A stretch of 64,000 nucleotides of DNA from Roridomyces roridus. Its lineage: Eukaryota > Basidiomycota > Agaricomycetes > Agaricales > Mycenaceae. Below are positions 1 through 64,000 of the stretch, in pieces. Position 1 is the stretch's first letter. Each line of letters opens with the position of its first letter. Below the pieces are notes generated by a model, which was not told the DNA's origin, did not search any database, and was given only the letters and a program-made list of their open reading frames with translations. The stretch spans positions 17,858 to 81,857 of the forward strand of contig JARKIF010000140.1 in assembly GCA_029378245.1 (NCBI GenBank), read 5' to 3'. The position numbers were made by a program, and so were the translations under genes.

Positions 1-1151
1 CACATGTCGGCAATGCTGTGCTATCTTTGATGGCCGCACATGGGTTTCCAGGGGTCGGCTAATGTCCGCAACCCGTCAACACATGTCGCCCAACGTTCGT
101 CGACGGCACCTCGGAACGCAGTGAGACCTCTTCCCACCGGTCCTGCGATATCGCCCGCGGCGTGAGCGCTTCGTTGGCCCTAGCGCCGAGGGAACCACTA
201 CCCGTCGGTCCCGAGGTGATCGCGTTCATGGGAATCCGCAGAGGAGCTCTTTCACCCGAGCTGAGGGTGTCGGGGAAGGGCGCGTGTGCGTGTGCAACAT
301 AGTCCTTGAAGACGTAGCCGCGGTGCATGAGGTATGCGAGGTGCGTGTTTATTAATCTGCGAGCGGAGGAAGCTGTTAACGAACGACCAGGGCTTGGCTG
401 GGAGGGCGTACACGGCTTGGAAGACGTTATTCAACCTTCCTGGACAAATTTGCGTCAGCCTCACAAATTGCACCCAGTGTCATCGGTAGGTCTGTTCGGG
501 TTTCCACAGACAAGAGAGGTCGACACAATCTTTGTTGGCGGAATATTCCTGAAGCAGTGGGTCTGCGGAACATTCCAGCATTTTCCATTCTATGTACAAC
601 AATTCACCTTTATACCTCTAAACTATTCTACTAAATATATAAGCAGTCAATGGACTGCTCGTAGGGCATCCTTTTTCTCTACATAACACGAGTCTTTAAC
701 CAGCCAGCGTAATTGCAAACCTTCTTCATTCTTGATCGCCGCCCTCCTCATCTTCTCCTTCCCACGTCGAATCCCAACAGTTGCTGCGCTTCAATGATGC
801 TCCCACCGCGGGGTCAACTGGCCGCTGCATCCTCTACTGTACTATTTCAACCGGATCTTCGGCGTCACAGGGACGGCCGAAATGAAGGGTGAAAATAGGT
901 GTCCCGTGTCACAGGCCTTGCCTCCTACTTCAAAAGGCAATGATCGCATCAAAGGCCTTGGGCCGCTTTCGGCGGCTTTCCTTATATAGTAATTCGAAGG
1001 TTTGAAATCACAGGTCACAAGGCCCGAAGATCCGGTTGAAATGGTACAGTACTTGATACGTACATACGTATCTCGCAATTCTCATTCAAATGAGTTGATT
1101 TCCATCCGCGCACTCGGCCGACCACACAGTATAATTTATTTCGAGAACACT
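1..1151. other. No supported gene
   Basis: Only short reading frames with no recognisable domain and no convincing splice pattern are visible on either strand. The stretch ends at the target duplication of the MITE that follows. Confidence 0.5.
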
Positions 1152-1159
1152 GTTACACC

Positions 1160-1575
1160 TAGGGCTGTGTTGAAATGATATCACGGTTGGTTATGTTACA
1201 TGGGGTCCAGGAGGGCCGCTGGTTATTTAACAATGGCAGGTTAATAACATTGTATCTAACATGACATAACATTGCCCTAAATGGCAATTTCCCATGATCC
1301 CATCACTTTGACCATCCATCACGCCGCATGCCGGGCCCCCAAGTTGTGTCTGAGCTTGGTCTGAGCCGCCAAAATCTGCCTGGCCCCAGAGTCTGACAGT
1401 CCGGTGTGGAGTTGGTGGGGAGTGTGTTGCACAGATGGCTCATGTTCTGAGGCGGCACTCAGTTTGTAACACAATTTTAACAACCATCCCGGAGGTGTGA
1501 AAAATGTTAATAACACGTTAAATTACGTGTTATGTAGTACAGGTTATTTAACATTTCTTTCTCAACACAGCCCTA
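1160..1575. mobile_element. hAT-type MITE (416 bp)
   Basis: The element begins TAGGGCTGTGTTGA and ends with the inverted copy of the same 14 bases. It is flanked on both sides by the perfect 8-bp direct repeat GTTACACC (1152-1159 and 1576-1583), the target duplication length made by hAT transposases. It is too short to encode a transposase and holds no credible frame, so it is a non-autonomous element. The AT-rich inner flanks carry further inverted TTAATAAC-type words. The TAGGGCTG terminus is shared with the larger element at 14.7-18.3 kb, which suggests that one transposase lineage mobilised both. Confidence 0.85.
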
Positions 1576-1583
1576 GTTACACC

Positions 1584-2716
1584 ATGCCTTGTATTTACGT
1601 AGTAGCTGTGAGTGGGTGCATCAATGCGAACTGGATCGGCGTGGACGAAGGACAATATTCAGGACAAGTGGGTAGTTTAATTCAATCCAAGTTCAATCTG
1701 GGTTCAATCAAGAGATTGTTGGAGTTGAGAGCAAACCGAACACGAGGCTAACGCATAGCATGGCGTAGACCTCGGGTTCAACCTGTTGGCTGATGCCGGA
1801 ACCCTGCCCGAGGGGAGACCGAACCATCCCCGAGCCTCATTTCAACTACGTAGTTTGTACATATACTTCATTGTACCGCTGGGTATAAAAGCCCCAGCGT
1901 TCTTAACCCAATGTAATCAAGTGTTCCCATCCATCCGCGTACCAAAGCTGCTACAAATATATTTCTACAGAGATTCGGTGCAGCTCGGGATTATGATCCG
2001 CGGACGATCCGATGTCTGGATCATCACGTGCCGACAATCACGTTGATGATCAATCGCATCTTATCCTCTACCACCACCATCTTTCCTTCGATGTTCCACA
2101 TTGCACAACTCTCCTTGCGGACTCTCTACATCGAATTGGCTCCAAAAGTATCCAGACCGCTTGGCTTTCGGGCTTTCGGTACACCTCTGCTCCCTTCATT
2201 GGATGCGGATGTCGGCTGCTCGTCTTGGCTCTCATACTCGGATATCGACCGGTGCTCCTTCCTTCGCTCCGTTTGTCCGGGAACATCGCATTTCCTCCTC
2301 GGTCCCATCGGCAACCCGAGTTACCGAATCACAGGTACCACTTGGCACTGGCCAGGACATACTGCCTCGAGCTCAGCCTCACGAAAATTCCAGTGGCGTC
2401 TTCTTCCGAAATCTGCACTGCTGCAGCAATCAGACCCTACAGAGCCGACCGACAACCCCTCATTTAAATTTACAATCCACCTGAACTCTTGATACCGTCC
2501 TGGCACCTGTCTCACCGTAAGCTCACTCCTGTCTTTCGTACCAACCTTCCTTGATTGCCTCAGACTGTACATGTGTTCCAGCACGATGCTACCCTATAGC
2601 TTTACTCTGAACTTCTACAAGGACACATCAGAGACCGCACGCCCTAACAAATTCCAAGACCTGCTGGGCAGAATTAATAACATCTGAATACATTCACAGT
2701 GGATGCGATACGTACA
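1584..2716. other. Intergenic, possible unassigned transcript
   Basis: A good TATA box (TATAAAA at 1884-1890) is followed by overlapping frames of about 150 codons between 2012 and 2492. None shows a domain, signal peptide or clear splice structure, so no gene is called. The last 200 bases lie downstream of the reverse-strand acetyltransferase gene. Confidence 0.35.
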
Positions 2717-3502
2717 TCAAAGCTTTGCCGATGGACGATACTTGAGACTCGGCGGGGCATCAAAGTCGGCGAGCGAACGATACACGAGTTTCGCAGAGTT
2801 GAAGTTGCGGACACTGGCGAAAGGTTTCCTCCCTTGGAAGGTAAATGTTTTGTAATCCACCTCATCAAGCGCCTTCATCCCATTATTTGCGAGGACGCGG
2901 CCAGAGTTACTCGTCGCCATTGACACGGCATGCTCGAAGCCCCTCGCCCTCGCGTTCATGGTGGCCAGCACCATGGCCATCTCGGCGGCGTTCCGGTTTT
3001 GAAAATCCGCGGCCGTGGCACCCAGAAACAAGTCGATCGTCTTGTCCCCACGAATTGTACCACCGCTCGCAGCACAATGCGCGTCGTAGGAGGCGCTCAG
3101 CCGATCGAGCACCTCATACACCGCTTCCAGACCCGGCAACGGCTCCCCATGGTCCGACTCGTACGGCACCACGACGCAGACTGCCTTCACCTCGCCGCGC
3201 ACCTTGACAAGTGCGGTCAGGCCCGACTTGGCGGAGTGTTCTACAGCTTCTTTGCAGAGCGTGCGGAACGAAGCTATGACCTGCTCGGCGGCGGAGGCGT
3301 TGGGGGCACCTGTTATCAGCGCGCCTATGATGGGCTCGCGCTCGGAGAAGGCGGATAAAGCCAGCGCGACACACTGCTCCATCTCGGTGGGGTCGTCGCG
3401 TAGGAATCCCATCTCGGCATCGAGCTTCCGGTTCATGGCAGTGGCGATTTCCTTCAACTCGTCTGGTATTGTGGATGTCGGCTGGCTCGGGGTAGCCTTC
3501 AT
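2717..3502 (-). CDS. GNAT-family N-acetyltransferase-like protein
   Basis: An intronless frame of 261 codons from the ATG at 3502, chosen because the tandem copy starts at the same MKA- codon; the frame is open further upstream, but that part is not conserved. The C-terminal half reads like a GNAT fold: a helix ending ARARGFEHAVSMAT, then a strand-turn with SNSGRVLANNGMKALDEVDY, the usual alpha4/beta6 end where the enlarged family has 'LGF..v.ei.Y', and a final GRKPF like fungal GNATs ending in GxRPF. GNAT enzymes move acetyl from acetyl-CoA to an amine; the substrate here cannot be read. No signal peptide or membrane segment is visible, so a cytosolic protein is expected. A near-identical frameshifted paralogue lies just upstream on the same strand. 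Confidence 0.68.
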   Translation of the reverse strand: MKATPSQPTSTIPDELKEIATAMNRKLDAEMGFLRDDPTEMEQCVALALSAFSEREPIIGALITGAPNASAAEQVIASFRTLCKEAVEHSAKSGLTALVKVRGEVKAVCVVVPYESDHGEPLPGLEAVYEVLDRLSASYDAHCAASGGTIRGDKTIDLFLGATAADFQNRNAAEMAMVLATMNARARGFEHAVSMATSNSGRVLANNGMKALDEVDYKTFTFQGRKPFASVRNFNSAKLVYRSLADFDAPPSLKYRPSAKL

Positions 3503-3574
3503 GTTGGCGGCTGCTTGGGTGGTCTGTGGGCGGGGCGGGGGAGTCGCAGTGACGTGGCGGGGTTGGCAAAACAA

Positions 3575-3662
3575 TGTAATTAAATACACCTGTACCCAAC
3601 TGTACCTGGGCCTTCCATCTTGATCACAATTGAATTGACATGACAAGTCTCCGGAATTGTTC
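3575..3662 (-). promoter_or_regulatory. Promoter block conserved between tandem GNAT copies
   Basis: About 85 bases upstream of the intact GNAT gene (including ATTAAATA, CTGTACC and CCTTCCATCTTGATC words) recur at about 5342-5419 upstream of the frameshifted copy. The duplication therefore carried the 5' region with the gene. The AATTAAATA word is the best TATA candidate, roughly 75 bases from the start codon. Confidence 0.5.
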
Positions 3663-4500
3663 CTTTTCGACAGGGGTCCGGCGTGCCGAATGATACGTAC
3701 ATGGGCAGTTTCATCTCACAGCCAGCGTATCGAGTTGACAATCCATTTGCAAGTCGCGCCTGCACGGCGTGGAGATCGAACCTTGAATTTTTACGGCGCT
3801 GGCGCCAATGATACTTGACCGCGGCCAGAATTCCACCGGAACCGGACTTGCTGAATGCAAATTGCAGGCAAGAAGACTTGAGTTTTGAACAGTGAGGACG
3901 AGCACCCAATAGCGACACCTCGGTCCTCGTGGGGGTCACGGACGGAGTCGCTGTGCCGAGTTGGTTCTGGCGTTAATGCGTGAAACAAATAACCGAGCTT
4001 GCATCGGACAGTCCGGAGTGTCTTGTGAGTATGTACAACGCGCAGCTCCGCTGACTAATTTCCTGCCCGTCCATCTCCGGTTCTTCCTCCGTGGTCATCC
4101 GATGATTGTGCATATCTTATCTAGATTACACTTTCATGTAGAATATATGAACCCCCACTTCAATCGAAGACCCCCGTGCGTTTGCCACGGCTTCCCTGCT
4201 ATTTGGCTGCACTACACAGACGAGATCCAACAGAGTGAGCAGCTGGGCCCCTCGCAGACGGGTTTCGTGTTGTGGACTGATCGATGATCGTCTTCCTTGA
4301 CGCTGATCATGTCTCGAGCGCGAATGTCGACTCCTCCACCACGACGATTCAAATCGAAACTCATAGAACGTGCACTAATGGCCGATGTCTGTCTGAATCA
4401 TTCATCCAATTTAAGTATTCCTACTCCGTAGCACAGGGTAACAGCCTGCTCCTCGGTCAATATCAACGGCGCTAGGACATATTCACAGTCAATACGTACC
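3663..4500. other. Spacer between the tandem GNAT copies
   Basis: About 840 bases with no convincing gene. The part next to 4500 resembles the sequence beyond the stop of the other copy (both contain ATTCACAGT...ATACGTAC), so the duplicated unit includes the 3' flank. Confidence 0.45.
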
Positions 4501-5281
4501 TCAAAGCTTGGCCGAAATACGAGATTTGAGACTCGGCGGTGCATCAAAGTCGGCAAGCGAACGATACATGAGTTTCGCGGACTGGAAGTTGCGGACACTG
4601 GCGAAAGGTTTCTTTCCCTGGAAGGTAAACGTCTTGTAAGCCACCTCGTCCAGTACCTTCAACCCTTGATTTGCGAGAAGGCGGTGGGAGTTACTGCTGG
4701 CCATTGAAAAGGCGTGCTCGAAGCCGCGAGCACGGGCGTTCATGGTGGCCAACACCATAGCCATCTCGGTCGCGTTCCGGTTCTGGAAGTCTGCGGCTGT
4801 GGCACCCAGTAACAGGTCGATCGTCTTGTCTCCACGAATCGTACCACCACTGGCAGCACAATAGGCGTCGTAGACATCGCCCAACCGACCCAGGAGATCG
4901 TAAACGGGCTCCATGCCTGGCAACGGCTCCCCATGGTACGACTCGTACGGCACCGTAACACATATTGCCTTCACCTCGCCTCGCACCTTTACCAGCGCGG
5001 TTAGACCGGCCTTGGCGGACTGCTGGATGCCTTCTGTGCAGAACGTGCGGAACGACGCCATGACCTGCTGTACCGCGGCGGCAGAGGCACCAGCTGTAAG
5101 CGCACCCACGATGGGCTCGCGCTCGGAGAAGGCGGAGACAGCCAGGCGTGACACACTGCTCGATCTCGGCGGGGTCGTCGCGTAGGAATCCCATCTCGGC
5201 ATCGGCTCCGAGCTTCCGGTTCATGGCTTCTGCGATTTCCTTCAACTCGTCTGGGACTGTGGATATCGGGTTAGCCTTCAT
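4501..5281 (-). pseudogene. Frameshifted tandem copy of the GNAT gene
   Basis: The start (MKA-, ATG at 5281), length and end match the gene at 2717-3502 codon for codon, but the frame breaks after the residues EIEQCV. Near 5141-5150 this copy reads GCCAGGCGTGACAC where the intact copy reads GCCAGCGCGACAC, one extra base. Downstream the second frame (5202-4501) is open to the normal stop and keeps the same residues (for example GGTIRGDKTID, ADFQNRNATEMAMV). No GT-AG pair explains the shift. The long intact remainder means a recent break or a base-calling error; expression from an internal start such as a Met in the second frame cannot be excluded. Confidence 0.7.
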
Positions 5282-6385
5282 CGTGTTGGTGGTTCTTGCG
5301 TGCTGGTGGGCGGGGTGGGTGACGTGGCGGCGTTTGCAGAAACAATGGAATTAAATAGAACTGTACCTGGACCTTCCATCTTGATCGGATTGAATTGACC
5401 ACAATCTCCGGCATTGTCCACGATCCGCAGTTTCAGCTCCGAACCAACCCACCGCGGGTTCAACCGATTCCATTTGCAGGCAAAAAATGAAGGTCTGGAG
5501 CACCAATGAGACTTTCTCGCGTCCGGAACTCAGTGGATAATGGGCGGAGTTACTCGAGATTCGGGAATTTCTTCTTCTGCGGTAAACAAATCACTGAGCT
5601 CGGGAAATCACTGAGTCCGGACTGGGCAGCTGGGCCTCATGGATTCCATAGAATGTTGGACAACAGCGGTTCCTCTGGCCCTTGTCGCTTGACTGCAAGG
5701 TCCTCCGATCAATGAATCACTGATACATTCGCTGATGACAACGCCAGGTTGTTTGTACATGTGTTCTCCCAGCTTGCTCTCTCCCACCTCCAGCTGACGA
5801 TCAGCGCACCTCACCTCACCTCACCCACCTTTCATTTACGATCTCTGTGGAAACCCACCGCTGATGAGCGCTGCTTGCAGCGCCTCCAATTCTCTATACT
5901 CATACGGTGCTTCATGAATCATGATTCATGAAATTCTTCTGGCTAAATTGCACTCGCCTTTTTGTCTACGGTCTGATACAGGTATCTCTCGACTAGTGGC
6001 GACGGGTGACCCACTATGGCCGGTCGTATCCGTGCTTTTGGCTCGGCGACGCCAAGGACACCTAAAGCTCGCGACTTCTCCAGATTTACACTTCACGCCA
6101 TTGTGTCGATCCCTCATGTCAAGATTGGTTGTTTGCATCCTGAAATACCTCCCGCTCAAACACATGCAATACCTCTACTTGTCGATCAACTGTCTAGATT
6201 TTAGCAGATATCGGTTTATCTCGGTGATCTGCTGCATGGAGCATAGTTTCATCTCGACAGTCCTTGGTGGTGTGAAAATCCTATGTTCGCCTCCAAGTTT
6301 ATTCATCTGCATATATTAGGGCAGATCTCGACGCAACTCCTCAGCTTTACCCGGGTCCTCCCTCCACCCTACAGCTTTTTCCTCC
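5282..6385. other. Intergenic between GNAT copy and OPT gene
   Basis: No recognisable gene. The left part carries the duplicated GNAT promoter block; the rest holds CACCTCACCTCACC-type pyrimidine-rich repeats near 5800-5830 and is presumably the 5' region of the transporter gene on the plus strand. Confidence 0.4.
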
Positions 6386-9300
6386 ATGGAAATACCGAAC
6401 CTATCCGAAAAAGTCTCCGACGACTCGCTCAAGAAAGGCATCGTCCAAGTCGTCGACGTCGTGAGTCCTCCTGTGATTTACCTTTCGGCATTTATCTATC
6501 CACTTGGAGGATGTCGTTTCGACCGAGCTTGATGCGGTGTCCGACGATCTCCTCGAAGCAGAGCGGCATGCCGAAAACATGAGTCCTGTGGAGATCGAAG
6601 CGGTTATTCACCGAATTTTGGATGAGGTAGGGCGGTCGGTGATCCAACTGTGTCACTCTATTCACCCAAACCTCAGCACGGCGATGATCCCGTACGTCTA
6701 TCTATCGCCCGTCTTCATTTATTTTCATCATCCATCTTTAGAACTTTCCTCCTCACGTCTTGCAAGCTGCCACGTCCGTTTATTTCCACCACATTCTCCC
6801 AGCCGTCGAGGTTAATCATTCGCTAGCTCCTATCTGTCTGATGCCCCTCCTGCTGAGCGGCAGCGTCTCTATGAGATTCTCAAGGTACAGGCCGCCCTGA
6901 TGGTGATCAACTCGCCCTACGCAGAGGTCCGTGCTATTGTGAGCAATCACGACGATCCGAGTCTGCCGACAAACACCTTCCGGGTCTGGGTCCTCGGAAG
7001 TCTATTCGTGGCCGCCGGGTCAGCTACGCTTGCAATGTATCCCGTCCGCGGCCCCACTAATCAGTGCATCTCAGTGCATTCCTCAATCAGTTCTTCAGCA
7101 TTCGGTGAGCTTTCGACCTCTTCCTTCGAAGATATGCGAGTCTTCATGCGTCGACAGGTTTCCAAATATCGGCATTGGGCCCAATGTGGCTCAAATTCTC
7201 GTCGTCCCGCTTGCTAAACTCATGGAGATGCTACCTTCGACTACGTTCACGACTTTCGGTTACAAGTGGTCCCTCAATCCATCTCCGTTCAACAAAAAAG
7301 AACACATGCTCATTACCATCATGGCCAATGCTGGGTTCGGTACCCCTTACACGTGCGTTTAGTCCTTGTTTCCCGTATCCTTGATCCTGACAGTGATATC
7401 TGTACAGAAATAATGCAAGTTCACGTGTGGCATTCTTTCCTCCTGACGATTGACCTTGTACAGATTATAATGGTCCAATATCTCAATATCTACTTCAACC
7501 AACCCTGGGCGGCGTCTTTTGGATATCAAGTCCTCGTTGCACTGTCAACTAGTTTGATTGGGTACGGCCTCGCTGGTTTGACACGGCGATTCTTGGTGTA
7601 TCCGGCACATGCCATCTGGTATGAGGACTTGACTATTGCGCGTGAACAAGCTCACAGAATACGATAGGCAGGGCAATCTCGGGGTGAGTGTCAGTATCGC
7701 TGTTCGACCGTCTTGACTTGACACGGTGAAGGCCATTGCGCTGAACGTGGGTGGCTCCACAACTTTTGAATGCCAATGACCGTCTCCTCCAGAGTGCATT
7801 CCACGGCGACAAAAATCCGATTGCTAATGGCTGGCGAATGACTCGTGTAAGTTGCTTGCATTGCTGTCAATGGCGGCGCGAAACCCATCCATTTCAGCTG
7901 CGTTGGTTCTTCTACTGTTTTGCTGCGATGTTTGTGTACTTTTGGTTCCCCGAGTGCGTATACCTCGTCCTCCGCCTCCGAACCACACCGTTGACACAAA
8001 AACAACCAGCTACATCTTCCAGGCGCTTTCGATCTTCAATTGGATTACTTGGATCTCGCCGATGAATGTGAACGTCGCGGCCATTACTGGAAGCATTACA
8101 GGCCTGGGACTTAACCCGATCCCGACCTTTGATTGGAACCAGGTTACAGCGGAGGTTGATCCACTACTTGCGCCGTTCTTTGTGAGTACTCTTTCAACCA
8201 TGGGACCACTGATTGACTCCTTGAAAGACGACAATGAATGTGAGTATCCCATTACAGATATTGACGAACTTTGAACGGGGTCTAGGTGTTCATGGGGGTG
8301 CGTAATCTATTCAAACTTCCTGTTATGAAAATGACCTTGCGCGCACAGACTCTCGTGAGCCTGCCCATTATCGCCGCGTTGTGGTACACCAACACATGGA
8401 ATACCGGATATCTTTCCATCAACACCAATGTGAGCTCGACTGCTACCTCACTTCCTTTCACTCAACAATGATTCAAGCATGTCTTTGACAATACAGGTCT
8501 TCCGTACGACATCGGACAGGTCATCGGAAGCGACAACCTCTTTAACCAAACCATGTACGAACAGTACTCTCCTGCGTACCTCAGCGCCAGCAACAGTTTA
8601 GTGTACGGCGTCTTTTGTGAGTGTTGCTTTATTCCTAGATGGTCAATTAGACTCAAACCATCTTCAGTCGCAGTATACACAGCGACTCTCGTGCACGCGT
8701 TCCTCTACCATCGCCACGCGATCGTTCACGGATTCAAGAGTCTCTTGAGTCGGAAGAAGCCTTCTGACATGCACCAAGATGTTCACTGTCGACTCATGGA
8801 AGCGTACGAGGAGGTTCCCGAGTGGCAGTATTTCATTGTGCTAGTCACAGCCATTATTCTCGGCGCTGTGGGTGTGGGCGTTTATCCGACGCATACTTCT
8901 CCGGCCGTGGTGCTGTTTGGAGTGGTGTTGGCTCTCATCTTCGTCATTCGTGCGTCTTCGTCTTGCCGCTGCCTTCATCGAGTCTCAATTGCAGTCAGCT
9001 ATTGGGATCATTGCGGTAAGCGCATCCCTTGCTCTCGTTTTCTGATGATCAATAAAATACAGTCTGTGGCCAACGTAGAGATTCCGCTCAACGTTCTAGC
9101 GGAGATGTTCGGTAATTGCAGCATGTTTATGTTCGCATAGCCAAGCTCACGGGATTCCTCCAGGCGGCCTGTGGTTCCCGGGCAACGCCATAGCGATGAA
9201 CTACTTCAAGGCCTATGGTATGTCACCCACTTTTGTTGAGAATCACTCGAATTGAGCATGCCCCAGGTTTATGCACGACAGTCGGAACCATCGGCTTTGC

Positions 9301-10171
9301 ATCTGATCTCAAGCTGGCTCACTATATGCACATTTCTCCGAAACAGACGTAGGTATCTTGCACTTTTCTGTGGACGACTCAACGTATTGGCATTGCAGAT
9401 TCTGGTTCCAGATTCATGCGACCATCATCTCTGCGTTTGTGTGCACAGCGATATTGAATTTCCAGATGACCAAGATCACGGGAGTGTGCACGCCCACGCA
9501 GCCGGATAAATTCACTTGCCCAGGTAATAGTAACGTGGAATTCTCACCAGCTCTAACGCCATCGCAGGGATCAACACGTTCTTCACCGCATCGGTGATCT
9601 GGGGACTCTTGGGTCCAAAACGAATGTTCGGACCTGGAGGCACGTACAACCACCTCCTCTGGTTCTTCCTCATCGGTGCCATCCTCCCCATCCCGATCTA
9701 CCTGCTCCGCAAACGCGTTAAAGCCCTCCACTACTTCCACCTCCCGATCTTCCTCGTCGGTGCGCTGCAGTGGGCGCCGCTCAGTATGGCACAGATGTGG
9801 CCTGCCGTTCCCGTTGGCTGGTTCTTCAATTATTTTATCAAGAGGAGGTATCTTGCTTGGTGGAGTAAATACAACTAGTTAGTCCTCCCTCTCTCCGACG
9901 AGATGCAACTCATACCTTGGTGTAGCATAACTTCGACGGCGTTCTCTGCGGCCATAGCCATCTCTGGCGTTCTCATCTTCTTCACGGTGCAATACAACGA
10001 TGTGGAGATTAACTGGAGCGGGAATACGAAGCTGGCGGAGGGATGTGACGCTATGGGGTGTCCACGGTTGCCTTTGCCTGATGTTGGGTTCTTTGGACCG
10101 GTATGTACCCTGTTCACCTCCGTTTCACGAGTGTTGAAAGTGCGTTGCAGGGACCGGGAGAGTTTCATTGA
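6386..10171 (+). CDS. Oligopeptide transporter (OPT family), multi-exon
   Basis: A spliced gene for a proton-coupled peptide importer of the plasma membrane. The ATG at 6386 opens a 25-codon exon, spliced (6461-6509) to DVVSTELDAVSDD. Family marks appear in order: DDPSLPTNTFRVWVLG then AFLNQFFSIRFPNIGIGPNVAQ joined across introns near 7017-7154; GYGLAGLTRRFLVYPAHAIW (7560-7620); FNWITWISPMNVNVAAITG (8033-8090); ANVEIPLNVLAEMFGG (from 9067); KITGVCTPTQPDKFTCPG; FGPGGTYNHLLWFFLIGA (9628-9680). The last intron (about 10101-10150) leads to a short GPGEFH tail and TGA. More than ten exons are present and their exact borders were only partly resolved. Membrane segments cover most of the product, and the size suits the family's usual 700-800 residues. 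No inactivating change was noticed. Confidence 0.87.
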
Positions 10172-10407
10172 ACGATTGACTTCTGGGTCGTAACTAGATG
10201 AGTAGACTATTTTATGTGTAGGTACTTTCTTTTTATCTCCAATTTCCATCCATATCGCTTAGCGTTTGGCCGCCACTGGGCGCGCCGCTTTACCGTTCAG
10301 AAGCTCTTTCATTGTCAGGTGCGCGACTCATGACCTTGCGGGAAAAAGTCGGCAGAATTCACACCAACGCATAAATGAGTATCCGAGACTCGACTGGCCG
10401 CGAGAAA

Positions 10408-12125
10408 ATGCTTCTTTCCCTCTACTTTCTTGTGGCCGTCGCCGGCTTCACGATCGCTACCAACAAAACCCACCTCAATCCGACCATCCCCGGATGGCAC
10501 AGTGACCCCAGCTGTGTCTTCGTCCCCGAATGGGACAACACGTTCTTCTGCGCGACTTCGACCTTCCTCGTCACCCCCGGCATACCCATCCACGCGAGCA
10601 AAGATCTCGTGAATTGGCGCCTCGCAAGCCATGCGCTCAACCGCGAGTCGCAGTGGCCGCATTACAACACCACGGGGCAGAACGACGGGATCTTCGCGGT
10701 GACGCTGCGATACCGCGACGGTGTCTTCTACGCGATCACGTTCTTCGTTTCGGACGGGTCGAATCCGCTGCCGCCGGGTCTTTTGCTCAAGACGACGGAT
10801 CCGTTTGACGACAATGCGTGGAGTGACGAGCCGGTGCTGTTCCAACCAGCGAATATCGACCCGGATTTGTTCTGGGACGACGACGGACAGGCGTACCTCA
10901 CGGTTGCGGAGAGCTTCATCGCAACTATCGACGTGAACTCGGGGGCTGTGGGACCGACGACGCAGCTCTGGAATGGTACGGGCGAGCGAAATCCAGAGGG
11001 GCCGCACATTTACAAGAAAGACGGGTGGTATTACCTGTTGATTGCGGAGGGAGGGACGGAGGTCAACCATACCGTCACCATGGCGCGCTCGCGGAGTGTT
11101 ACTGGAACCTACATCGGCTTTGAAGGGAATCCGGTGCTGACGAACAAGGACACGGGGGAGTACTTCCAGACGGTCGGCCATGCGGATCTGTTCCACGATG
11201 TGAACGGAAACTGGTGGACGTGTGCGCTGGCGACGCGCTCTGGGCCGGAGTGGGTGAATTATCCCATGGGGAGAGAGATGGTGATCACGCCTGCGAGATG
11301 GGATGAGGGCGAGTTTCCCGTTATCTCGCCTGTGCGTGGGAGCGAGAGTGCCTGGGCGCTGCCCACCGTCCTGGACGTTCGTGGAACGGGACCAATCTAC
11401 GGCAACCCCGACGTGTTTGATTTCGCACCGGGCAGCGCGCTTCCGTCCAATATGATTTTCTGGCGGTGGCCTGATCTCGCGTCGTTTACCATCTCCCCGC
11501 CCGGCCACCCAAATACGTTGCGTATCATCCCCTCACAGGAATTTAGCAGCAATGGCGTTGGTCCGATTTCCCTCATCGGAAGACTCCAGACGGACACGCT
11601 GTTCGAATTCAGCATCGACGTTGCGTTTGCGCCGACAGCGGTGGACGAAGAGGCTGGAGCGACCGTGTTCTTGACGCAGTTCCAGCACGTCGACCTCGGT
11701 ATTGTCCTGCTCTCCGACAACAAGACCCACCTACGCCTCCAGACGAACGGGGGCGGGAACTTGGGTGCGCCCCCGCCTGCACCGGTAATCCGCAGTATTC
11801 CTAGTGCCTGGCGAAGCCCAATTACGCTGACCATTCGGGCGAACAACGATACGCACTATACCTTCTCTGCTGCACCGCAGGGCGGTGATGCTGTTGTATT
11901 GGGCGCGCTGCCTTCGACCATTTTGAGCGGCGGCACTGGTCCGTTTACCGGTGTGTTTTCTGGCTTTTCGCTTGACTGGATCGTTGAATTGGCTGGAAAG
12001 GTACGATCGCCGGCGCGTATGCGACGGCAAATAACGGGACTGGCACGACCCCAGCATATATTTCGAGCTGGAGATACACGGGCATTGCGCAGAAGATTGA
12101 CAATGATACGTTCGTGCCGTCGTGA
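10408..12125 (+). CDS. Secreted glycoside hydrolase family 43
   Basis: Two exons, 10408-11950 and 12001-12125, give 555 residues. The in-frame ATG 33 bases upstream (10375) was rejected because MLLSLYFLVAVAGFTIA is a clean signal peptide. The five-bladed propeller carries the GH43 triad: Asp33 in GWHSDPS (base), Asp151 in NIDPDLFWDDDG (pKa modulator) and Glu197 in NPEGPHIYK (acid). A C-terminal beta-sandwich of the type found in GH43 xylosidases and arabinofuranosidases follows. The 50-nt intron removes an apparent frame change and restores FTGTIAGAYATANNGTG and the typical AYISSWRYTG ending. Several N-glycosylation sites are present. It would act outside the cell on xylan or arabinan side chains; the exact substrate is not readable. 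Confidence 0.87.
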
Positions 12126-12559
12126 GTGGGATAGGTCTGATAGGACACGTGTCACTGTCTCATGAAAAAAATGCGAATTATGGTGCATTTCTTGAGATCT
12201 GCCGATCCGCAATCAGGCCTGGCCCCCTGGGCGCAAATTGAAGCGGAATCTTGAGTTCTCGACGCCCGAGACTATGGAACGGGACGTACACAAGTGAGGG
12301 TGAGCGAGCACGAACTTGAAGGATGGGGTCGAGCAAGGACGAGAGCAGATCGGATGGGCGTGGCGAGTTTGGGTGGTGGTAAGAAAAAAGCCGCGTTTGA
12401 TGCAGTGATCGCCGATGCGGGAATAGGTGCCAAGTGATCCGCAGCTGAAGCTCCGATGCCGCAGAACCCAGTCAAATGGCAATCGTTGAGTTTCAATTAT
12501 GTGTATGTATTCTAAGATGCGCTACAGTAAATTCGTACCCAGATTAACCCAGTCTCACT
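12126..12559. other. Convergent 3' spacer
   Basis: Sequence between the ends of the GH43 gene and the reverse-strand GST gene. Frames here have no recognisable content; it presumably holds both 3' untranslated regions. Confidence 0.5.
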
Positions 12560-13366
12560 TCAAAATACATCCATGTAATCCTGGCATCTCTGCCTCAACC
12601 GTGCCCATCTCCCTCCATTCCACTCCCTCACTCTCGCCCATCCATCCTGCGGCGCCATCTGCTCGATCCACAACAACACCGAACAAAGCGCAAAGTCCGC
12701 ATACGAAACATGCGTCCCCTGCGCAACGACCCCGTCCCCATCTCCAACATTCTTCTCCAATATCACAGCTAAAAAGTCGAACTGCTCTTTGACGAGCCCC
12801 CACGCATGCTCGCGCTGCGGACCTGGTGGTAGAGCTTGCCCGGGCCCGGTTCCAGGTCCGGGGGTACCAGTCCTCGACCGTGCGACGCCCGTATCGTGAA
12901 AATGCGACTGCGTCCGTGCAGGGAGGCGGTCATGCGAGAGCGGGACCATAATAGGCAACAACGGCTTCGCAAACACCTCTTGGATGTAATGCACAAAGAG
13001 CGTCTGCAGCGCCCGGGAGCCTTCGGGGAAGACGGGGCGCTGGGGGTAAGATGCTTCGAGGTACTCTGCGATGTTGTTGGCGTTGGAAAGGATTTGTGGG
13101 GATTGGGCATTTCGGGAGGGGTCGACGATGACGGGGAGGGTGTAGATTGGTCGACCGTCGGGTCGGTGGGAGCTCGGTGGGGCACCAATTGCGCGGAGCG
13201 TGGGCTCGACTTCGGGGATCTCGACCCAGACGGTGCGGTGCGGTATGCGTTTGTAATTTAATATGAATCGGATGCGCCAGACGGTTGGCATCCATGTCTG
13301 TGAGCGCGTCCCAGGAGTATCGTAGAGAGTGATGACTGGGCCAGCAGAAGAACTGTGTCTCGGCAT
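12560..13366 (-). CDS. Glutathione S-transferase
   Basis: One uninterrupted frame of 268 residues from the ATG at 13366. Residues 10-115 form a thioredoxin-like GST N domain of the fungal type that starts ITLYDTPGT, with WMPTVWRIRFILNYK, then IPHRTVWVEIPEVEP, IGAPPSSHRPDGRPIY and the cis-proline segment YTLPVIVDP, followed by SNANNIAEYLE, which normally holds the glutathione gamma-glutamyl contact. The rest is a helical C domain (YADFALCSVLLWIEQM). Such enzymes conjugate or reduce electrophiles with glutathione in the cytosol; in wood decayers this includes lignin-derived aromatics. It is convergent with the GH43 gene. The middle (about residues 150-185) is Pro/Gly-rich and less typical, possibly an unspliced intron kept in frame. 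Confidence 0.83.
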   Translation of the reverse strand: MPRHSSSAGPVITLYDTPGTRSQTWMPTVWRIRFILNYKRIPHRTVWVEIPEVEPTLRAIGAPPSSHRPDGRPIYTLPVIVDPSRNAQSPQILSNANNIAEYLEASYPQRPVFPEGSRALQTLFVHYIQEVFAKPLLPIMVPLSHDRLPARTQSHFHDTGVARSRTGTPGPGTGPGQALPPGPQREHAWGLVKEQFDFLAVILEKNVGDGDGVVAQGTHVSYADFALCSVLLWIEQMAPQDGWARVREWNGGRWARLRQRCQDYMDVF

Positions 13367-13416
13367 GGCAGGTGAGTGGGAGGTGGTTTATGAGATGATG
13401 CGCTGGCCTGAGAGAC

Positions 13417-13423
13417 CTTTATA
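13417..13423 (-). promoter_or_regulatory. TATA box of the GST gene
   Basis: TATAAAG on the minus strand, 51 bases before the GST start codon. Confidence 0.5.
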
Positions 13424-14694
13424 ATACCCCTAGTCCAACCCAGAAATGACTCGCACGGATTCGTTTCCCGTTGGGTATACTGCGTATAAAGAAATTGAAT
13501 GCAAGATGGAGAACAATAAAAGCTCTCACCGTACCAGCGCCCCGAACAGTTTCAAAAGCGTGCAGAAATGAATCTTCGGCTGCGTACCCTTAAACCCGTA
13601 TCAGCCCGGGGGAGCAGCTGCGTCGACATCTTCAGAAACGCCGGGGTTTCCCTGTCCCAGGGAGGGAAACTGTCCAAATATGGTGGCGGGAGGATCGTAG
13701 CTGCACTCCGCATTCGGGAACGAGGGAATCAATGACCCTGCGTGACGAGGGGTGATTGCATTTCCGTGGCACTGTGTCATTCGACAGTCAATTAACCCTT
13801 CAGGCATCGGATGATCCGCCAGGTCTGTGTTCTGAGGTGCGCTCTCGCGTCCGTGAATGTGGGAAGGCTGCGAATAGGCGCCGCGTTAGAGGCAGTGAGC
13901 GAGGCGCCGGTGGGCGCGAGCAAGGAGAAGCTGTTGATCCCCGGGAGGCGCCAGCTGAATATACCCGGAGGACAGAGTCAGCTAGGCGAAGTGACGCGAG
14001 CAATGGGTAAAGACCGGTGTCCGAGTCAATGATCAGCGCTGAGCGCCCATAATGCGTGGATCTCTGACCACGTTGTAGGAAGCCAAGCAAAGATTGACAT
14101 CGAACAAGCGAACCCAGGTATGCCGTCCAACAAGACAGGGCCGAATCAGCCGACGCAGGTGAGACTCTGAGACTCGGATGGAGTCAGATTGATTCAGCGC
14201 CCGTAGGAGTTGCCCAAGTAAGTAAGTGCAAATGCTGTGAAGCTGGAATAGCACTGTCCTTGATGCATTCGAGCTCAGGTCGGCGGTCTTGAAGGCGCTG
14301 CTGTCGAAAGTCGGGAGGCCGAGCAAAGGCCGACGAGTGACGAGTCAAAAGCCGAGTTTCATAGCGGAGGCATTTCACTTGACGTGGGCGGATCAGGGCG
14401 ATATGACCCCAGAGCTGTAACTGCGACGAACATGGCGTCAAAGAGGAAAGCCTTTGAGCCAGGTAGAGGAGTCGGAAGACGAGCCGACTGTGAGCTGTTG
14501 AGCTGTCACGTGAATCTTCCAAATCCAGCGACCGCTTATCAATGCACCTCAATTGCACCCAACCTTTTGCCTCTGTTACATGGCTGGACTTGCCCGCTCT
14601 CCTTGCTGCCTCCTGACCACGCCGCTCAGATTCCTTCCAACCGCAGCAGATGGATGCTTTAACCCTCATGACCCGCCCAGTTATCTATGACCAA
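13424..14694. other. Intergenic, no supported gene
   Basis: Overlapping frames up to 161 codons occur on both strands, but none has a recognisable domain or splice-supported extension. The block ends at the target duplication of the transposon at 14703. Confidence 0.4.
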
Positions 14695-15166
14695 TTCGTC
14701 ACTAGGGCTGGGCACCGTACCGTAACGGACACGGCCGTAAAAATTACGACCATTTTAGTAGACGGCCGTGTGATCACGGTCCGTAAAATGGCAGTCGACA
14801 TTGCTGACGGTACGGGACGGTGCCGTATACGGCCGTATTTCCGTAACACGGCCGTAAATTGATGGTGAGTGATTTCTCTGAGTTACTGCCTGATTAAGAG
14901 TATTGAACACAAGTTTCAACATATCCTACGGTCCAATTGACTCCTTCCATTCATAACCACCCTTCCTGGGGCTCGGAACATTTGCCGCCGTCGACTTCGG
15001 AAGCTGATGGCGCGTTGATGTGTTGATGGCGGCTGCCGTAAACATCAACGACACCCGCCGCAGCCCGAGCAAGCCCGCCCACCCAAAGGGGATGCTATCT
15101 CCGCACTTGTACACTCTCCTACATCACTCAGTGAGACAATTCCGACACACATCTACCGCGCTGACA

Positions 15167-18133
15167 CACCTAGTGCACCTCCGGAATGCTGACTAATGGA
15201 CCTCGATGGTCCCATTAGATGTTGTTTTGATGGGGCCTTAGAGGTCCTTGGCAGAGGCGGAGGGCAGTATGTAATGGCGTAGGGGTTTATTTTAGGTGTG
15301 CGGATCCTCCGCTGGGCTGCTCGGGACCTGCGCCGGGAGCTGGGTGGTGTGCAGGCCTGCTGTGGGCTCACCACACGCCGCACGCGTCAGGGACGCGTAC
15401 TGCGCGTGAAGTGTGTAGCGAGTGCTGCAGCGGGAGGACGTTGAGAGCGCGTTTCGGGCGGAATTTCGTGCGCGGGTTGGGTTGCACACCAGGGGTTGGA
15501 CAGTTTGGGATGTTTATGGAGCAGGGTATTGTCTCCTGTGGTCAACTACTGCGAATTAGCGATTGAAAACAGGGTTCCAAATCATAGATGCCGCCATTTC
15601 CGTACCTGGACCGCGCAGCTGATGAATCCAGCGCTTGTGAGTCGATATAAGGCCTCCCACTTGTTGTTGAACCCCCTGTGTGAGATTGGCGTGAGCTGGA
15701 GTGTTCAGTTGTACGCAGCGCAGGTACCTCCGCCACCTCTGCTGCCGCCTTCGAGTACCGGGCAATACGGCGTGCACGGCGCGTAAAGGCGGGTGTTCAG
15801 TCGGACACTGCATTGGCAGGAATGGGAGGGTCGCCCGTGGGCAGTCGAGCAATCCAAAAATTTGTCTGCCAATTCATACCATCGTTGGGTGCTGTAAGTA
15901 CACACATGTGGGATTGCAAATGCATCGTGGTAGGCTTCCACGCTGTGCCCACTCAGATGAGATTTAGCTTGAATAATTGGGTCTCAGCCAGAGAAGGAAG
16001 CGACCTGCGCACCTCCGCCGGCGCCATCCGAGCACCTCCGCGCAGGGATGTAGCACCTATGCTCATAATTGTGACCGGATTAAATTCCAGAGAGATCCAT
16101 GGTATCTTGCAAGCGGGTTGAATTGACTTGAATTGAATTAGGGAGCAAATGTGAAGCGGTAATGAAGGGAGCGGAGGTGGCGGAGGTGGCGGTGGTAGAA
16201 CTCTGGCGGCCAGTTGAGCACTCGTGTTATTTTGCTGAACTGAGTACTTTCTCTTTTGGCATAGAATACATGATTAATTGTCTATTGTCTGCCTCTGGTC
16301 GATATTTCAAGCCCAGAGAAGTGCATGCAGCATTACACACCCATTATCCCGAAAACAACACATCTCAACGAGTTGGTGGTGCTTCCCATGCTCCCGGGGC
16401 TTAATCTTAGCATTTGGAGACACCTGGAACATCTTGGGCTGAGTTCATAACCAAGAATCGACAGTTTCTGATATGTTCATACATTCCGGAGGTTTGCATA
16501 AATGGCGGAAGTGTGTCTTGCGGGAGCACAATACAGGATAGGAAGTTGTTTTGGGACTCAAAGGGGTATCTGGATTGTATATGAGCTCCATGGGAAGCAG
16601 AGAATATATGTGGGATTGAAAAATACAAGTTGGGTATTTGAACACGAAATTGAACTGCAAACTAGTGTACTTTCCGGTTGAAACAGTGCACTTCACCTGT
16701 ATTCCGAAAGTGAGCCTTTCAAATTAACTAGGCGGCCCCGGGCGGCCTCCCTGATGTTATCTTCGCTTATTCCGCGGCCAAATGCCTGTGTAAAAAATCT
16801 TATCGAGTGTTATCAAGACGATCCTTGTTTTATTCACCTGCTGATTGGCTGATCAAAGATCTGCGAGAAGAGGCGAGAAGGCCGGAGGCTGTGTGATTGA
16901 CACCTCCGCCTTCTTTTCACCACCACCGCCGCGCGAGTATTGCGCAAGATTAGCTGGAATAGACTCCCCACGGCCATGGATTTCAAACAAATTTCAAACC
17001 ACAATCACCCTCAGTCTGCCGGTAGACTGTGTCGCCGCTCAAGGCTGCCAACGATCATGATTGCCGCCACCTCTGCCACCTCCGCCTCCGCCACGCTTGC
17101 TTGGACTCTGTCGCCTACCCTCCACTCACAGACTTGATTTTCTTTGCAACATGGTCCCGGAGACCGGTACAGCAAATTCACTCTGTTCAGACTCGCCCGT
17201 GGTCCCAAAAAAAGGCTCAGAGATCAAACGGAGGCTGCGCGCAGGGGTGGCGGAGGTACGTTGATACCCATGCCTTGGGTATTTGCAACCTGATACACTT
17301 GAATCTTCACTCACATCCATGTTGGGCAGGAACTAATGTACAAGTAGCTGACCGGTGTACCGTGTAAATGGAATCTGAACAACACAGGCGCAACTCGTGA
17401 TGAAACTGCCCTGCCTTAGCCTTGCCAACGACGCCAATACAGAACCCAACTCAACCTTTGTAAGTACGATGTGCACCTGCATACCATGAACCCGACAGTG
17501 ACCTACAAGCCACCTCTACTTGCTTGCCGGTGGAGGTTACGCTGCAGGCCAGAACCACCCGGGTGCCGCCGTCGCACTACTGCCACTGCGGCGCCAGACC
17601 CGCCCCCTATGAATACGCATGTACGGCGCGCGCTCGGCGCTCGCAATCTCAACTCTGGTTTCCACGCCACCCCCGCTTGCGGGCGGAGGTCCCGCTACAC
17701 GTCAAAAACTGCCTTGGCTGGCCCTCCCGCTAGCTCCACTACAGTGCCTGGCCCAGACTCAAACGACTGCACCGCTCGGTGTGCGCAGTGTGCCCCAATT
17801 TCGGGCGGCATGCTACCCAGCTCGCAGGCGGATGTTCCGCTAAGACAGCCCTCCCGCTTGCCTATGGCTCTCTTCCTGCTGCACCTGACTCGCTGTTTGC
17901 GGTACATGCATGCCCAACACATATTGCTGCCTAAGGGAGGCCTAGACGATGCTCCCGCCCCGGCGGCGGCGCCTGGCGGAGGCTCCGATGGCTGTCGGAC
18001 ATGACCCAAAATAGCCCCCTGCGCCATCGCCGCCATTACATACCTCCGCCGGGGACCTCTAAGGCCCCATCAAAACAACATCTAATGGGACCATCGAGGT
18101 CCATTAGTCAGCAATCCGGAGGTACACTAGGTG
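15167..18133. mobile_element. Nested DNA transposon with ~80-bp TIRs
   Basis: The terminal inverted repeats start CACCTAGTG, differ at only about two of the first 80 positions (15167-15246 against 18133-18054), and include CTAATGGACCTCGATGGTCC and TTGATGGGGCCTTAGAGGTC. The flanks are the perfect 8-bp duplication CGCTGACA (15159-15166 and 18134-18141), which itself lies within the outer hAT element. Eight-bp duplications fit hAT or the fungal Zisupton/KDZ group; I cannot choose. The 2.97-kb body has no frame over about 180 codons and nothing like a transposase, so it is non-autonomous. Many GGCGGAGGT words in both orientations lie inside. Confidence 0.82.
15720..17260. repeat. Dispersed GGCGGAGGT/ACCTCCGCC words in the nested element
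   Basis: Copies or near copies occur around 15727, 16009, 16034, 16170-16185, 16902, 17065-17090 and 17244, and again near 17684, 17977, 18044 and at both TIRs. They appear in both orientations. The spacing is irregular, so this is a scattered motif and not a microsatellite. Subterminal motif arrays like this are usual binding sites for transposases. Confidence 0.6.
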
Positions 18134-18336
18134 CGCTGACAGTGTTCAGGACAGATTGCCGAGGAGTCCCGTATTACGGCCGTAACGGCCGGATTTATAC
18201 GGGAAATACGGCACACGGCCGTGTTGAGCACGGGCCGTGTAAACCACACCACCAGGGGCCACGGCACGGCACCGTCTCCGTATTACGGAGCCGTATTCCG
18301 TGTAATACGGTTACGGTGCCCAGCCCTATTCGTCAC

Positions 18337-19205
18337 CTCGCATCAAGAGGCAGCAAATCAAGTGATCCGCGACACAAGGTTGATATCTCCGGTTGGCCTT
18401 GATGGCACAGTGGAATCGACAAAATGCAAACAAAATGTATCGAGTGGTATCAGATATTAGTCTTAAGTGTCGAGCAAGAGGTTACAAGCCCTATGCTACC
18501 CAATTGCAAGCAGAGAATGGACATACGAGCAGACGACAGCGGTCGGGTTTAGCGGACTTCACGGAGCTACACCCAAATGAGGAAGGGGGGGGGTGCGTGA
18601 GACAGTGTCAGAGATCAGTTGATCTGCTGCCTCTTGCCTCGCATGGTGGAGTGTCGGTCGCCGTGATCCGTCACTTGAATTTGAAATGGGCGAATTAATT
18701 CGTACGGGATTGCCAAAGCCAACAGCTCGCCCGTGCGCGTGACCCCCCGAGTCCCGACACGTTTGCCATCGCCTGTCTCTGTTCCTAGCGTCGGTGGGCA
18801 CTGGGCTGCTCATCACGAACGTTTCTCTCGCGGAGGAACGCGGATATGCGCATCCAACCGCTTGGACAAAACCATTTACTACTAAATCATTTAGGCAAAA
18901 GAAAGTGCCAAGCTTCGGAAAAACCCATCATTTGATGTTGTTCCGTCGGACCAAATCCGACATTCCCTTCCTCTCTCCTCGACCATGTCCTCTTCCATCT
19001 CCAACATGGATGTTTTGTGCTCCAGAACGACTCCATTGACATGCATGGCACCGATCCTCATTGGGTGGAAGGTAAAAAGTCGAATTTCGTCGATGAGTCA
19101 TGATGCTGACGCGACGGTGGCACCAGTGCCGCCACAGTGGTTACTGATATAAGAGGAAGAAAAGAAGCGTCCGAACACGATCCTCCCCCGTCCTCCCGCC
19201 CCGCC
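18337..19205. other. Intergenic 5' of the RTA1-like gene
   Basis: No gene recognised. Contains a run of nine G near 18586-18594. The last few hundred bases are presumably the promoter and leader of the RTA1-like gene. Confidence 0.4.
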
Positions 19206-20470
19206 ATGACCATGCCCACGGAGCTGATCCAAACCCTGCGGATGAACCCATATGGGTACCTCCCCACCAAATACGTCTGCATCCTCTTCGTCGTTCTTTT
19301 TGCTCTCTCCACTGGTGCGTGATTCCCAATCTACTTGCTTGCTCTACAGTTTCTTATCGATACTTCAGTAATTCATTTGGGCCAGGCCATCCGGTACAGA
19401 CTCTGGTGGCTCCTCCCCACAGCGTGTCTATGCGGGGCGTTGGAGATTGTTGGGTGGATCGGGCGGACGTGGTCTTCCAGGTCCCCGCTCAAGTTCCCGC
19501 CGTACGAGATGCAGTACGTCCTCATCTCTTCTCATTCCTTTCGAGTGTATGGCTAACTCGTGCCAGGATCATCTGCACCATCATGGGGGTACGTCGCAGC
19601 CGCATTGAGCTTTAGTTTCATTCAGTTGACCTCCGTGCGATAGCCTACCCCTCTGGCTGCGGCCAACTTTATCATCTTGGGTTACATTATCACGCGTCTT
19701 GGCTCGCAATATAGCCGACTCTCCGCTCGAACCTGTGAGAACTATCAGAACGAGACTTGAACTCTACTCAACTAACACGTTCTTTTTCTAGACGCAATCC
19801 TCTTCCTCTGCTGCGTGCGTCTTCTTTCCATCTCTTTCCAGATTGGGCTAACGTATACACAGGACTTTATCTCGCTCGTCATCCAAGGCATCGGAGGCGG
19901 GATGGCCGCGCGCGCTGTTGCGAAGCACATAAACCCCGAGAAGGGCGGACACGTCATGCTCGCTGGTATAATCTTTCAACTCAGTGCGTACCTGTCTCCC
20001 TCTCCCCGTCCTGCATTACTCACCAAGACTTCAGTAACGATCACCGTATACGCTTTTTGCGCCGGCGAATTCGTCTTCCGCTACGCACGCTCCAAACCCA
20101 TCTCTGCCTCCCCCGCCGTTGCCAAGCAGGAGAGACCAATCCTTACTCAACGCATGAAAATCCTCCTCTACGCACTCGCCCTGAGCACGACGCTCCTCCT
20201 CATCCGTGCCGTCTACCGTGTGTGCGAGCTTGCTGATGGGTGGACGGGGAGGATCATCCATACCCAGGTTTATTTCAGTGCGTGCCAGTCTTGCTTTCTT
20301 TGAATAAATGACTGATGAGCGACCCAGACGTGTTGGACGGCGCTGCGATCGTGTTGGCCATGTACACGTTGAATTTCGTGCATCCGGGGATGTTCCTCGA
20401 GTTGAGGAGCTCGAGGCGGTCCGAGAAGATCGAGATGGAGAGCGAGCTTGATGCTGGGGAGAAGGTGTAG
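19206..20470 (+). CDS. RTA1-like seven-helix membrane protein
   Basis: A spliced gene starting MTMPTELIQTLRMNPYGYLP (ATG 19206). Joining exons gives the RTA1 signature order: HLGQAIRYRLWWLLPTACLC, GALEIVGWIGRTWSS, ICTIMGPTPLAAANFIILGY, then DFISLVIQGIGGGMAARAVA, GGHVMLAGIIFQL, ITVYAFCAGEFVFRYA, LLIRAVYRVCELADGWTG and a last helix DGAAIVLAMYTLNFVHPG before a charged tail ending GEKV. Seven hydrophobic segments are visible. The family is named after yeast RTA1/RSB1 and is tied to lipid translocation and resistance to sterol-active or sphingoid compounds; transport by this member is inferred only. At least six introns of 45-60 nt have normal borders, for example one beginning after CTCTCCACTG at 19314. 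Confidence 0.85.
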
Positions 20471-21028
20471 GAGGAGGAGGATTGACATCGTTTATCAGAT
20501 TCAGATTAGTAGATGAATGAATGTGGGATACCCAGGGTGTGAAACTCATAATGAATTTTTAAAAAGCCGGTAACAGTGCGGCTCGTATGCCGCACAGGTC
20601 AGAAAACGGAGGAAAACGGAGGACGAGTCATATTTCGTGATTCGGCCCAAGCCGCGAGCCGGCCATCTATGCCCGCCTCTGACGCCAGTTGTGCTCGCTG
20701 GTATGAGCAGATGGTAGAATAAATACAAGAGAATCTACGCAGGGTAACGACCCGCTGACGAAGACGATACCCTGCATGTGCCAGTTTTGCCAGGGCCGAT
20801 GAGCAAAAAGTAGTGAGTCCGGGACTCCCACGGCGCCGTCGGAGCGCGTAGCTTGTGTTCCAACGGCCATACAAACCGCACACGCCCCCGTTTGTCCGTT
20901 GGTTCTTCGCGTGGAACTAGACATTTCTACGCAGTAATATCATGATCTTGACGTACATAGGCTGTATCAAAGCTGTATTCAATTTTGATGCAAGGGAACG
21001 CATATCAAAAAATTGACGCCGGTTGGCA
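20471..21028. other. Intergenic, no supported gene
   Basis: Short overlapping frames only. The right end is the promoter of the small secreted protein gene. Confidence 0.4.
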
Positions 21029-21035
21029 TATAAAA
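21029..21035 (+). promoter_or_regulatory. TATA box
   Basis: TATAAAA within CATATAAAAGGAGG, 70 bases before the start codon of the small secreted protein gene at 21099. Confidence 0.6.
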
Positions 21036-21098
21036 GGAGGACCGACCAGCTGTGAGCCTCCCCAGAATCCAACACTCCCATTTGATTCCGCTCGCACA

Positions 21099-21552
21099 AT
21101 GACTTTGAAATTCACCGTGTTCGCTACTCTGCTCCTCGCTGGGTTCGCTAACGCAGGACCTGCTATTGTGCGTATCCGTCTCCTCTCCCTCTCGACGGAC
21201 AACGGCTAATGCAAAGCAGCAAGCACGCCAGGTCGATGAAGACATCCTCAACTTGTGCTTCGCAGACACCAGCCTCGGATGCTTCCAGGCCGAGGCTTTG
21301 ATCGACGGCTCGTGCGGCGGCTTCCCGCGGTTCAGCTCACCTTTCGGGACGGTTTCACTGGAGACGGCAGGGCCGGTGTGTACGCTTTTCGAGTACGTGT
21401 TGTCTTGTCTTTCTGGAGGGAAGTTGTGTTGATGCGTGAGTACTTGCAGGGAGACTGCTTGCACGGGCACTTCGGCTCTGTTCAGCAGTGTCGACACAAC
21501 GGAACTGGCCACCTTGGGGCTTAACAATGTCGAGTCGTTTTCATGTGTGTGA
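21099..21552 (+). CDS. Small secreted cysteine-containing protein
   Basis: Three exons. Exon 1 encodes the signal peptide MTLKFTVFATLLLAGFANA plus GPAI; an intron from GTGCGT to GCAAAGCAG leads to QARQVDEDILNLCFADTS; a second intron beginning GTACGTGTTG and ending ACTTGCAG leads to ETACTGTSALFSS and the stop at 21550. The product is about 118 residues, with six cysteines in the mature part (NLC, LGC, GSC, PVC, TAC, FSC), consistent with three disulphides. I do not recognise the family. It looks like one of the many secreted orphan proteins of Agaricomycetes; role unknown. It is unrelated in spacing to the peptide family at 32.6-38.5 kb. Confidence 0.68.
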
Positions 21553-22033
21553 TCGGGGGATTTTGGGATGATTGAGGGAAAGTGTTGGGACGTTGGTCGA
21601 GGTACTAGATCTCGGAGTACTACCAAGCTTGACCTGTTCGATTCAGGATCCGACATTAGATGCGGGTGCCACAATTTTTCCATCCCTTGATATGAAAGAT
21701 TTCTCGGTTGAGTCAAAATGACCTGTTGACGAAGATCTATTATGAGAGATCACCTGAAGGCACAGGGCCCCAAGCGAACAAAGTCCATGAAATCATCAAG
21801 TCTCGTTCGACTCCGGCTCGGTGTACTAGTGGGTTGCGAATTACTTGTTTTTTACTCGATACGACGCTGACCCCGTGTGTAGATTCGAGAGGGTTTCCGA
21901 GGCCTCCTTTCGACTCTCCAGTCCACTGTCCTTTTTGTAAGAGTTCGACTGCTCGACTCAATTCTCGGAGAAAAGAAACAGATATCCTAATTGACGCTCG
22001 TGGTGTACAGCAAATAAACATAATGAAGACCGA
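21553..22033. other. Convergent 3' spacer
   Basis: Lies between the ends of the small secreted protein gene and the reverse-strand amylase gene. Nothing recognisable. Confidence 0.45.
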
Positions 22034-24663
22034 CTATCCCTGCCAGGAAGTAGTGATCGTTTGACTCCCTGAAGCATTCGTCGTCGCAGAGCGATTTGGG
22101 TCCGACTCCCAGACAACCTATGAGTTAAAATAATCAGAAAACAAGTACAAGGACAGAAAGAAGCATCTGCTCACACTTCCGTCAGTCTCCTTGCGGATGA
22201 ACTTGTACTGAAAGCTCGTGTTGGGCGGTAGGTTTACGGTTATGCTCCACACTGGATACGTCGCAGAAGAGAGTGCAAGCTGTGGAGAGGTGAGAAAGAT
22301 TGGAGTTTGAGTAGATGGTGAATTACAGCAGATGCGGGCGCCCAAGTGCCTAGTTGTGAGATGCTCCCGACGAGGAAGATGTTCTGTGGGAAATCATGGT
22401 TAGAGATCAAAGCGAAGGATGTTTGTGAGAGTACGCACCTCCCCGAAAGTAGTCGTTGCTGTCTCGTCGAAGGTTACAGCTACCGTAGAGCTCCCTCCTC
22501 CGCTGCTGCTCGACCCAGATCCCAGAGACCCGGTATGAATCGCAATCGCACTGCGCGCCGGTACCGTGGCACTGAAAGATCCTCCGGATACGGTGAATCT
22601 ACGTCAGGTAATTCAATCAACTGCTTTATCGAGTGGAGATAAAGACGCACCCGCTTCCCGTGCATTTCCCCGAAACGCTGGAGCCACTGATCACATCGCA
22701 ATAGGCGCCGTTGGGCAAGCTCGTCGTGAACTGAGTGGTCCACGCAGAGTCGGCGTTGTTGATAGCGACGAAGCCAAGGGAACCTAGAGGTGTCGTCGGT
22801 CAGGCATTCCCCATCTGCAGGTAATAGATGACGCACCTCTGCCAAAGGCAATCTGCTGCGCCTGCGGCGACACCCAATTCGTGATCGCCGCAGTCCCGAC
22901 ATTATTCCTGAACCCAACCATCCCCGAAATCGCGATGAATCGATGCTGGCAGAGCCAACCACCCGACCCGCCAGTGGCCGAGCACGTACCCGCACCCCCA
23001 TTCGGCGCGCCGTCATCTGTCGTACCGAAAGTGTAGGAGGAGAGGACGGTGGGCGTGCCGTAGGAATGCGCCAACGAGAAAATTGTCGCGGTTATGTATG
23101 TGTTGGAAGGGGAGTTTATGGTGAGGGAGTTGCCGTTCTGAGTCCGTCCAGGATGAGATTCTAGAGAAGAGCGAGGGAGATGGAGGACGTACGCGTTCTG
23201 TGTCGTGGTTGGTGACGAACACGTTTGCTTGGGTTCCGGAGACCCAGCCTTGACTAGACTCAGTATGGGGTCAGCGTCGAATGAGACAGTTAGTCACCTT
23301 GATTATCCAGGTTTTGCAAACTCGAAATTCCACCACCCGAGAATGCGTTCTTGACAGCCGTAGTATATCTGAATCTGATACCAAAAACGCGTTTAGCATG
23401 GAGTCTGTGGGCGGGAGGACACTCACTCTTGAACATCGCCGTTCCCGACATACTCAGACGGCTGAATCGGCTCCCCCGCGCCCCAGATGACTTCTTGCGT
23501 CACATACCCGGGCTTGGTAGTCAATCTGCTCAAGATGTTGGCAATGTCCGTGGCGGGCATATCTGCAGTCATCGAGTTCAAGGATCGTGCAAGTAGGAGA
23601 CGAGCTGCAAGACGCACGCTTTGCAGCATCCAGTCGGAACCCATCAACGCCGAGCGAAATCAGTTTGTTTCCGTAGCCCGCGAGGACGCCCCGCACGTAG
23701 TCCGTGTCCGTGGCCAAGCTGAATTCAGCCATCAAAATCAATCACGATTCTTGTTCGGAAGACTCGAAACTCACTCGGCTAGATTGTCCAACTCGCAAGT
23801 CTGCACTTCGACTCTGTTGTCGTAGTTCACGATGTCGTCGCCGGGTTCCAGACCGCAGTGATGAAAGTCCTGCCAGTGGAAATTAAAATCAATACCGCGT
23901 AAGTAAGTAGACAAGGTTCACACACCTGATTCTGATATATCCCGGGATACACGTAGTGTGTGAAGCTCGAGCCCGCGGTACCCGTCCCCGAGTCGATTCC
24001 CGCCATGTGGTTGAAGAGCGTATCTGGACAAAGTAACGATCAGCACGTGGACATTCGCCGGAGGAATAGGTGGACAGGTGGAGTCGGATCCAAGAAGCAC
24101 AAGTCACCTGCGATGACCTTGACGCCGGCGGCGTGGCAAGTGTTGATCATACTGCTCGTACCAGTCAGCAGATGAGAGGGAAGACGGGAAACACGCGGAC
24201 CTTTGGAATTGTGCTTGATTTCCGCGTTTCGAGGTGAGGATGTACGAGACGGGCTGGTAATCTAAAACCCAACTCAGCTGCTGCTATGTGAGGGACGGAC
24301 GGCGTCGTTCTCACCTGTCCACCACTGGGAACCTGTAATGTGCTCTTGAGGAGGGCTGACTGTGTGCGCGGATGAGTCTCAATGAAAAGGATCCCAGCAA
24401 GCGGCATACCTTGGACGAAGCCATACCCCGCAGGCCCGATGAAATTGGTGCATTCAGCCGCGACGCTATCCCTGGGCGAACATTCAGATCCCTCCATTTG
24501 CGATACTGACCGAGTCTCACCAATTCCACTCGAACATCTGGATAATCACCGTCTTGCTACCAGAGGGCGCGCGAGCACCGATCGTCGAGTTGGGGCCACC
24601 TACTGCAGCGGCTGCGGAGGGGCGGAGAAACCATCCGAGGAGGGGGACGAGAGGAAGCAGCAT
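22034..24663 (-). CDS. Alpha-amylase GH13 with C-terminal CBM20
   Basis: A multi-exon secreted enzyme starting MLLPLVPLLGWFLRPSAAAA (ATG 24663). The first splice restores VIIQMFEWNWDSVAAEC, typical of the fungal/actinobacterial-like alpha-amylase subgroup. The conserved GH13 regions all read through: I VIADTLFNH, II GVDGFRLDAAKH (nucleophile Asp), III VTQEVIWG (acid Glu) and IV FVTNHDTER. A Ser/Gly linker (LGSGSSSGGGSSTVAVTF) joins a family 20 starch-binding module with GENIFLVGSVSQLGAW and FQYKFIRKETDGSVVWESDP, ending TITTSWQG at 22034. More than ten short introns interrupt it. It would hydrolyse alpha-1,4-glucan outside the cell, the module helping with granular starch. The intron ahead of VVWESDPN supplies the Trp of the second starch site. 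Confidence 0.9.
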
Positions 24664-26081
24664 TGTAGAGTGCGAGGAGCGTCACATGTTGTCTTTTGTA
24701 CTCGGACGGTGTTGCCATGTGCATGTGCGGGCGTCGTCCCATGACCTTTTGCCTCGATCATCCCTGATCCTGAACTTGATCATCCCTAAATACACGGATA
24801 AAGGTGGGCTTGGCAAAGGTACATCGTGATTCGGCGTGTGGGTTCGCGAGGCCAAATCAGCTCCACTGACTCAGCGCAGGCACCGGAGAGACATCAGCAA
24901 ATCGGAGAAATCTAGCTGATACCGGCTGAACCACAACAGCGTGATGGCGCACCAATGTGATCGCAAGGCCGTTGCCTTTGGACGGATGGTCAAGATCTGG
25001 AATGCCGCCGTGCTCTTGCACGGAATTGTAAACGCATGAAATAACCCAATGCATCTGAATGGAGGTTGTAGATAGGAATGTCCGGCTTCTGTCAGGCATT
25101 TCGGCATCCGTCGATTGCAAGTCCAATCACTCGGTCGGCATGGTTTCAGTGATTTCGGTCCTTTTCCCGATGATCGCAGATGGAGGTGGTAAGGAGAGTG
25201 GCGAGGCGCTTAGCCCATGCCGACAGAGAATGGCACGGCTTTGCCGACATCCATAGCGGCGCAAGCGCCGTTCCCCTACTCTGAGTCCGATGCATCTGAT
25301 GATTTGGATCAGTTTACAATTTGACTTTGCAGTTCACCAACTTGAAAGTAATTTTATTCCAGATGCTGCACGTGGATTGTAATTTGGATTTGTGTGTAAG
25401 TAGCTTTTCATTTTTGTTCTTGTTTCATTCAGCTGTGAATGACGGAGAGGAATGTGGATCCTGGGGGCAATCATCAGGGTTGACATAGGTGGGATGAGTC
25501 AGATGGACATATGTGATTGATGCAATGAGTTTTGCGGGAGATCAGAAAATTCAGCCCTCCTCTTGACAGAGTAGGGGATAATCCGGCGCTAATCGCTTAG
25601 CGGCGCGGAGGGGGCCGGAGATTCCGTGATCAAATCAATCATCAGTGTGCCACGTCGGCGTGACGTCACGTTTCCTCGTGCTCCAATCGTGCTCCTTTCT
25701 CTGCTTTCACCACAGCTTGACCTGCGATCTTTGAGGCCTTGATCCTCGACCTTTCCCGCGCTCCGTTTGCTACTCTTCTTCCCCGAGTCCTCCCGTGTGC
25801 CTTGAGGTCACGCCTGGCCCATTACTTACCAAGATCACCTCATGCCGGCCGGCCGCTCTTGGTAGAGGATTCCGTTGCGCTCCACCGTCTCGTTCAGGCT
25901 TCACTGTGCCCGACCCAAGCTCCCACTCCATCGTCGCCACCGTCTTCCTGGTTCTCTGCTCCGTATCCTCGAAATCAGCTCCTCAGAATGACAGACGAAG
26001 AGCTCGGTCCCGCTCAACGGGCCTGAGAGTGTCGCAACTCCCGGACAGCACATTTGCCCATAATGAAAATCGACTGAACTA
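24664..26081. other. Intergenic 5' of the amylase gene
   Basis: About 1.4 kb without a supported gene. The first part is the amylase promoter region. Frames between 25739 and 26262 have no recognisable content. Confidence 0.4.
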
Positions 26082-26420
26082 TTACTCAAGGCCTGCTACT
26101 TCCCAAGTAGTCGCAAAATGTACACGATCATCCAGTCCTTTGGGTCGCTCGGGTATCCAGAAAGCAAGTCCACTATCGTCCTTGGGAATCCGACCCAAGT
26201 TTACGTTCTTTTTATATTCGCGCCCAAAGATACACGGATTGCCATGCGCTGGCCAAGAATAGACATCACTCGGAAGCTCCGGTAACCTTGTGCCTATAGT
26301 TTCCCGACGACATAGCACAAAGATATCTTTTTCAACCCACTACGTCGGGCTCTCCCCGTTATCCGTGCTATAAGAAACAAAATAGCGCCGGTTTACCAAT
26401 GCGTCGGACCCGTAGGTTAG
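26082..26420 (-). pseudogene. Degraded coding fragment, family not recognised
   Basis: The minus strand reads SDALVNRRYFVSYSTDNGES, a stop, then WVEKDIFVLCRRETIGTRLP and further clearly protein-like residues (DVYSWPAHGNPCIF, LGRIPKDDSGLAFWIPERPK, DRVHFATTWEV) to a stop at 26082. Composition is like a folded enzyme or lectin domain, but the in-frame stop, missing start and lack of flanking exons suggest a remnant. I do not recognise the family. It could instead be one exon of a gene whose other exons I failed to see. Confidence 0.35.
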
Positions 26421-26533
26421 TGGTGGTTGAGCCTTTGCGACAGCCACGCTCCTGCGACCTCGGTGACGACGTACTGGATACATTCCCAGCTCAGGAAAGA
26501 AAACAGCCTGCATTCCCAGCTGAACCTTGAAGG

Positions 26534-28120
<1,587 letters not shown>

Positions 28121-29241
28121 GCGGTATCTCTGTGGTAGTTATCTTTATGCGTTTTCAGTCCTGTCTTTGGTAGAAGCATATCATTGTTTGATATCATGGC
28201 TTATGTTGGGAGCGTGTACCGAGTGAGAAAAACAAAGAAACCGAGAAACACGGACGGTGGAGTCGAAGCTAATTATTTGTTGTACCCATTGTCCTGGATT
28301 CTATTATCTAACCCAATACAATAGCTCACACTAGAGGCGTTTGAGACTCAGATGATGTGGTGATACGTTCCGAGACTCACCAACGGTGGCTCAAGTAGTA
28401 CGTTTGTGTACCAAGTAGCGATAGACAGCTAAAGACTGAACTCATTGCCATCTATGTATGCCCATGAGCAACAAAAAACACGTCTCGGCCACCGCCTCCT
28501 ATGACCCTCGAGAGGAATCGAACTCCGGCGTGACTTACTGGACCAATTGACAGATAATGTTCCGCCCATTCAGGCCGCGCCGACTGGAAGTTGCCACTGC
28601 GCGTACTGAGATCCGTGTGCGAAAATTGTGAACACGGACAAAAAATGAATTCTCAAGAGACTTTTGAGCTTGCTCACAGACAGCCGGCGCGCTTGGCCTA
28701 CGTCAAACTAACATAGACTGAGCATCTGGCTGCTAGAAGCTGCACTCGCAGGGCCAGCTCGGACACACGGCGCTTCACACTCAGTTTCGTACGATGCCCA
28801 TGGATGCCCATCACACGAGATCATACCCGGATCAACACCTGTGATCACCCCACATCAAACGGAATTGGAACTCAAACAGGACAAAGTGTGATAATTGACA
28901 AAATACAGTCTGGCAACCAGGACAGACGATTTGCCATTTGCAATTCCACTACACGAATTCGGTGCTGGGCGGTGAATGAAACGTGCACTGCATTTGTCGA
29001 TCAAAAGGAGTATATGGGCAACGGACACTCTTGGGCCTACTTAGTGTGCACCACTCTGTGAGTGGGTCCCATCCCTTCTGTGCACAAAACTCGTTGGAGC
29101 GGAAAGCAGGATTCGAAGGCGCCTAAGCCTGGCGAAACAGGCACATGAGGATCTCAAATTTCCGAATTTCAAAAAACAAGGCTGTACGAGCTCCCCGAAA
29201 CTGGCAATTGGCAGCAAGAGTCTCATCCTCCGCAATCGACC
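28121..29241. other. Intergenic
   Basis: No gene recognised. It holds a tRNA-like box listed separately and ends in the promoter of the small basic protein gene. Confidence 0.4.
28473..28600 (-). repeat. tRNA-like unit with B box and T run
   Basis: On the minus strand AGTTCGATTCC (28524-28514) matches the pol III B box and is followed 36 bases later by six T (28478-28473), a pol III stop. No complete cloverleaf could be drawn. It may be a tRNA-derived SINE end or a decayed tRNA gene. Confidence 0.35.
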
Positions 29242-29248
29242 TATAAAA
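29242..29248 (+). promoter_or_regulatory. TATA box
   Basis: TATAAAA 30 bases before the start codon at 29278; the spacing implies a very short leader. Confidence 0.55.
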
Positions 29249-29277
29249 ACTCCAAACACCCTCCCCGTGTCTTCAAA

Positions 29278-29872
29278 ATGCCCCCCTCCCGCCGTGCCTC
29301 AGTCGTGAGCGCCTCTTCCAAGGTATTCGGACGCCCGTTCGAAAGCCTTCGGGCCTCCGTCGTGCGCACCGCGCGGCGTCGCAGCCTCCGTCGGCACACC
29401 GCAATGGGGTGCACCTTCGAATTTGTCACGCCCCCGACGCCTCCCGCGAGCTCGGTAGACCGCCGTCAATCGACGCTCTCCGCAGCCCCCCTCCTTCAGC
29501 GCAAATCCTCCTCGCTGTCCATCTCCCTCAGTGAATTCACGCAGCGCAACCAGTCTTGCATGTCCCTCGCGTCCGTGTCCTCTGACGAAAGCATGGACAC
29601 GGTTGACTCGGCGGAGACGGTTACCCCGGCCGGCGTTCAAGGCTGTATGATGCCTTCCCAGTCGACGTTCTTCCACCCACCTGGTGCTCGACCACTGCGC
29701 CGTACGTCGAAGAGCACACGTCGGGTCAAGCGCTGCAGGAAATTCGTTTGGGTGCGTACCTCTCACTTGTCTTTTGTGTTAGATACTAACGAACTTCGCA
29801 CAGGCCGTCATCACCTCCATCGTCTTCGTCCCCACGCCCGGAGTCACTATTGGCCCGTCTTCCTATCGGTGA
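29278..29872 (+). CDS. Small basic Ser/Arg-rich protein, unknown
   Basis: Exon 1 (29278-29751) and exon 2 (29804-29872) give about 180 residues. The intron is textbook: donor GTGCGT, branch ATACTAAC, acceptor CACAG. Without splicing the frame runs into a less plausible tail. The N-terminus is rich in Arg and Ser (MPPSRRASVVSASSKVFGRP), the middle has Ser-rich stretches and a QRNQSCMSLASVSSDESMDT segment with likely kinase sites, and after the basic patch STRRVKRCRKFVW a hydrophobic stretch AVITSIVFVPTPGVTI follows. That could be one tail-anchor membrane segment. Family not recognised. The TATA box and clean intron support a real gene. Confidence 0.55.
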
Positions 29873-30220
29873 TTTCAGTACGCTGCCTGGCAACCCTTCT
29901 TTCACTTCGCATTGTCTTCGGTCTCAGGTGATAATCCCTCACGATCCAATGAATACATACTTATTTAGCATCAGTCTGTCCTTACTAGGTGTACCATCCC
30001 CTTTTTCGTCGGTCTACATATGTCGACATTTTGCCAGCTGTACTTTGCTTTAAATTATTCATTTTGTTTCTCGAAGCTCTGCGGGCATCTGCTGATCGTG
30101 CAGAGTTGACTACACTGGCCGAACACAGAGGCACGGAGGGATGAAACCAGTCTCACCGGCGGCTGTGTGTCGGGTAAACCATGAGGGAGTAGGAGTTTAG
30201 GGGAAAGGATGATCCGTCCG

Positions 30221-30246
30221 CCCCCCCCCCCCCCCCCAAAAAAAAA
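30221..30246. repeat. C17A9 homopolymer tract
   Basis: Seventeen C are followed directly by nine A. On the minus strand this is a nine-T run that could stop pol III for the tRNA-like unit next to it. Lengths of such tracts are prone to sequencing error. Confidence 0.7.
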
Positions 30247-30335
30247 GCAGGAGTTGCCAGGGCCATACGGGACCGTCGCCGAGTCGAACGGGCGCACGCC
30301 GCGGACCGTGCCTAGTTAGCGCACGCACTGGTAAT
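30238..30335 (-). repeat. tRNA-like unit with B box and T run
   Basis: Minus-strand CCGTTCGACTC (30291-30281) is a B-box match, with the nine-T run 35 bases after it. The sequence before it contains TGCGCTAACTAGGC, which may be an A box. No full tRNA fold was found. Confidence 0.4.
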
Positions 30336-30590
30336 CCACTAGGGACTGGCACTCGAGAGATGTCGTGGTCTCAATATTCCCAAAGAGAAAGACAAAATTG
30401 TCCTCACTCCGCTATCTAAGTATGTATACATGGAGCCCGGAGCGAACGGTTCTGACCGAGCGCTGGTGGTGATTTCGTGCGCGCACTGTTCGACACGACG
30501 TCGGTCTACCATCTCAGCCGTCATGATCTTTTCGAGTTTGACAATCGGCGAATTGCGATGCGGCAATCATTCATCGCAATTCGGCGAAAT

Positions 30591-30680
30591 AAAAATGTTG
30601 GACTCGCCCAATTCCAAGGTCCCGGGTCGAACGGGGCGCGTTTTAAATACTGGAGGCCAAGGATTTTCTCACTAAGTACC
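30591..30680 (-). repeat. tRNA-like unit with B box and T run
   Basis: Minus-strand CCGTTCGACCC (30634-30624) sits 29 bases before five T (30595-30591). The box is followed by CGGGACC, like the other units of this set. Confidence 0.4.
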
Positions 30681-32670
30681 GCTGACACACTCTGGCTGCG
30701 GACGACGTTAAGGTTGCTTGATTCAACTCTCGTCTTGGCGTTCCGAGTGCCCAATTAGCGGATCTGATGGGCTACATAATCAACTCATCAATTGCTTTCA
30801 GTGAAGTTTCAGGCAACTCGTTCGACGATGCTCACGGGCTCCTCCCATGCAGACACGCATCAAGTCTGGTCACCGCAGACACACTGGGTCCTGAGATTCG
30901 GTTCGTTTGTCGAATGCCAAAAGGCATTCTTCTGCAACGGCATCCTTGTCGAGGAAGAAGGAAAAGAAAAATCACTTCCACCCGGTTCAACCTGGTCCTG
31001 AATCGATTGGACGCGGTGGCAGCGAGATCTCAGTTCGGTCAAAAGTAGCAATCGGTTTCCTTGCCGATTCCATGGGTGTGATCATATCCCGGATCACTCA
31101 GAACGCTATATGTATCTAGCACGAGCAGCCGCACGGCGGCGTAAAAGTGCAGGGCGCCTCACATGCCAGAGCGCAGATAGCGCCGGCCTGCGATCAAATT
31201 GTCAGTGACTTGACCCAAGGACGGGAGAATTGTGGCTTCAAAGCCATACCGGGGCGGGGTTGGCACCGACGATGGGCTGTGTATTCATCCATCTGGTCAG
31301 TTCTTTCTCGGTATTATGGTACAAAACCCACCACAAGGATGAGAAGGGCGGTGCTGAGAAGGGTCGATGGAGAGAAAAATTTCATTGTGGGTGGTCAAGG
31401 AAGCGGTCGTCTGGGCTTTTATTTGAGAACGGGACCTTTCGTCAGTCGATACCCGAGTTCTAACTTCTCCGTCAACGGGTCTCCGAGGCTACTCGCTGGC
31501 CAGACCCATATATGTTTATGGATCAGCATAATTGAACTGCAACTTCCTCTGCGCTTCCGTGTTCAATTGAATTGTGGATCGGGCCCGTTTGTTTCAGGTC
31601 CGCGCCGTTGTCAGCGCAAGGGAAACCAAATTGCCCTGCGCCCCGGGCATGTACTGTGCCGTCTTAAAATTGCATGCCCACATCATGACTAGTGAGTCCA
31701 GGTCCCGTAACTAAATGTTGATTCATTTATCCCGTTCGCGACGGAGGATGGGTATCATTGGCACAAGTACAGAAACTGCTGCGGATAGCGATTGAAGTCG
31801 GGTGCGTACGCCGTATACACATTTCCCCCGGTGTGATGAAGCCAATAGTTGAATCGAACCGTGGGAAATTACTGTCTGTACTGATGTGATCACCGGGAAA
31901 GAAGCCCCGTCATCACGGCGCAATCACTGGAAATCAGGGGACCTGACTATACAGGTTCACGAGCCTGTCTAAATGCCGTTGGGGTGGCTTAGATCTGGTC
32001 AGACCTCGGGCATCAAATCCCCGGGATGTGTGAGTTCTATGCCGCCGTTCGGAACGTTCCTGAATGCTAGTCTGGTTGGGTATTGTCCAACGGTACCGTT
32101 CTTTATGTTCAACATCCGCCGTCGCCGTCGGACTCTGGACTCGGTATAGCACGTATAAACATCATCACTTGGTGAGTCCCGCACTGAATCAACACTACAT
32201 TTTTGATTCAGCCACTGGCCGCGGCGGATGGCTATCGTACCGCTCCCAATGTATCGAAACGCTGCAAATCTCGTTTTACTATGCCTATTTGAAGATGCAA
32301 TACCAACCGATGCAGTGCGACCGTGGGACATCATCTGATCGCTATCAACCCGATCGTAACTTCTCGCTCACAAGTGCCACCAAAGTGCCACACGCGTAAA
32401 CACCCAGGGATCCAAGGAGGCTACTTATTGCAGCCTTTCCGGCTCCGCTCTATTCGCATGTGAGCTCCAGCCTCCGCCCATTTCATTACTCCAGAGTCCA
32501 GAGGCTATCCAAGACACCGCCCGTCCAAAACAGACATCGGGTGGAGAGCCACATGATACTCAAATCTTATGTCCATGGCTGGGCACGTCAGCCAAGAAAA
32601 TCGATTTACAGACACTCATCAATTTACACCCATAAGTACTCCCACTCTCCTTGCCCTCGAAACCGACCAC

Positions 32671-32976
32671 TCAGATGGCCGGTCTGGAACATTTGCACGA
32701 ACACGGAGGAACGAAAGTGCAGTCATCCAAGCAGGCTATATCGCATGTGATTCTCCCCGGCTAGAATTCAACGTCAACATTCGGAATAGTTGCCGCGTCC
32801 AGCGGACGGACGTACCTCACGAATCAGAGCAGGGGACGCCGCTGCGTTGACGAAGCCCTACATAAAAGTGAGCTGAAGGTGCATGGGAGGGGTGGGATAG
32901 GACTTGCAGCCAGGAGGAGTGCGCCCAGGGCTGGAATGAGGAGATGTGTGAGGGTGACTTTAGCGTTGAACTTCAT
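32671..32976 (-). CDS. Secreted six-cysteine peptide, family member A
   Basis: Three exons on the minus strand: 32976-32908, 32857-32816 and 32760-32671, all joined in phase 0, 66 residues. Exon 1 encodes a hydrophobic leader (HLLIPALGALLLA), exon 2 finishes it and adds a short pro-part (GFVNAAASPALIRE), exon 3 holds the cysteine core CDIACLDDCTFVPPCSCKC. The first intron (50 nt) uses a GC donor, GCAAGT; the second (55 nt) is GTACGT to TAG. Six cysteines follow C-x3-C-x3-C-x5-C-x-C-x-C exactly as in the three relatives nearby. Family not known to me; expected to be exported and disulphide-bonded. Exact conservation of core and exon plan is the evidence, since each exon is too short to judge alone. 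Confidence 0.75.
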
Positions 32977-33015
32977 TTCTCGCTCGTTTGTATGTGTGGA
33001 ACAGGACTGACGCTG

Positions 33016-33022
33016 CTTTATA
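33016..33022 (-). promoter_or_regulatory. TATA box of peptide gene A
   Basis: TATAAAG on the minus strand, 40 bases before the start codon at 32976. Confidence 0.5.
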
Positions 33023-33275
33023 CGCTGTCGCCGCCCACCTCACATGGCTATATTGAGGTACAGACAGGCTCGGACGGCCAGCGTCAGCCACAGATTCACT
33101 AGCGGTATTCGGAGTTCGCACATGGTTGTCAAGAGGAGGTAGGAATCACAATTCACGATTTGCCAACATCTGAATAACCTTGTCATGTATTCAAAGTTGC
33201 TAATAAAGAACCCTGAGACACTGCCACAATAGATTCAACCGTGTCAAACTCTCCGTATCCGATCATCCCAGCGCG

Positions 33276-33552
33276 TCAGGCCGCATTACTCGGGCAAGTG
33301 CACGAGCACGGCTCGGTGAATCTACAAGGTGGGTCGCATGCAAGGTCACACCCGCCGGGAATACGCTGCGAATGTGGTTCAGCGCTCAGCGGAATAAGTA
33401 CCATGCGCGGCGTGGCGTACCGTGATGGCGGTGACCGTCGGCTACATACAGTTCATGAGATGGGAATTGACGAAGATAATAAGGTGGAAGCTCACGATTG
33501 AGATGAGGAAAAGAGCGCCAACGGCTGTTACGATTTGCAGGGTGAGTCTCAT
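33276..33552 (-). CDS. Secreted six-cysteine peptide, family member B
   Basis: Exons 33552-33496, 33441-33421 and 33365-33276, phase 0, give 55 residues. The leader reads MRLTLQIVTAVGALFLISI; exon 2 is only seven codons (PTVTAIT), shorter than in the relatives; exon 3 carries CDLACDPPCRFTEPCSCTC. Introns are 54 nt (GTGAGC to GTAG) and 55 nt (GTACGC to GCAG). It is the most diverged of the four in leader and core, yet keeps every cysteine interval. Minus-strand GATAAAAAG about 50 bases before the start may act as TATA. It is divergent from member C, sharing a 546-bp upstream region. Confidence 0.72.
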
Positions 33553-34098
33553 GATGCTGATAGGTGGGGAGGCAGGTGGGATTTAGGGCGGCGCAGCCAT
33601 AGCTTTTTATCTGTTGGAATCTATTGAGTTCTCTCCATGGGGGTCCTCAGACTTCGCAATAACTCGGGCTCCTGAATTCTGGTCTATTCTATTCCAAGGT
33701 CCGCCCACGGTGAAACAACCCGAGCGACCCGGAAGCATCAAAGTGGGCCCACTCCGCTGTCAGTCTCCCGGGTCCCGCTGGACATCAACTTTCCCTTTCA
33801 TTCGCGTGTTGAAACGTTCACGAAGCAGATCGATCGCTGTCACCAGGCGACGAAGTGAAAGACGAGTTTTCCTTTCTGTGCTGCATGAAAAGCAAAACTT
33901 TGTGTGGCAAAGACTTACGGTGCGGAGCGCCAATTCCCGCCATCAACTCCTGCGACTTAATGCGGGCGACACCCAGTAACCGAAGCCCTACGCGCAAGTC
34001 TAGGCACCCTGTGGAATTCGGGATGACGTCTGTCGTAGCCCTGACCCTCAATAAAACTGAGCGGCCTGCTTGAGACCGTCGATACAAAGTTCCAAACC
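33553..34098. promoter_or_regulatory. Shared upstream region of peptide genes B and C
   Basis: The two genes diverge from this 546-bp interval. The same interval, 75-90% alike by eye, lies upstream of member D at 37645-38174, including GGATTTAGGGCGGCG and GAGTTCTCTCCATGGGGGTC. Candidate TATA elements are GATAAAAAG (minus, near 33601) and AATAAAAC (plus, near 34051). No long frame inside makes sense as a protein. Confidence 0.5.
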
Positions 34099-34365
34099 AT
34101 GCGGGCACACCTCCTCATTTCAGCCGTCAGCGCACTTATCCTTACTGTGAGGGCTAATGAATATTTATCGCTGCATGACTAACGGAGACGAGTAGAGTGT
34201 TGTCCACGCAGCCTCTCCGGCCGTTGCTCGTGCGCCTTCAGTACGTCGAATCACCAAGCTCTTCTACCTGACTCACACCGGAAACTCGCCCAACAGCCCA
34301 TCTGCGACATGTTGTGTTTGGGCAATTGTGTGTTTGTTCCGCCGTGCGAGTGCAAATGCTCCTGA
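34099..34365 (+). CDS. Secreted six-cysteine peptide, family member C
   Basis: Exons 34099-34146, 34196-34240 and 34297-34365, phase 0, give 53 residues. Leader MRAHLLISAVSALILT plus SVVHA from exon 2, a pro-part ASPAVARAPS, then the core PICDMLCLGNCVFVPPCECK and CS. Intron 1 (49 nt) has branch CATGACTAAC and ends GAGTAG; intron 2 (56 nt) runs from GTACGTCG to CCAACAG. Read without splicing, the frame stops within 25 codons, so ordinary ORF finding misses it. It is the tandem copy of member D: leader and introns are close to identical, while the cysteine loops differ (DML/LGN against DIE/PVD), as if the loops evolve faster than the scaffold. Confidence 0.75.
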
Positions 34366-34607
34366 AGGGTTTATAAATGAATTGTGAGCTGTGACTGTCC
34401 CAGCCAAGCGTTCGTTACATACGTGTAAAACCCTGTTGCGCGGAAATCAAAGTGAGCTGCCTAGTGAACCTCCCAAAGAATTACAAATCACCTCCGAGGG
34501 AATCTAGAAAATACAAGGAGTGCTGAAGTATACGAAATGACTACGATAAATGTAAAAAGAAAAACATTGACTTCCCACTCCCCGCTTGAATAGAATCGTT
34601 CATGATG

Positions 34608-37600
34608 GGGCTTACAGAAACTGCCGCACTGCCGCACTTTTGCCGCAGCAGCTACCGCACTGAACCGCGTGGTGCCGCAGTGATGTCACACTACCGCAGT
34701 GTCACTACCAAACTTAAAATGAGATTAACGGCTGAATTTGTAGCCTACTACCTGAGGACTCTTTCACTGGTGTCCGTTTTTGAAAAAGGCAAGTGGGTTG
34801 CGAGTTAAACCAATTTTAATGAACATCGGCTAAAGTGGGTACTAGTAAGTCGAGCCTGTTTCGAACGATGAAGGGCCACCAAAATGCGTGCAAATGGTTT
34901 GTGGGGAAGCTACCGGATGCCTTCTGACTACCAATGCCTCCGAGAGTAGTCAGCAGCTCGGAACTGATTTCAATTTGTGCATTCGCGTTGCGTGACCTTG
35001 TTTGGTGCGCGCTCCTTGTCTTGAACCACCACCATCGCCGAGATAGTTCTGGTCCCGGCGGACCACGCTCACAAATCTTCGGTCTTCCATCGGCCTCTGT
35101 GATTCATCCTGATCCAGTTCAAAGTTCAGAATATTGGCCTGGAGAGTCTAGAGCTGCGGTTGAAGATGGCCTGGTGAGTTCATTCCGCTCATTTGCCACC
35201 CTCCTGTGGCTCAGATATTGGGTCACGCTCCAGTACTTGTCGATCAGGCAAAAGGCAAAGCCGATTCGCCGTGCAACATTGAATGCGCAAGGAGATAAAC
35301 TTGAAATTGACTGGGTCGGTGACACCAAGTCATACAGGCCTTTTGCTCGAAAGCAGGTGCCGCGACACTGCCGCAACTGATGCTCCGAGCGTACGATTTG
35401 TCTAAACCATCGCAAAATTGACTATCTGGGTGCCCCGAGGGAGTTACGCCCTCCGAACAGCTGCCACTTTGTTCGACACATTTACTTAAAAATTGATTTA
35501 TCTCCTGTTTGAACTTTCGCACTCGGAAACGGTGATGAGCATGGAATTTGACTGCCCTTGAAAACACGCTTTTTGCACCATTTCAGATGTGGTTTCCATA
35601 CTATATGATCTCAATATGAGAGCTGATGTCGAGCCCAGAGACAGTCAGTACGGTGGATACTTTAGAGTACTGTACAGGTTGAAGGGTATTTACCTGGATA
35701 CGACTGATGGACTCACTCCGAAACACGTAGGAGGTGTGGATACCTGCCTTACCAATGGGATACACCAATTAAACAGTTCTTAACCGTTGTACGATTGTCA
35801 GCAGTTCGAACCTTGGTGCAAGTGCAATTCGGAGGTTCGGGAGTTCACGGAATGATGGACAAGTCGGCCGAATGACCTGAAACATGAGCAGACCGCCGAG
35901 ACGGGTCCGATGGAAGTGACGTAGTAGCTGGAACAAGTGGATTCCGGCTCGGATACGGACTTTTAGTCAAGTATCTGCTGGTATCTGAGACCAAGAGTGG
36001 GAGATATGGGTATCGTTCGAGACCTACAACACGTGGGAGTACGTTTTGAGGCCATACTCTGGAGGGGAAGAAGGGATACAAGATATCCAAACTGTCGGAG
36101 TCATGGATCAGCGATGGAATCACGAGATAACATGCTGAATCATGGCTTGGCGCTCTGGCTGACTGAGCACCAGTGCCAGATCAACCAATCAGGTCGTTTC
36201 TATTCAGGATACGTGGGAGATTCATCATTATTGCGCCATTCATTTGTACTATCATATGATTCCCGGACATGTATAAAGTAGATAGAGTGTTACCCAAGAG
36301 GGCAGCGGATACTTCCCCCACTAGCAAGCTACCAGCTGCGACTAAGGGATTTGTCCGAGGCTTTCGAAGGTGCATTGCGTAGCTTAGCAATCGCCCTTGA
36401 AAATCTAAATTGTTGTTTTGTTGGCTCCCGTTGTGTGAATTGAGTTTGAAGCATAGTTTGGTTCGAGTGCAAGTTGGATTGTGACTAGGGTTTCAGCTCA
36501 GTGGCAGCTTTGGAAGGCTTGCTACGGCTTGGTACGGTTTGTGTGTCAGTTAGGGTCTGGTTGTGTGTTCAGTGTCAGGAATTGGTTCAGGAATTGTTGG
36601 AATTTGTGAAATCCGTGTTGTATCGGTCGCTGTCGTCTTCAGATACCAGTGTAAAAGGGATCGAGAGACCCAAATACCTGCTTTATTGCAAAAACCCGGC
36701 TTTAGCCAAACTCAATCTATCTTTTGTGTTAGCTGTGAAGCTTTAAAATCTACAAAACGCTTTAGAATCGCCATCCTTGGTTCATATCAAGGATTTTGAT
36801 TCGCAATACAAAACTCGACCAATCATATCGAGACAATATCACAGTATTCCCTACAACCTTTCATAAGGCCCTGTACTAGGGACTTATACTCGCCTTCGCC
36901 TGCTGTCAATATAGTTGTCACTCGCCCCGGAGCTTCGTGATTGGGTTGTTTAGATATAGATTCGTCTGTATCGAGACTCATCTAGTCTTGTTGTTTCGAG
37001 TTGGTTGATTTCTATAGTAGGTTTTGAGCACATACATCAACGGTCAACGGAAGCTTGGATGAGAACAAACCATCCATCCAAGGGTGTCCATGTCTCGAGA
37101 GGAAAAAATTTAGAGCAAAGTGCGGTAGTTTACAACTACTGCTGAATTGTCACACTGCCGCACTGTCACGACGCTTAGGTGCCGCACTGCGGTGCGGCAG
37201 TTACCGCTTTACCGCAGCTTCCAAAAATTTGCCGCGACTTTTTCGTTCAGCTGCCGCACTGTAAGTGGTACTTTGCCGCAGTTGACCGCAAGGTGCCGCA
37301 CTGGACCGATTTAAGTATGTAAGTATACTTGAAAATTTGGATGATCTCTGTTCGATTTGGGGTTCTGTGGGACTCCAGATACAATACTTTTACCTTGATA
37401 GGTGACTCATGCAGAGGACAGGCTCCAACTCCTAAATCCAAGTTCAAAATCAGATGAAACAGGCTCAATTACAGGTTCTTCGCGACTCCAGATACAATGG
37501 CTTAACGTACGACAGCTCAACATGCTTAGGGAAGTCTTCGACCATATACAACAGCTTGCTGTGAATTTACCTACCGCAGCTGCATGCCGCACCACTACCT

Positions 37601-37642
37601 CAACTACCGCTGCGGCAGCAGTGCGGTAGTTTCTGTAGGCCC
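34608..37642. mobile_element. Mutator-like DNA element, non-autonomous
   Basis: Ends read GGGCTTACAGAAACTGCCGC and, inverted, GGGCCTACAGAAACTACCGC, alike at all but two of about 24 positions. The flanks are a perfect 9-bp repeat TTCATGATG (34599-34607 and 37643-37651), the size typical of Mutator-like transposition. Subterminal zones at 34614-34700, 37110-37310 and 37560-37630 are full of CCGCACT/AGTGCGG words. The 3.0-kb body has no frame above 150 codons and no transposase or zinc-finger motif. Stray frames such as 34934-35380 were not recognised and may be captured or random sequence. Confidence 0.8.
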
Positions 37643-37644
37643 TT

Positions 37645-38644
37645 CATGATGCTGATGGGTGGAACTCGGGAAGTTTGAAGTAGGATTTAGGGCGGCGTAG
37701 CCATAGACTTTTATCTGTTGGAATCTATTGAGTTCTCTCCATGGGGGTCCTCACACTTCGTAATAGCTCGGGCTCCTGAATTCTGGTCCATTATTCCAAG
37801 GGTCGCCCACGGTGAAACAACCCGAGCGACCCGGAAGTATCAAAATGAGCGCACTCCGCTGTCAGTGACCCGTGTCCCGCTGGACATGAAATTTCAACTG
37901 TTCTTTTTCCTTGGCGTATTGAAACTTTCACGAAGGAGTCATCAGAAGGACAAAACCTTGTGTGCCAGAACTCCTGGTGCGTACCGCTAATTCCCGCGAC
38001 TCATTACGGGCGACACCCGGTTGCCAAAGCCTTACGGTCAAGTCTGGGCACCCACACAATACGGGCCCCCGGTTTGAAGCAATAATTGGAATTCGGGAGG
38101 CCGTCTGTCGTAACCCTAACCCTATATGAACCTGAGTCGCCTAGTTGAGACCTGTAGATACAAACTTACCGACTATGCAGTTCCACCTCCTCATTTCAGC
38201 AGTCAGCGCACTTATCCTTGCCGTGAGTGCGAATCACTGTTGGCCGGTCCTGACTGACGGAGACGAGAAGAGTGTGGCCCACGCAGCCTCTCCGGTCGTT
38301 GCTCGCGAGCCTTCGGTACGTCGAATGAACAAACTCTTCGCCCTGACTCACAGGGGAGACTCGCCCAGCCCAGCCTAGTTTGTGACATCGAATGTCCGGT
38401 CGATTGTGTGTTCGTTCCGCCGTGCAAGTGCCAGTGCTCCTGAAGGGTTGCTGGATAAAGACGTGATTGTGAGCTGTCCCAGCTACTTCGCAGAGCGTTG
38501 GGAAACTTACGTGGCCGCGGAGATCACATTGGACTTCTCTTGAACCTCCCAAAAAGAATTAAAAACCCCGTCCGAATGAATTTAGAAAATACAAGGAGTG
38601 CTGAAGTATACAAAATGACTACGGTACCCCGTTTGAATAGAATT
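37645..38644. repeat. Tandem duplication, unit 2
   Basis: Matches 33551-34595 over its length with scattered substitutions and small indels. It begins with the remnant of gene B's start region and contains gene D. The TTCATGATG target of the Mutator-like element lies exactly at its left border. Confidence 0.75.
38175..38443 (+). CDS. Secreted six-cysteine peptide, family member D
   Basis: Exons 38175-38222, 38271-38315 and from 38369 (or 38354) to 38443. Leader MQFHLLISAVSALILA plus SVAHA, pro-part ASPVVAREPS, then PSLVCDIECPVDCVFVPPCK and CQCS. Two in-frame acceptors 15 bases apart (38353 after CTGACTCACAG, and 38368) would give 60 or 55 residues; member C supports the second. The unspliced frame reads on to 77 codons and loses all but one cysteine, so splicing decides the product. 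TATATGAA near 38124 is a TATA candidate, 50 bases from the start. Function unknown; secretion and three disulphides are inferred. Confidence 0.75.
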
Positions 38645-38807
38645 GTCTCTCTCCTAACGTGATCATGTCGCTCTCATATAGGCATACGGATGCTCGACGG
38701 GATTGGCAAACCGCGGAACCCCTACCGTTTCGGCATCCGAACTGACAGACCGCAGTTCATGGCGGACGCCAAGGTCAGATTCCTGTTTCGAATTCAACTC
38801 AAATCAA
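38444..38807. other. Convergent 3' spacer
   Basis: The left 200 bases belong to duplication unit 2. The remainder lies between the ends of peptide gene D and the reverse-strand DUF6534 gene; nothing else seen. Confidence 0.45.
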
Positions 38808-40674
38808 TCATCTGGTCCAACATCGGGATGGGAGAGGACACACCTTTGAAATAGACGTCATAGGCTCGCTGGTGGGGTACCCCGCATTCCACGGGAACGG
38901 GTACTCGGGGCGTGGGGCGTTCGAGAGATAAAACCGATTCGACACGTTGCTCGTCATGTGGTTAGGGTTGTTGTTGGTTTCTGATCCGCGCGTCGTGGGA
39001 CCCTGCTCACGGTCCGTTCCCTTGCCGCGGATGATTTTTCGGGTGTTGAGCGTGCAGAGGAAGGAGATTGGATACACTGAGTATGAGTACCAGTAAGTTA
39101 GTGAAGCAGTGGGAGCTCGGACACCCACGCTTGCTCAAGATGAAGTAAAATGCAATGAATTGGAATGTGTCCGGGCTGCGGTCGTACTGTGGGTGCGTGT
39201 GTGAATTCGGGCAATTATAAGTGGGCGCGAAGCCCAGGTGGACTTACAAAAATGAGCGTAAGAAGACTGATCGTCGCCGTGAACTATATTGGCCAATGAG
39301 GTCACTGGAATTCAGCCCTGTGTGAAAGACGAACCGCTCCCTAATTCAATGAGATCAAGCATCAGACGTCCAGGAAATCGAAACCACTTACGGTGTTGAT
39401 AGCATAAATCGTGAGTGTGTTGACCAGATTGTCTGCTCTGCGCAAGTCCCAAGCTCAATGGTTCATTCGCACCGAGAGTCCATCGGATTTACCTTTGGTT
39501 ACTCCCAGTTCTGAAACGGCGCAGGAAGAAACATAGTGCTGCGGCAGTGAACACGTCCGCGACGACTCCCGTGCCGAGAGAGAACGAGGCGAGTAGCTGA
39601 GGATTGTCTTCAGCTCGTATCATGTATCAAGAGCGGGGCGGTAGGCGACTCACCTTTAGGCGCGGAAGGTTACTGATGAATGGATTTTCGAAGCTGGCGG
39701 AGAGGTCTGTGAGTGATTCCACCGGCGCCGGCGGGAGAGACTTGCCATCTGAGCGTGAATACTGTCCAAGGATAGATGTAAGCCGGTGATGAAGAACGAA
39801 CGTGACTGAATACGTATGTACCGATGGCAATACCCAGCTCTCCCAGCGCGAGTACAATCTGCAGCCGCAGCTGAGCCAGGGTTCTCAAAGTAGCACAGAT
39901 CCGGACACGCACCACAGCACCCGTAACAAAGTAGTTTCGTTGGCTGACTATGATACAGTCAATTGGTGGGTTTCAAGGCTCCCCGAAGGGACTCACATCG
40001 CCAGACGCGCATGGCGAAGCATCTGAAAAGGAGGGATATTCAGAGGGTGATACCGCTCGGGGCAAGATACAACGCACAGCCGGACAATGGTCCCGATGAC
40101 TGCCTGTGGAGCCGGTAAACAGTATTTTTGAAACCACGCAAGCGGGCCAGTACACACCCCGACAGTGAGCTGCGCCTGCAAACGGGTACAGATGAGAGAC
40201 GAGATAGATCCCACAGGCGGGCGGGGGGGGACGCACAATCAAAGTCCAAATCACCGGTTCAGTGACCAGAACAAACGGGTCGGCGAAATTTCTACCGCAG
40301 GTTCACGGTAGGTCGGTCAGCAATCAAAGGACAAGGCGTTTTGGACGCACTCGATCGTGTAAAAGTACACAGAATGTCCTATGAGCGCTTGATCCAGGCA
40401 ATTCAATACCCTGTGCGCGAGATGTCAGCTGACTGGGAACCACGCGAGATCACGCGCACGCACCAGACAGTGGCGACCTAATTATGAGCCGTCCCAGGTA
40501 AGAGCCTGTGGCGGGCAAGAACACCAAACCCACCAAAAACTTGTACACCAGCCTATCTTCCGGATAACGCTGGAGATAGGTGATGACCTGCGTAGTGTTC
40601 ACCCCAAACACTACGCTCGAGAACGCGAAGCTGATGAAAATCGCCCCCAGGGTATTGGATATGGTGGGGGACAT
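38808..40674 (-). CDS. DUF6534-type multi-pass membrane protein
   Basis: Spliced, starting MSPTISNTLGAIFISFAFSS (ATG 40674). Removing two introns gives VYKFLVVATVWVLNCLDQAL then IGHSVYFYTIE, the family's helix 2 and the loop before helix 3; QLTVGVCTGPL lies in a later exon. The C-terminal exon reads SVYPISFLCTLNTRKIIRGK followed by a polar tail, equal to the family's 'N..L.TLNSR' end. DUF6534 proteins are seven-helix membrane proteins expanded in Agaricomycetes, of unknown role, sometimes likened to receptors. About seven introns; inner exon borders and the exact C-terminus (stop at 38808, or a further splice after ISKV) are uncertain. Confidence 0.7.
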
Positions 40675-41231
40675 TATCAGGTCGTGCTTGGGTGGGGAGA
40701 CGCAGCGCTGCTGGGCTGGGAGAAAACACGGAGGAGGGATGGGCTCCGGAGTATTTAAAAGTGCTCGTAGACGGTAATGGTGGCGTGGGATGCAAGAAGT
40801 ACACATCCGCGATGCCACGGGTTTCAAATTGGCTTGACCGAGCGGATCTGGACTTTGTTCGTGGTCGGAGGCCATGGTGCTGCGGAGCCGTTGGAAGTGC
40901 AGGGTGTCCTTTCCCCAAGAGGGAGCACAACGCAGTCGTGGTCGTGCCGCGCAGGAACACGGAGTGGAGAACATTCCTCTCGGCGCACCGTCGTGTGAGA
41001 GAAGTGGGGATCATGTGGCCCACTCTAGTATTCGCCAAATCGGGTCAAGCTTCGTGCGCAATGGGGCGAACCCAGGTTTGAATCACTTCACAATATCGGA
41101 GACTTGCGGGATGGATGGGAGGCACACGGGAGAGTTTGAAGGCGTCGCTGCTTCAACGACGCATGCACGGGGCGAGGTGAGGGATGCGAAATCAAGTACC
41201 CGAATGTCAATTGCAAGGCGGAACGGAGAGA

Positions 41232-41960
41232 TTAGGAATTGATCGTCGATAGGGTAAAGCAGAGCATTGAATCAACGAAGTCGGTCGAAGGTCGGGAGTT
41301 GGCGGCCGAGTCAATAGATGGCCTGCGAGAAGTGCCGCTTGCAATCTGTGCTTGTTGAGGGAGGCCACTTCGTACACTGCGAGATGGTTCACGCAGTATT
41401 GAAGTGGCCTCGGAGCTCAACACCAGGAAGCGGACCAGCAACCTCGAGAGCGAGAACCTCATCTTGGCAATGCAGGCGGCCAGATCGGTATCCCATTCTA
41501 TCCCATTTGCACCAGCTTGCCGTAAAACGCGGGGGAGACATCTGATGCAGCTACCCCAGGATTTGACCGGTTCCATCACGAGGGCAAGGTTTGCTGGCAC
41601 GGGATGGCTACCATCAAGTGCGCAGTTGGCTACAGCGAGAGAAGTTCCAGAAGCAGGGGCCCGAAACTGCCTGCGTCCACACCAATCGGGTGGTGGATAA
41701 CACATGAGCGTCGGAGGCACGAGGACGGAAAGTTGGGCTTGGGGTTGAAGAGTGTCAAGAACCCGGAAGGCAGTCCAAAGTCGGAGCCAGGGACTCCACG
41801 TGTTGGGCGAAGGCCAGGGTTTCGTATGCCGGCGGAATATCACAAGCTCGTCGGGACTCGGAAACAGCCGCCCGTTGAAAGCGTCATCCAGCGGGAGTAG
41901 TACCGAAGGCAAAAAATTGAAGTAGAGGGGAGATGAAGAGGCCGCGAGGTCAGCCCACAC
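41232..41960 (-). CDS. Hypothetical protein, weak call
   Basis: A 242-codon uninterrupted frame in otherwise empty DNA. Residues such as LPSVLLPLDDAFNGRLFPSP and WLRLWTAFRVLDTL look protein-like, with a Ser/Arg-rich C-terminus, but no family is recognised. A second frame at 42145-41840 on the same strand may be an upstream exon. It could be a chance frame in GC-rich sequence or an unresolved F-box-like gene; I cannot tell. It diverges from the deaminase gene at 42465. Confidence 0.28.
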   Translation of the reverse strand: MWADLAASSSPLYFNFLPSVLLPLDDAFNGRLFPSPDELVIFRRHTKPWPSPNTWSPWLRLWTAFRVLDTLQPQAQLSVLVPPTLMCYPPPDWCGRRQFRAPASGTSLAVANCALDGSHPVPANLALVMEPVKSWGSCIRCLPRVLRQAGANGIEWDTDLAACIAKMRFSLSRLLVRFLVLSSEATSILREPSRSVRSGLPQQAQIASGTSRRPSIDSAANSRPSTDFVDSMLCFTLSTINS

Positions 41961-42464
41961 TGAGAGGCCAAAGAAAAGTTTCGCGACGGGTGTGCCAAGC
42001 AGATTTCAGCAAAAGAGAGTCGGTCGGTCGTCTTGGCGGTGAGAGCTGAGTGCAGGAAGATGCAAGTCCGTTTCAAGCTCCAGTGTCGAGGACACCGAGC
42101 AGTGTTGCGCCATCGTGCACGAATCGCGAGGAGAGTGGATGTCAAGAGATGATGGCTGACTCAGCAGCGATTCGATCCGAGTAAAAACGCGCGGCGAGCT
42201 GGGGGAGATCCGAGTCAGGGTGGATCAATCCGTGATCTCACAGAGTGCGGATCATCTGATCGTGCGCTCCTTGCTTCCCACCGTCATAGTTCCTACCCAG
42301 GACCTCAGGATCTCGCGCTCGGTGTACTTTCAGATTCTGTGAGAGAACGGAACTGAGACCTGCCGATGGACCATGCGCAGCCGTGATGCCATGAGGCAAG
42401 CGCGCTACCGAATTTCATCGATGACTCATCAGCGTCCCGACTCTTGATCTTCACCCCCATCCAC

Positions 42465-43696
42465 ATGGCCAACGAAATCGCAGGCCCCGCTTCCAAGGCT
42501 CTAGCTTCCCTCACACAGGCCCAAATCTCCTTCCTCCAGTCTCTCCCAAAAGCCGAATTGCACGCCCATCTCAACGGATGCATCCCAATCTCGGAACTGC
42601 AAAAAATGGCGCGAGAATACTCGGGCACCAGCCTGTCCTCCGGGTCTGTCCTCGAAGGCATCGCCAAACTGCAAGCTGGCGTAGTCCTCGACCAACTATC
42701 CGACTTCTTTGGATTGTTCTCCGCCATCTACGCGCTCACCTCGAATCCCGACAGTCTGCGGCGTGCGACCCGTGCGGTTCTGACCCAGTTCTTAGATGGA
42801 GAAAATCCGCAGTGCGAGTATCTCGAGCTGCGGAGTACTCCACGGGAGACGCCGGAGATGAGTAGGATGGAGTACGTGTGCGCGGTGCTCGACGAGGTGG
42901 AGCGGTATCCCAAGTCGAGGGCGGCGCTAATCGTCAGCCTCGATCGACGGATGACCGATGAGGTCGTCTCAGAATGCATCAATATTGCGCTGGATTTGAA
43001 GGAAGCGGGGAGGAGAGTCGTCGGTGTTGATCTTTGTGGGGACCCGCAGGTAAGGCCGCCTGTCCCAGACTTGGCGTCCGTTGTTAATCTTCAGGCTGGG
43101 GACATGGATACCCTTTCAGAACATTTCGCTGCAGCCAAACGCGGAGGATTGGGCGTCACCCTTCACATCGCCGAGGTAAGAGCGTCGTACCCTTTTTTGA
43201 AGTGTACTTATGGTCAACTCCAGACGCTCGAGAACCCCGCTCAAGAGACTTTGAAACTGCTCTCATACGCTCCCGATCGCCTGGGCCATGCCACATTCCT
43301 CAACGAAGACGCTAAAACTGTCGTTCGCGAAGCCGGAACTCCAATTGAAGTGTGTCTGTCTTCGAATTTACTGTCTGTCATTTTTTCGTCCTCCGTCCTC
43401 CAGCGCTCACTGCGCACAGCTGTAAAACCGTTTCCTCTATCGAAGGACACCATATCCGATATTATCTCCGGCACGACCACCCCATTGCAATTTGCGTGAG
43501 TCGTTCTACCTTGGCCTTTTGATGTCAAACTCATTGGTTCTAGACCGACGACACGCTCCCGTTCCGGAACTCTCTTCTCGGAGAGTACGCTCTCCTTCTA
43601 GCATCTCCTCCCCTCGGACTCGGGCTCAGCGAGAATGAGGTTCGACGCATCGCGGCCATGGGGATGAATGCGAGATTTGGGGTGGCTACTCTGTAA
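42465..43696 (+). CDS. Adenosine deaminase-like (N6-methyl-AMP deaminase type)
   Basis: Start ATG 42465 in CCACATGGCC. Introns at 43050-43094, 43176-43223, 43373-43419 and 43496-43543 all have clean borders. Zinc and active-site motifs are in order: LPKAELHAHLNG near residues 26-37 (His-x-His), GVDLCGDPQ, GVTLHIAE (His and catalytic Glu), PDRLGHATFL, EVCLSSNLLCKTVSSIEGHH, and PIAICTDDTLPF (Asp pair). The HAHLNG form and CLSSN...TDD fit the ADAL branch, which removes the amino group from N6-methyl-AMP and related nucleotides, more than classical adenosine deaminase. No signal peptide, so cytosolic. The C-terminus LSENEVRRIAAMGMNARFGV is complete. About 348 residues, normal for the family. Confidence 0.85.
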
Positions 43697-44401
43697 AGCA
43701 TCCAAGTTTCAAGACTTGAATAGATCTGTTTCTCCTTACCTGGTTAACACTGTTTCAAGGCGTGTTGCGCGTTTCTTGTGGTACCCTGTGGGTCCGGTGC
43801 GTAAATCCCGCACCCTCGGCATTGTCGCGCACTGTGGGATTCCAGTCTCACCAACGGTTCCTGGCTAGATCTCCGTCGGCGTGAGCCGTGAGTTGCCATA
43901 ACAAAAGCGCCTGTGTGATTAATAGCTCGTTCTACAGCGGCGATCAAGACGTGAAGGGTCTAGCTGGCAGCTAGCTCCGATGGCAGGAAGATCGCAGCCA
44001 GAAGATTAAACCTCTCAACCACTGTATCCAGGTTCCTGACTTGCTTGGCGGTGAACACGAATATCTGTTGCATTGCTTCCGAGACTTGGACGCGCGGAGA
44101 GGTGGCTAAGCGCAGGGTTCTGACCGTGTGCCGTACAGCGGCATACGGCACCTAGTATTGGCACGCCATACGCCGCCTTTTAATATTCCCATTCCCACTG
44201 CCGTCGTCCTACAGACGCACCCTGCTACTCTAAAAACAGTACGGAGTGCGACTCGCCCGCCCTTGCTCCGCATCCGTTTCTGGCAGGCCCCGACGACTCG
44301 GACAAGTGTGGAATTGTGCCACATGTACGTGAGTGCCACTCAGTCTTCAAGACGGAGACCACCTGCCAAGCTGTTCTCTTCCCCACCCCTAACTCACCCA
44401 C
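43697..44401. other. Intergenic, no supported gene
   Basis: Unassigned. The right part (from about 44160) is likely the promoter and leader of the DUF6534 gene that follows. Confidence 0.4.
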
Positions 44402-45861
44402 ATGGCCGATTCAATCCCGGCCAATGTTGGAGAACGGTGAGTGCTGCTATGTTTTGCTGGCCGACGGGCGTAGGCTGATTCGAGATACCAGGACGAGTCC
44501 TCAGGTACGTACCCCCAATAACCCTGTGTCCCGGTCAGCACTTAATCCTAATCTGCGGCACCAAGCTCTTTGGGATGTTCTTCAACTACGGCTTGATGGG
44601 CGCTCTCATCGTACAAGTCTGTACGTGGCTTCACCGTGCCTACTACCAGCTCAGCGCTCATCATCCACAGACCAGTACTACTGCGCCTTCCCGAGGGACT
44701 CCAAGATCACCAAGATCGCCGTGTACACCTTATTCGTGCTTGAGCTGGCGCAGACTGGCATGATGAGCCATTACGCGTGCGTCCCCGTTCCTTTCTCGCG
44801 GTCAACGTCTCACGGCTCTCCAGCTACAAGATCTTTGGTGCTGGGTATGGCGATATGAGCGTACTCAACGACCCGTCCTTGGCGTGGTTTCCGGCCGACA
44901 TCTTGCCCAGCGTCACGGTTGCAATCGCACAGACCTTTTACGCCCAGCGTATATACCGTTTTCTCGGCTCCAAGGTCGCGGGAGGGATTGTCAGTGTGGT
45001 GCGTTGTCTCGCGTTTCAGCTACTCCGAGTTCTATAATCGGTTTGCAGTTGGCGCTGATACAATGCGCGGCGGGTATGGCTCAGGGTGTGTTCCTCAAAT
45101 TAGAGGGCCATCAACACGACCTTTCATGGAGACCGCCGCCCACTATCGTCGGTCCTTCCCTCGTCCGTTGGATCCGTTCCTAACTCTTCTGGCAGCTCTG
45201 GCTGACTGTCGCCGGCATTTCCAATCTCGCAATAGCAGCATTCATGACAGTCCATTATGTGAGTCCTTCCTTGTATCGTAATCCGTACCCCAGTCATAAC
45301 CATCGCAGCTCCGACAAGGGAGAAGGAAAGATGCAGCTCCCACGTTTCGCATGAATATTTTTGTCCGTTATACCATCGAGACCGGCGCAATCACGGGTAC
45401 GTATCCCTTTGGTGCCGCCAAGTTCCCAGACCTGATATATGGATCAACCAGCATTGCTCACTCTTTGTCAAATTTTCATCCAATGCGGATTCCCGAGACA
45501 AGCATTTTTCAAAACGGGTGTTTGGACTCTTGGAAAGCTGCACTCCAATACCCTGCTGGTGCGCCTCACTGTTTCCCGTACTCTGCCTTCTGTGCTAACT
45601 GGCGAGATGCAGGCACTCTTGAATTCCCGCGCTATGACTGTCGGGGGACGTGACTACCAAGTTGCTCCGCCCCCCGAGGGAACCGTAGCCCAGTTGGATT
45701 TTCCTCACAACAGCGACAGCTGGCTGACGACGACGCGGGATACTACTCCCGCTCAGACGCAACTGGCCGCAGGGGAACTTGACGACCAGGTGAACAACAA
45801 GCCGCCGAGTGTTGAAAATCCTCCTGTGATTCAACCACAATCGGAAATTTCTGTTGTGTAG
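44402..45861 (+). CDS. DUF6534-type multi-pass membrane protein
   Basis: Starts MADSIPANVGE (ATG 44402), a common opening for the family. Exons joined across short introns give LFGMFFNYGLMGALIVQV, YYCAFPRDSKITKIAVYTLF, VLELAQTGMMSHYA, FKIFGAGYGDMSVLNDPSLA, WFPADILPSVTVAIAQTFYA, QRIYRFLGSKVAGGI, LWLTVAGISNLAIAAFMTV, then RMNIFVRYTIETGAIT and KLHSNTLLALLNSRAMTVGG. That is the canonical helix order with the ETG helix and the LLNSR end. A long polar tail (Gln/Pro/Thr) closes it at 45861. Seven helices are expected in a cellular membrane. Role unknown; a second member lies at 38808-40674. Confidence 0.8.
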
Positions 45862-46048
45862 ACGTAGTTTGCTGGATATATGTATATAACCGATACTTGG
45901 CTCTAGTATAATGAACACTCTTTTACAATGTACATAATGTATAAATAATGTCAATTGAATCGACATGTGGAAGGATGCATGCGTGAATTAGCTCTATGTA
46001 CCAGTTTCGAACCGTATATATACAAACCAACGACGGAACCAACGAGCG

Positions 46049-47748
46049 TTAAATATGCCTGGCCACATCCCTCTGTGCCGGCTCCATCGACTGTCTCGGT
46101 AGAGATTCAATCGCCCCGCCCAATACCACCGAGTGGATGGGAACAGGAGCAGGAACAGCATTGAGCACGGGCATAGCTTCAACAACCGACGTGCGTGCGT
46201 TGGACTTGATGGACAGAGTATCCATGTTCATGTACACATCACTCTGCACCGTGCTGCTCGAGTCGCGCATGTCGATGACGGTGGAGAGGACGGCGGAAGG
46301 CGGGGAGTCTGCATCTGTAGAGGACACCTCGCCTCGGCGAAGGGCGTTGACTGCGTTGATGAAGGACTATAGATAGTGTCGGCGGGGTCATGAATATACA
46401 TGATGAAGAGAGAGACGTACGGGATCCGTGGCGGCGAGGAGACCATAAGCGAGAGGACGGATAGAGAACATGGCGAGATCTGCCAGCATATGCGGCGTAG
46501 GTTGAACGATTGGCTCGCAATGCAATACGTCGGGACACGGACCAGCAATATCTAACCCGGCATTCTACATAGGTCGGACGCTGCTCAGCAGGAATTCTGT
46601 TGGGTAAGAGGATGGAACACGCACATGCTTGACCAGTATCGGGTGTTGGACGACGTACAAATCAAACAAAGCTCCAGTCATATTCATGAGCGCCGACATG
46701 AGTGGATAGATGGCTGCGGCTTTGTTCAACGGTGCTGTTAAGCGGGAAGGGAGGAATGACTCACCGATGCGCAAAATGGTGCCGCGGTACATGAATATAG
46801 TCGAACCCGCGGCGTCGCTGCGGGACTTTGATCGCGATAGGTAGGGTGAGGATCTGGGGTACACAGGGCGCACAATGTGCTACAGACTAAGAGAGAGAGC
46901 AATACAAAACAAATTTACGCACCGTATATCGAAAGAGATACCAAACGATGCTGAGGAACGCCACAATCTCGCCGGCGGAAACCAAGAATATCCAGAATGT
47001 CTGAGTACCCACTACCCAGCGCAGTGTTTTCGCCGGGTTTCTATTGCGGTACCAACAGACGTGTTCTGACGAGTTCCATCTGTGGGAAGAATTCACGGTC
47101 AGGGCAGCTGAAGGACGACGGGCAACGCACCCAAGAGCACCACCAGCGTATGCGACACCATTGCACACGGCACAGACAAAGGCCGTTCCGAGAACATAGT
47201 ATTTTTCCGTCTTCTGTCCGTTGATACCATGAGCCAGCACGAGTCTGTCTCAAAAGTTCTTATTCTGCTCGGAGCGAGAGGAGGAGCACGCACGGGAGGT
47301 TCAGAGCGACGCAGAAGAACATCCCCCCGGAGAACTGGAGAGCACTCTGAAGACGATGAGGAATCGGGTGGACACAAGACGAATCAAGGACGCACATTCG
47401 TGATAAAACTGAGCAAAGAGCAGCTCCAATCCCTGTACACATGCAAGGTCATCACGAGAACGGTTGCGCCGAACACCATACTGGACGATATCATCGGGAC
47501 GGAGTCATGGCGAGGAGATTCAACGACGCACTGTGCCACCAAAGCGTATACCAACAATCGAAAGCTGACACGGTCCAAGTGTCGTCTTGAGACGGGGGAG
47601 AGCGCCAGGTATCCATATGAAGCCAGGATGATGCCGGTTAGCGCAATGCCCGGTATCATCAAGCCCAGCATAAGATTTCGCGGACTGTTGTGGGCTCATT
47701 AGACGCGCAAGGCAGCACTGGATGGGGGCCCACTTACTTGGCCTTCAT
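46049..47748 (-). CDS. Seven-helix membrane protein, receptor-like
   Basis: Exon 1 is only 11 bases (47748-47738, ATGAAGGCCAA), spliced (GTAAGT to ACAACAG) to give MKANPRNLMLGLMIPGIALT and GIILASYGYLALSPVSRRHL, DRVSFRLLVYAL. Further exons hold MVFGATVLVMTLHV, SGGMFFCVALNLPCVLLLSL, an exon with TQTFWIFLVSAGEIVAFLSI, and AAAIYPLMSALMNMTGALFD, before a polar tail from MSSTDADSPPSAVLS to ARHI. The pattern (RPxLDRVSFRLLVYAL helix 2, Cys in the outer loops) resembles basidiomycete GPCR-like proteins; ligand and coupling are unknown. Inner exon borders are approximate. Confidence 0.6.
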
Positions 47749-49328
47749 GCCGCTATGTACGTAGCCGGATTCCGCGGGATGTAGAAAGGGAGGATGCGGT
47801 GAGAAGCGGAGAGCCGATTTATGAGGCTGGAGCCCAACGCCACAGGAATATTCCCGCCGAGGCTCTCGAGTCGAGGTTACGCACACAGAGAGAGGAGAAA
47901 ATGTCTTGGTCCGTCGCTCCAGCCCGATACTTGAGGACGACCGTCGGCTAAGCTGCTACTATCAGCGGCGACCTGGCCGTTGGCAGGAGAAAATAGACAG
48001 GGTCGGAAGGTGTATTCAATCAAGTCACGTCCCTGCCCTCCGTAAGCCGGCGTATTGTGCCGGTTGCGATCGCACGTCTGGACATCTCCTTGGAGTGCTC
48101 TGAGACAACAGGAGAGTGAGATGAGAAGCAGAGGATTTCGGCACAGGGGAAAGATCGAGGACTCGTGGCGAGGAAGCCATGTACCCAAACGTAGAGTCCA
48201 GACTCCAGTGCGGAGAGCTCGAAAATTGACGGAAGACGGCCCAGAAGACACGCCTATGTTCTCGCCATCGCACGCTGTCACAGAGAAGAGGCGGGCGTTG
48301 GCCGCCGACACTACATTCGTGCGACAGAGAGGCCGCCGCGGAGGCGTCGGGCGACGCTTGAAGGAGAAGACAGGATGCCCACGTGGCGGTGTCTTTTATT
48401 TCTGAATTGATCCGCTACCGCAGATCACGTTACGATTCCTAACTTGATTAGGAATCGTTCTTTATGAATCTGTCTTCATCAAACCATCCCCGATGCCCAT
48501 TTGGAACTCGGAACATGATCCGAGCCAGATTGCCGTGCCTTACTTGCATCAAGAACTCGGCGATTTCCGTACATACCTTGAGTGAAGATCTCGATTATTT
48601 CGTTCGCGGGTCCACCGTGGGTCCGTGACTGGCATAGGAATAGAATGGGATGCAAAGAGGCGAGGACGGATCCGAAGTCCGACTTGCTTATTGACAGTTG
48701 ATTGGCATTGACAGCGGTGCTCATGTTCGGACAGCGGGAACCCGAGGTATCTGCCGACTCTCTGCCTTCATGCTCTGGGTCTCGGATCCCTGTATGTACT
48801 ATGTAGCGTGCAATCTCGCTCGGAGTCAACCACATAGACCCGGGAAATGGTGATTGAAATCAGCCGGTAAGCAGATGAAATGCCTCGGCGGCGATGTGTG
48901 TCAGCATCCCTTGCTTTCTCTGCCCACAACGCCGTCTCTTGCCATGGTCGTGCTCTTTCCGCCTCTCTTGAGTCTTGCTAATATGGCCGACACTCTTGGA
49001 TTCTGGGGTACTTACTGGGATTCTGGTCCATCTGCGTGCCGGGCCCAATCTGCTCTCATGGTTACCGGCATGCGGTGCCGCCCAATCTTCGATAACACCC
49101 TCTTGCACCTCGTCTCGCCTGCCTCAGAGGCCTGCATCGGGGTCGGGTCTTTCTTGCCTACAGGCATTGCAGCTCCTGGTATGCCTGGTTACGACCGCTG
49201 TCGTCCGTTGTCGTTGTCTTGATACACGTATCTTTAGCATGCGGCGGCGCGCACGTCGAATGCCTTGATCTTTGTGTATCTGACAATATAGAAGGTATGT
49301 GTGCCGTTCTTTCGCTCGTTGAAATTGT
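47749..49328. other. Unassigned DNA before the Helitron
   Basis: Frames on both strands (for example minus 48835-48479 with a GTATGT donor after IIEIFTQ, and plus 48854-49270) have no recognised domain. The 5' end of the Helitron may lie here; I could not find a convincing TC terminus. Confidence 0.35.
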
Positions 49329-52300
49329 GTGATGACTGAATCTCACCCAGATACCACCAGTGAACACATCGGGAGCATTGGTGACGTAGTGGATGGTCAG
49401 TTTATCCCTTTCCTCTGCCCCTACTTTGAATTCAAAGCCGTCGCAGCTATAGAGTGTAATATCTATCCCCGTGCCCCCCGGGTACGGGGTACTTTGTGCC
49501 TTTGCGTGAGCAAGGCCGCCGGAGACGGCAGAACGGGCCTTTGCGTTAGCAAGGCCGCCGGAGACGGCAGAACGGGCCTTTGCGCAAGCAAGGCTGCCGG
49601 AGACGGCATACCAGTGATCTTGAACGTTGCACCGCGCACTCTCGTTGGCTGCACCATGTTTATTGGTCCAGTTTTTCTGAGTGCCGCTGGGAATACGATG
49701 AATTGTATTACGAGATTAGACAAACACTCAATTATCAGGGATCTTGCGATAGACATTGACGATGCCCTCGAAACACCTCAGTCTTCGGGTGAGATATATC
49801 ACAACATTCATTTGCTCCTCGTCTTGGCTGCTGTGTGTCTTTTACTCAGTCTAGTTTCTTCAAAGCTCTGGTCAACTCATGCACTGAATGTGGATCACGG
49901 GCCTGCTCAAAACCTCCTTGGCGGCGGCAGACGCGTTAATGGTAAATTCTCGAGCAGTCTGATTGTCCCATATATCATTGATAGTCACGGGATTGAAAAC
50001 CTCGGTCGGGGTTCCTTCATGTTCGAAATCCAGTGCTTACGAAGTGAGATTCACATCCACCTGCCAAAAAACCGGAATTTTGTTGCTGTGGACATACCAT
50101 TGGGTATAATTCTGAACCTCTTGACAACCCATGAGCTGCGTCACACTGCAGACTTGCACGGAGTTCATCTGTACAAGAAAAATCGACTGGCGGAATCACA
50201 GGAAATTATGAATGGCCATTCATGTGTTTCCAGTAATTGTCGAGACCTTGTCTCGATTATGTGTTTCATGTCTCCACCTGAAGATAAGCCCAGCACCATG
50301 TCTGATGCATATAGACAGCATCAAGACGAGCAGAGAGCAAAGGAGGTAGCCCAACTCAGATATGCACAGAAACGGGACTTGAATGAATTGTTACCTGCAT
50401 TTTTCCCTCCTGAACCTCTCAAGAAATCAGAATTGCATCGTATTTTGACTGGCAGCTGTAATGCATTCCTCCCGGAGAAATTCGTTGAAGCTGGTTGCGC
50501 TGTATGCGGAATGCTGTATCCTTTAACTAAACTTTCGCGTTTGAGTGAATTTTCTGGGTCACTGGATGTTCTGTGTGCTCAAGGAGTAACCAGAAAGGAG
50601 CGATACCGTAGCAGTGACCCAATCGAGGAACTCTCTGGGCCTGTCCTCGCAGAAGGTTGCACACATCTGTGTGTTTACTGTGAAGGTTCTCTAGGGTCTA
50701 GAACCATCCCCACAAATGCATTGGCTAAACATGGCTGGTTGGGACCTGTTCCGCCCGAATTGCAAGACTTGAGTTATGCCGAGAGTGTCATGATTGCCAA
50801 GATAAGACACAACCGATGTGTTATGCGGGTCAACTCCGGCAGAGTGCGAATGCATGCCAATGCTATCATGTTCGCTCAGCCGGTTCTGAAGGTTTACTTG
50901 AAGTTACCTCCCTCAAAACAGGAGATGAGTGAGATCCTGGCTTTTGTGTTCACCGGCTCTGCAGCCCCAGCTCAAGAGGATTTTGATCGAACTCCAATGC
51001 TGGTCCGCAGAGATAAAGTTGCAGCTGCCTTGGACTGGTTGAAATTGAATCACGAGGGCTATGCAGACCTGGAAATCTCGGAAGAAAACTTGCTGTCTTA
51101 TAAGCACCATGATATTCCAGTTGAAGTTGATTGCAGAAGAACAAATGCAGATCCGGAGGACTCCATCCCAGCGGTCGCGCGCAGTGTTCACGATGAGAAT
51201 GAAGAACATGGAACCTCAGAAGGTCTGTGCTCATTTGCAGTTCATGGTTTGACTGGGGTTGAGTACTCCACGGCCACGATGGACACAATCAAAGCTGTGG
51301 CACTCCAGCATCTCACGAGACAAGGAAGCATGCTGGGTATTGGACGCAGTGATGTGCCGGAGTCCATGTATGAAAATGTTGAAGCATATCCTGGAATGTT
51401 TCCTTGGTTATTCCCGTATGGTAAAGGTGGAATTGGCCATCCCAGCCACAAATATAAAACTTCAGATCTTAGCCGTAAAGGAAATTTACTGATGTACCAC
51501 GATAAACGTTTCCAGACCGATATGTATTTCCCCATGATCGCATTCAACCACGAGCAACTAAGAGGGTCATCAGTGGGTAGCAAAGCTTTTGTTAAGCGTT
51601 CAAATTTTCCCGATGTTGCCCGAAGATTGCGCAGAATAGATCACCAGGTGTCGGGCAATATTGCTGACCGGCTTGTTGAAGGCCTCCATGTTCGGCCCGA
51701 GACTGACCAGGAGAAAGACTGTTTTGACCTCATGCACGATTTCGATGGAATTGGGGCTTATGTACCTGGTTCGGCAACAAGCAAACGGCATATGCGGAAT
51801 GAAATCTGGTCCAGCACAGCATTTATGGGGGCTCCAAGCTGGTTTGTAACCATGTCCTGGAATGACAGTGGCCATCCACTTGCATTGTATTATGCCCAAG
51901 AGGACACCATCTTCAGACCTGAGATCAAATCCGCTGATGAGCGCTACAGATTGATGTCCAAAAACCCTGTCGCAGCTGCACGATTTTTTCATTACATGAT
52001 GGAGGTATTCATTGAAGAAATTTTGTGTTGAAAAAAGGAAGACGCGGGTGCATTCGGTCACACTGGGGGCTTCTATGCAGTTGTTGAACAGCAAGGCCGG
52101 CTGACCCTTCACTCACATTGTTTAATCTGGGTGAAAAATGCACTGTCACCCCAGGATATCCGAGACAGGTTAACAGCTGAAGATAGCATTTTTACAATGA
52201 GGCTCATGGCATATCTCGAGTCAACCCATCAAGGTAGATTCAACCATGGCAAACTCGCTGATGTGCAAGCTCGAGTGGGTGTTGACTCGCAGATTTCCGA

Positions 52301-55300
52301 GGCCACACTGGATACTCACAAGTACCAGGCACCGACATTAACGTTTCCTGAGCCTCCTCCTCCTTTATGTGACACTGTCAACTGCCATGGAACATGTGTG
52401 GCTTGTAGCCATTTGTCAGAATGGTGGGATAGATATGAACATGAAGTGGACGACTTGCTGGTTAGGTCCGATATTCACAGCTGCCGGCACTCAGTCAAGG
52501 ATGTTGAAGAGGAGAATAATAAAAAATATTGGCGGCATCTCAAGAAGCGCAACAAAACCAAAATTCGCATTCATGAACGGCGAGGGTGCCTCACAAAATC
52601 TGGGGTCTGCAAGGCTCGATTTCCCCGTGATGTTGTGGAAGAAACCGTAGTTGATACAGATGGTCATATTACTTTTGAACATTGGGAGCCGTACATGAAT
52701 ACAATCAACACTTTGATTACCTATTTCTCTCGGTGTAACACTGACTGTACTAGCCTCTTGTCTGGTACTGCAGTTAAGGCTGTAATCTCCTATGTTTCTG
52801 ATTATGTGTCAAAGTTGGGGCTCAAATCATACCAGGCCTTTGCCTCTGTTTTTGATGTGTTTGATCGAAACTCTGATAATTTTGACAGTACCAGCGCTGA
52901 TGAGGATACCACAAGAAAACTTATGAGACAAATGGTCAACGCGATGTCCATGAAGATGGAAATTGGGAGTCCAATGGCATCACTCTATCTCCTTGGAAAT
53001 CCGGATCACTATGCTAGTCATGAGTATGCAAATTTTAGCTGGCGTACCTACGTGGCCTATGTGAAAAGAGATTGGGCAAGAGATTTGCAAAATAATTTAA
53101 CCATGGACCTTGATGACACTCCCGAAGACTTCATAACCCTGCAGAACAACAGAGGAGACATCATTGTGTCTTCAATTGTCGACGATTACACAATGCGTCC
53201 GTCGGTCTACAACTCTGTCAACTTGTATGAGTGGATTCAGTCACATCAGAAGAGGGCATTCACCAAATCGGAAAAAGATCATATTCTACAGGAGCGTGAA
53301 CTGTACAGTGCGTTTGAGAAAGATATCAGTGACTCAGATAGCTCCTCCTCCTTCATTGATGGAGACCAAGATTTGACGCAAAGCAGTGCCAATGAATCAG
53401 ATGATGAAATTCAATTTGAGCCTGGTGATGCAAAAACTACACCACCCAAGTACCCCTTCATCGGAGAACACCGACAGAAAGACACCCATGGTGTGTACTG
53501 TGACTTTTCCAGGCTCAACAAGATAATCCCAAATTTCATGGGAGGTGCCATTCCACGATCAGACCGTGGAGATCGTGAATATTACTGTTTATCTATTTTG
53601 ACAATGTTTAAACCTTGGCGTTCACCGAGAGATCTCAAGGAGGTGTCCTCCACTTGGGATGAAACCTTCAATGATCACACCTTCACTGGACGGCAACACA
53701 AGTTGTTGAAGAACTTCAACCTCCGTTTTGAATGCAATGATGCACGAGATGATCACTATGCAGCAATGAAACGCAAACTGGCTGAAGCAGATTTTGAACC
53801 TTCCAGCCGTTTCAACCAAACCATCCTGGGTCACAAGGATGATGTCGTAGACTTCATTGATGATGAGCTAGAAGAATTTGAAGATTACTCTGCGCATGAA
53901 ATTGGTCCCAAATCTCGTAAATTGAAAGCGCAGATGGAGGAGATAAGGTCCGTACTGGCTGGTTCTAAATGGCTGAATAAAACAACTGACGGTTTGATCA
54001 TGAATGTTTCGACTGAAGCTTTAACTCCACCTTTCAAAACTAAAACAAGCTGGTCAAAAATTGTGGACGCCGAGAGAAAGCTGCTCACAGTCAACAAATT
54101 GGCCAATATGCCTACAAGCTATTCCGGTCATGGTGCACCATTCACTGCGGCTACACACAACAAAGTCGAGGAACTGCCATTCAACTATTTCACCTCTGCT
54201 CAAAAAGTTGATGCAGACTTGAACATGAACATCAAGCTGGAATGCTGTGACTTCTTTACATTGAACATTGAACAGACCAGAGCATTTACAATTGTGGCAG
54301 ACCATGCCTCAGCAGTCCAGTCAGTGCCATTGAGAATGTATCTCGGTGGCATGGGAGGTTTGGGTAAATCACAAGTCATCAAGGCTATTAGCCGGTTTTT
54401 TGAAATGAGGAATGAAAATTACAGGTTTATGTTCCTCGGACCCACAGGATCAACCGCAGCTCTTGTAAATGGCTCCACTTACCATTCTGTCTTCAAGGTG
54501 CCTCGAGAAACAGGGCGCAAAAATAGAGATGACATTGACGGAATTCGCAATGAAGCAACAGCAATGGCAGCTGTCAATGAGCGCATCCAGGGTGTAGAGT
54601 ATATTTTCCTTGATGAAGTGTCCATGGTGTCCTGCAACGATCTGCAAACCCTGGCAAGTCAGGCTGCCAAGGCCAGAAATATCCATGATGTTGCATTTGG
54701 GGGATTGAATGTGATCCTGGCCGGTGATTTTGCACAGTTGCCACCAACTCGGGGCCCTGCTCTGTATGCATCCTTGAAAACCCCTAGTCTTGCAGATGCA
54801 AATACCGATTTTGATCAAGCCTCAATTCTGGGTCGTATGATTTGGCACCAGTTCAATACTGTTGTGATTCTCCGGCAGAATATGAGACAGAGTTCTTCCA
54901 CAGCGGAGGGTTTAAAACTGCGTACTGCATTGGAAAATATGAGATACCGTGCATGCACCGCTGAAGATATTGAATTCCTGAGATCCCGTGTAGCCAGTGA
55001 CAAGCCGGGTCATCCACGTTTGGACTCTGTTGAGTTCAGAAATGTGTCTGTGATCACTGCCTGGAATGTGCATAAAGATACAATAAATCAACTGGGCGCA
55101 GAGAGGTTTGCCGCAGACACTGGCCAAGAGCTCCATGAATTCTACTCTGTTGACCGAATGAGTGCAGCAAATGTGGACCGAAGGAAGTGCAAGAATTGTC
55201 CCCAAGCCCGAGTCCGTCGAATTGGTCCGCAGTTGCAGGAGCAGCTCTGGATGGCAACACCGTCGGCAACAGCAGAGCATGTTCCCGGCTGCTTGCGTCT

Positions 55301-56966
55301 ATGTGTAGGCATGCCTGTCATGATCAAATCAAATGCTGCTACTGAACTCTGTATAACCAAAGGTCAAGAGGCATCTGTGCGTGGCTGGAATCAATCCATT
55401 GGTCCTCATGGGAAACCCATACTAGAAACTCTCTTCATGGAGCTGATGAATCCACCGCGGCCTATACAGATCCCTGACCTTCCGCAGAATGTTGTGCCCT
55501 TGCCTCGAGCAACAATGAAAACAACAGCACTACTTGAGGATGATTCACTCCTGAGCTTGAACAGAGAACAGATCCCAGTCCTGCAGAATTTCTCAATGAC
55601 GGATTATGGGGCACAGGGAAAGTCAAGAAATCCAAATGTTTGCCATTTGAATAATTGTCAGAGCCATATGGCTTACTATGTTGCGCTGTCCAGGGGAACA
55701 CAAGCATCAGGAACAGCCATCATTCAAGGCTTTGATGAAAAAATGATCACAGGTGGAATCACGGGATTTCTTCGTCAGGAGTTCCGTGAGCTTGAGATGT
55801 TGGATGAAATTACAACCTTGAGGTATAATGGTGAACTGCCGTTGCAAGTGACTGGTTTTTACCGTGGTCAACTTCTGCGTTCCTACTTGCAGTGGCGCAA
55901 AGACGATAGTGATCCAGCACATATACATCCTGCTATACGGGCGCACAGGATCATCTCAAATATTTCCCCCGATGTGTACAACACCTGGAAACCGACGGGT
56001 GTATCTGCAAAACGAGGCACCAGGCGATGTTCCGCAAGCGATGTTGATACAAGAAATCCAAAGACAAGAAAGACTCAGCATCACAACAACCGTGAAACAC
56101 AGGCCGGGCTGAGCTCAGGTGGAAGTCCGATTGGCCTTGTGTGGGATAATGTGAACTGGAGTTGTGGCTATGATGCACTTTTCACGCCACTTGGCCATCT
56201 GTGGCGATCCGATAAGCAGAAGTGGACCACCCTTTTCAACCATCTGAATCCCATACTGCGTCTCTGGGCAAACTGGATGGTTGCCCATGAGGACACTCCT
56301 GAGATACCCAGAGATGAAGCCAGGCAGTCTTTGACCGCTTCTGATGCCTCCAAATTTCCTCTCGGACCTGTGTGCTTGCGACTCGATGATCTGTTCAGTT
56401 CTGTCTCCAATCAAGTAACATATGGCCAGGCGAGAACCTACTGTAATGTTTGTGGCTACTTGGAAGCTGGACTCACTGACACTTTTGGAATGCACTTGAC
56501 AACATACCGAACGCACGACTTGGGAAATGGTCAGATTACCACAAGTCAATGGTTGTCTCATCATTTCAACCGATCCATTCGAAGGCAATGCCCACAATGT
56601 GGTTCTCGAGGAGCTCGTACACACCTTTGCCGGCAGACAAATATAATTGCAGTCCCGCCTATTTTCATTCTCAGTATAACCATGAGTGAGCTTATTGTTG
56701 AAGACACTCTGCATTTCCGGACAGAGAGCACTGTGGATCAAATGAATCTTGTCGGTCTTATCTATCACTCCGAGACTGATCGACATTTCTCAAGTGCCAC
56801 CGTCGGCGATGATAAAGCTCTCTGGTATCACGATGGAATTGCTACAGGGAGGCGCTGCGTGCCAATGGGTTATATCTCTTCATTTGACAATCATTCGCTG
56901 CATAACCAGGGGAGCTACAAGCTGGCAGCGGCCATATACAGCCATTCCGCATCGACACCCATCTGA
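49329..56966 (+). pseudogene. Helitron RepHel protein with one in-frame TGA
   Basis: A frame of about 2,545 codons broken only by TGA at 52029-52031. N-terminal part: a region with CAVCGMLYPL and RVRHNRC-like text (DUF6570 type, about residues 390-560), then Helitron Rep N domain (FPWLFPYGKGG, GAPSWFVTMSW). After the stop: HUH motif in GRLTLHSHCLIW (52110-52118), tyrosines of the Y2 motif in YVSDYVSK (from 52791). Pif1-type helicase: Walker A GGMGGLGKS (54345-54371), Walker B IFLDEVSMV, GDFAQLPP, and VALSRG near the end. C-terminus: a cysteine-protease-like domain described separately. The N-terminal start is uncertain; frame upstream of about 49700 includes a 39-bp repeat and may be leader. 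Whether the stop is real, bypassed or an error is open. Confidence 0.85.
49500..49606 (+). repeat. Three 39-bp direct repeats
   Basis: Nearly three tandem copies of a unit containing AGCAAGGCCGCCGGAGACGG. If translated in the Helitron frame they encode repeats of CVSKAAGDGRTGL. The GC-rich unit contrasts with the AT-richer Helitron gene body. Confidence 0.8.
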
Positions 56967-57811
56967 ACTGTTCAAGTTTGAAAAAGAGGAATCGTACCTG
57001 CCATGCGAAGCAATGGCCTCAAAGCCAGGTTGAGCAAATGACGTTGCGGCTGAAGAAAATTCAAGCCCATTCAGGCCCATTTGAGAGCCGCACCAATTGG
57101 AGAATTGGTGATCATCCGTTGAAGTATGTCTCAGCTTGGCGAGCTTGTTGAACGCCGAGTGCGCATACCCAACGCGGAACCAATATGCAGTAGTATCTGC
57201 GACACCCTATCGAAAGAGCGAAGTTGGTACTGTGATCCAGGCCGGGTCCAGGCGAGGATCGAGCTCCAACAGATCCGCCCCGGGTCCATGGAGCAAAAGC
57301 GTCTGATGCTGAGCGATGTCTCCGGTTGGGTTAGCGGCCTGTGGGCTGAACGCCAGTTCAGCGGTACTGCTGCAGGCTCAGTTCGACTCCCTGCCTCGGT
57401 GTTGATCTTGTGAAACAGGTAATCTGATTTGCATTTTTCGGAGGGTCATAGTTCAATAGGCTTTTTCCTCCGGCGCAAGCAGCTCCCCATATACTGCTGG
57501 TTGATCATGAGTCGTGCCTCAACATTTTCCGTTCCGTGCCGACACGCTGAAAGGGGTCGGCATGGGTTCGACTCCCGGCCTGACCCCATAGGACGGCTTG
57601 CCATAACTTTTGGGGCCCAAGGGCGGCACGAAAAAATTCGAAGTTGCATCCCGCATAAAATCCGTGAAAATCGCCAGTCCCTCTCACAGCGCTGGACCAC
57701 GCCGCGCGGGTCCGGAGACGTGAACTCAGGCATCCGGACAGACAGACTGCAATCGGTGTGTACCGGTCTTTCGCATGTGAAAGGGTGAGCTAAGAATGAA
57801 ACCCACCCTAG
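56967..57811. other. Helitron 3' flank with tRNA-like boxes
   Basis: No gene recognised. Two plus-strand B-box matches are present: AGTTCGACTCC (57380-57390, TTTTT at 57434) and GGTTCGACTCC (57565-57575, TTTT at 57608). The Helitron's 3' end must lie in this block or the laccase remnant was truncated before insertion. Confidence 0.4.
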
Positions 57812-59478
57812 ACGGTTCAATGGGGGCCCTGAAGGTGCGCCGCTCAACTGCCGCCCTGCATACTTACACCCTGTGCTGAACTCACGCTGACAGTGCCGTT
57901 TGCGGTGATCACGGTCAAGCAAGGCTTGCGATATAGGTTCGGTTCTATCGCTGAATCAAGTTGTTGTATCTGACCCAGTCGTCAATCAGATTCCGCGTCT
58001 TCTCCATCTCGTGCCGCCCATTCATGACGCTCTCCTTTGACAATCATACATTCGGTTCGTTCGTTCTTTTCTTTCCAAGTCCAGTCCTCCATCCGTTGAC
58101 TCTTGGGTGTTAGATGTCATTGAGCTCGATGGAGTTGAGCATGATCCCGAGGCTTTTCAAAATGCCGACATCTACGCAGGTTGGCACTTTCCTTCTTTTC
58201 CGGAAACGCAGGACTAACAAATTGTAGCTCAACGCCTTTCAATCGTCCTGAACGCAAATCAGAGCATTGATAACTACTGGGTATGCCTGGCGTCTACACC
58301 ACAACCATCTTACATCTGTGCAGATCCGAGCACCGCCCACGGGAGGAAACCTCGCGTCCAACCCCAACTGTGAATCTTCCCTCTTCGAGTCTTGGGTTTT
58401 CAGCTAACGAGCCCGCGCACTACAAGTCAACTCGAGTCTGAGTCTCGCCATTTTGAGATACGAGGGCGCACCCGAGGTCGACCCGACGACTGTCGACGTA
58501 CCTGGAGTCAAGATGGATGATAGTCTCATGCATGTGCGTTCCTTTCTCTTCTCTTTTGAGCTTGGACTTGATCTGATCCGCACTCTACCGAAGCCAATCG
58601 CCTCCCAAGGCCCCGGTCAACTGGGCTCTGGACCACCCGATTTCGCCGTGACGCTCAACATCCAACAGCCCAATCCGCCTTTGTTTGATATTAATGGTGT
58701 CGTGCGTCTACTTTCTCTTCCTTGTCTTGTATTTCAGACCGCGTTATGTTTCGGTTGAATAGTCATATGTATCCCCAACACTGCCCGTCCTCCTCCAACT
58801 CCTCAGCGGCGCCGCCCAGCCGACGGATTTCTTGCCGTCGGAGCAGGTTATTGTACTACCGACGAATCCGATCGTGGATATTAGTATTCCTGGCGCGGGA
58901 GGTGCGTTTTTTTGTTTTCCTCCTGTCCATTCCAGAGTGAGAGCGTGCTGTGAATATTAGCGCATCCTTTCCATTGTGAGTCTTCCATCACGGGATTTGC
59001 AGAATACTGACTCGGCGGATGAGTGCACGGACATAACTTCGATGTACGTTTTCATCCCTCCAAGGCAGTGAACCTAATGTGCACCCACCGTTGATAGGTC
59101 ATCCTGGAATCCAATGCAGTTGATTTCAACTTTGTTAACCCGCCTAGACGAGACGTCACACCCAGTGCGTTCGTCACTCCCTGGTCCATGTTGGCATACT
59201 TACGAGAATGAATAGTCAACGGAGGAAACACCACCTTCCGGTTCTTCACCGGCAACCCGGGGGCATGGTTCCTCCACTGGTGCGTTGCTTCCCACCCACA
59301 TCCTCTCATCCTAACCCAATCATACAGCCACATCGACTGGCACCTCGAAGTCGGACTCGCAGTGGTATTTGGCGAGTCCCCGGCTCTCAACATCGTGGGA
59401 AACCAGTCGCAGATTATACAGCCCGACTGGTCTGCGTTGTGTCCGGCGTATGACGAGTTGGCGCCTGAGTTGCAGTGA
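57812..59478 (+). pseudogene. Laccase (multicopper oxidase) lacking its 5' half
   Basis: Homology begins abruptly near 57812 (RRFNGGPEGAPL, the LINGLGR-type segment at the middle of a laccase) and runs in good order: VITVKQGLRYRFRVFSISC across an intron, VIELDGVEHDPEAF, AQRLSIVLNANQSIDNYW, ILRYEGAPEVDPTTVDVPG, FLPSEQVIVLPTNPIVDISI, HPFHLHGHNFDVI and GAWFLHCHIDWHLEVGLAVV (T1/T2/T3 copper ligands) to a normal stop at 59478. Splice sites in this half look intact. Copper regions L1 and L2 (HWHGF, WYHSH) and the signal peptide are absent upstream, where unrelated sequence and the Helitron lie. A functional laccase needs those ligands, so this is a remnant, presumably cut off by rearrangement or Helitron insertion. 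Confidence 0.82.
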
Positions 59479-59765
59479 GTTGTGTCTGGCTTATTTACCG
59501 AGTATGAAAATGTATGGAACTTGCCTTGTATTGCCGCAAGCGACGAGCCGATTCCTGGTCTATTTAGAGGGAGACAAAAATAGAAGTACCTCATCTTGCT
59601 CGACGTACCAATTCCGAATCGAACGGAGACGCGACTGCAGGAGTATAACACGGGAGAGCAACTTTGACAGGAATTCCGATTTGTGTGGGTGTTTGGGCAA
59701 CTGCGTATGAGAAATACAATGGATCACCAGTATTTACTATCCATCAGAGACGAGAAACCCAAGAG

Positions 59766-59900
59766 AAAAAAAAATTAAGGACTTCTGGGTCGCACTGCTA
59801 GGAGCCTGGAGCGGACCCCGAATCGAACGGAGTGCGCACGCGTTCAAGTTGACTCTGGACTCAGAGTCTGTAGGAGCGCTGCGTAGGGTTGAGGCTGACG
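59766..59900 (-). repeat. tRNA-like unit with B box and T run
   Basis: Minus-strand CCGTTCGATTC (59830-59820) lies in a perfect T-arm: CTCCG, loop TTCGATT, CGGGG. Nine T (59774-59766) follow 46 bases later. The part before it has a possible A box (TACGCAGCGC) but no matching acceptor stem, so it is tRNA-derived and not a clear tRNA. Confidence 0.45.
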
Positions 59901-60032
59901 AATGATGCAGGAAGAACGTGTGATACAGCAAGGATTGAAGGATGGCGCGTCATCCGTTTCTCTTGATGCGAGAAGATCAGACTTCCTTAGGCCGTAGGGT
60001 CGACTCCGGTGGTCGTACATTGAACACACTGC

Positions 60033-60110
60033 AAAAAGGACTATGAGTTGGAACGATTTACTGCTGCGTCCCGAGTCGACCGGAATCCGGCATCGATGCG
60101 AATCATGCGA
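60033..60110 (-). repeat. tRNA-like unit with altered B box
   Basis: Minus-strand CCGGTCGACTC (60083-60073) differs at one B-box base; five T (60037-60033) follow after 36 bases. Same CGGGAC continuation as its relatives. Confidence 0.3.
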
Positions 60111-60126
60111 TATGTGCGCGAAAGTC

Positions 60127-60235
60127 AAAAAAACTCTCGAGAGGGAGTAACAAAATGGCTCTGCTCAACCCAGGAGGCCTGGATCCCGAATCGAACGAAG
60201 TCCGGGCTATACTTATCGTGGTGCCGCCACACCGT
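60127..60235 (-). repeat. tRNA-like unit with B box and T run
   Basis: Minus-strand TCGTTCGATTC (60198-60188) followed by GGGATCC, and seven T (60133-60127) 55 bases after the box. Confidence 0.38.
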
Positions 60236-62679
60236 TGCCATGACCAGCGAATATGCACATCAATGCCGATCCTGGACCTTCCCCGAACCAAGTTGCCTTG
60301 CCCTTTGCCTCAACTAAGTACCAGTCACCGAATCGCCACCCAATTACATTATGCAGTAGCGATATAATTATAGAAACCGTACTGGTTAGTGTTACAAGTA
60401 CATTTCACCCAATGGCGAGGGTCTATTTTGTCAAAGAGTAGTCCGTGCGGTCAAGCAATTTTAAGTTATAAGGAAAGTCCGGGCTTTAGTCCATGTCCAT
60501 AAGAGAAACAGCGTGTGGGGTGCGTGGGTGCGTGAACATCGGCGAAATCGTCATAGCATCAGGGATCATGAGGGCGGGAATCGGAGACCGGGTAGCTATG
60601 GAGCGGAGGACACGTCAGCTTGGAGACTCCCTGTGATGACGAACGCACCAGAATCCCCCATCTCCCTACGGATGAACGCCCGACGGCGTGGCCCGTGACG
60701 TCGGACATGGGCGGCCGCCGCGTCGGCTTGGGCGTTGGCAGCGACTCCAAGGGCGGGGAGGGGCAGCGTCCACGTCCATGGGCGGAAGAAGCTTATGGAC
60801 ACGCTGGTGTCGTCGTTCGTTGGCGTCGAAGCTGGGGGACGGAGCCCGCCAGAGTGAGGGTGAAGAACAAGGCGAAGAAGGTGAGGAGGGATACAAGGAC
60901 ACGCATCCTGCTGCGAGTGAGCGACGTAGGGGACAACGACGAGCACACGTACGGGAATGAGGAATGGGGAGAAGGGGAAGAAGGGAGGTGGGGGTAGGAA
61001 TTAAGAGTGGGTAGGTCGCCGACATTTCCGCGCGGCGTTTTTCCTCCGTTCGCACAGCCTCGCCGCCAATCGGAACGCCGGGATTGTTGCAGATATGACA
61101 TCACCGCCGAACCCGGGGCGGCCGAGTGGTGTGCCTCGAATCACATAAGCCCGCGTTTCGTTCGACCCTGCGCGCCCAAGGATTTCAAGAGAATAGGAAC
61201 GGAGAGCCTGTACGATTTGTTCGCAATCTGTTTGAAACAGTTACATCTGCAATCAATCCAGAACCGATGACAGACGCAAGACAGACGCCACGAAGTCCCT
61301 ACCACCGATTCCACCGATTCGGACAACATTTGGATCAAGTCTCGACGTCGGAATTTGAAATTACATCTTCCTCCGTACCACGATCATCTCATGTCGGTTC
61401 GGTCCCGTTTTTCTCCCGACCTCCGTCGATCTGGTCAATACTGGCGATTGCTCTCTGCCCTCTGCGCCTCATTCCTCCATTTCCATTCTTGAGTACGAGC
61501 CGAGCCGCTGATGCACTTTGGATACAGTTACTCGAAGCCGGCGGCAAAGGGTCGCAACTGAATTCAGCGAATGGAAAAAGCGCCGCGCAACGAGAGGTCG
61601 CTGACGACGTGGTCATCGGCTTCTTGAAGCCCCTTCCCTGGTGATCAGCTTTCCAAACGAATGTAATTCGAGCCCAGAGTGCGACCGGGCTGGGGCTTGT
61701 TGTGCCATTGCATTAGTGACATTTTCTATAGCTAATGAGCTGACGGACCGTGGACGAGACTGTCTACCCATTCGAATTGGTCCAGCAAACAGTGTCGCAG
61801 CAAAGATATGAAACACCGAAAGTTGTTCAACAGGAAGGTCCGCACGCATACGGTATGCGTTCGAGTGCAGGCTTTTGAAACGAGGGCGATCCCCACGGGC
61901 AGCATTTGGCTTCTCCTCCGGCCTAGCCGCAAAACGCGAAACCGAAGAATCCTTCTGTGGAATCGATTTGGATTGTGGCCATATGTGTAGTCTGGACACA
62001 CAAACGCACAATTGAATTATATCCGAAGGATCGGAGGAGGTCCAGGTTAGCCTCGAATTCCCTTGGCAATCGCCATCATGTTGGGTTCCATCGAGCGCAT
62101 TAGGCCCTTGAGACAGGTTCCCCAAGGCTGAGCTTAATTTCATTTGCACGCCTCCTCGGAGCATCCCCTCACTTCCACTGGATTTAAAGGATTGGGCTTG
62201 AACTCATTCCTAACGGCGTTCTTCGGACCCCTGGTTACAATGTATTTCAAAGAGGCTTCCGGTATGTGCGGCCTATCTTCTCGGGTCCGCAGAATTCATG
62301 CTCACAAGCGCAGCAAGGTGGACCGTTGCATCAGTCATCGGCTATTCTACTCGCTCCGGACCAACATTTAAGGCCACCACTATGCTAACAACTGGGGTCC
62401 ACACCTGCTGCCTCACTCATGGTAGGCAACAACTCAAATCCACCTCAACAACTGAACACCGGTACGCACTCACGCACAACTGACAAAAGGACTTCTGATT
62501 CTCATCACTTTTCACCACTGATCTCTAGTATGGGTTGTCCCTCATAACTGCAGACCATGCCAAGCTGTTTCCACTCCCCGTGTCTCAAACCGATCGAATC
62601 ATGAATTTTTCTGTGGGTATCGTTGGGCTCCCTTGGCATGTGAAAACTGAAGCTTGAACTCTATCTCCAGGTCGATGTG

Positions 62680-64000
62680 TCCCCACTTTGTCTCCCGGGA
62701 GATTTAACAACGAGCGTTGATTTCAGCGCTTCGGACACGCTGAAGTACTGCCAACATGTCACCGCCAGGTTGAGGATCAAAGGGGACGATTGGGGGTACG
62801 TACCTGGCTTCATCTTATATAAAGTGATGTCCATGATCCATTCCATAGCTCGATGCTGGCAACCGGGGTATTCCGGTTGGCTTTCAAACAACGGAAAGAG
62901 CCACTGAATCACCACCCTGATCTCTCTGTCACGCCGACGGAGATCATTGATTCGCTTCGCTCGGCCGTCGATATTTCTCGTGCTCACGAGCCTGATTGGG
63001 ATGAGCCTATGCTCAAAATCAAGGTCACCTATTGTTCCAAGACAAACGAGTCAGTGATGTGGTTGTCAGTACAGTCACATTTTAGGTGGGGTTTCAGGTT
63101 TCAGCAGCCCAACTCCTCAATGGACGCTCATGGTTGCATCTCTGGTGACGGAGAGTTGATTTGTCACCTTCCTCGGTGCCTGGTCTCAGTACTATCAGGC
63201 AAAGAAGCCCTTCCTAGGGCGACCAACTTACGAGAGATACCAAAGCCCACAACCTCCTGCGGAATTCAATAACAACCCCGAAACTGATGCGTTCATTAAG
63301 CGTCATCTGAAGCATCTCATAAAGATCCCTCCCCGAGAACAGTGGATGGAAATGTTTCTTGCTGCCCAAAAATGGACGACCTCTGTGGATTTTTCTTCAG
63401 TGGACAGCAGATCGAACAGCTGCGCTACATTGCCGACTTTTGCACAGATCGCGCTGCAAAGCGGACTACCCACAAGATGCTCTCGGAGCTTATCTTATCA
63501 CAACCCTGAACCGCTGCCTTGATGTGCCTATCACCTGCGTAATGACCACTGTTACGGTGTGTTGTCCTTCTCATCTCTGGTTTGTGGCACCCCTAAGTAA
63601 ACCTGTGTACAGTCTCGCGGCATCAAGAACCCTGACAATATCAAACCCGGCGACTGGTGCGCTCCCGGTTATTTCGCCGCTGGCAACAATATCATCCAGG
63701 TGTACACACCGTCTCTTTCAATAAATGAAGCATCTTCGATTGGTGCCGTGGCTGCTGCAATGCGAAATTCTGTGAGGGAGGCCAGACAGTACGAGCATGC
63801 CAAACGTCTCTTTGCTATTTCGGAGTCCATAGCTCTCCGCATAGCCAACGAGAAAACCTTTTACAAGTTCTGGGACGACGGTATCTTCTGTTGGAACGCT
63901 ATGGGCACTGGCAGGTGTGCGAGTCTCCTGATTTCCGGCAACAAACTGATATGGTATGCAGGTCTGACGGGGATGTGTTCCACTTTGGGTTTGGTCAGCC
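62680..64000 (+). CDS. Unrecognised multi-exon gene, 3' end outside window
   Basis: Coding-like segments follow one another on the plus strand: VDFSASDTLKYCQHVTARLR, then over an intron (GTACGTAC to CCATAG, about 62796-62848) GVFRLAFKQRKEPLNHHPDL and TPTEIIDSLRSAVDISRAHE; later WSQYYQAKKPFLGRPTYERY with IKIPPREQWMEMFLAAQKW; and, open to the edge, KNPDNIKPGDWCAPGYFAAG then NSVREARQYEHAKRLFAISE and KTFYKFWDDGIFCWNAMGTG. Frames change between segments; some changes fit introns, one near 63385 leaves too little room and may be a frameshift. The start is not located. I recognise no family; the regular charged helices look like a genuine soluble protein. Confidence 0.4.

Follow-up and report, generated by a model that had tools for sequence, protein, structure and literature searches.

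Five intron-split genes for putative small exported six-cysteine peptides at one locus of the mushroom Roridomyces roridus

Five hidden genes with a common plan

Do the short coding pieces at one Roridomyces roridus locus belong to genes, and what would those genes make? A first-pass annotation of the 64,000-nt stretch analysed here (the window) had proposed four small neighbouring genes, each hidden by two introns. We identified five, named E, A, B, C and D in order along positions 31116-38443. All five have three exons and two introns with phase 0 joins, and encode precursors of 50-66 aa. They share the core C-x3-C-x3-C-x5-C-x-C-x-C with an invariant Phe and an invariant Pro, and each precursor carries a single core whose six cysteines lie within 19 residues.

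31116..31385, minus strand: gene E; exons 31332-31385, 31250-31276 and 31116-31187; 50 aa precursor; core CALACEAPCTFTPPCGCSC; introns of 55 and 62 nt, both GT-AG; loop EAP; TATA-like box at -38
32671..32976, minus strand: gene A; exons 32908-32976, 32816-32857 and 32671-32760; 66 aa; core CDIACLDDCTFVPPCSCKC; intron 1 GC-AG, 50 nt; intron 2 GT-AG, 55 nt; TATAAA at -46
33276..33552, minus strand: gene B; exons 33496-33552, 33421-33441 and 33276-33365; 55 aa; core CDLACDPPCRFTEPCSCTC; introns of 54 and 55 nt; TATA-like box at -59
34099..34365, plus strand: gene C; exons 34099-34146, 34196-34240 and 34297-34365; 53 aa; core CDMLCLGNCVFVPPCECKC; introns of 49 and 56 nt; TATA-like box at -49
38175..38443, plus strand: gene D; exons 38175-38222, 38271-38315 and 38369-38443; 55 aa; core CDIECPVDCVFVPPCKCQC; intron 1 of 48 nt with an AAG acceptor (aligned with C), alternatively 45 nt with a GAG acceptor and one additional Lys; TATA-like box at -52

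The four proposed gene spans were reproduced exactly as three-exon, phase 0 genes with this core, as were their loops between Cys 2 and Cys 3 (LDD, DPP, LGN and PVD). Introns of 48-56 nt in A-D were also borne out, with intron 1 of gene D counted as 48 nt according to the alignment with C. The gene count was too low, as gene E with its EAP loop had been overlooked. We consider the genes very probably real, and the idea of a hidden, intron-split local family with an invariant cysteine frame and variable loops holds.

Nine of the 10 introns are GT-AG, the exception being intron 1 of gene A, and a YTRAY branch-like motif occurs in seven. Division of each gene into exons that can measure as little as 21 nt would have kept such a family out of annotations. 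Should the peptides prove to be made, they would show that fungal genomes can hold families of very short exported peptides that ORF scans overlook, since their coding pieces span just 21-90 nt. The known set of mushroom defence or signal peptides would then have gaps.

The window contains five strict cores, and 60 order-1 Markov sequences contain none. Under fixed rules that were drawn up after the genes had been seen (two 44-66 nt introns, an ATG leader exon and a hydrophobic leader), all five cores gave a gene model, compared with none among 6000 random open stretches of 19 codons. A TATA-like box, by a pattern likewise defined after the genes had been seen, lies 38-59 nt upstream of the ATG in 5/5 genes and occurs in 5.8% of 20,000 random 90-nt stretches.

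Duplication and conservation at the locus

Gene D is a tandem duplicate of gene C, and a repeated element separates the two copies.

33549..34599, no strand assigned: left copy of a ~1.05 kb tandem duplication, with the shared B/C upstream region, gene C and its 3′ side (repeat search)
34607..37642, no strand assigned: repeated element between the two copies, with imperfect terminal inverted repeats (ends read from the flanks)
37644..38646, no strand assigned: right copy of the duplication, with the upstream region and gene D (repeat search)

The right copy starts at about the start codon of B and so holds no copy of that gene. Identity between the two copies is 89% in the B-proximal upstream part, 81% in exons, 78% in introns and 74% on the 3′ side. 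The intervening element has the 8-nt direct repeat TTCATGAT at each flank; it is repeated elsewhere in the genome and lies outside the peptide family. Its inverted pair was not listed by a repeat search with an 11-base seed. Each haplotype has five intact gene copies, with 0 differences over 1389 nt, and sequence queries of 90.8 Mb found no family copies beyond one locus per haplotype.

Across the five genes, five of the six cysteine columns vary between TGC and TGT with the amino acid unchanged. The C versus D comparison, on few sites, gives a dN/dS ratio of 0.43 overall and, for exon 3 alone, 0.34. The cysteine frame looks conserved because its codons vary only synonymously and because of this ratio, which the first-pass annotation had suggested computing. 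The proposal that a conserved frame with variable loops reflects selection stands as to frame conservation; no positive selection was seen in the C versus D comparison, given its few sites.

These patterns bear on whether the locus is a decaying duplicate array that makes no product. A transposable element does lie between C and D, and no annotated product was found in the protein database. Nevertheless, 5/5 genes retain the reading frame, the splice sites and all six cysteines with synonymous codon changes, and they are intact in both haplotypes, making non-functional remnants a very improbable explanation.

Predicted export and processing

The leaders are hydrophobic in 5/5 precursors (best 11-residue hydropathy 2.63-2.76), and all five have a V/A-x-A signal-peptidase-like site within exon 2, based on hydropathy and the -3/-1 rule only. 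The leaders appear typical of secretion, as had been proposed. Exon 2 had been taken for a pro-part, but is better read as encoding the last part of the signal peptide, followed by a short linker, because the predicted cut after V/A-x-A falls inside it in 5/5 and no dibasic [KR]R site occurs in any of the five precursors. The same lack of [KR]R, with a single core per precursor, led us to reject a Kex2-processed repeat precursor RiPP.

The predicted cut would leave a mature peptide of 27-38 residues, about 3-4 kDa. From five residues ahead of the core onward, cysteine makes up 21-25% of residues and the net charge is 0 to -2 (neutral to anionic). At 50-66 aa, the precursors fall within the size and composition range of small secreted cysteine-rich proteins (<300 aa, cysteine-rich). 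Judged from the sequences, the peptides are very probably secreted and disulfide-bonded.

Metallothioneins contain C-x-C motifs, and six cysteines per 19 residues could also indicate secreted metal-binding peptides, in which all the cysteines, CxCxC included, bind Cu or Zn through thiolates and form no disulfides. We consider this quite improbable, as the leader would direct the peptide via the oxidising secretory pathway, and a folded scaffold is suggested by the invariant Phe and Pro and by the beta-hairpin predicted for the peptides. Metallothionein itself is a cytosolic metal-thiolate binder, and the leaders of the R. roridus peptides argue against the cytosol.

Fold and comparison with known peptides

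Two low-depth AlphaFold2 models from five-row alignments gave, at moderate confidence, a beta-hairpin and no helix. A helix-strand disulfide ladder was rejected given this absence of a helix from both models and a Pro between Cys2 and Cys3 in three of five members (B, D and E). Of six pairings tried in a rigid geometric search, 1-4/2-5/3-6 and 1-6/2-5/3-4 proved feasible, provided that Cys1, Cys2 and Cys3 sit on a helix; the C-x3-C-x3-C and C-x-C-x-C spacings have similar rises.

No homologues were found in the protein database, no member matched Pfam at E<=10 (0/5), and PDB sequences returned nothing relevant (three leader-only matches at E 0.9-1.1 and one at E 10). These searches agree with the earlier remark that no published family was recognised. 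One of five members matched NCBIfam TOMM_BorA at E 0.011, with no curated cut-off displayed, and we regard this match as composition. Three stretches of viral contigs fit the core pattern and none was confirmed as a relative. The family is not described in the mostly open-access literature searched, by titles and abstracts, for the spacing pattern, similar peptides and the species or its group. With relatives sought in the protein database, Pfam, PDB sequences and viral contigs, the sequences are best read as encoding disulfide-rich exported peptides of a lineage-restricted family.

CS-alpha-beta defensins contain C-x3-C and C-x-C elements. The fungal members plectasin and copsin share these with the R. 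roridus peptides and are likewise small, secreted and disulfide-rich. However, the predicted mature peptides here (27-38 residues) have other spacing, no predicted helix and no cationic charge. The defensin-type helix with C-x3-C is absent from both AlphaFold2 models, for which five-row alignments make a weak test, and the Pfam and PDB searches gave no defensin by sequence match. Cyclotide spacing is close to 3, 3, 5 and 1 with a last loop of about 4-5 residues. The R. roridus spacings approach this, and a Cys1-Cys4/Cys2-Cys5 ring could match those of cyclotides and inhibitor cystine knots in size. In contrast to the plant cyclotides, the last spacing in these fungal peptides is one residue, hardly enough for a Cys3-Cys6 disulfide to thread through.

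Minicollagen cysteine-rich domains and plant GASA proteins share the C-x3-C-x3-C opening (PMC4195985, PMC9856046). In the patterns given there, minicollagen continues as C-x3-C-x3-CC (PMC4195985) and GASA has many more cysteines (PMC9856046), both without C-x5-C-x-C-x-C. The Pleurotus Ssp1 family of Agaricomycetes small secreted proteins is similarly described as an unannotated small secreted gene family of a saprotroph, but at ~18 kDa differs from the 3-4 kDa peptides with a fixed cysteine frame predicted here (PMC7105643).

Cylindracin is described as a cysteine-rich secreted antifungal of the mushroom cap polysaccharide layer, with activity that depends on disulfides (PMC11532979). Cylindracin/PRI3 of Cyclocybe resembles the R. 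roridus precursors in being small, cysteine-rich and secreted, with a signal peptide and a short stretch before the domain. It is 95 aa long and has eight cysteines, and its 59-residue domain is basic and rich in Gly (PMC11532979). We rejected membership in PRI3/cylindracin given the six cysteines, 19-residue core and net charge of 0 to -2 in R. roridus.

It is possible, and we suggest it tentatively, that the invariant Phe and Pro belong to a previously undescribed disulfide scaffold, so far at one locus of one mushroom, that gives five exported peptides of differing loop chemistry a fixed frame. Such a compact, gene-encoded scaffold with variable loops would be of interest to peptide chemistry.

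Possible functions

Our preferred explanation is that a five-gene family, grown tandemly at a single locus, encodes small exported defence peptides. Both short introns would be removed from the transcript, signal peptidase would cleave after V/A-x-A, and the freed peptide would form three disulfides within the secretory pathway and act outside the cell. A compact scaffold would rest on the invariant residues (six Cys, one Phe and one Pro), while the 3-residue loops and the ends differ among copies. The peptides may serve to ward off microbes, competing fungi or small animals by chemical means, with several copies providing several specificities. We rate this explanation as a whole about evenly balanced between right and wrong. 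Defence would be the likeliest use, at slightly short of even, and cylindracin offers a functional parallel (PMC11532979).

Some observations count against the preferred explanation. The five genes lack a common promoter word (no 8-mer in three, 7-mer in four or 6-mer in all five of the 300-nt upstream regions, coding strand), a Pfam scan of 20 surrounding ORFs turned up no recognisable partner, immunity or processing gene, and the AlphaFold2 models are of only moderate confidence. Against defence in particular, typical antimicrobial peptides are cationic, unlike these neutral to anionic ones, and the loops show no rapid evolution as in an arms race (dN/dS <1, few sites).

The charge and the purifying, not diversifying, pattern would suit secreted signalling or developmental peptides for fruiting or cell-surface patterning, with stage-specific copies that bind a receptor or wall component. 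The divergent upstream region common to B and C is consistent with this, its B-proximal part being the segment that differs least between copies C and D. However, five divergent copies with differing loops at one locus do not fit it well, and the lack of protein-database homologues would be unusual for a core developmental signal; overall, we consider signalling unlikely. Mating pheromone precursors were rejected, as A, B and E have no Cys fourth from the end, and C and D (CKCS and CQCS) have no aliphatic middle residues of a CaaX box.

The first-pass annotation had listed effectors first, and small secreted cysteine-rich proteins are often labelled effector-like. Peptides of this kind acting on plant or litter partners are an improbable alternative to exported defence peptides, with no host-specific evidence. 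Saprotrophs, too, have many such small secreted proteins, most of them orphans (PMC7105643). Against an effector role, a class II peroxidase gene adjoins the peptide locus, and one peroxidase query matched 111 pieces of the two-haplotype assembly, consistent with a saprotroph on litter or wood.

A cluster of five predicted cysteine-core genes

A six-frame scan identified the pattern C-x3-C-x3-C-x5-C-x-C-x-C at five places in the window, and the pattern occurred in none of 60 order-1 Markov sequences matched to the window in length and composition. The first-pass annotation had reported four small three-exon genes here (A to D), all of which we reproduced from the sequence; it had missed a fifth, gene E, found by the core scan and a splice model. 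The cluster comprises:

31116-31385, minus strand: gene E
32671-32976, minus strand: gene A
33276-33552, minus strand: gene B
34099-34365, plus strand: gene C
34607-37642: inserted element of about 3 kb, between two copies of a duplication, with imperfect terminal inverted repeats and a flanking repeat
38175-38443, plus strand: gene D

The family introns are 48-62 nt long; nine are GT-AG and one, intron 1 of gene A (window 32858-32907), is GC-AG. Intron 1 of gene D would be 45 nt if an alternative acceptor were used. A YTRAY motif lies inside 7 of the 10 introns. Under one fixed set of rules, three exons joined in phase 0 and a hydrophobic leader could be modelled for 5 of 5 cores vs 0 of 6,000 random open stretches, with one model per core except for gene D, which has two, one codon apart. 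All five genes have a TATA-like box between positions -38 and -59 relative to the ATG, and such a box occurs in 5.8% of 20,000 random 90-nt control stretches; because both rule sets postdate sight of the genes, the gene-model and TATA figures are plausibility checks, not p-values. Judged from the DNA, the five predicted genes are very probably real.

Precursor anatomy and predicted structure

Exon 1 encodes a short N terminus and a hydrophobic stretch, with a best 11-residue leader hydropathy of 2.63-2.76 across the five genes. By the -3/-1 rule, exon 2 holds the predicted end of the signal peptide and a putative cleavage site, V-x-A or A-x-A in every gene (VGA, VNA, VTA, VHA and AHA). These sites occupy similar, not identical, alignment columns, and further candidate sites are also present. 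If cut at the V/A-x-A site in exon 2, the predicted mature peptides would be 27-38 residues long. No [KR]R site occurs in the precursors. Exon 3 encodes the core, which contains 8 of the 12 alignment columns that are invariant among the five genes (six Cys, one Phe and one Pro).

AlphaFold2, run twice on five-row core alignments, gave mean pLDDT values of 72.9 and 77.4 and pTM values of 0.31 and 0.34, with blocks spanning most of the core at pLDDT 75-88. Both models have a beta-hairpin formed by x-F-x and the x-C-x stretch within C-x-C-x-C, and neither has a helix. At a depth of five rows, the models argue weakly against a defensin-like helix. A rigid geometric test found disulfide pairings feasible given a helix and did not decide the connectivity. 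Use of the conserved cysteines for metal binding is very unlikely.

Duplication, inserted element and haplotypes

Genes C and D sit in a tandem duplication of roughly 1.05 kb that starts near the B start codon and extends beyond the C stop codon. The B-proximal upstream part of the copies is the most conserved (213 of 239 aligned positions, 89%, with 19 gap columns); identity is lower in the exons (81%), in the introns (78%) and on the 3′ side (74%). The upstream block at 33553-33793 and its copy near 37648-37895 thus exceed the exons in identity, although the right copy lacks gene B; this block is possibly a regulatory element.

The flanking repeat of the inserted element is 8 nt (TTCATGAT), and a repeat finder seeded at 11 bases reported no inverted pair. 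Its first ~500 nt match at least 54 genome pieces, the window's two included (40 of 62 candidates scored). Among the frames listed, the longest stop-to-stop frame is 150 aa. The element also contains 13 GCCGCA words.

The assembly, from the mushroom Roridomyces roridus (Mycenaceae), totals 90.8 Mb in 501 contigs, and the window is part of an 81,857 bp contig (C47). A homologous copy of the locus on a second contig, C146, shares 99.5% identity over 12,959 alignment columns, and we infer that C47 is the alternative haplotype. C146 also matches a manganese peroxidase of R. roridus at 99% over residues 139-356. Across the 12.9 kb compared, 26 single-base differences and 5 indels separate the two copies of the locus. 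Between 31,734 and 38,462 (6.7 kb, including genes A to D and the inserted element) there are zero single-base differences, all 26 falling in the other 6.2 kb compared, and the five genes show no single-base or indel difference. Shared ancestry, a sweep or the assembly may account for this sameness.

Selection

Among the five genes, both TGC and TGT occur at 5 of the six Cys columns, leaving the amino acid unchanged. The invariant Phe is encoded by TTT or TTC, and the codon does not change at the sixth Cys column or at the invariant Pro. For the closest pair, C vs D, dS is 0.361 and dN is 0.155 (ratio 0.43; 0.34 in exon 3), based on only 39 synonymous sites. These patterns support purifying selection on the cysteine frame, and it is highly improbable that the genes are remnants. 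The most variable core columns fall in the loops; the C vs D dN/dS, with its 39 synonymous sites, gave no support for positive selection there.

Search for relatives

A whole-genome search with the consensus core recovered ten places, the five genes in both haplotypes, and the five individual cores added none. The A, C and D cores recover A, C and D and miss the other two genes, and the core of B, like that of E, finds only itself; because core queries have this limited reach, more diverged paralogues could escape the search. A looser spacing scan found no extra member in the window, the preceding 17.9 kb of C47 or ~94 kb of C146 around the locus.

In a database of 5.8 billion protein sequences, R. 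roridus included, neither the five precursors (95 candidates) nor core-weighted rows (5 candidates) had a match at E ≤ 10. This search reached proteins of ~36-115 aa through a limited word filter, so longer mis-merged protein models would escape it. Pfam matched 0 of 5 precursors and 0 of 3 cores, and NCBIfam gave one weak match, in 1 of 5 precursors. There was no relevant match among PDB sequences and no relative among viral contigs. The family is thus an orphan within the assembly, protein, Pfam, NCBIfam, PDB and viral collections searched.

Possible function and genomic neighbourhood

A family of exported peptides, as first proposed, would fit the predicted leader, the rigid cysteine frame and the variable loops, and also the local duplication of the genes, their TATA-like boxes and their lack of relatives. 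Small secreted orphan proteins are described as common among fungi (PMC7105643), and therefore the kind is already known; the cysteine frame and the hidden five-gene cluster are new. Effector-like action on plants, one of the roles suggested earlier, is unlikely. Counted from five residues ahead of the core through the C terminus, the net charge lies between 0 and -2, and this neutral to acidic charge counts against an antimicrobial role, also suggested earlier. Defence is our tentative reading of the function, at slightly under even odds, and a role in signalling or development is a lesser possibility. The stipe of R. roridus is well known to be slimy and is a candidate site for the peptides. 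The nearest functional parallel appears to be cylindracin (PMC11532979), described as a secreted cysteine-rich mushroom protein that sits in a polysaccharide layer of the cap; in recombinant form, its domain inhibits three filamentous fungi.

Pfam, applied to two sets of ORFs (matches in 5 of 10 and 0 of 10), identified among these 20 no gene for processing or transport that could be linked to the peptides, and placed one gene on each side of the cluster:

26.6-28.0 kb: class II peroxidase gene, on one side
42.4-43.5 kb: adenosine-deaminase-like gene, on the opposite side

Elsewhere in the window, adjacent paralogous frames at 2717-3715 and 4501-5220 (minus strand) share 80% identity over 215 residues and have no Pfam match. 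A Helitron-type element occupies 49323-56966, with DUF6570 and Helitron_like_N in one frame and a PIF1-like helicase in the next.
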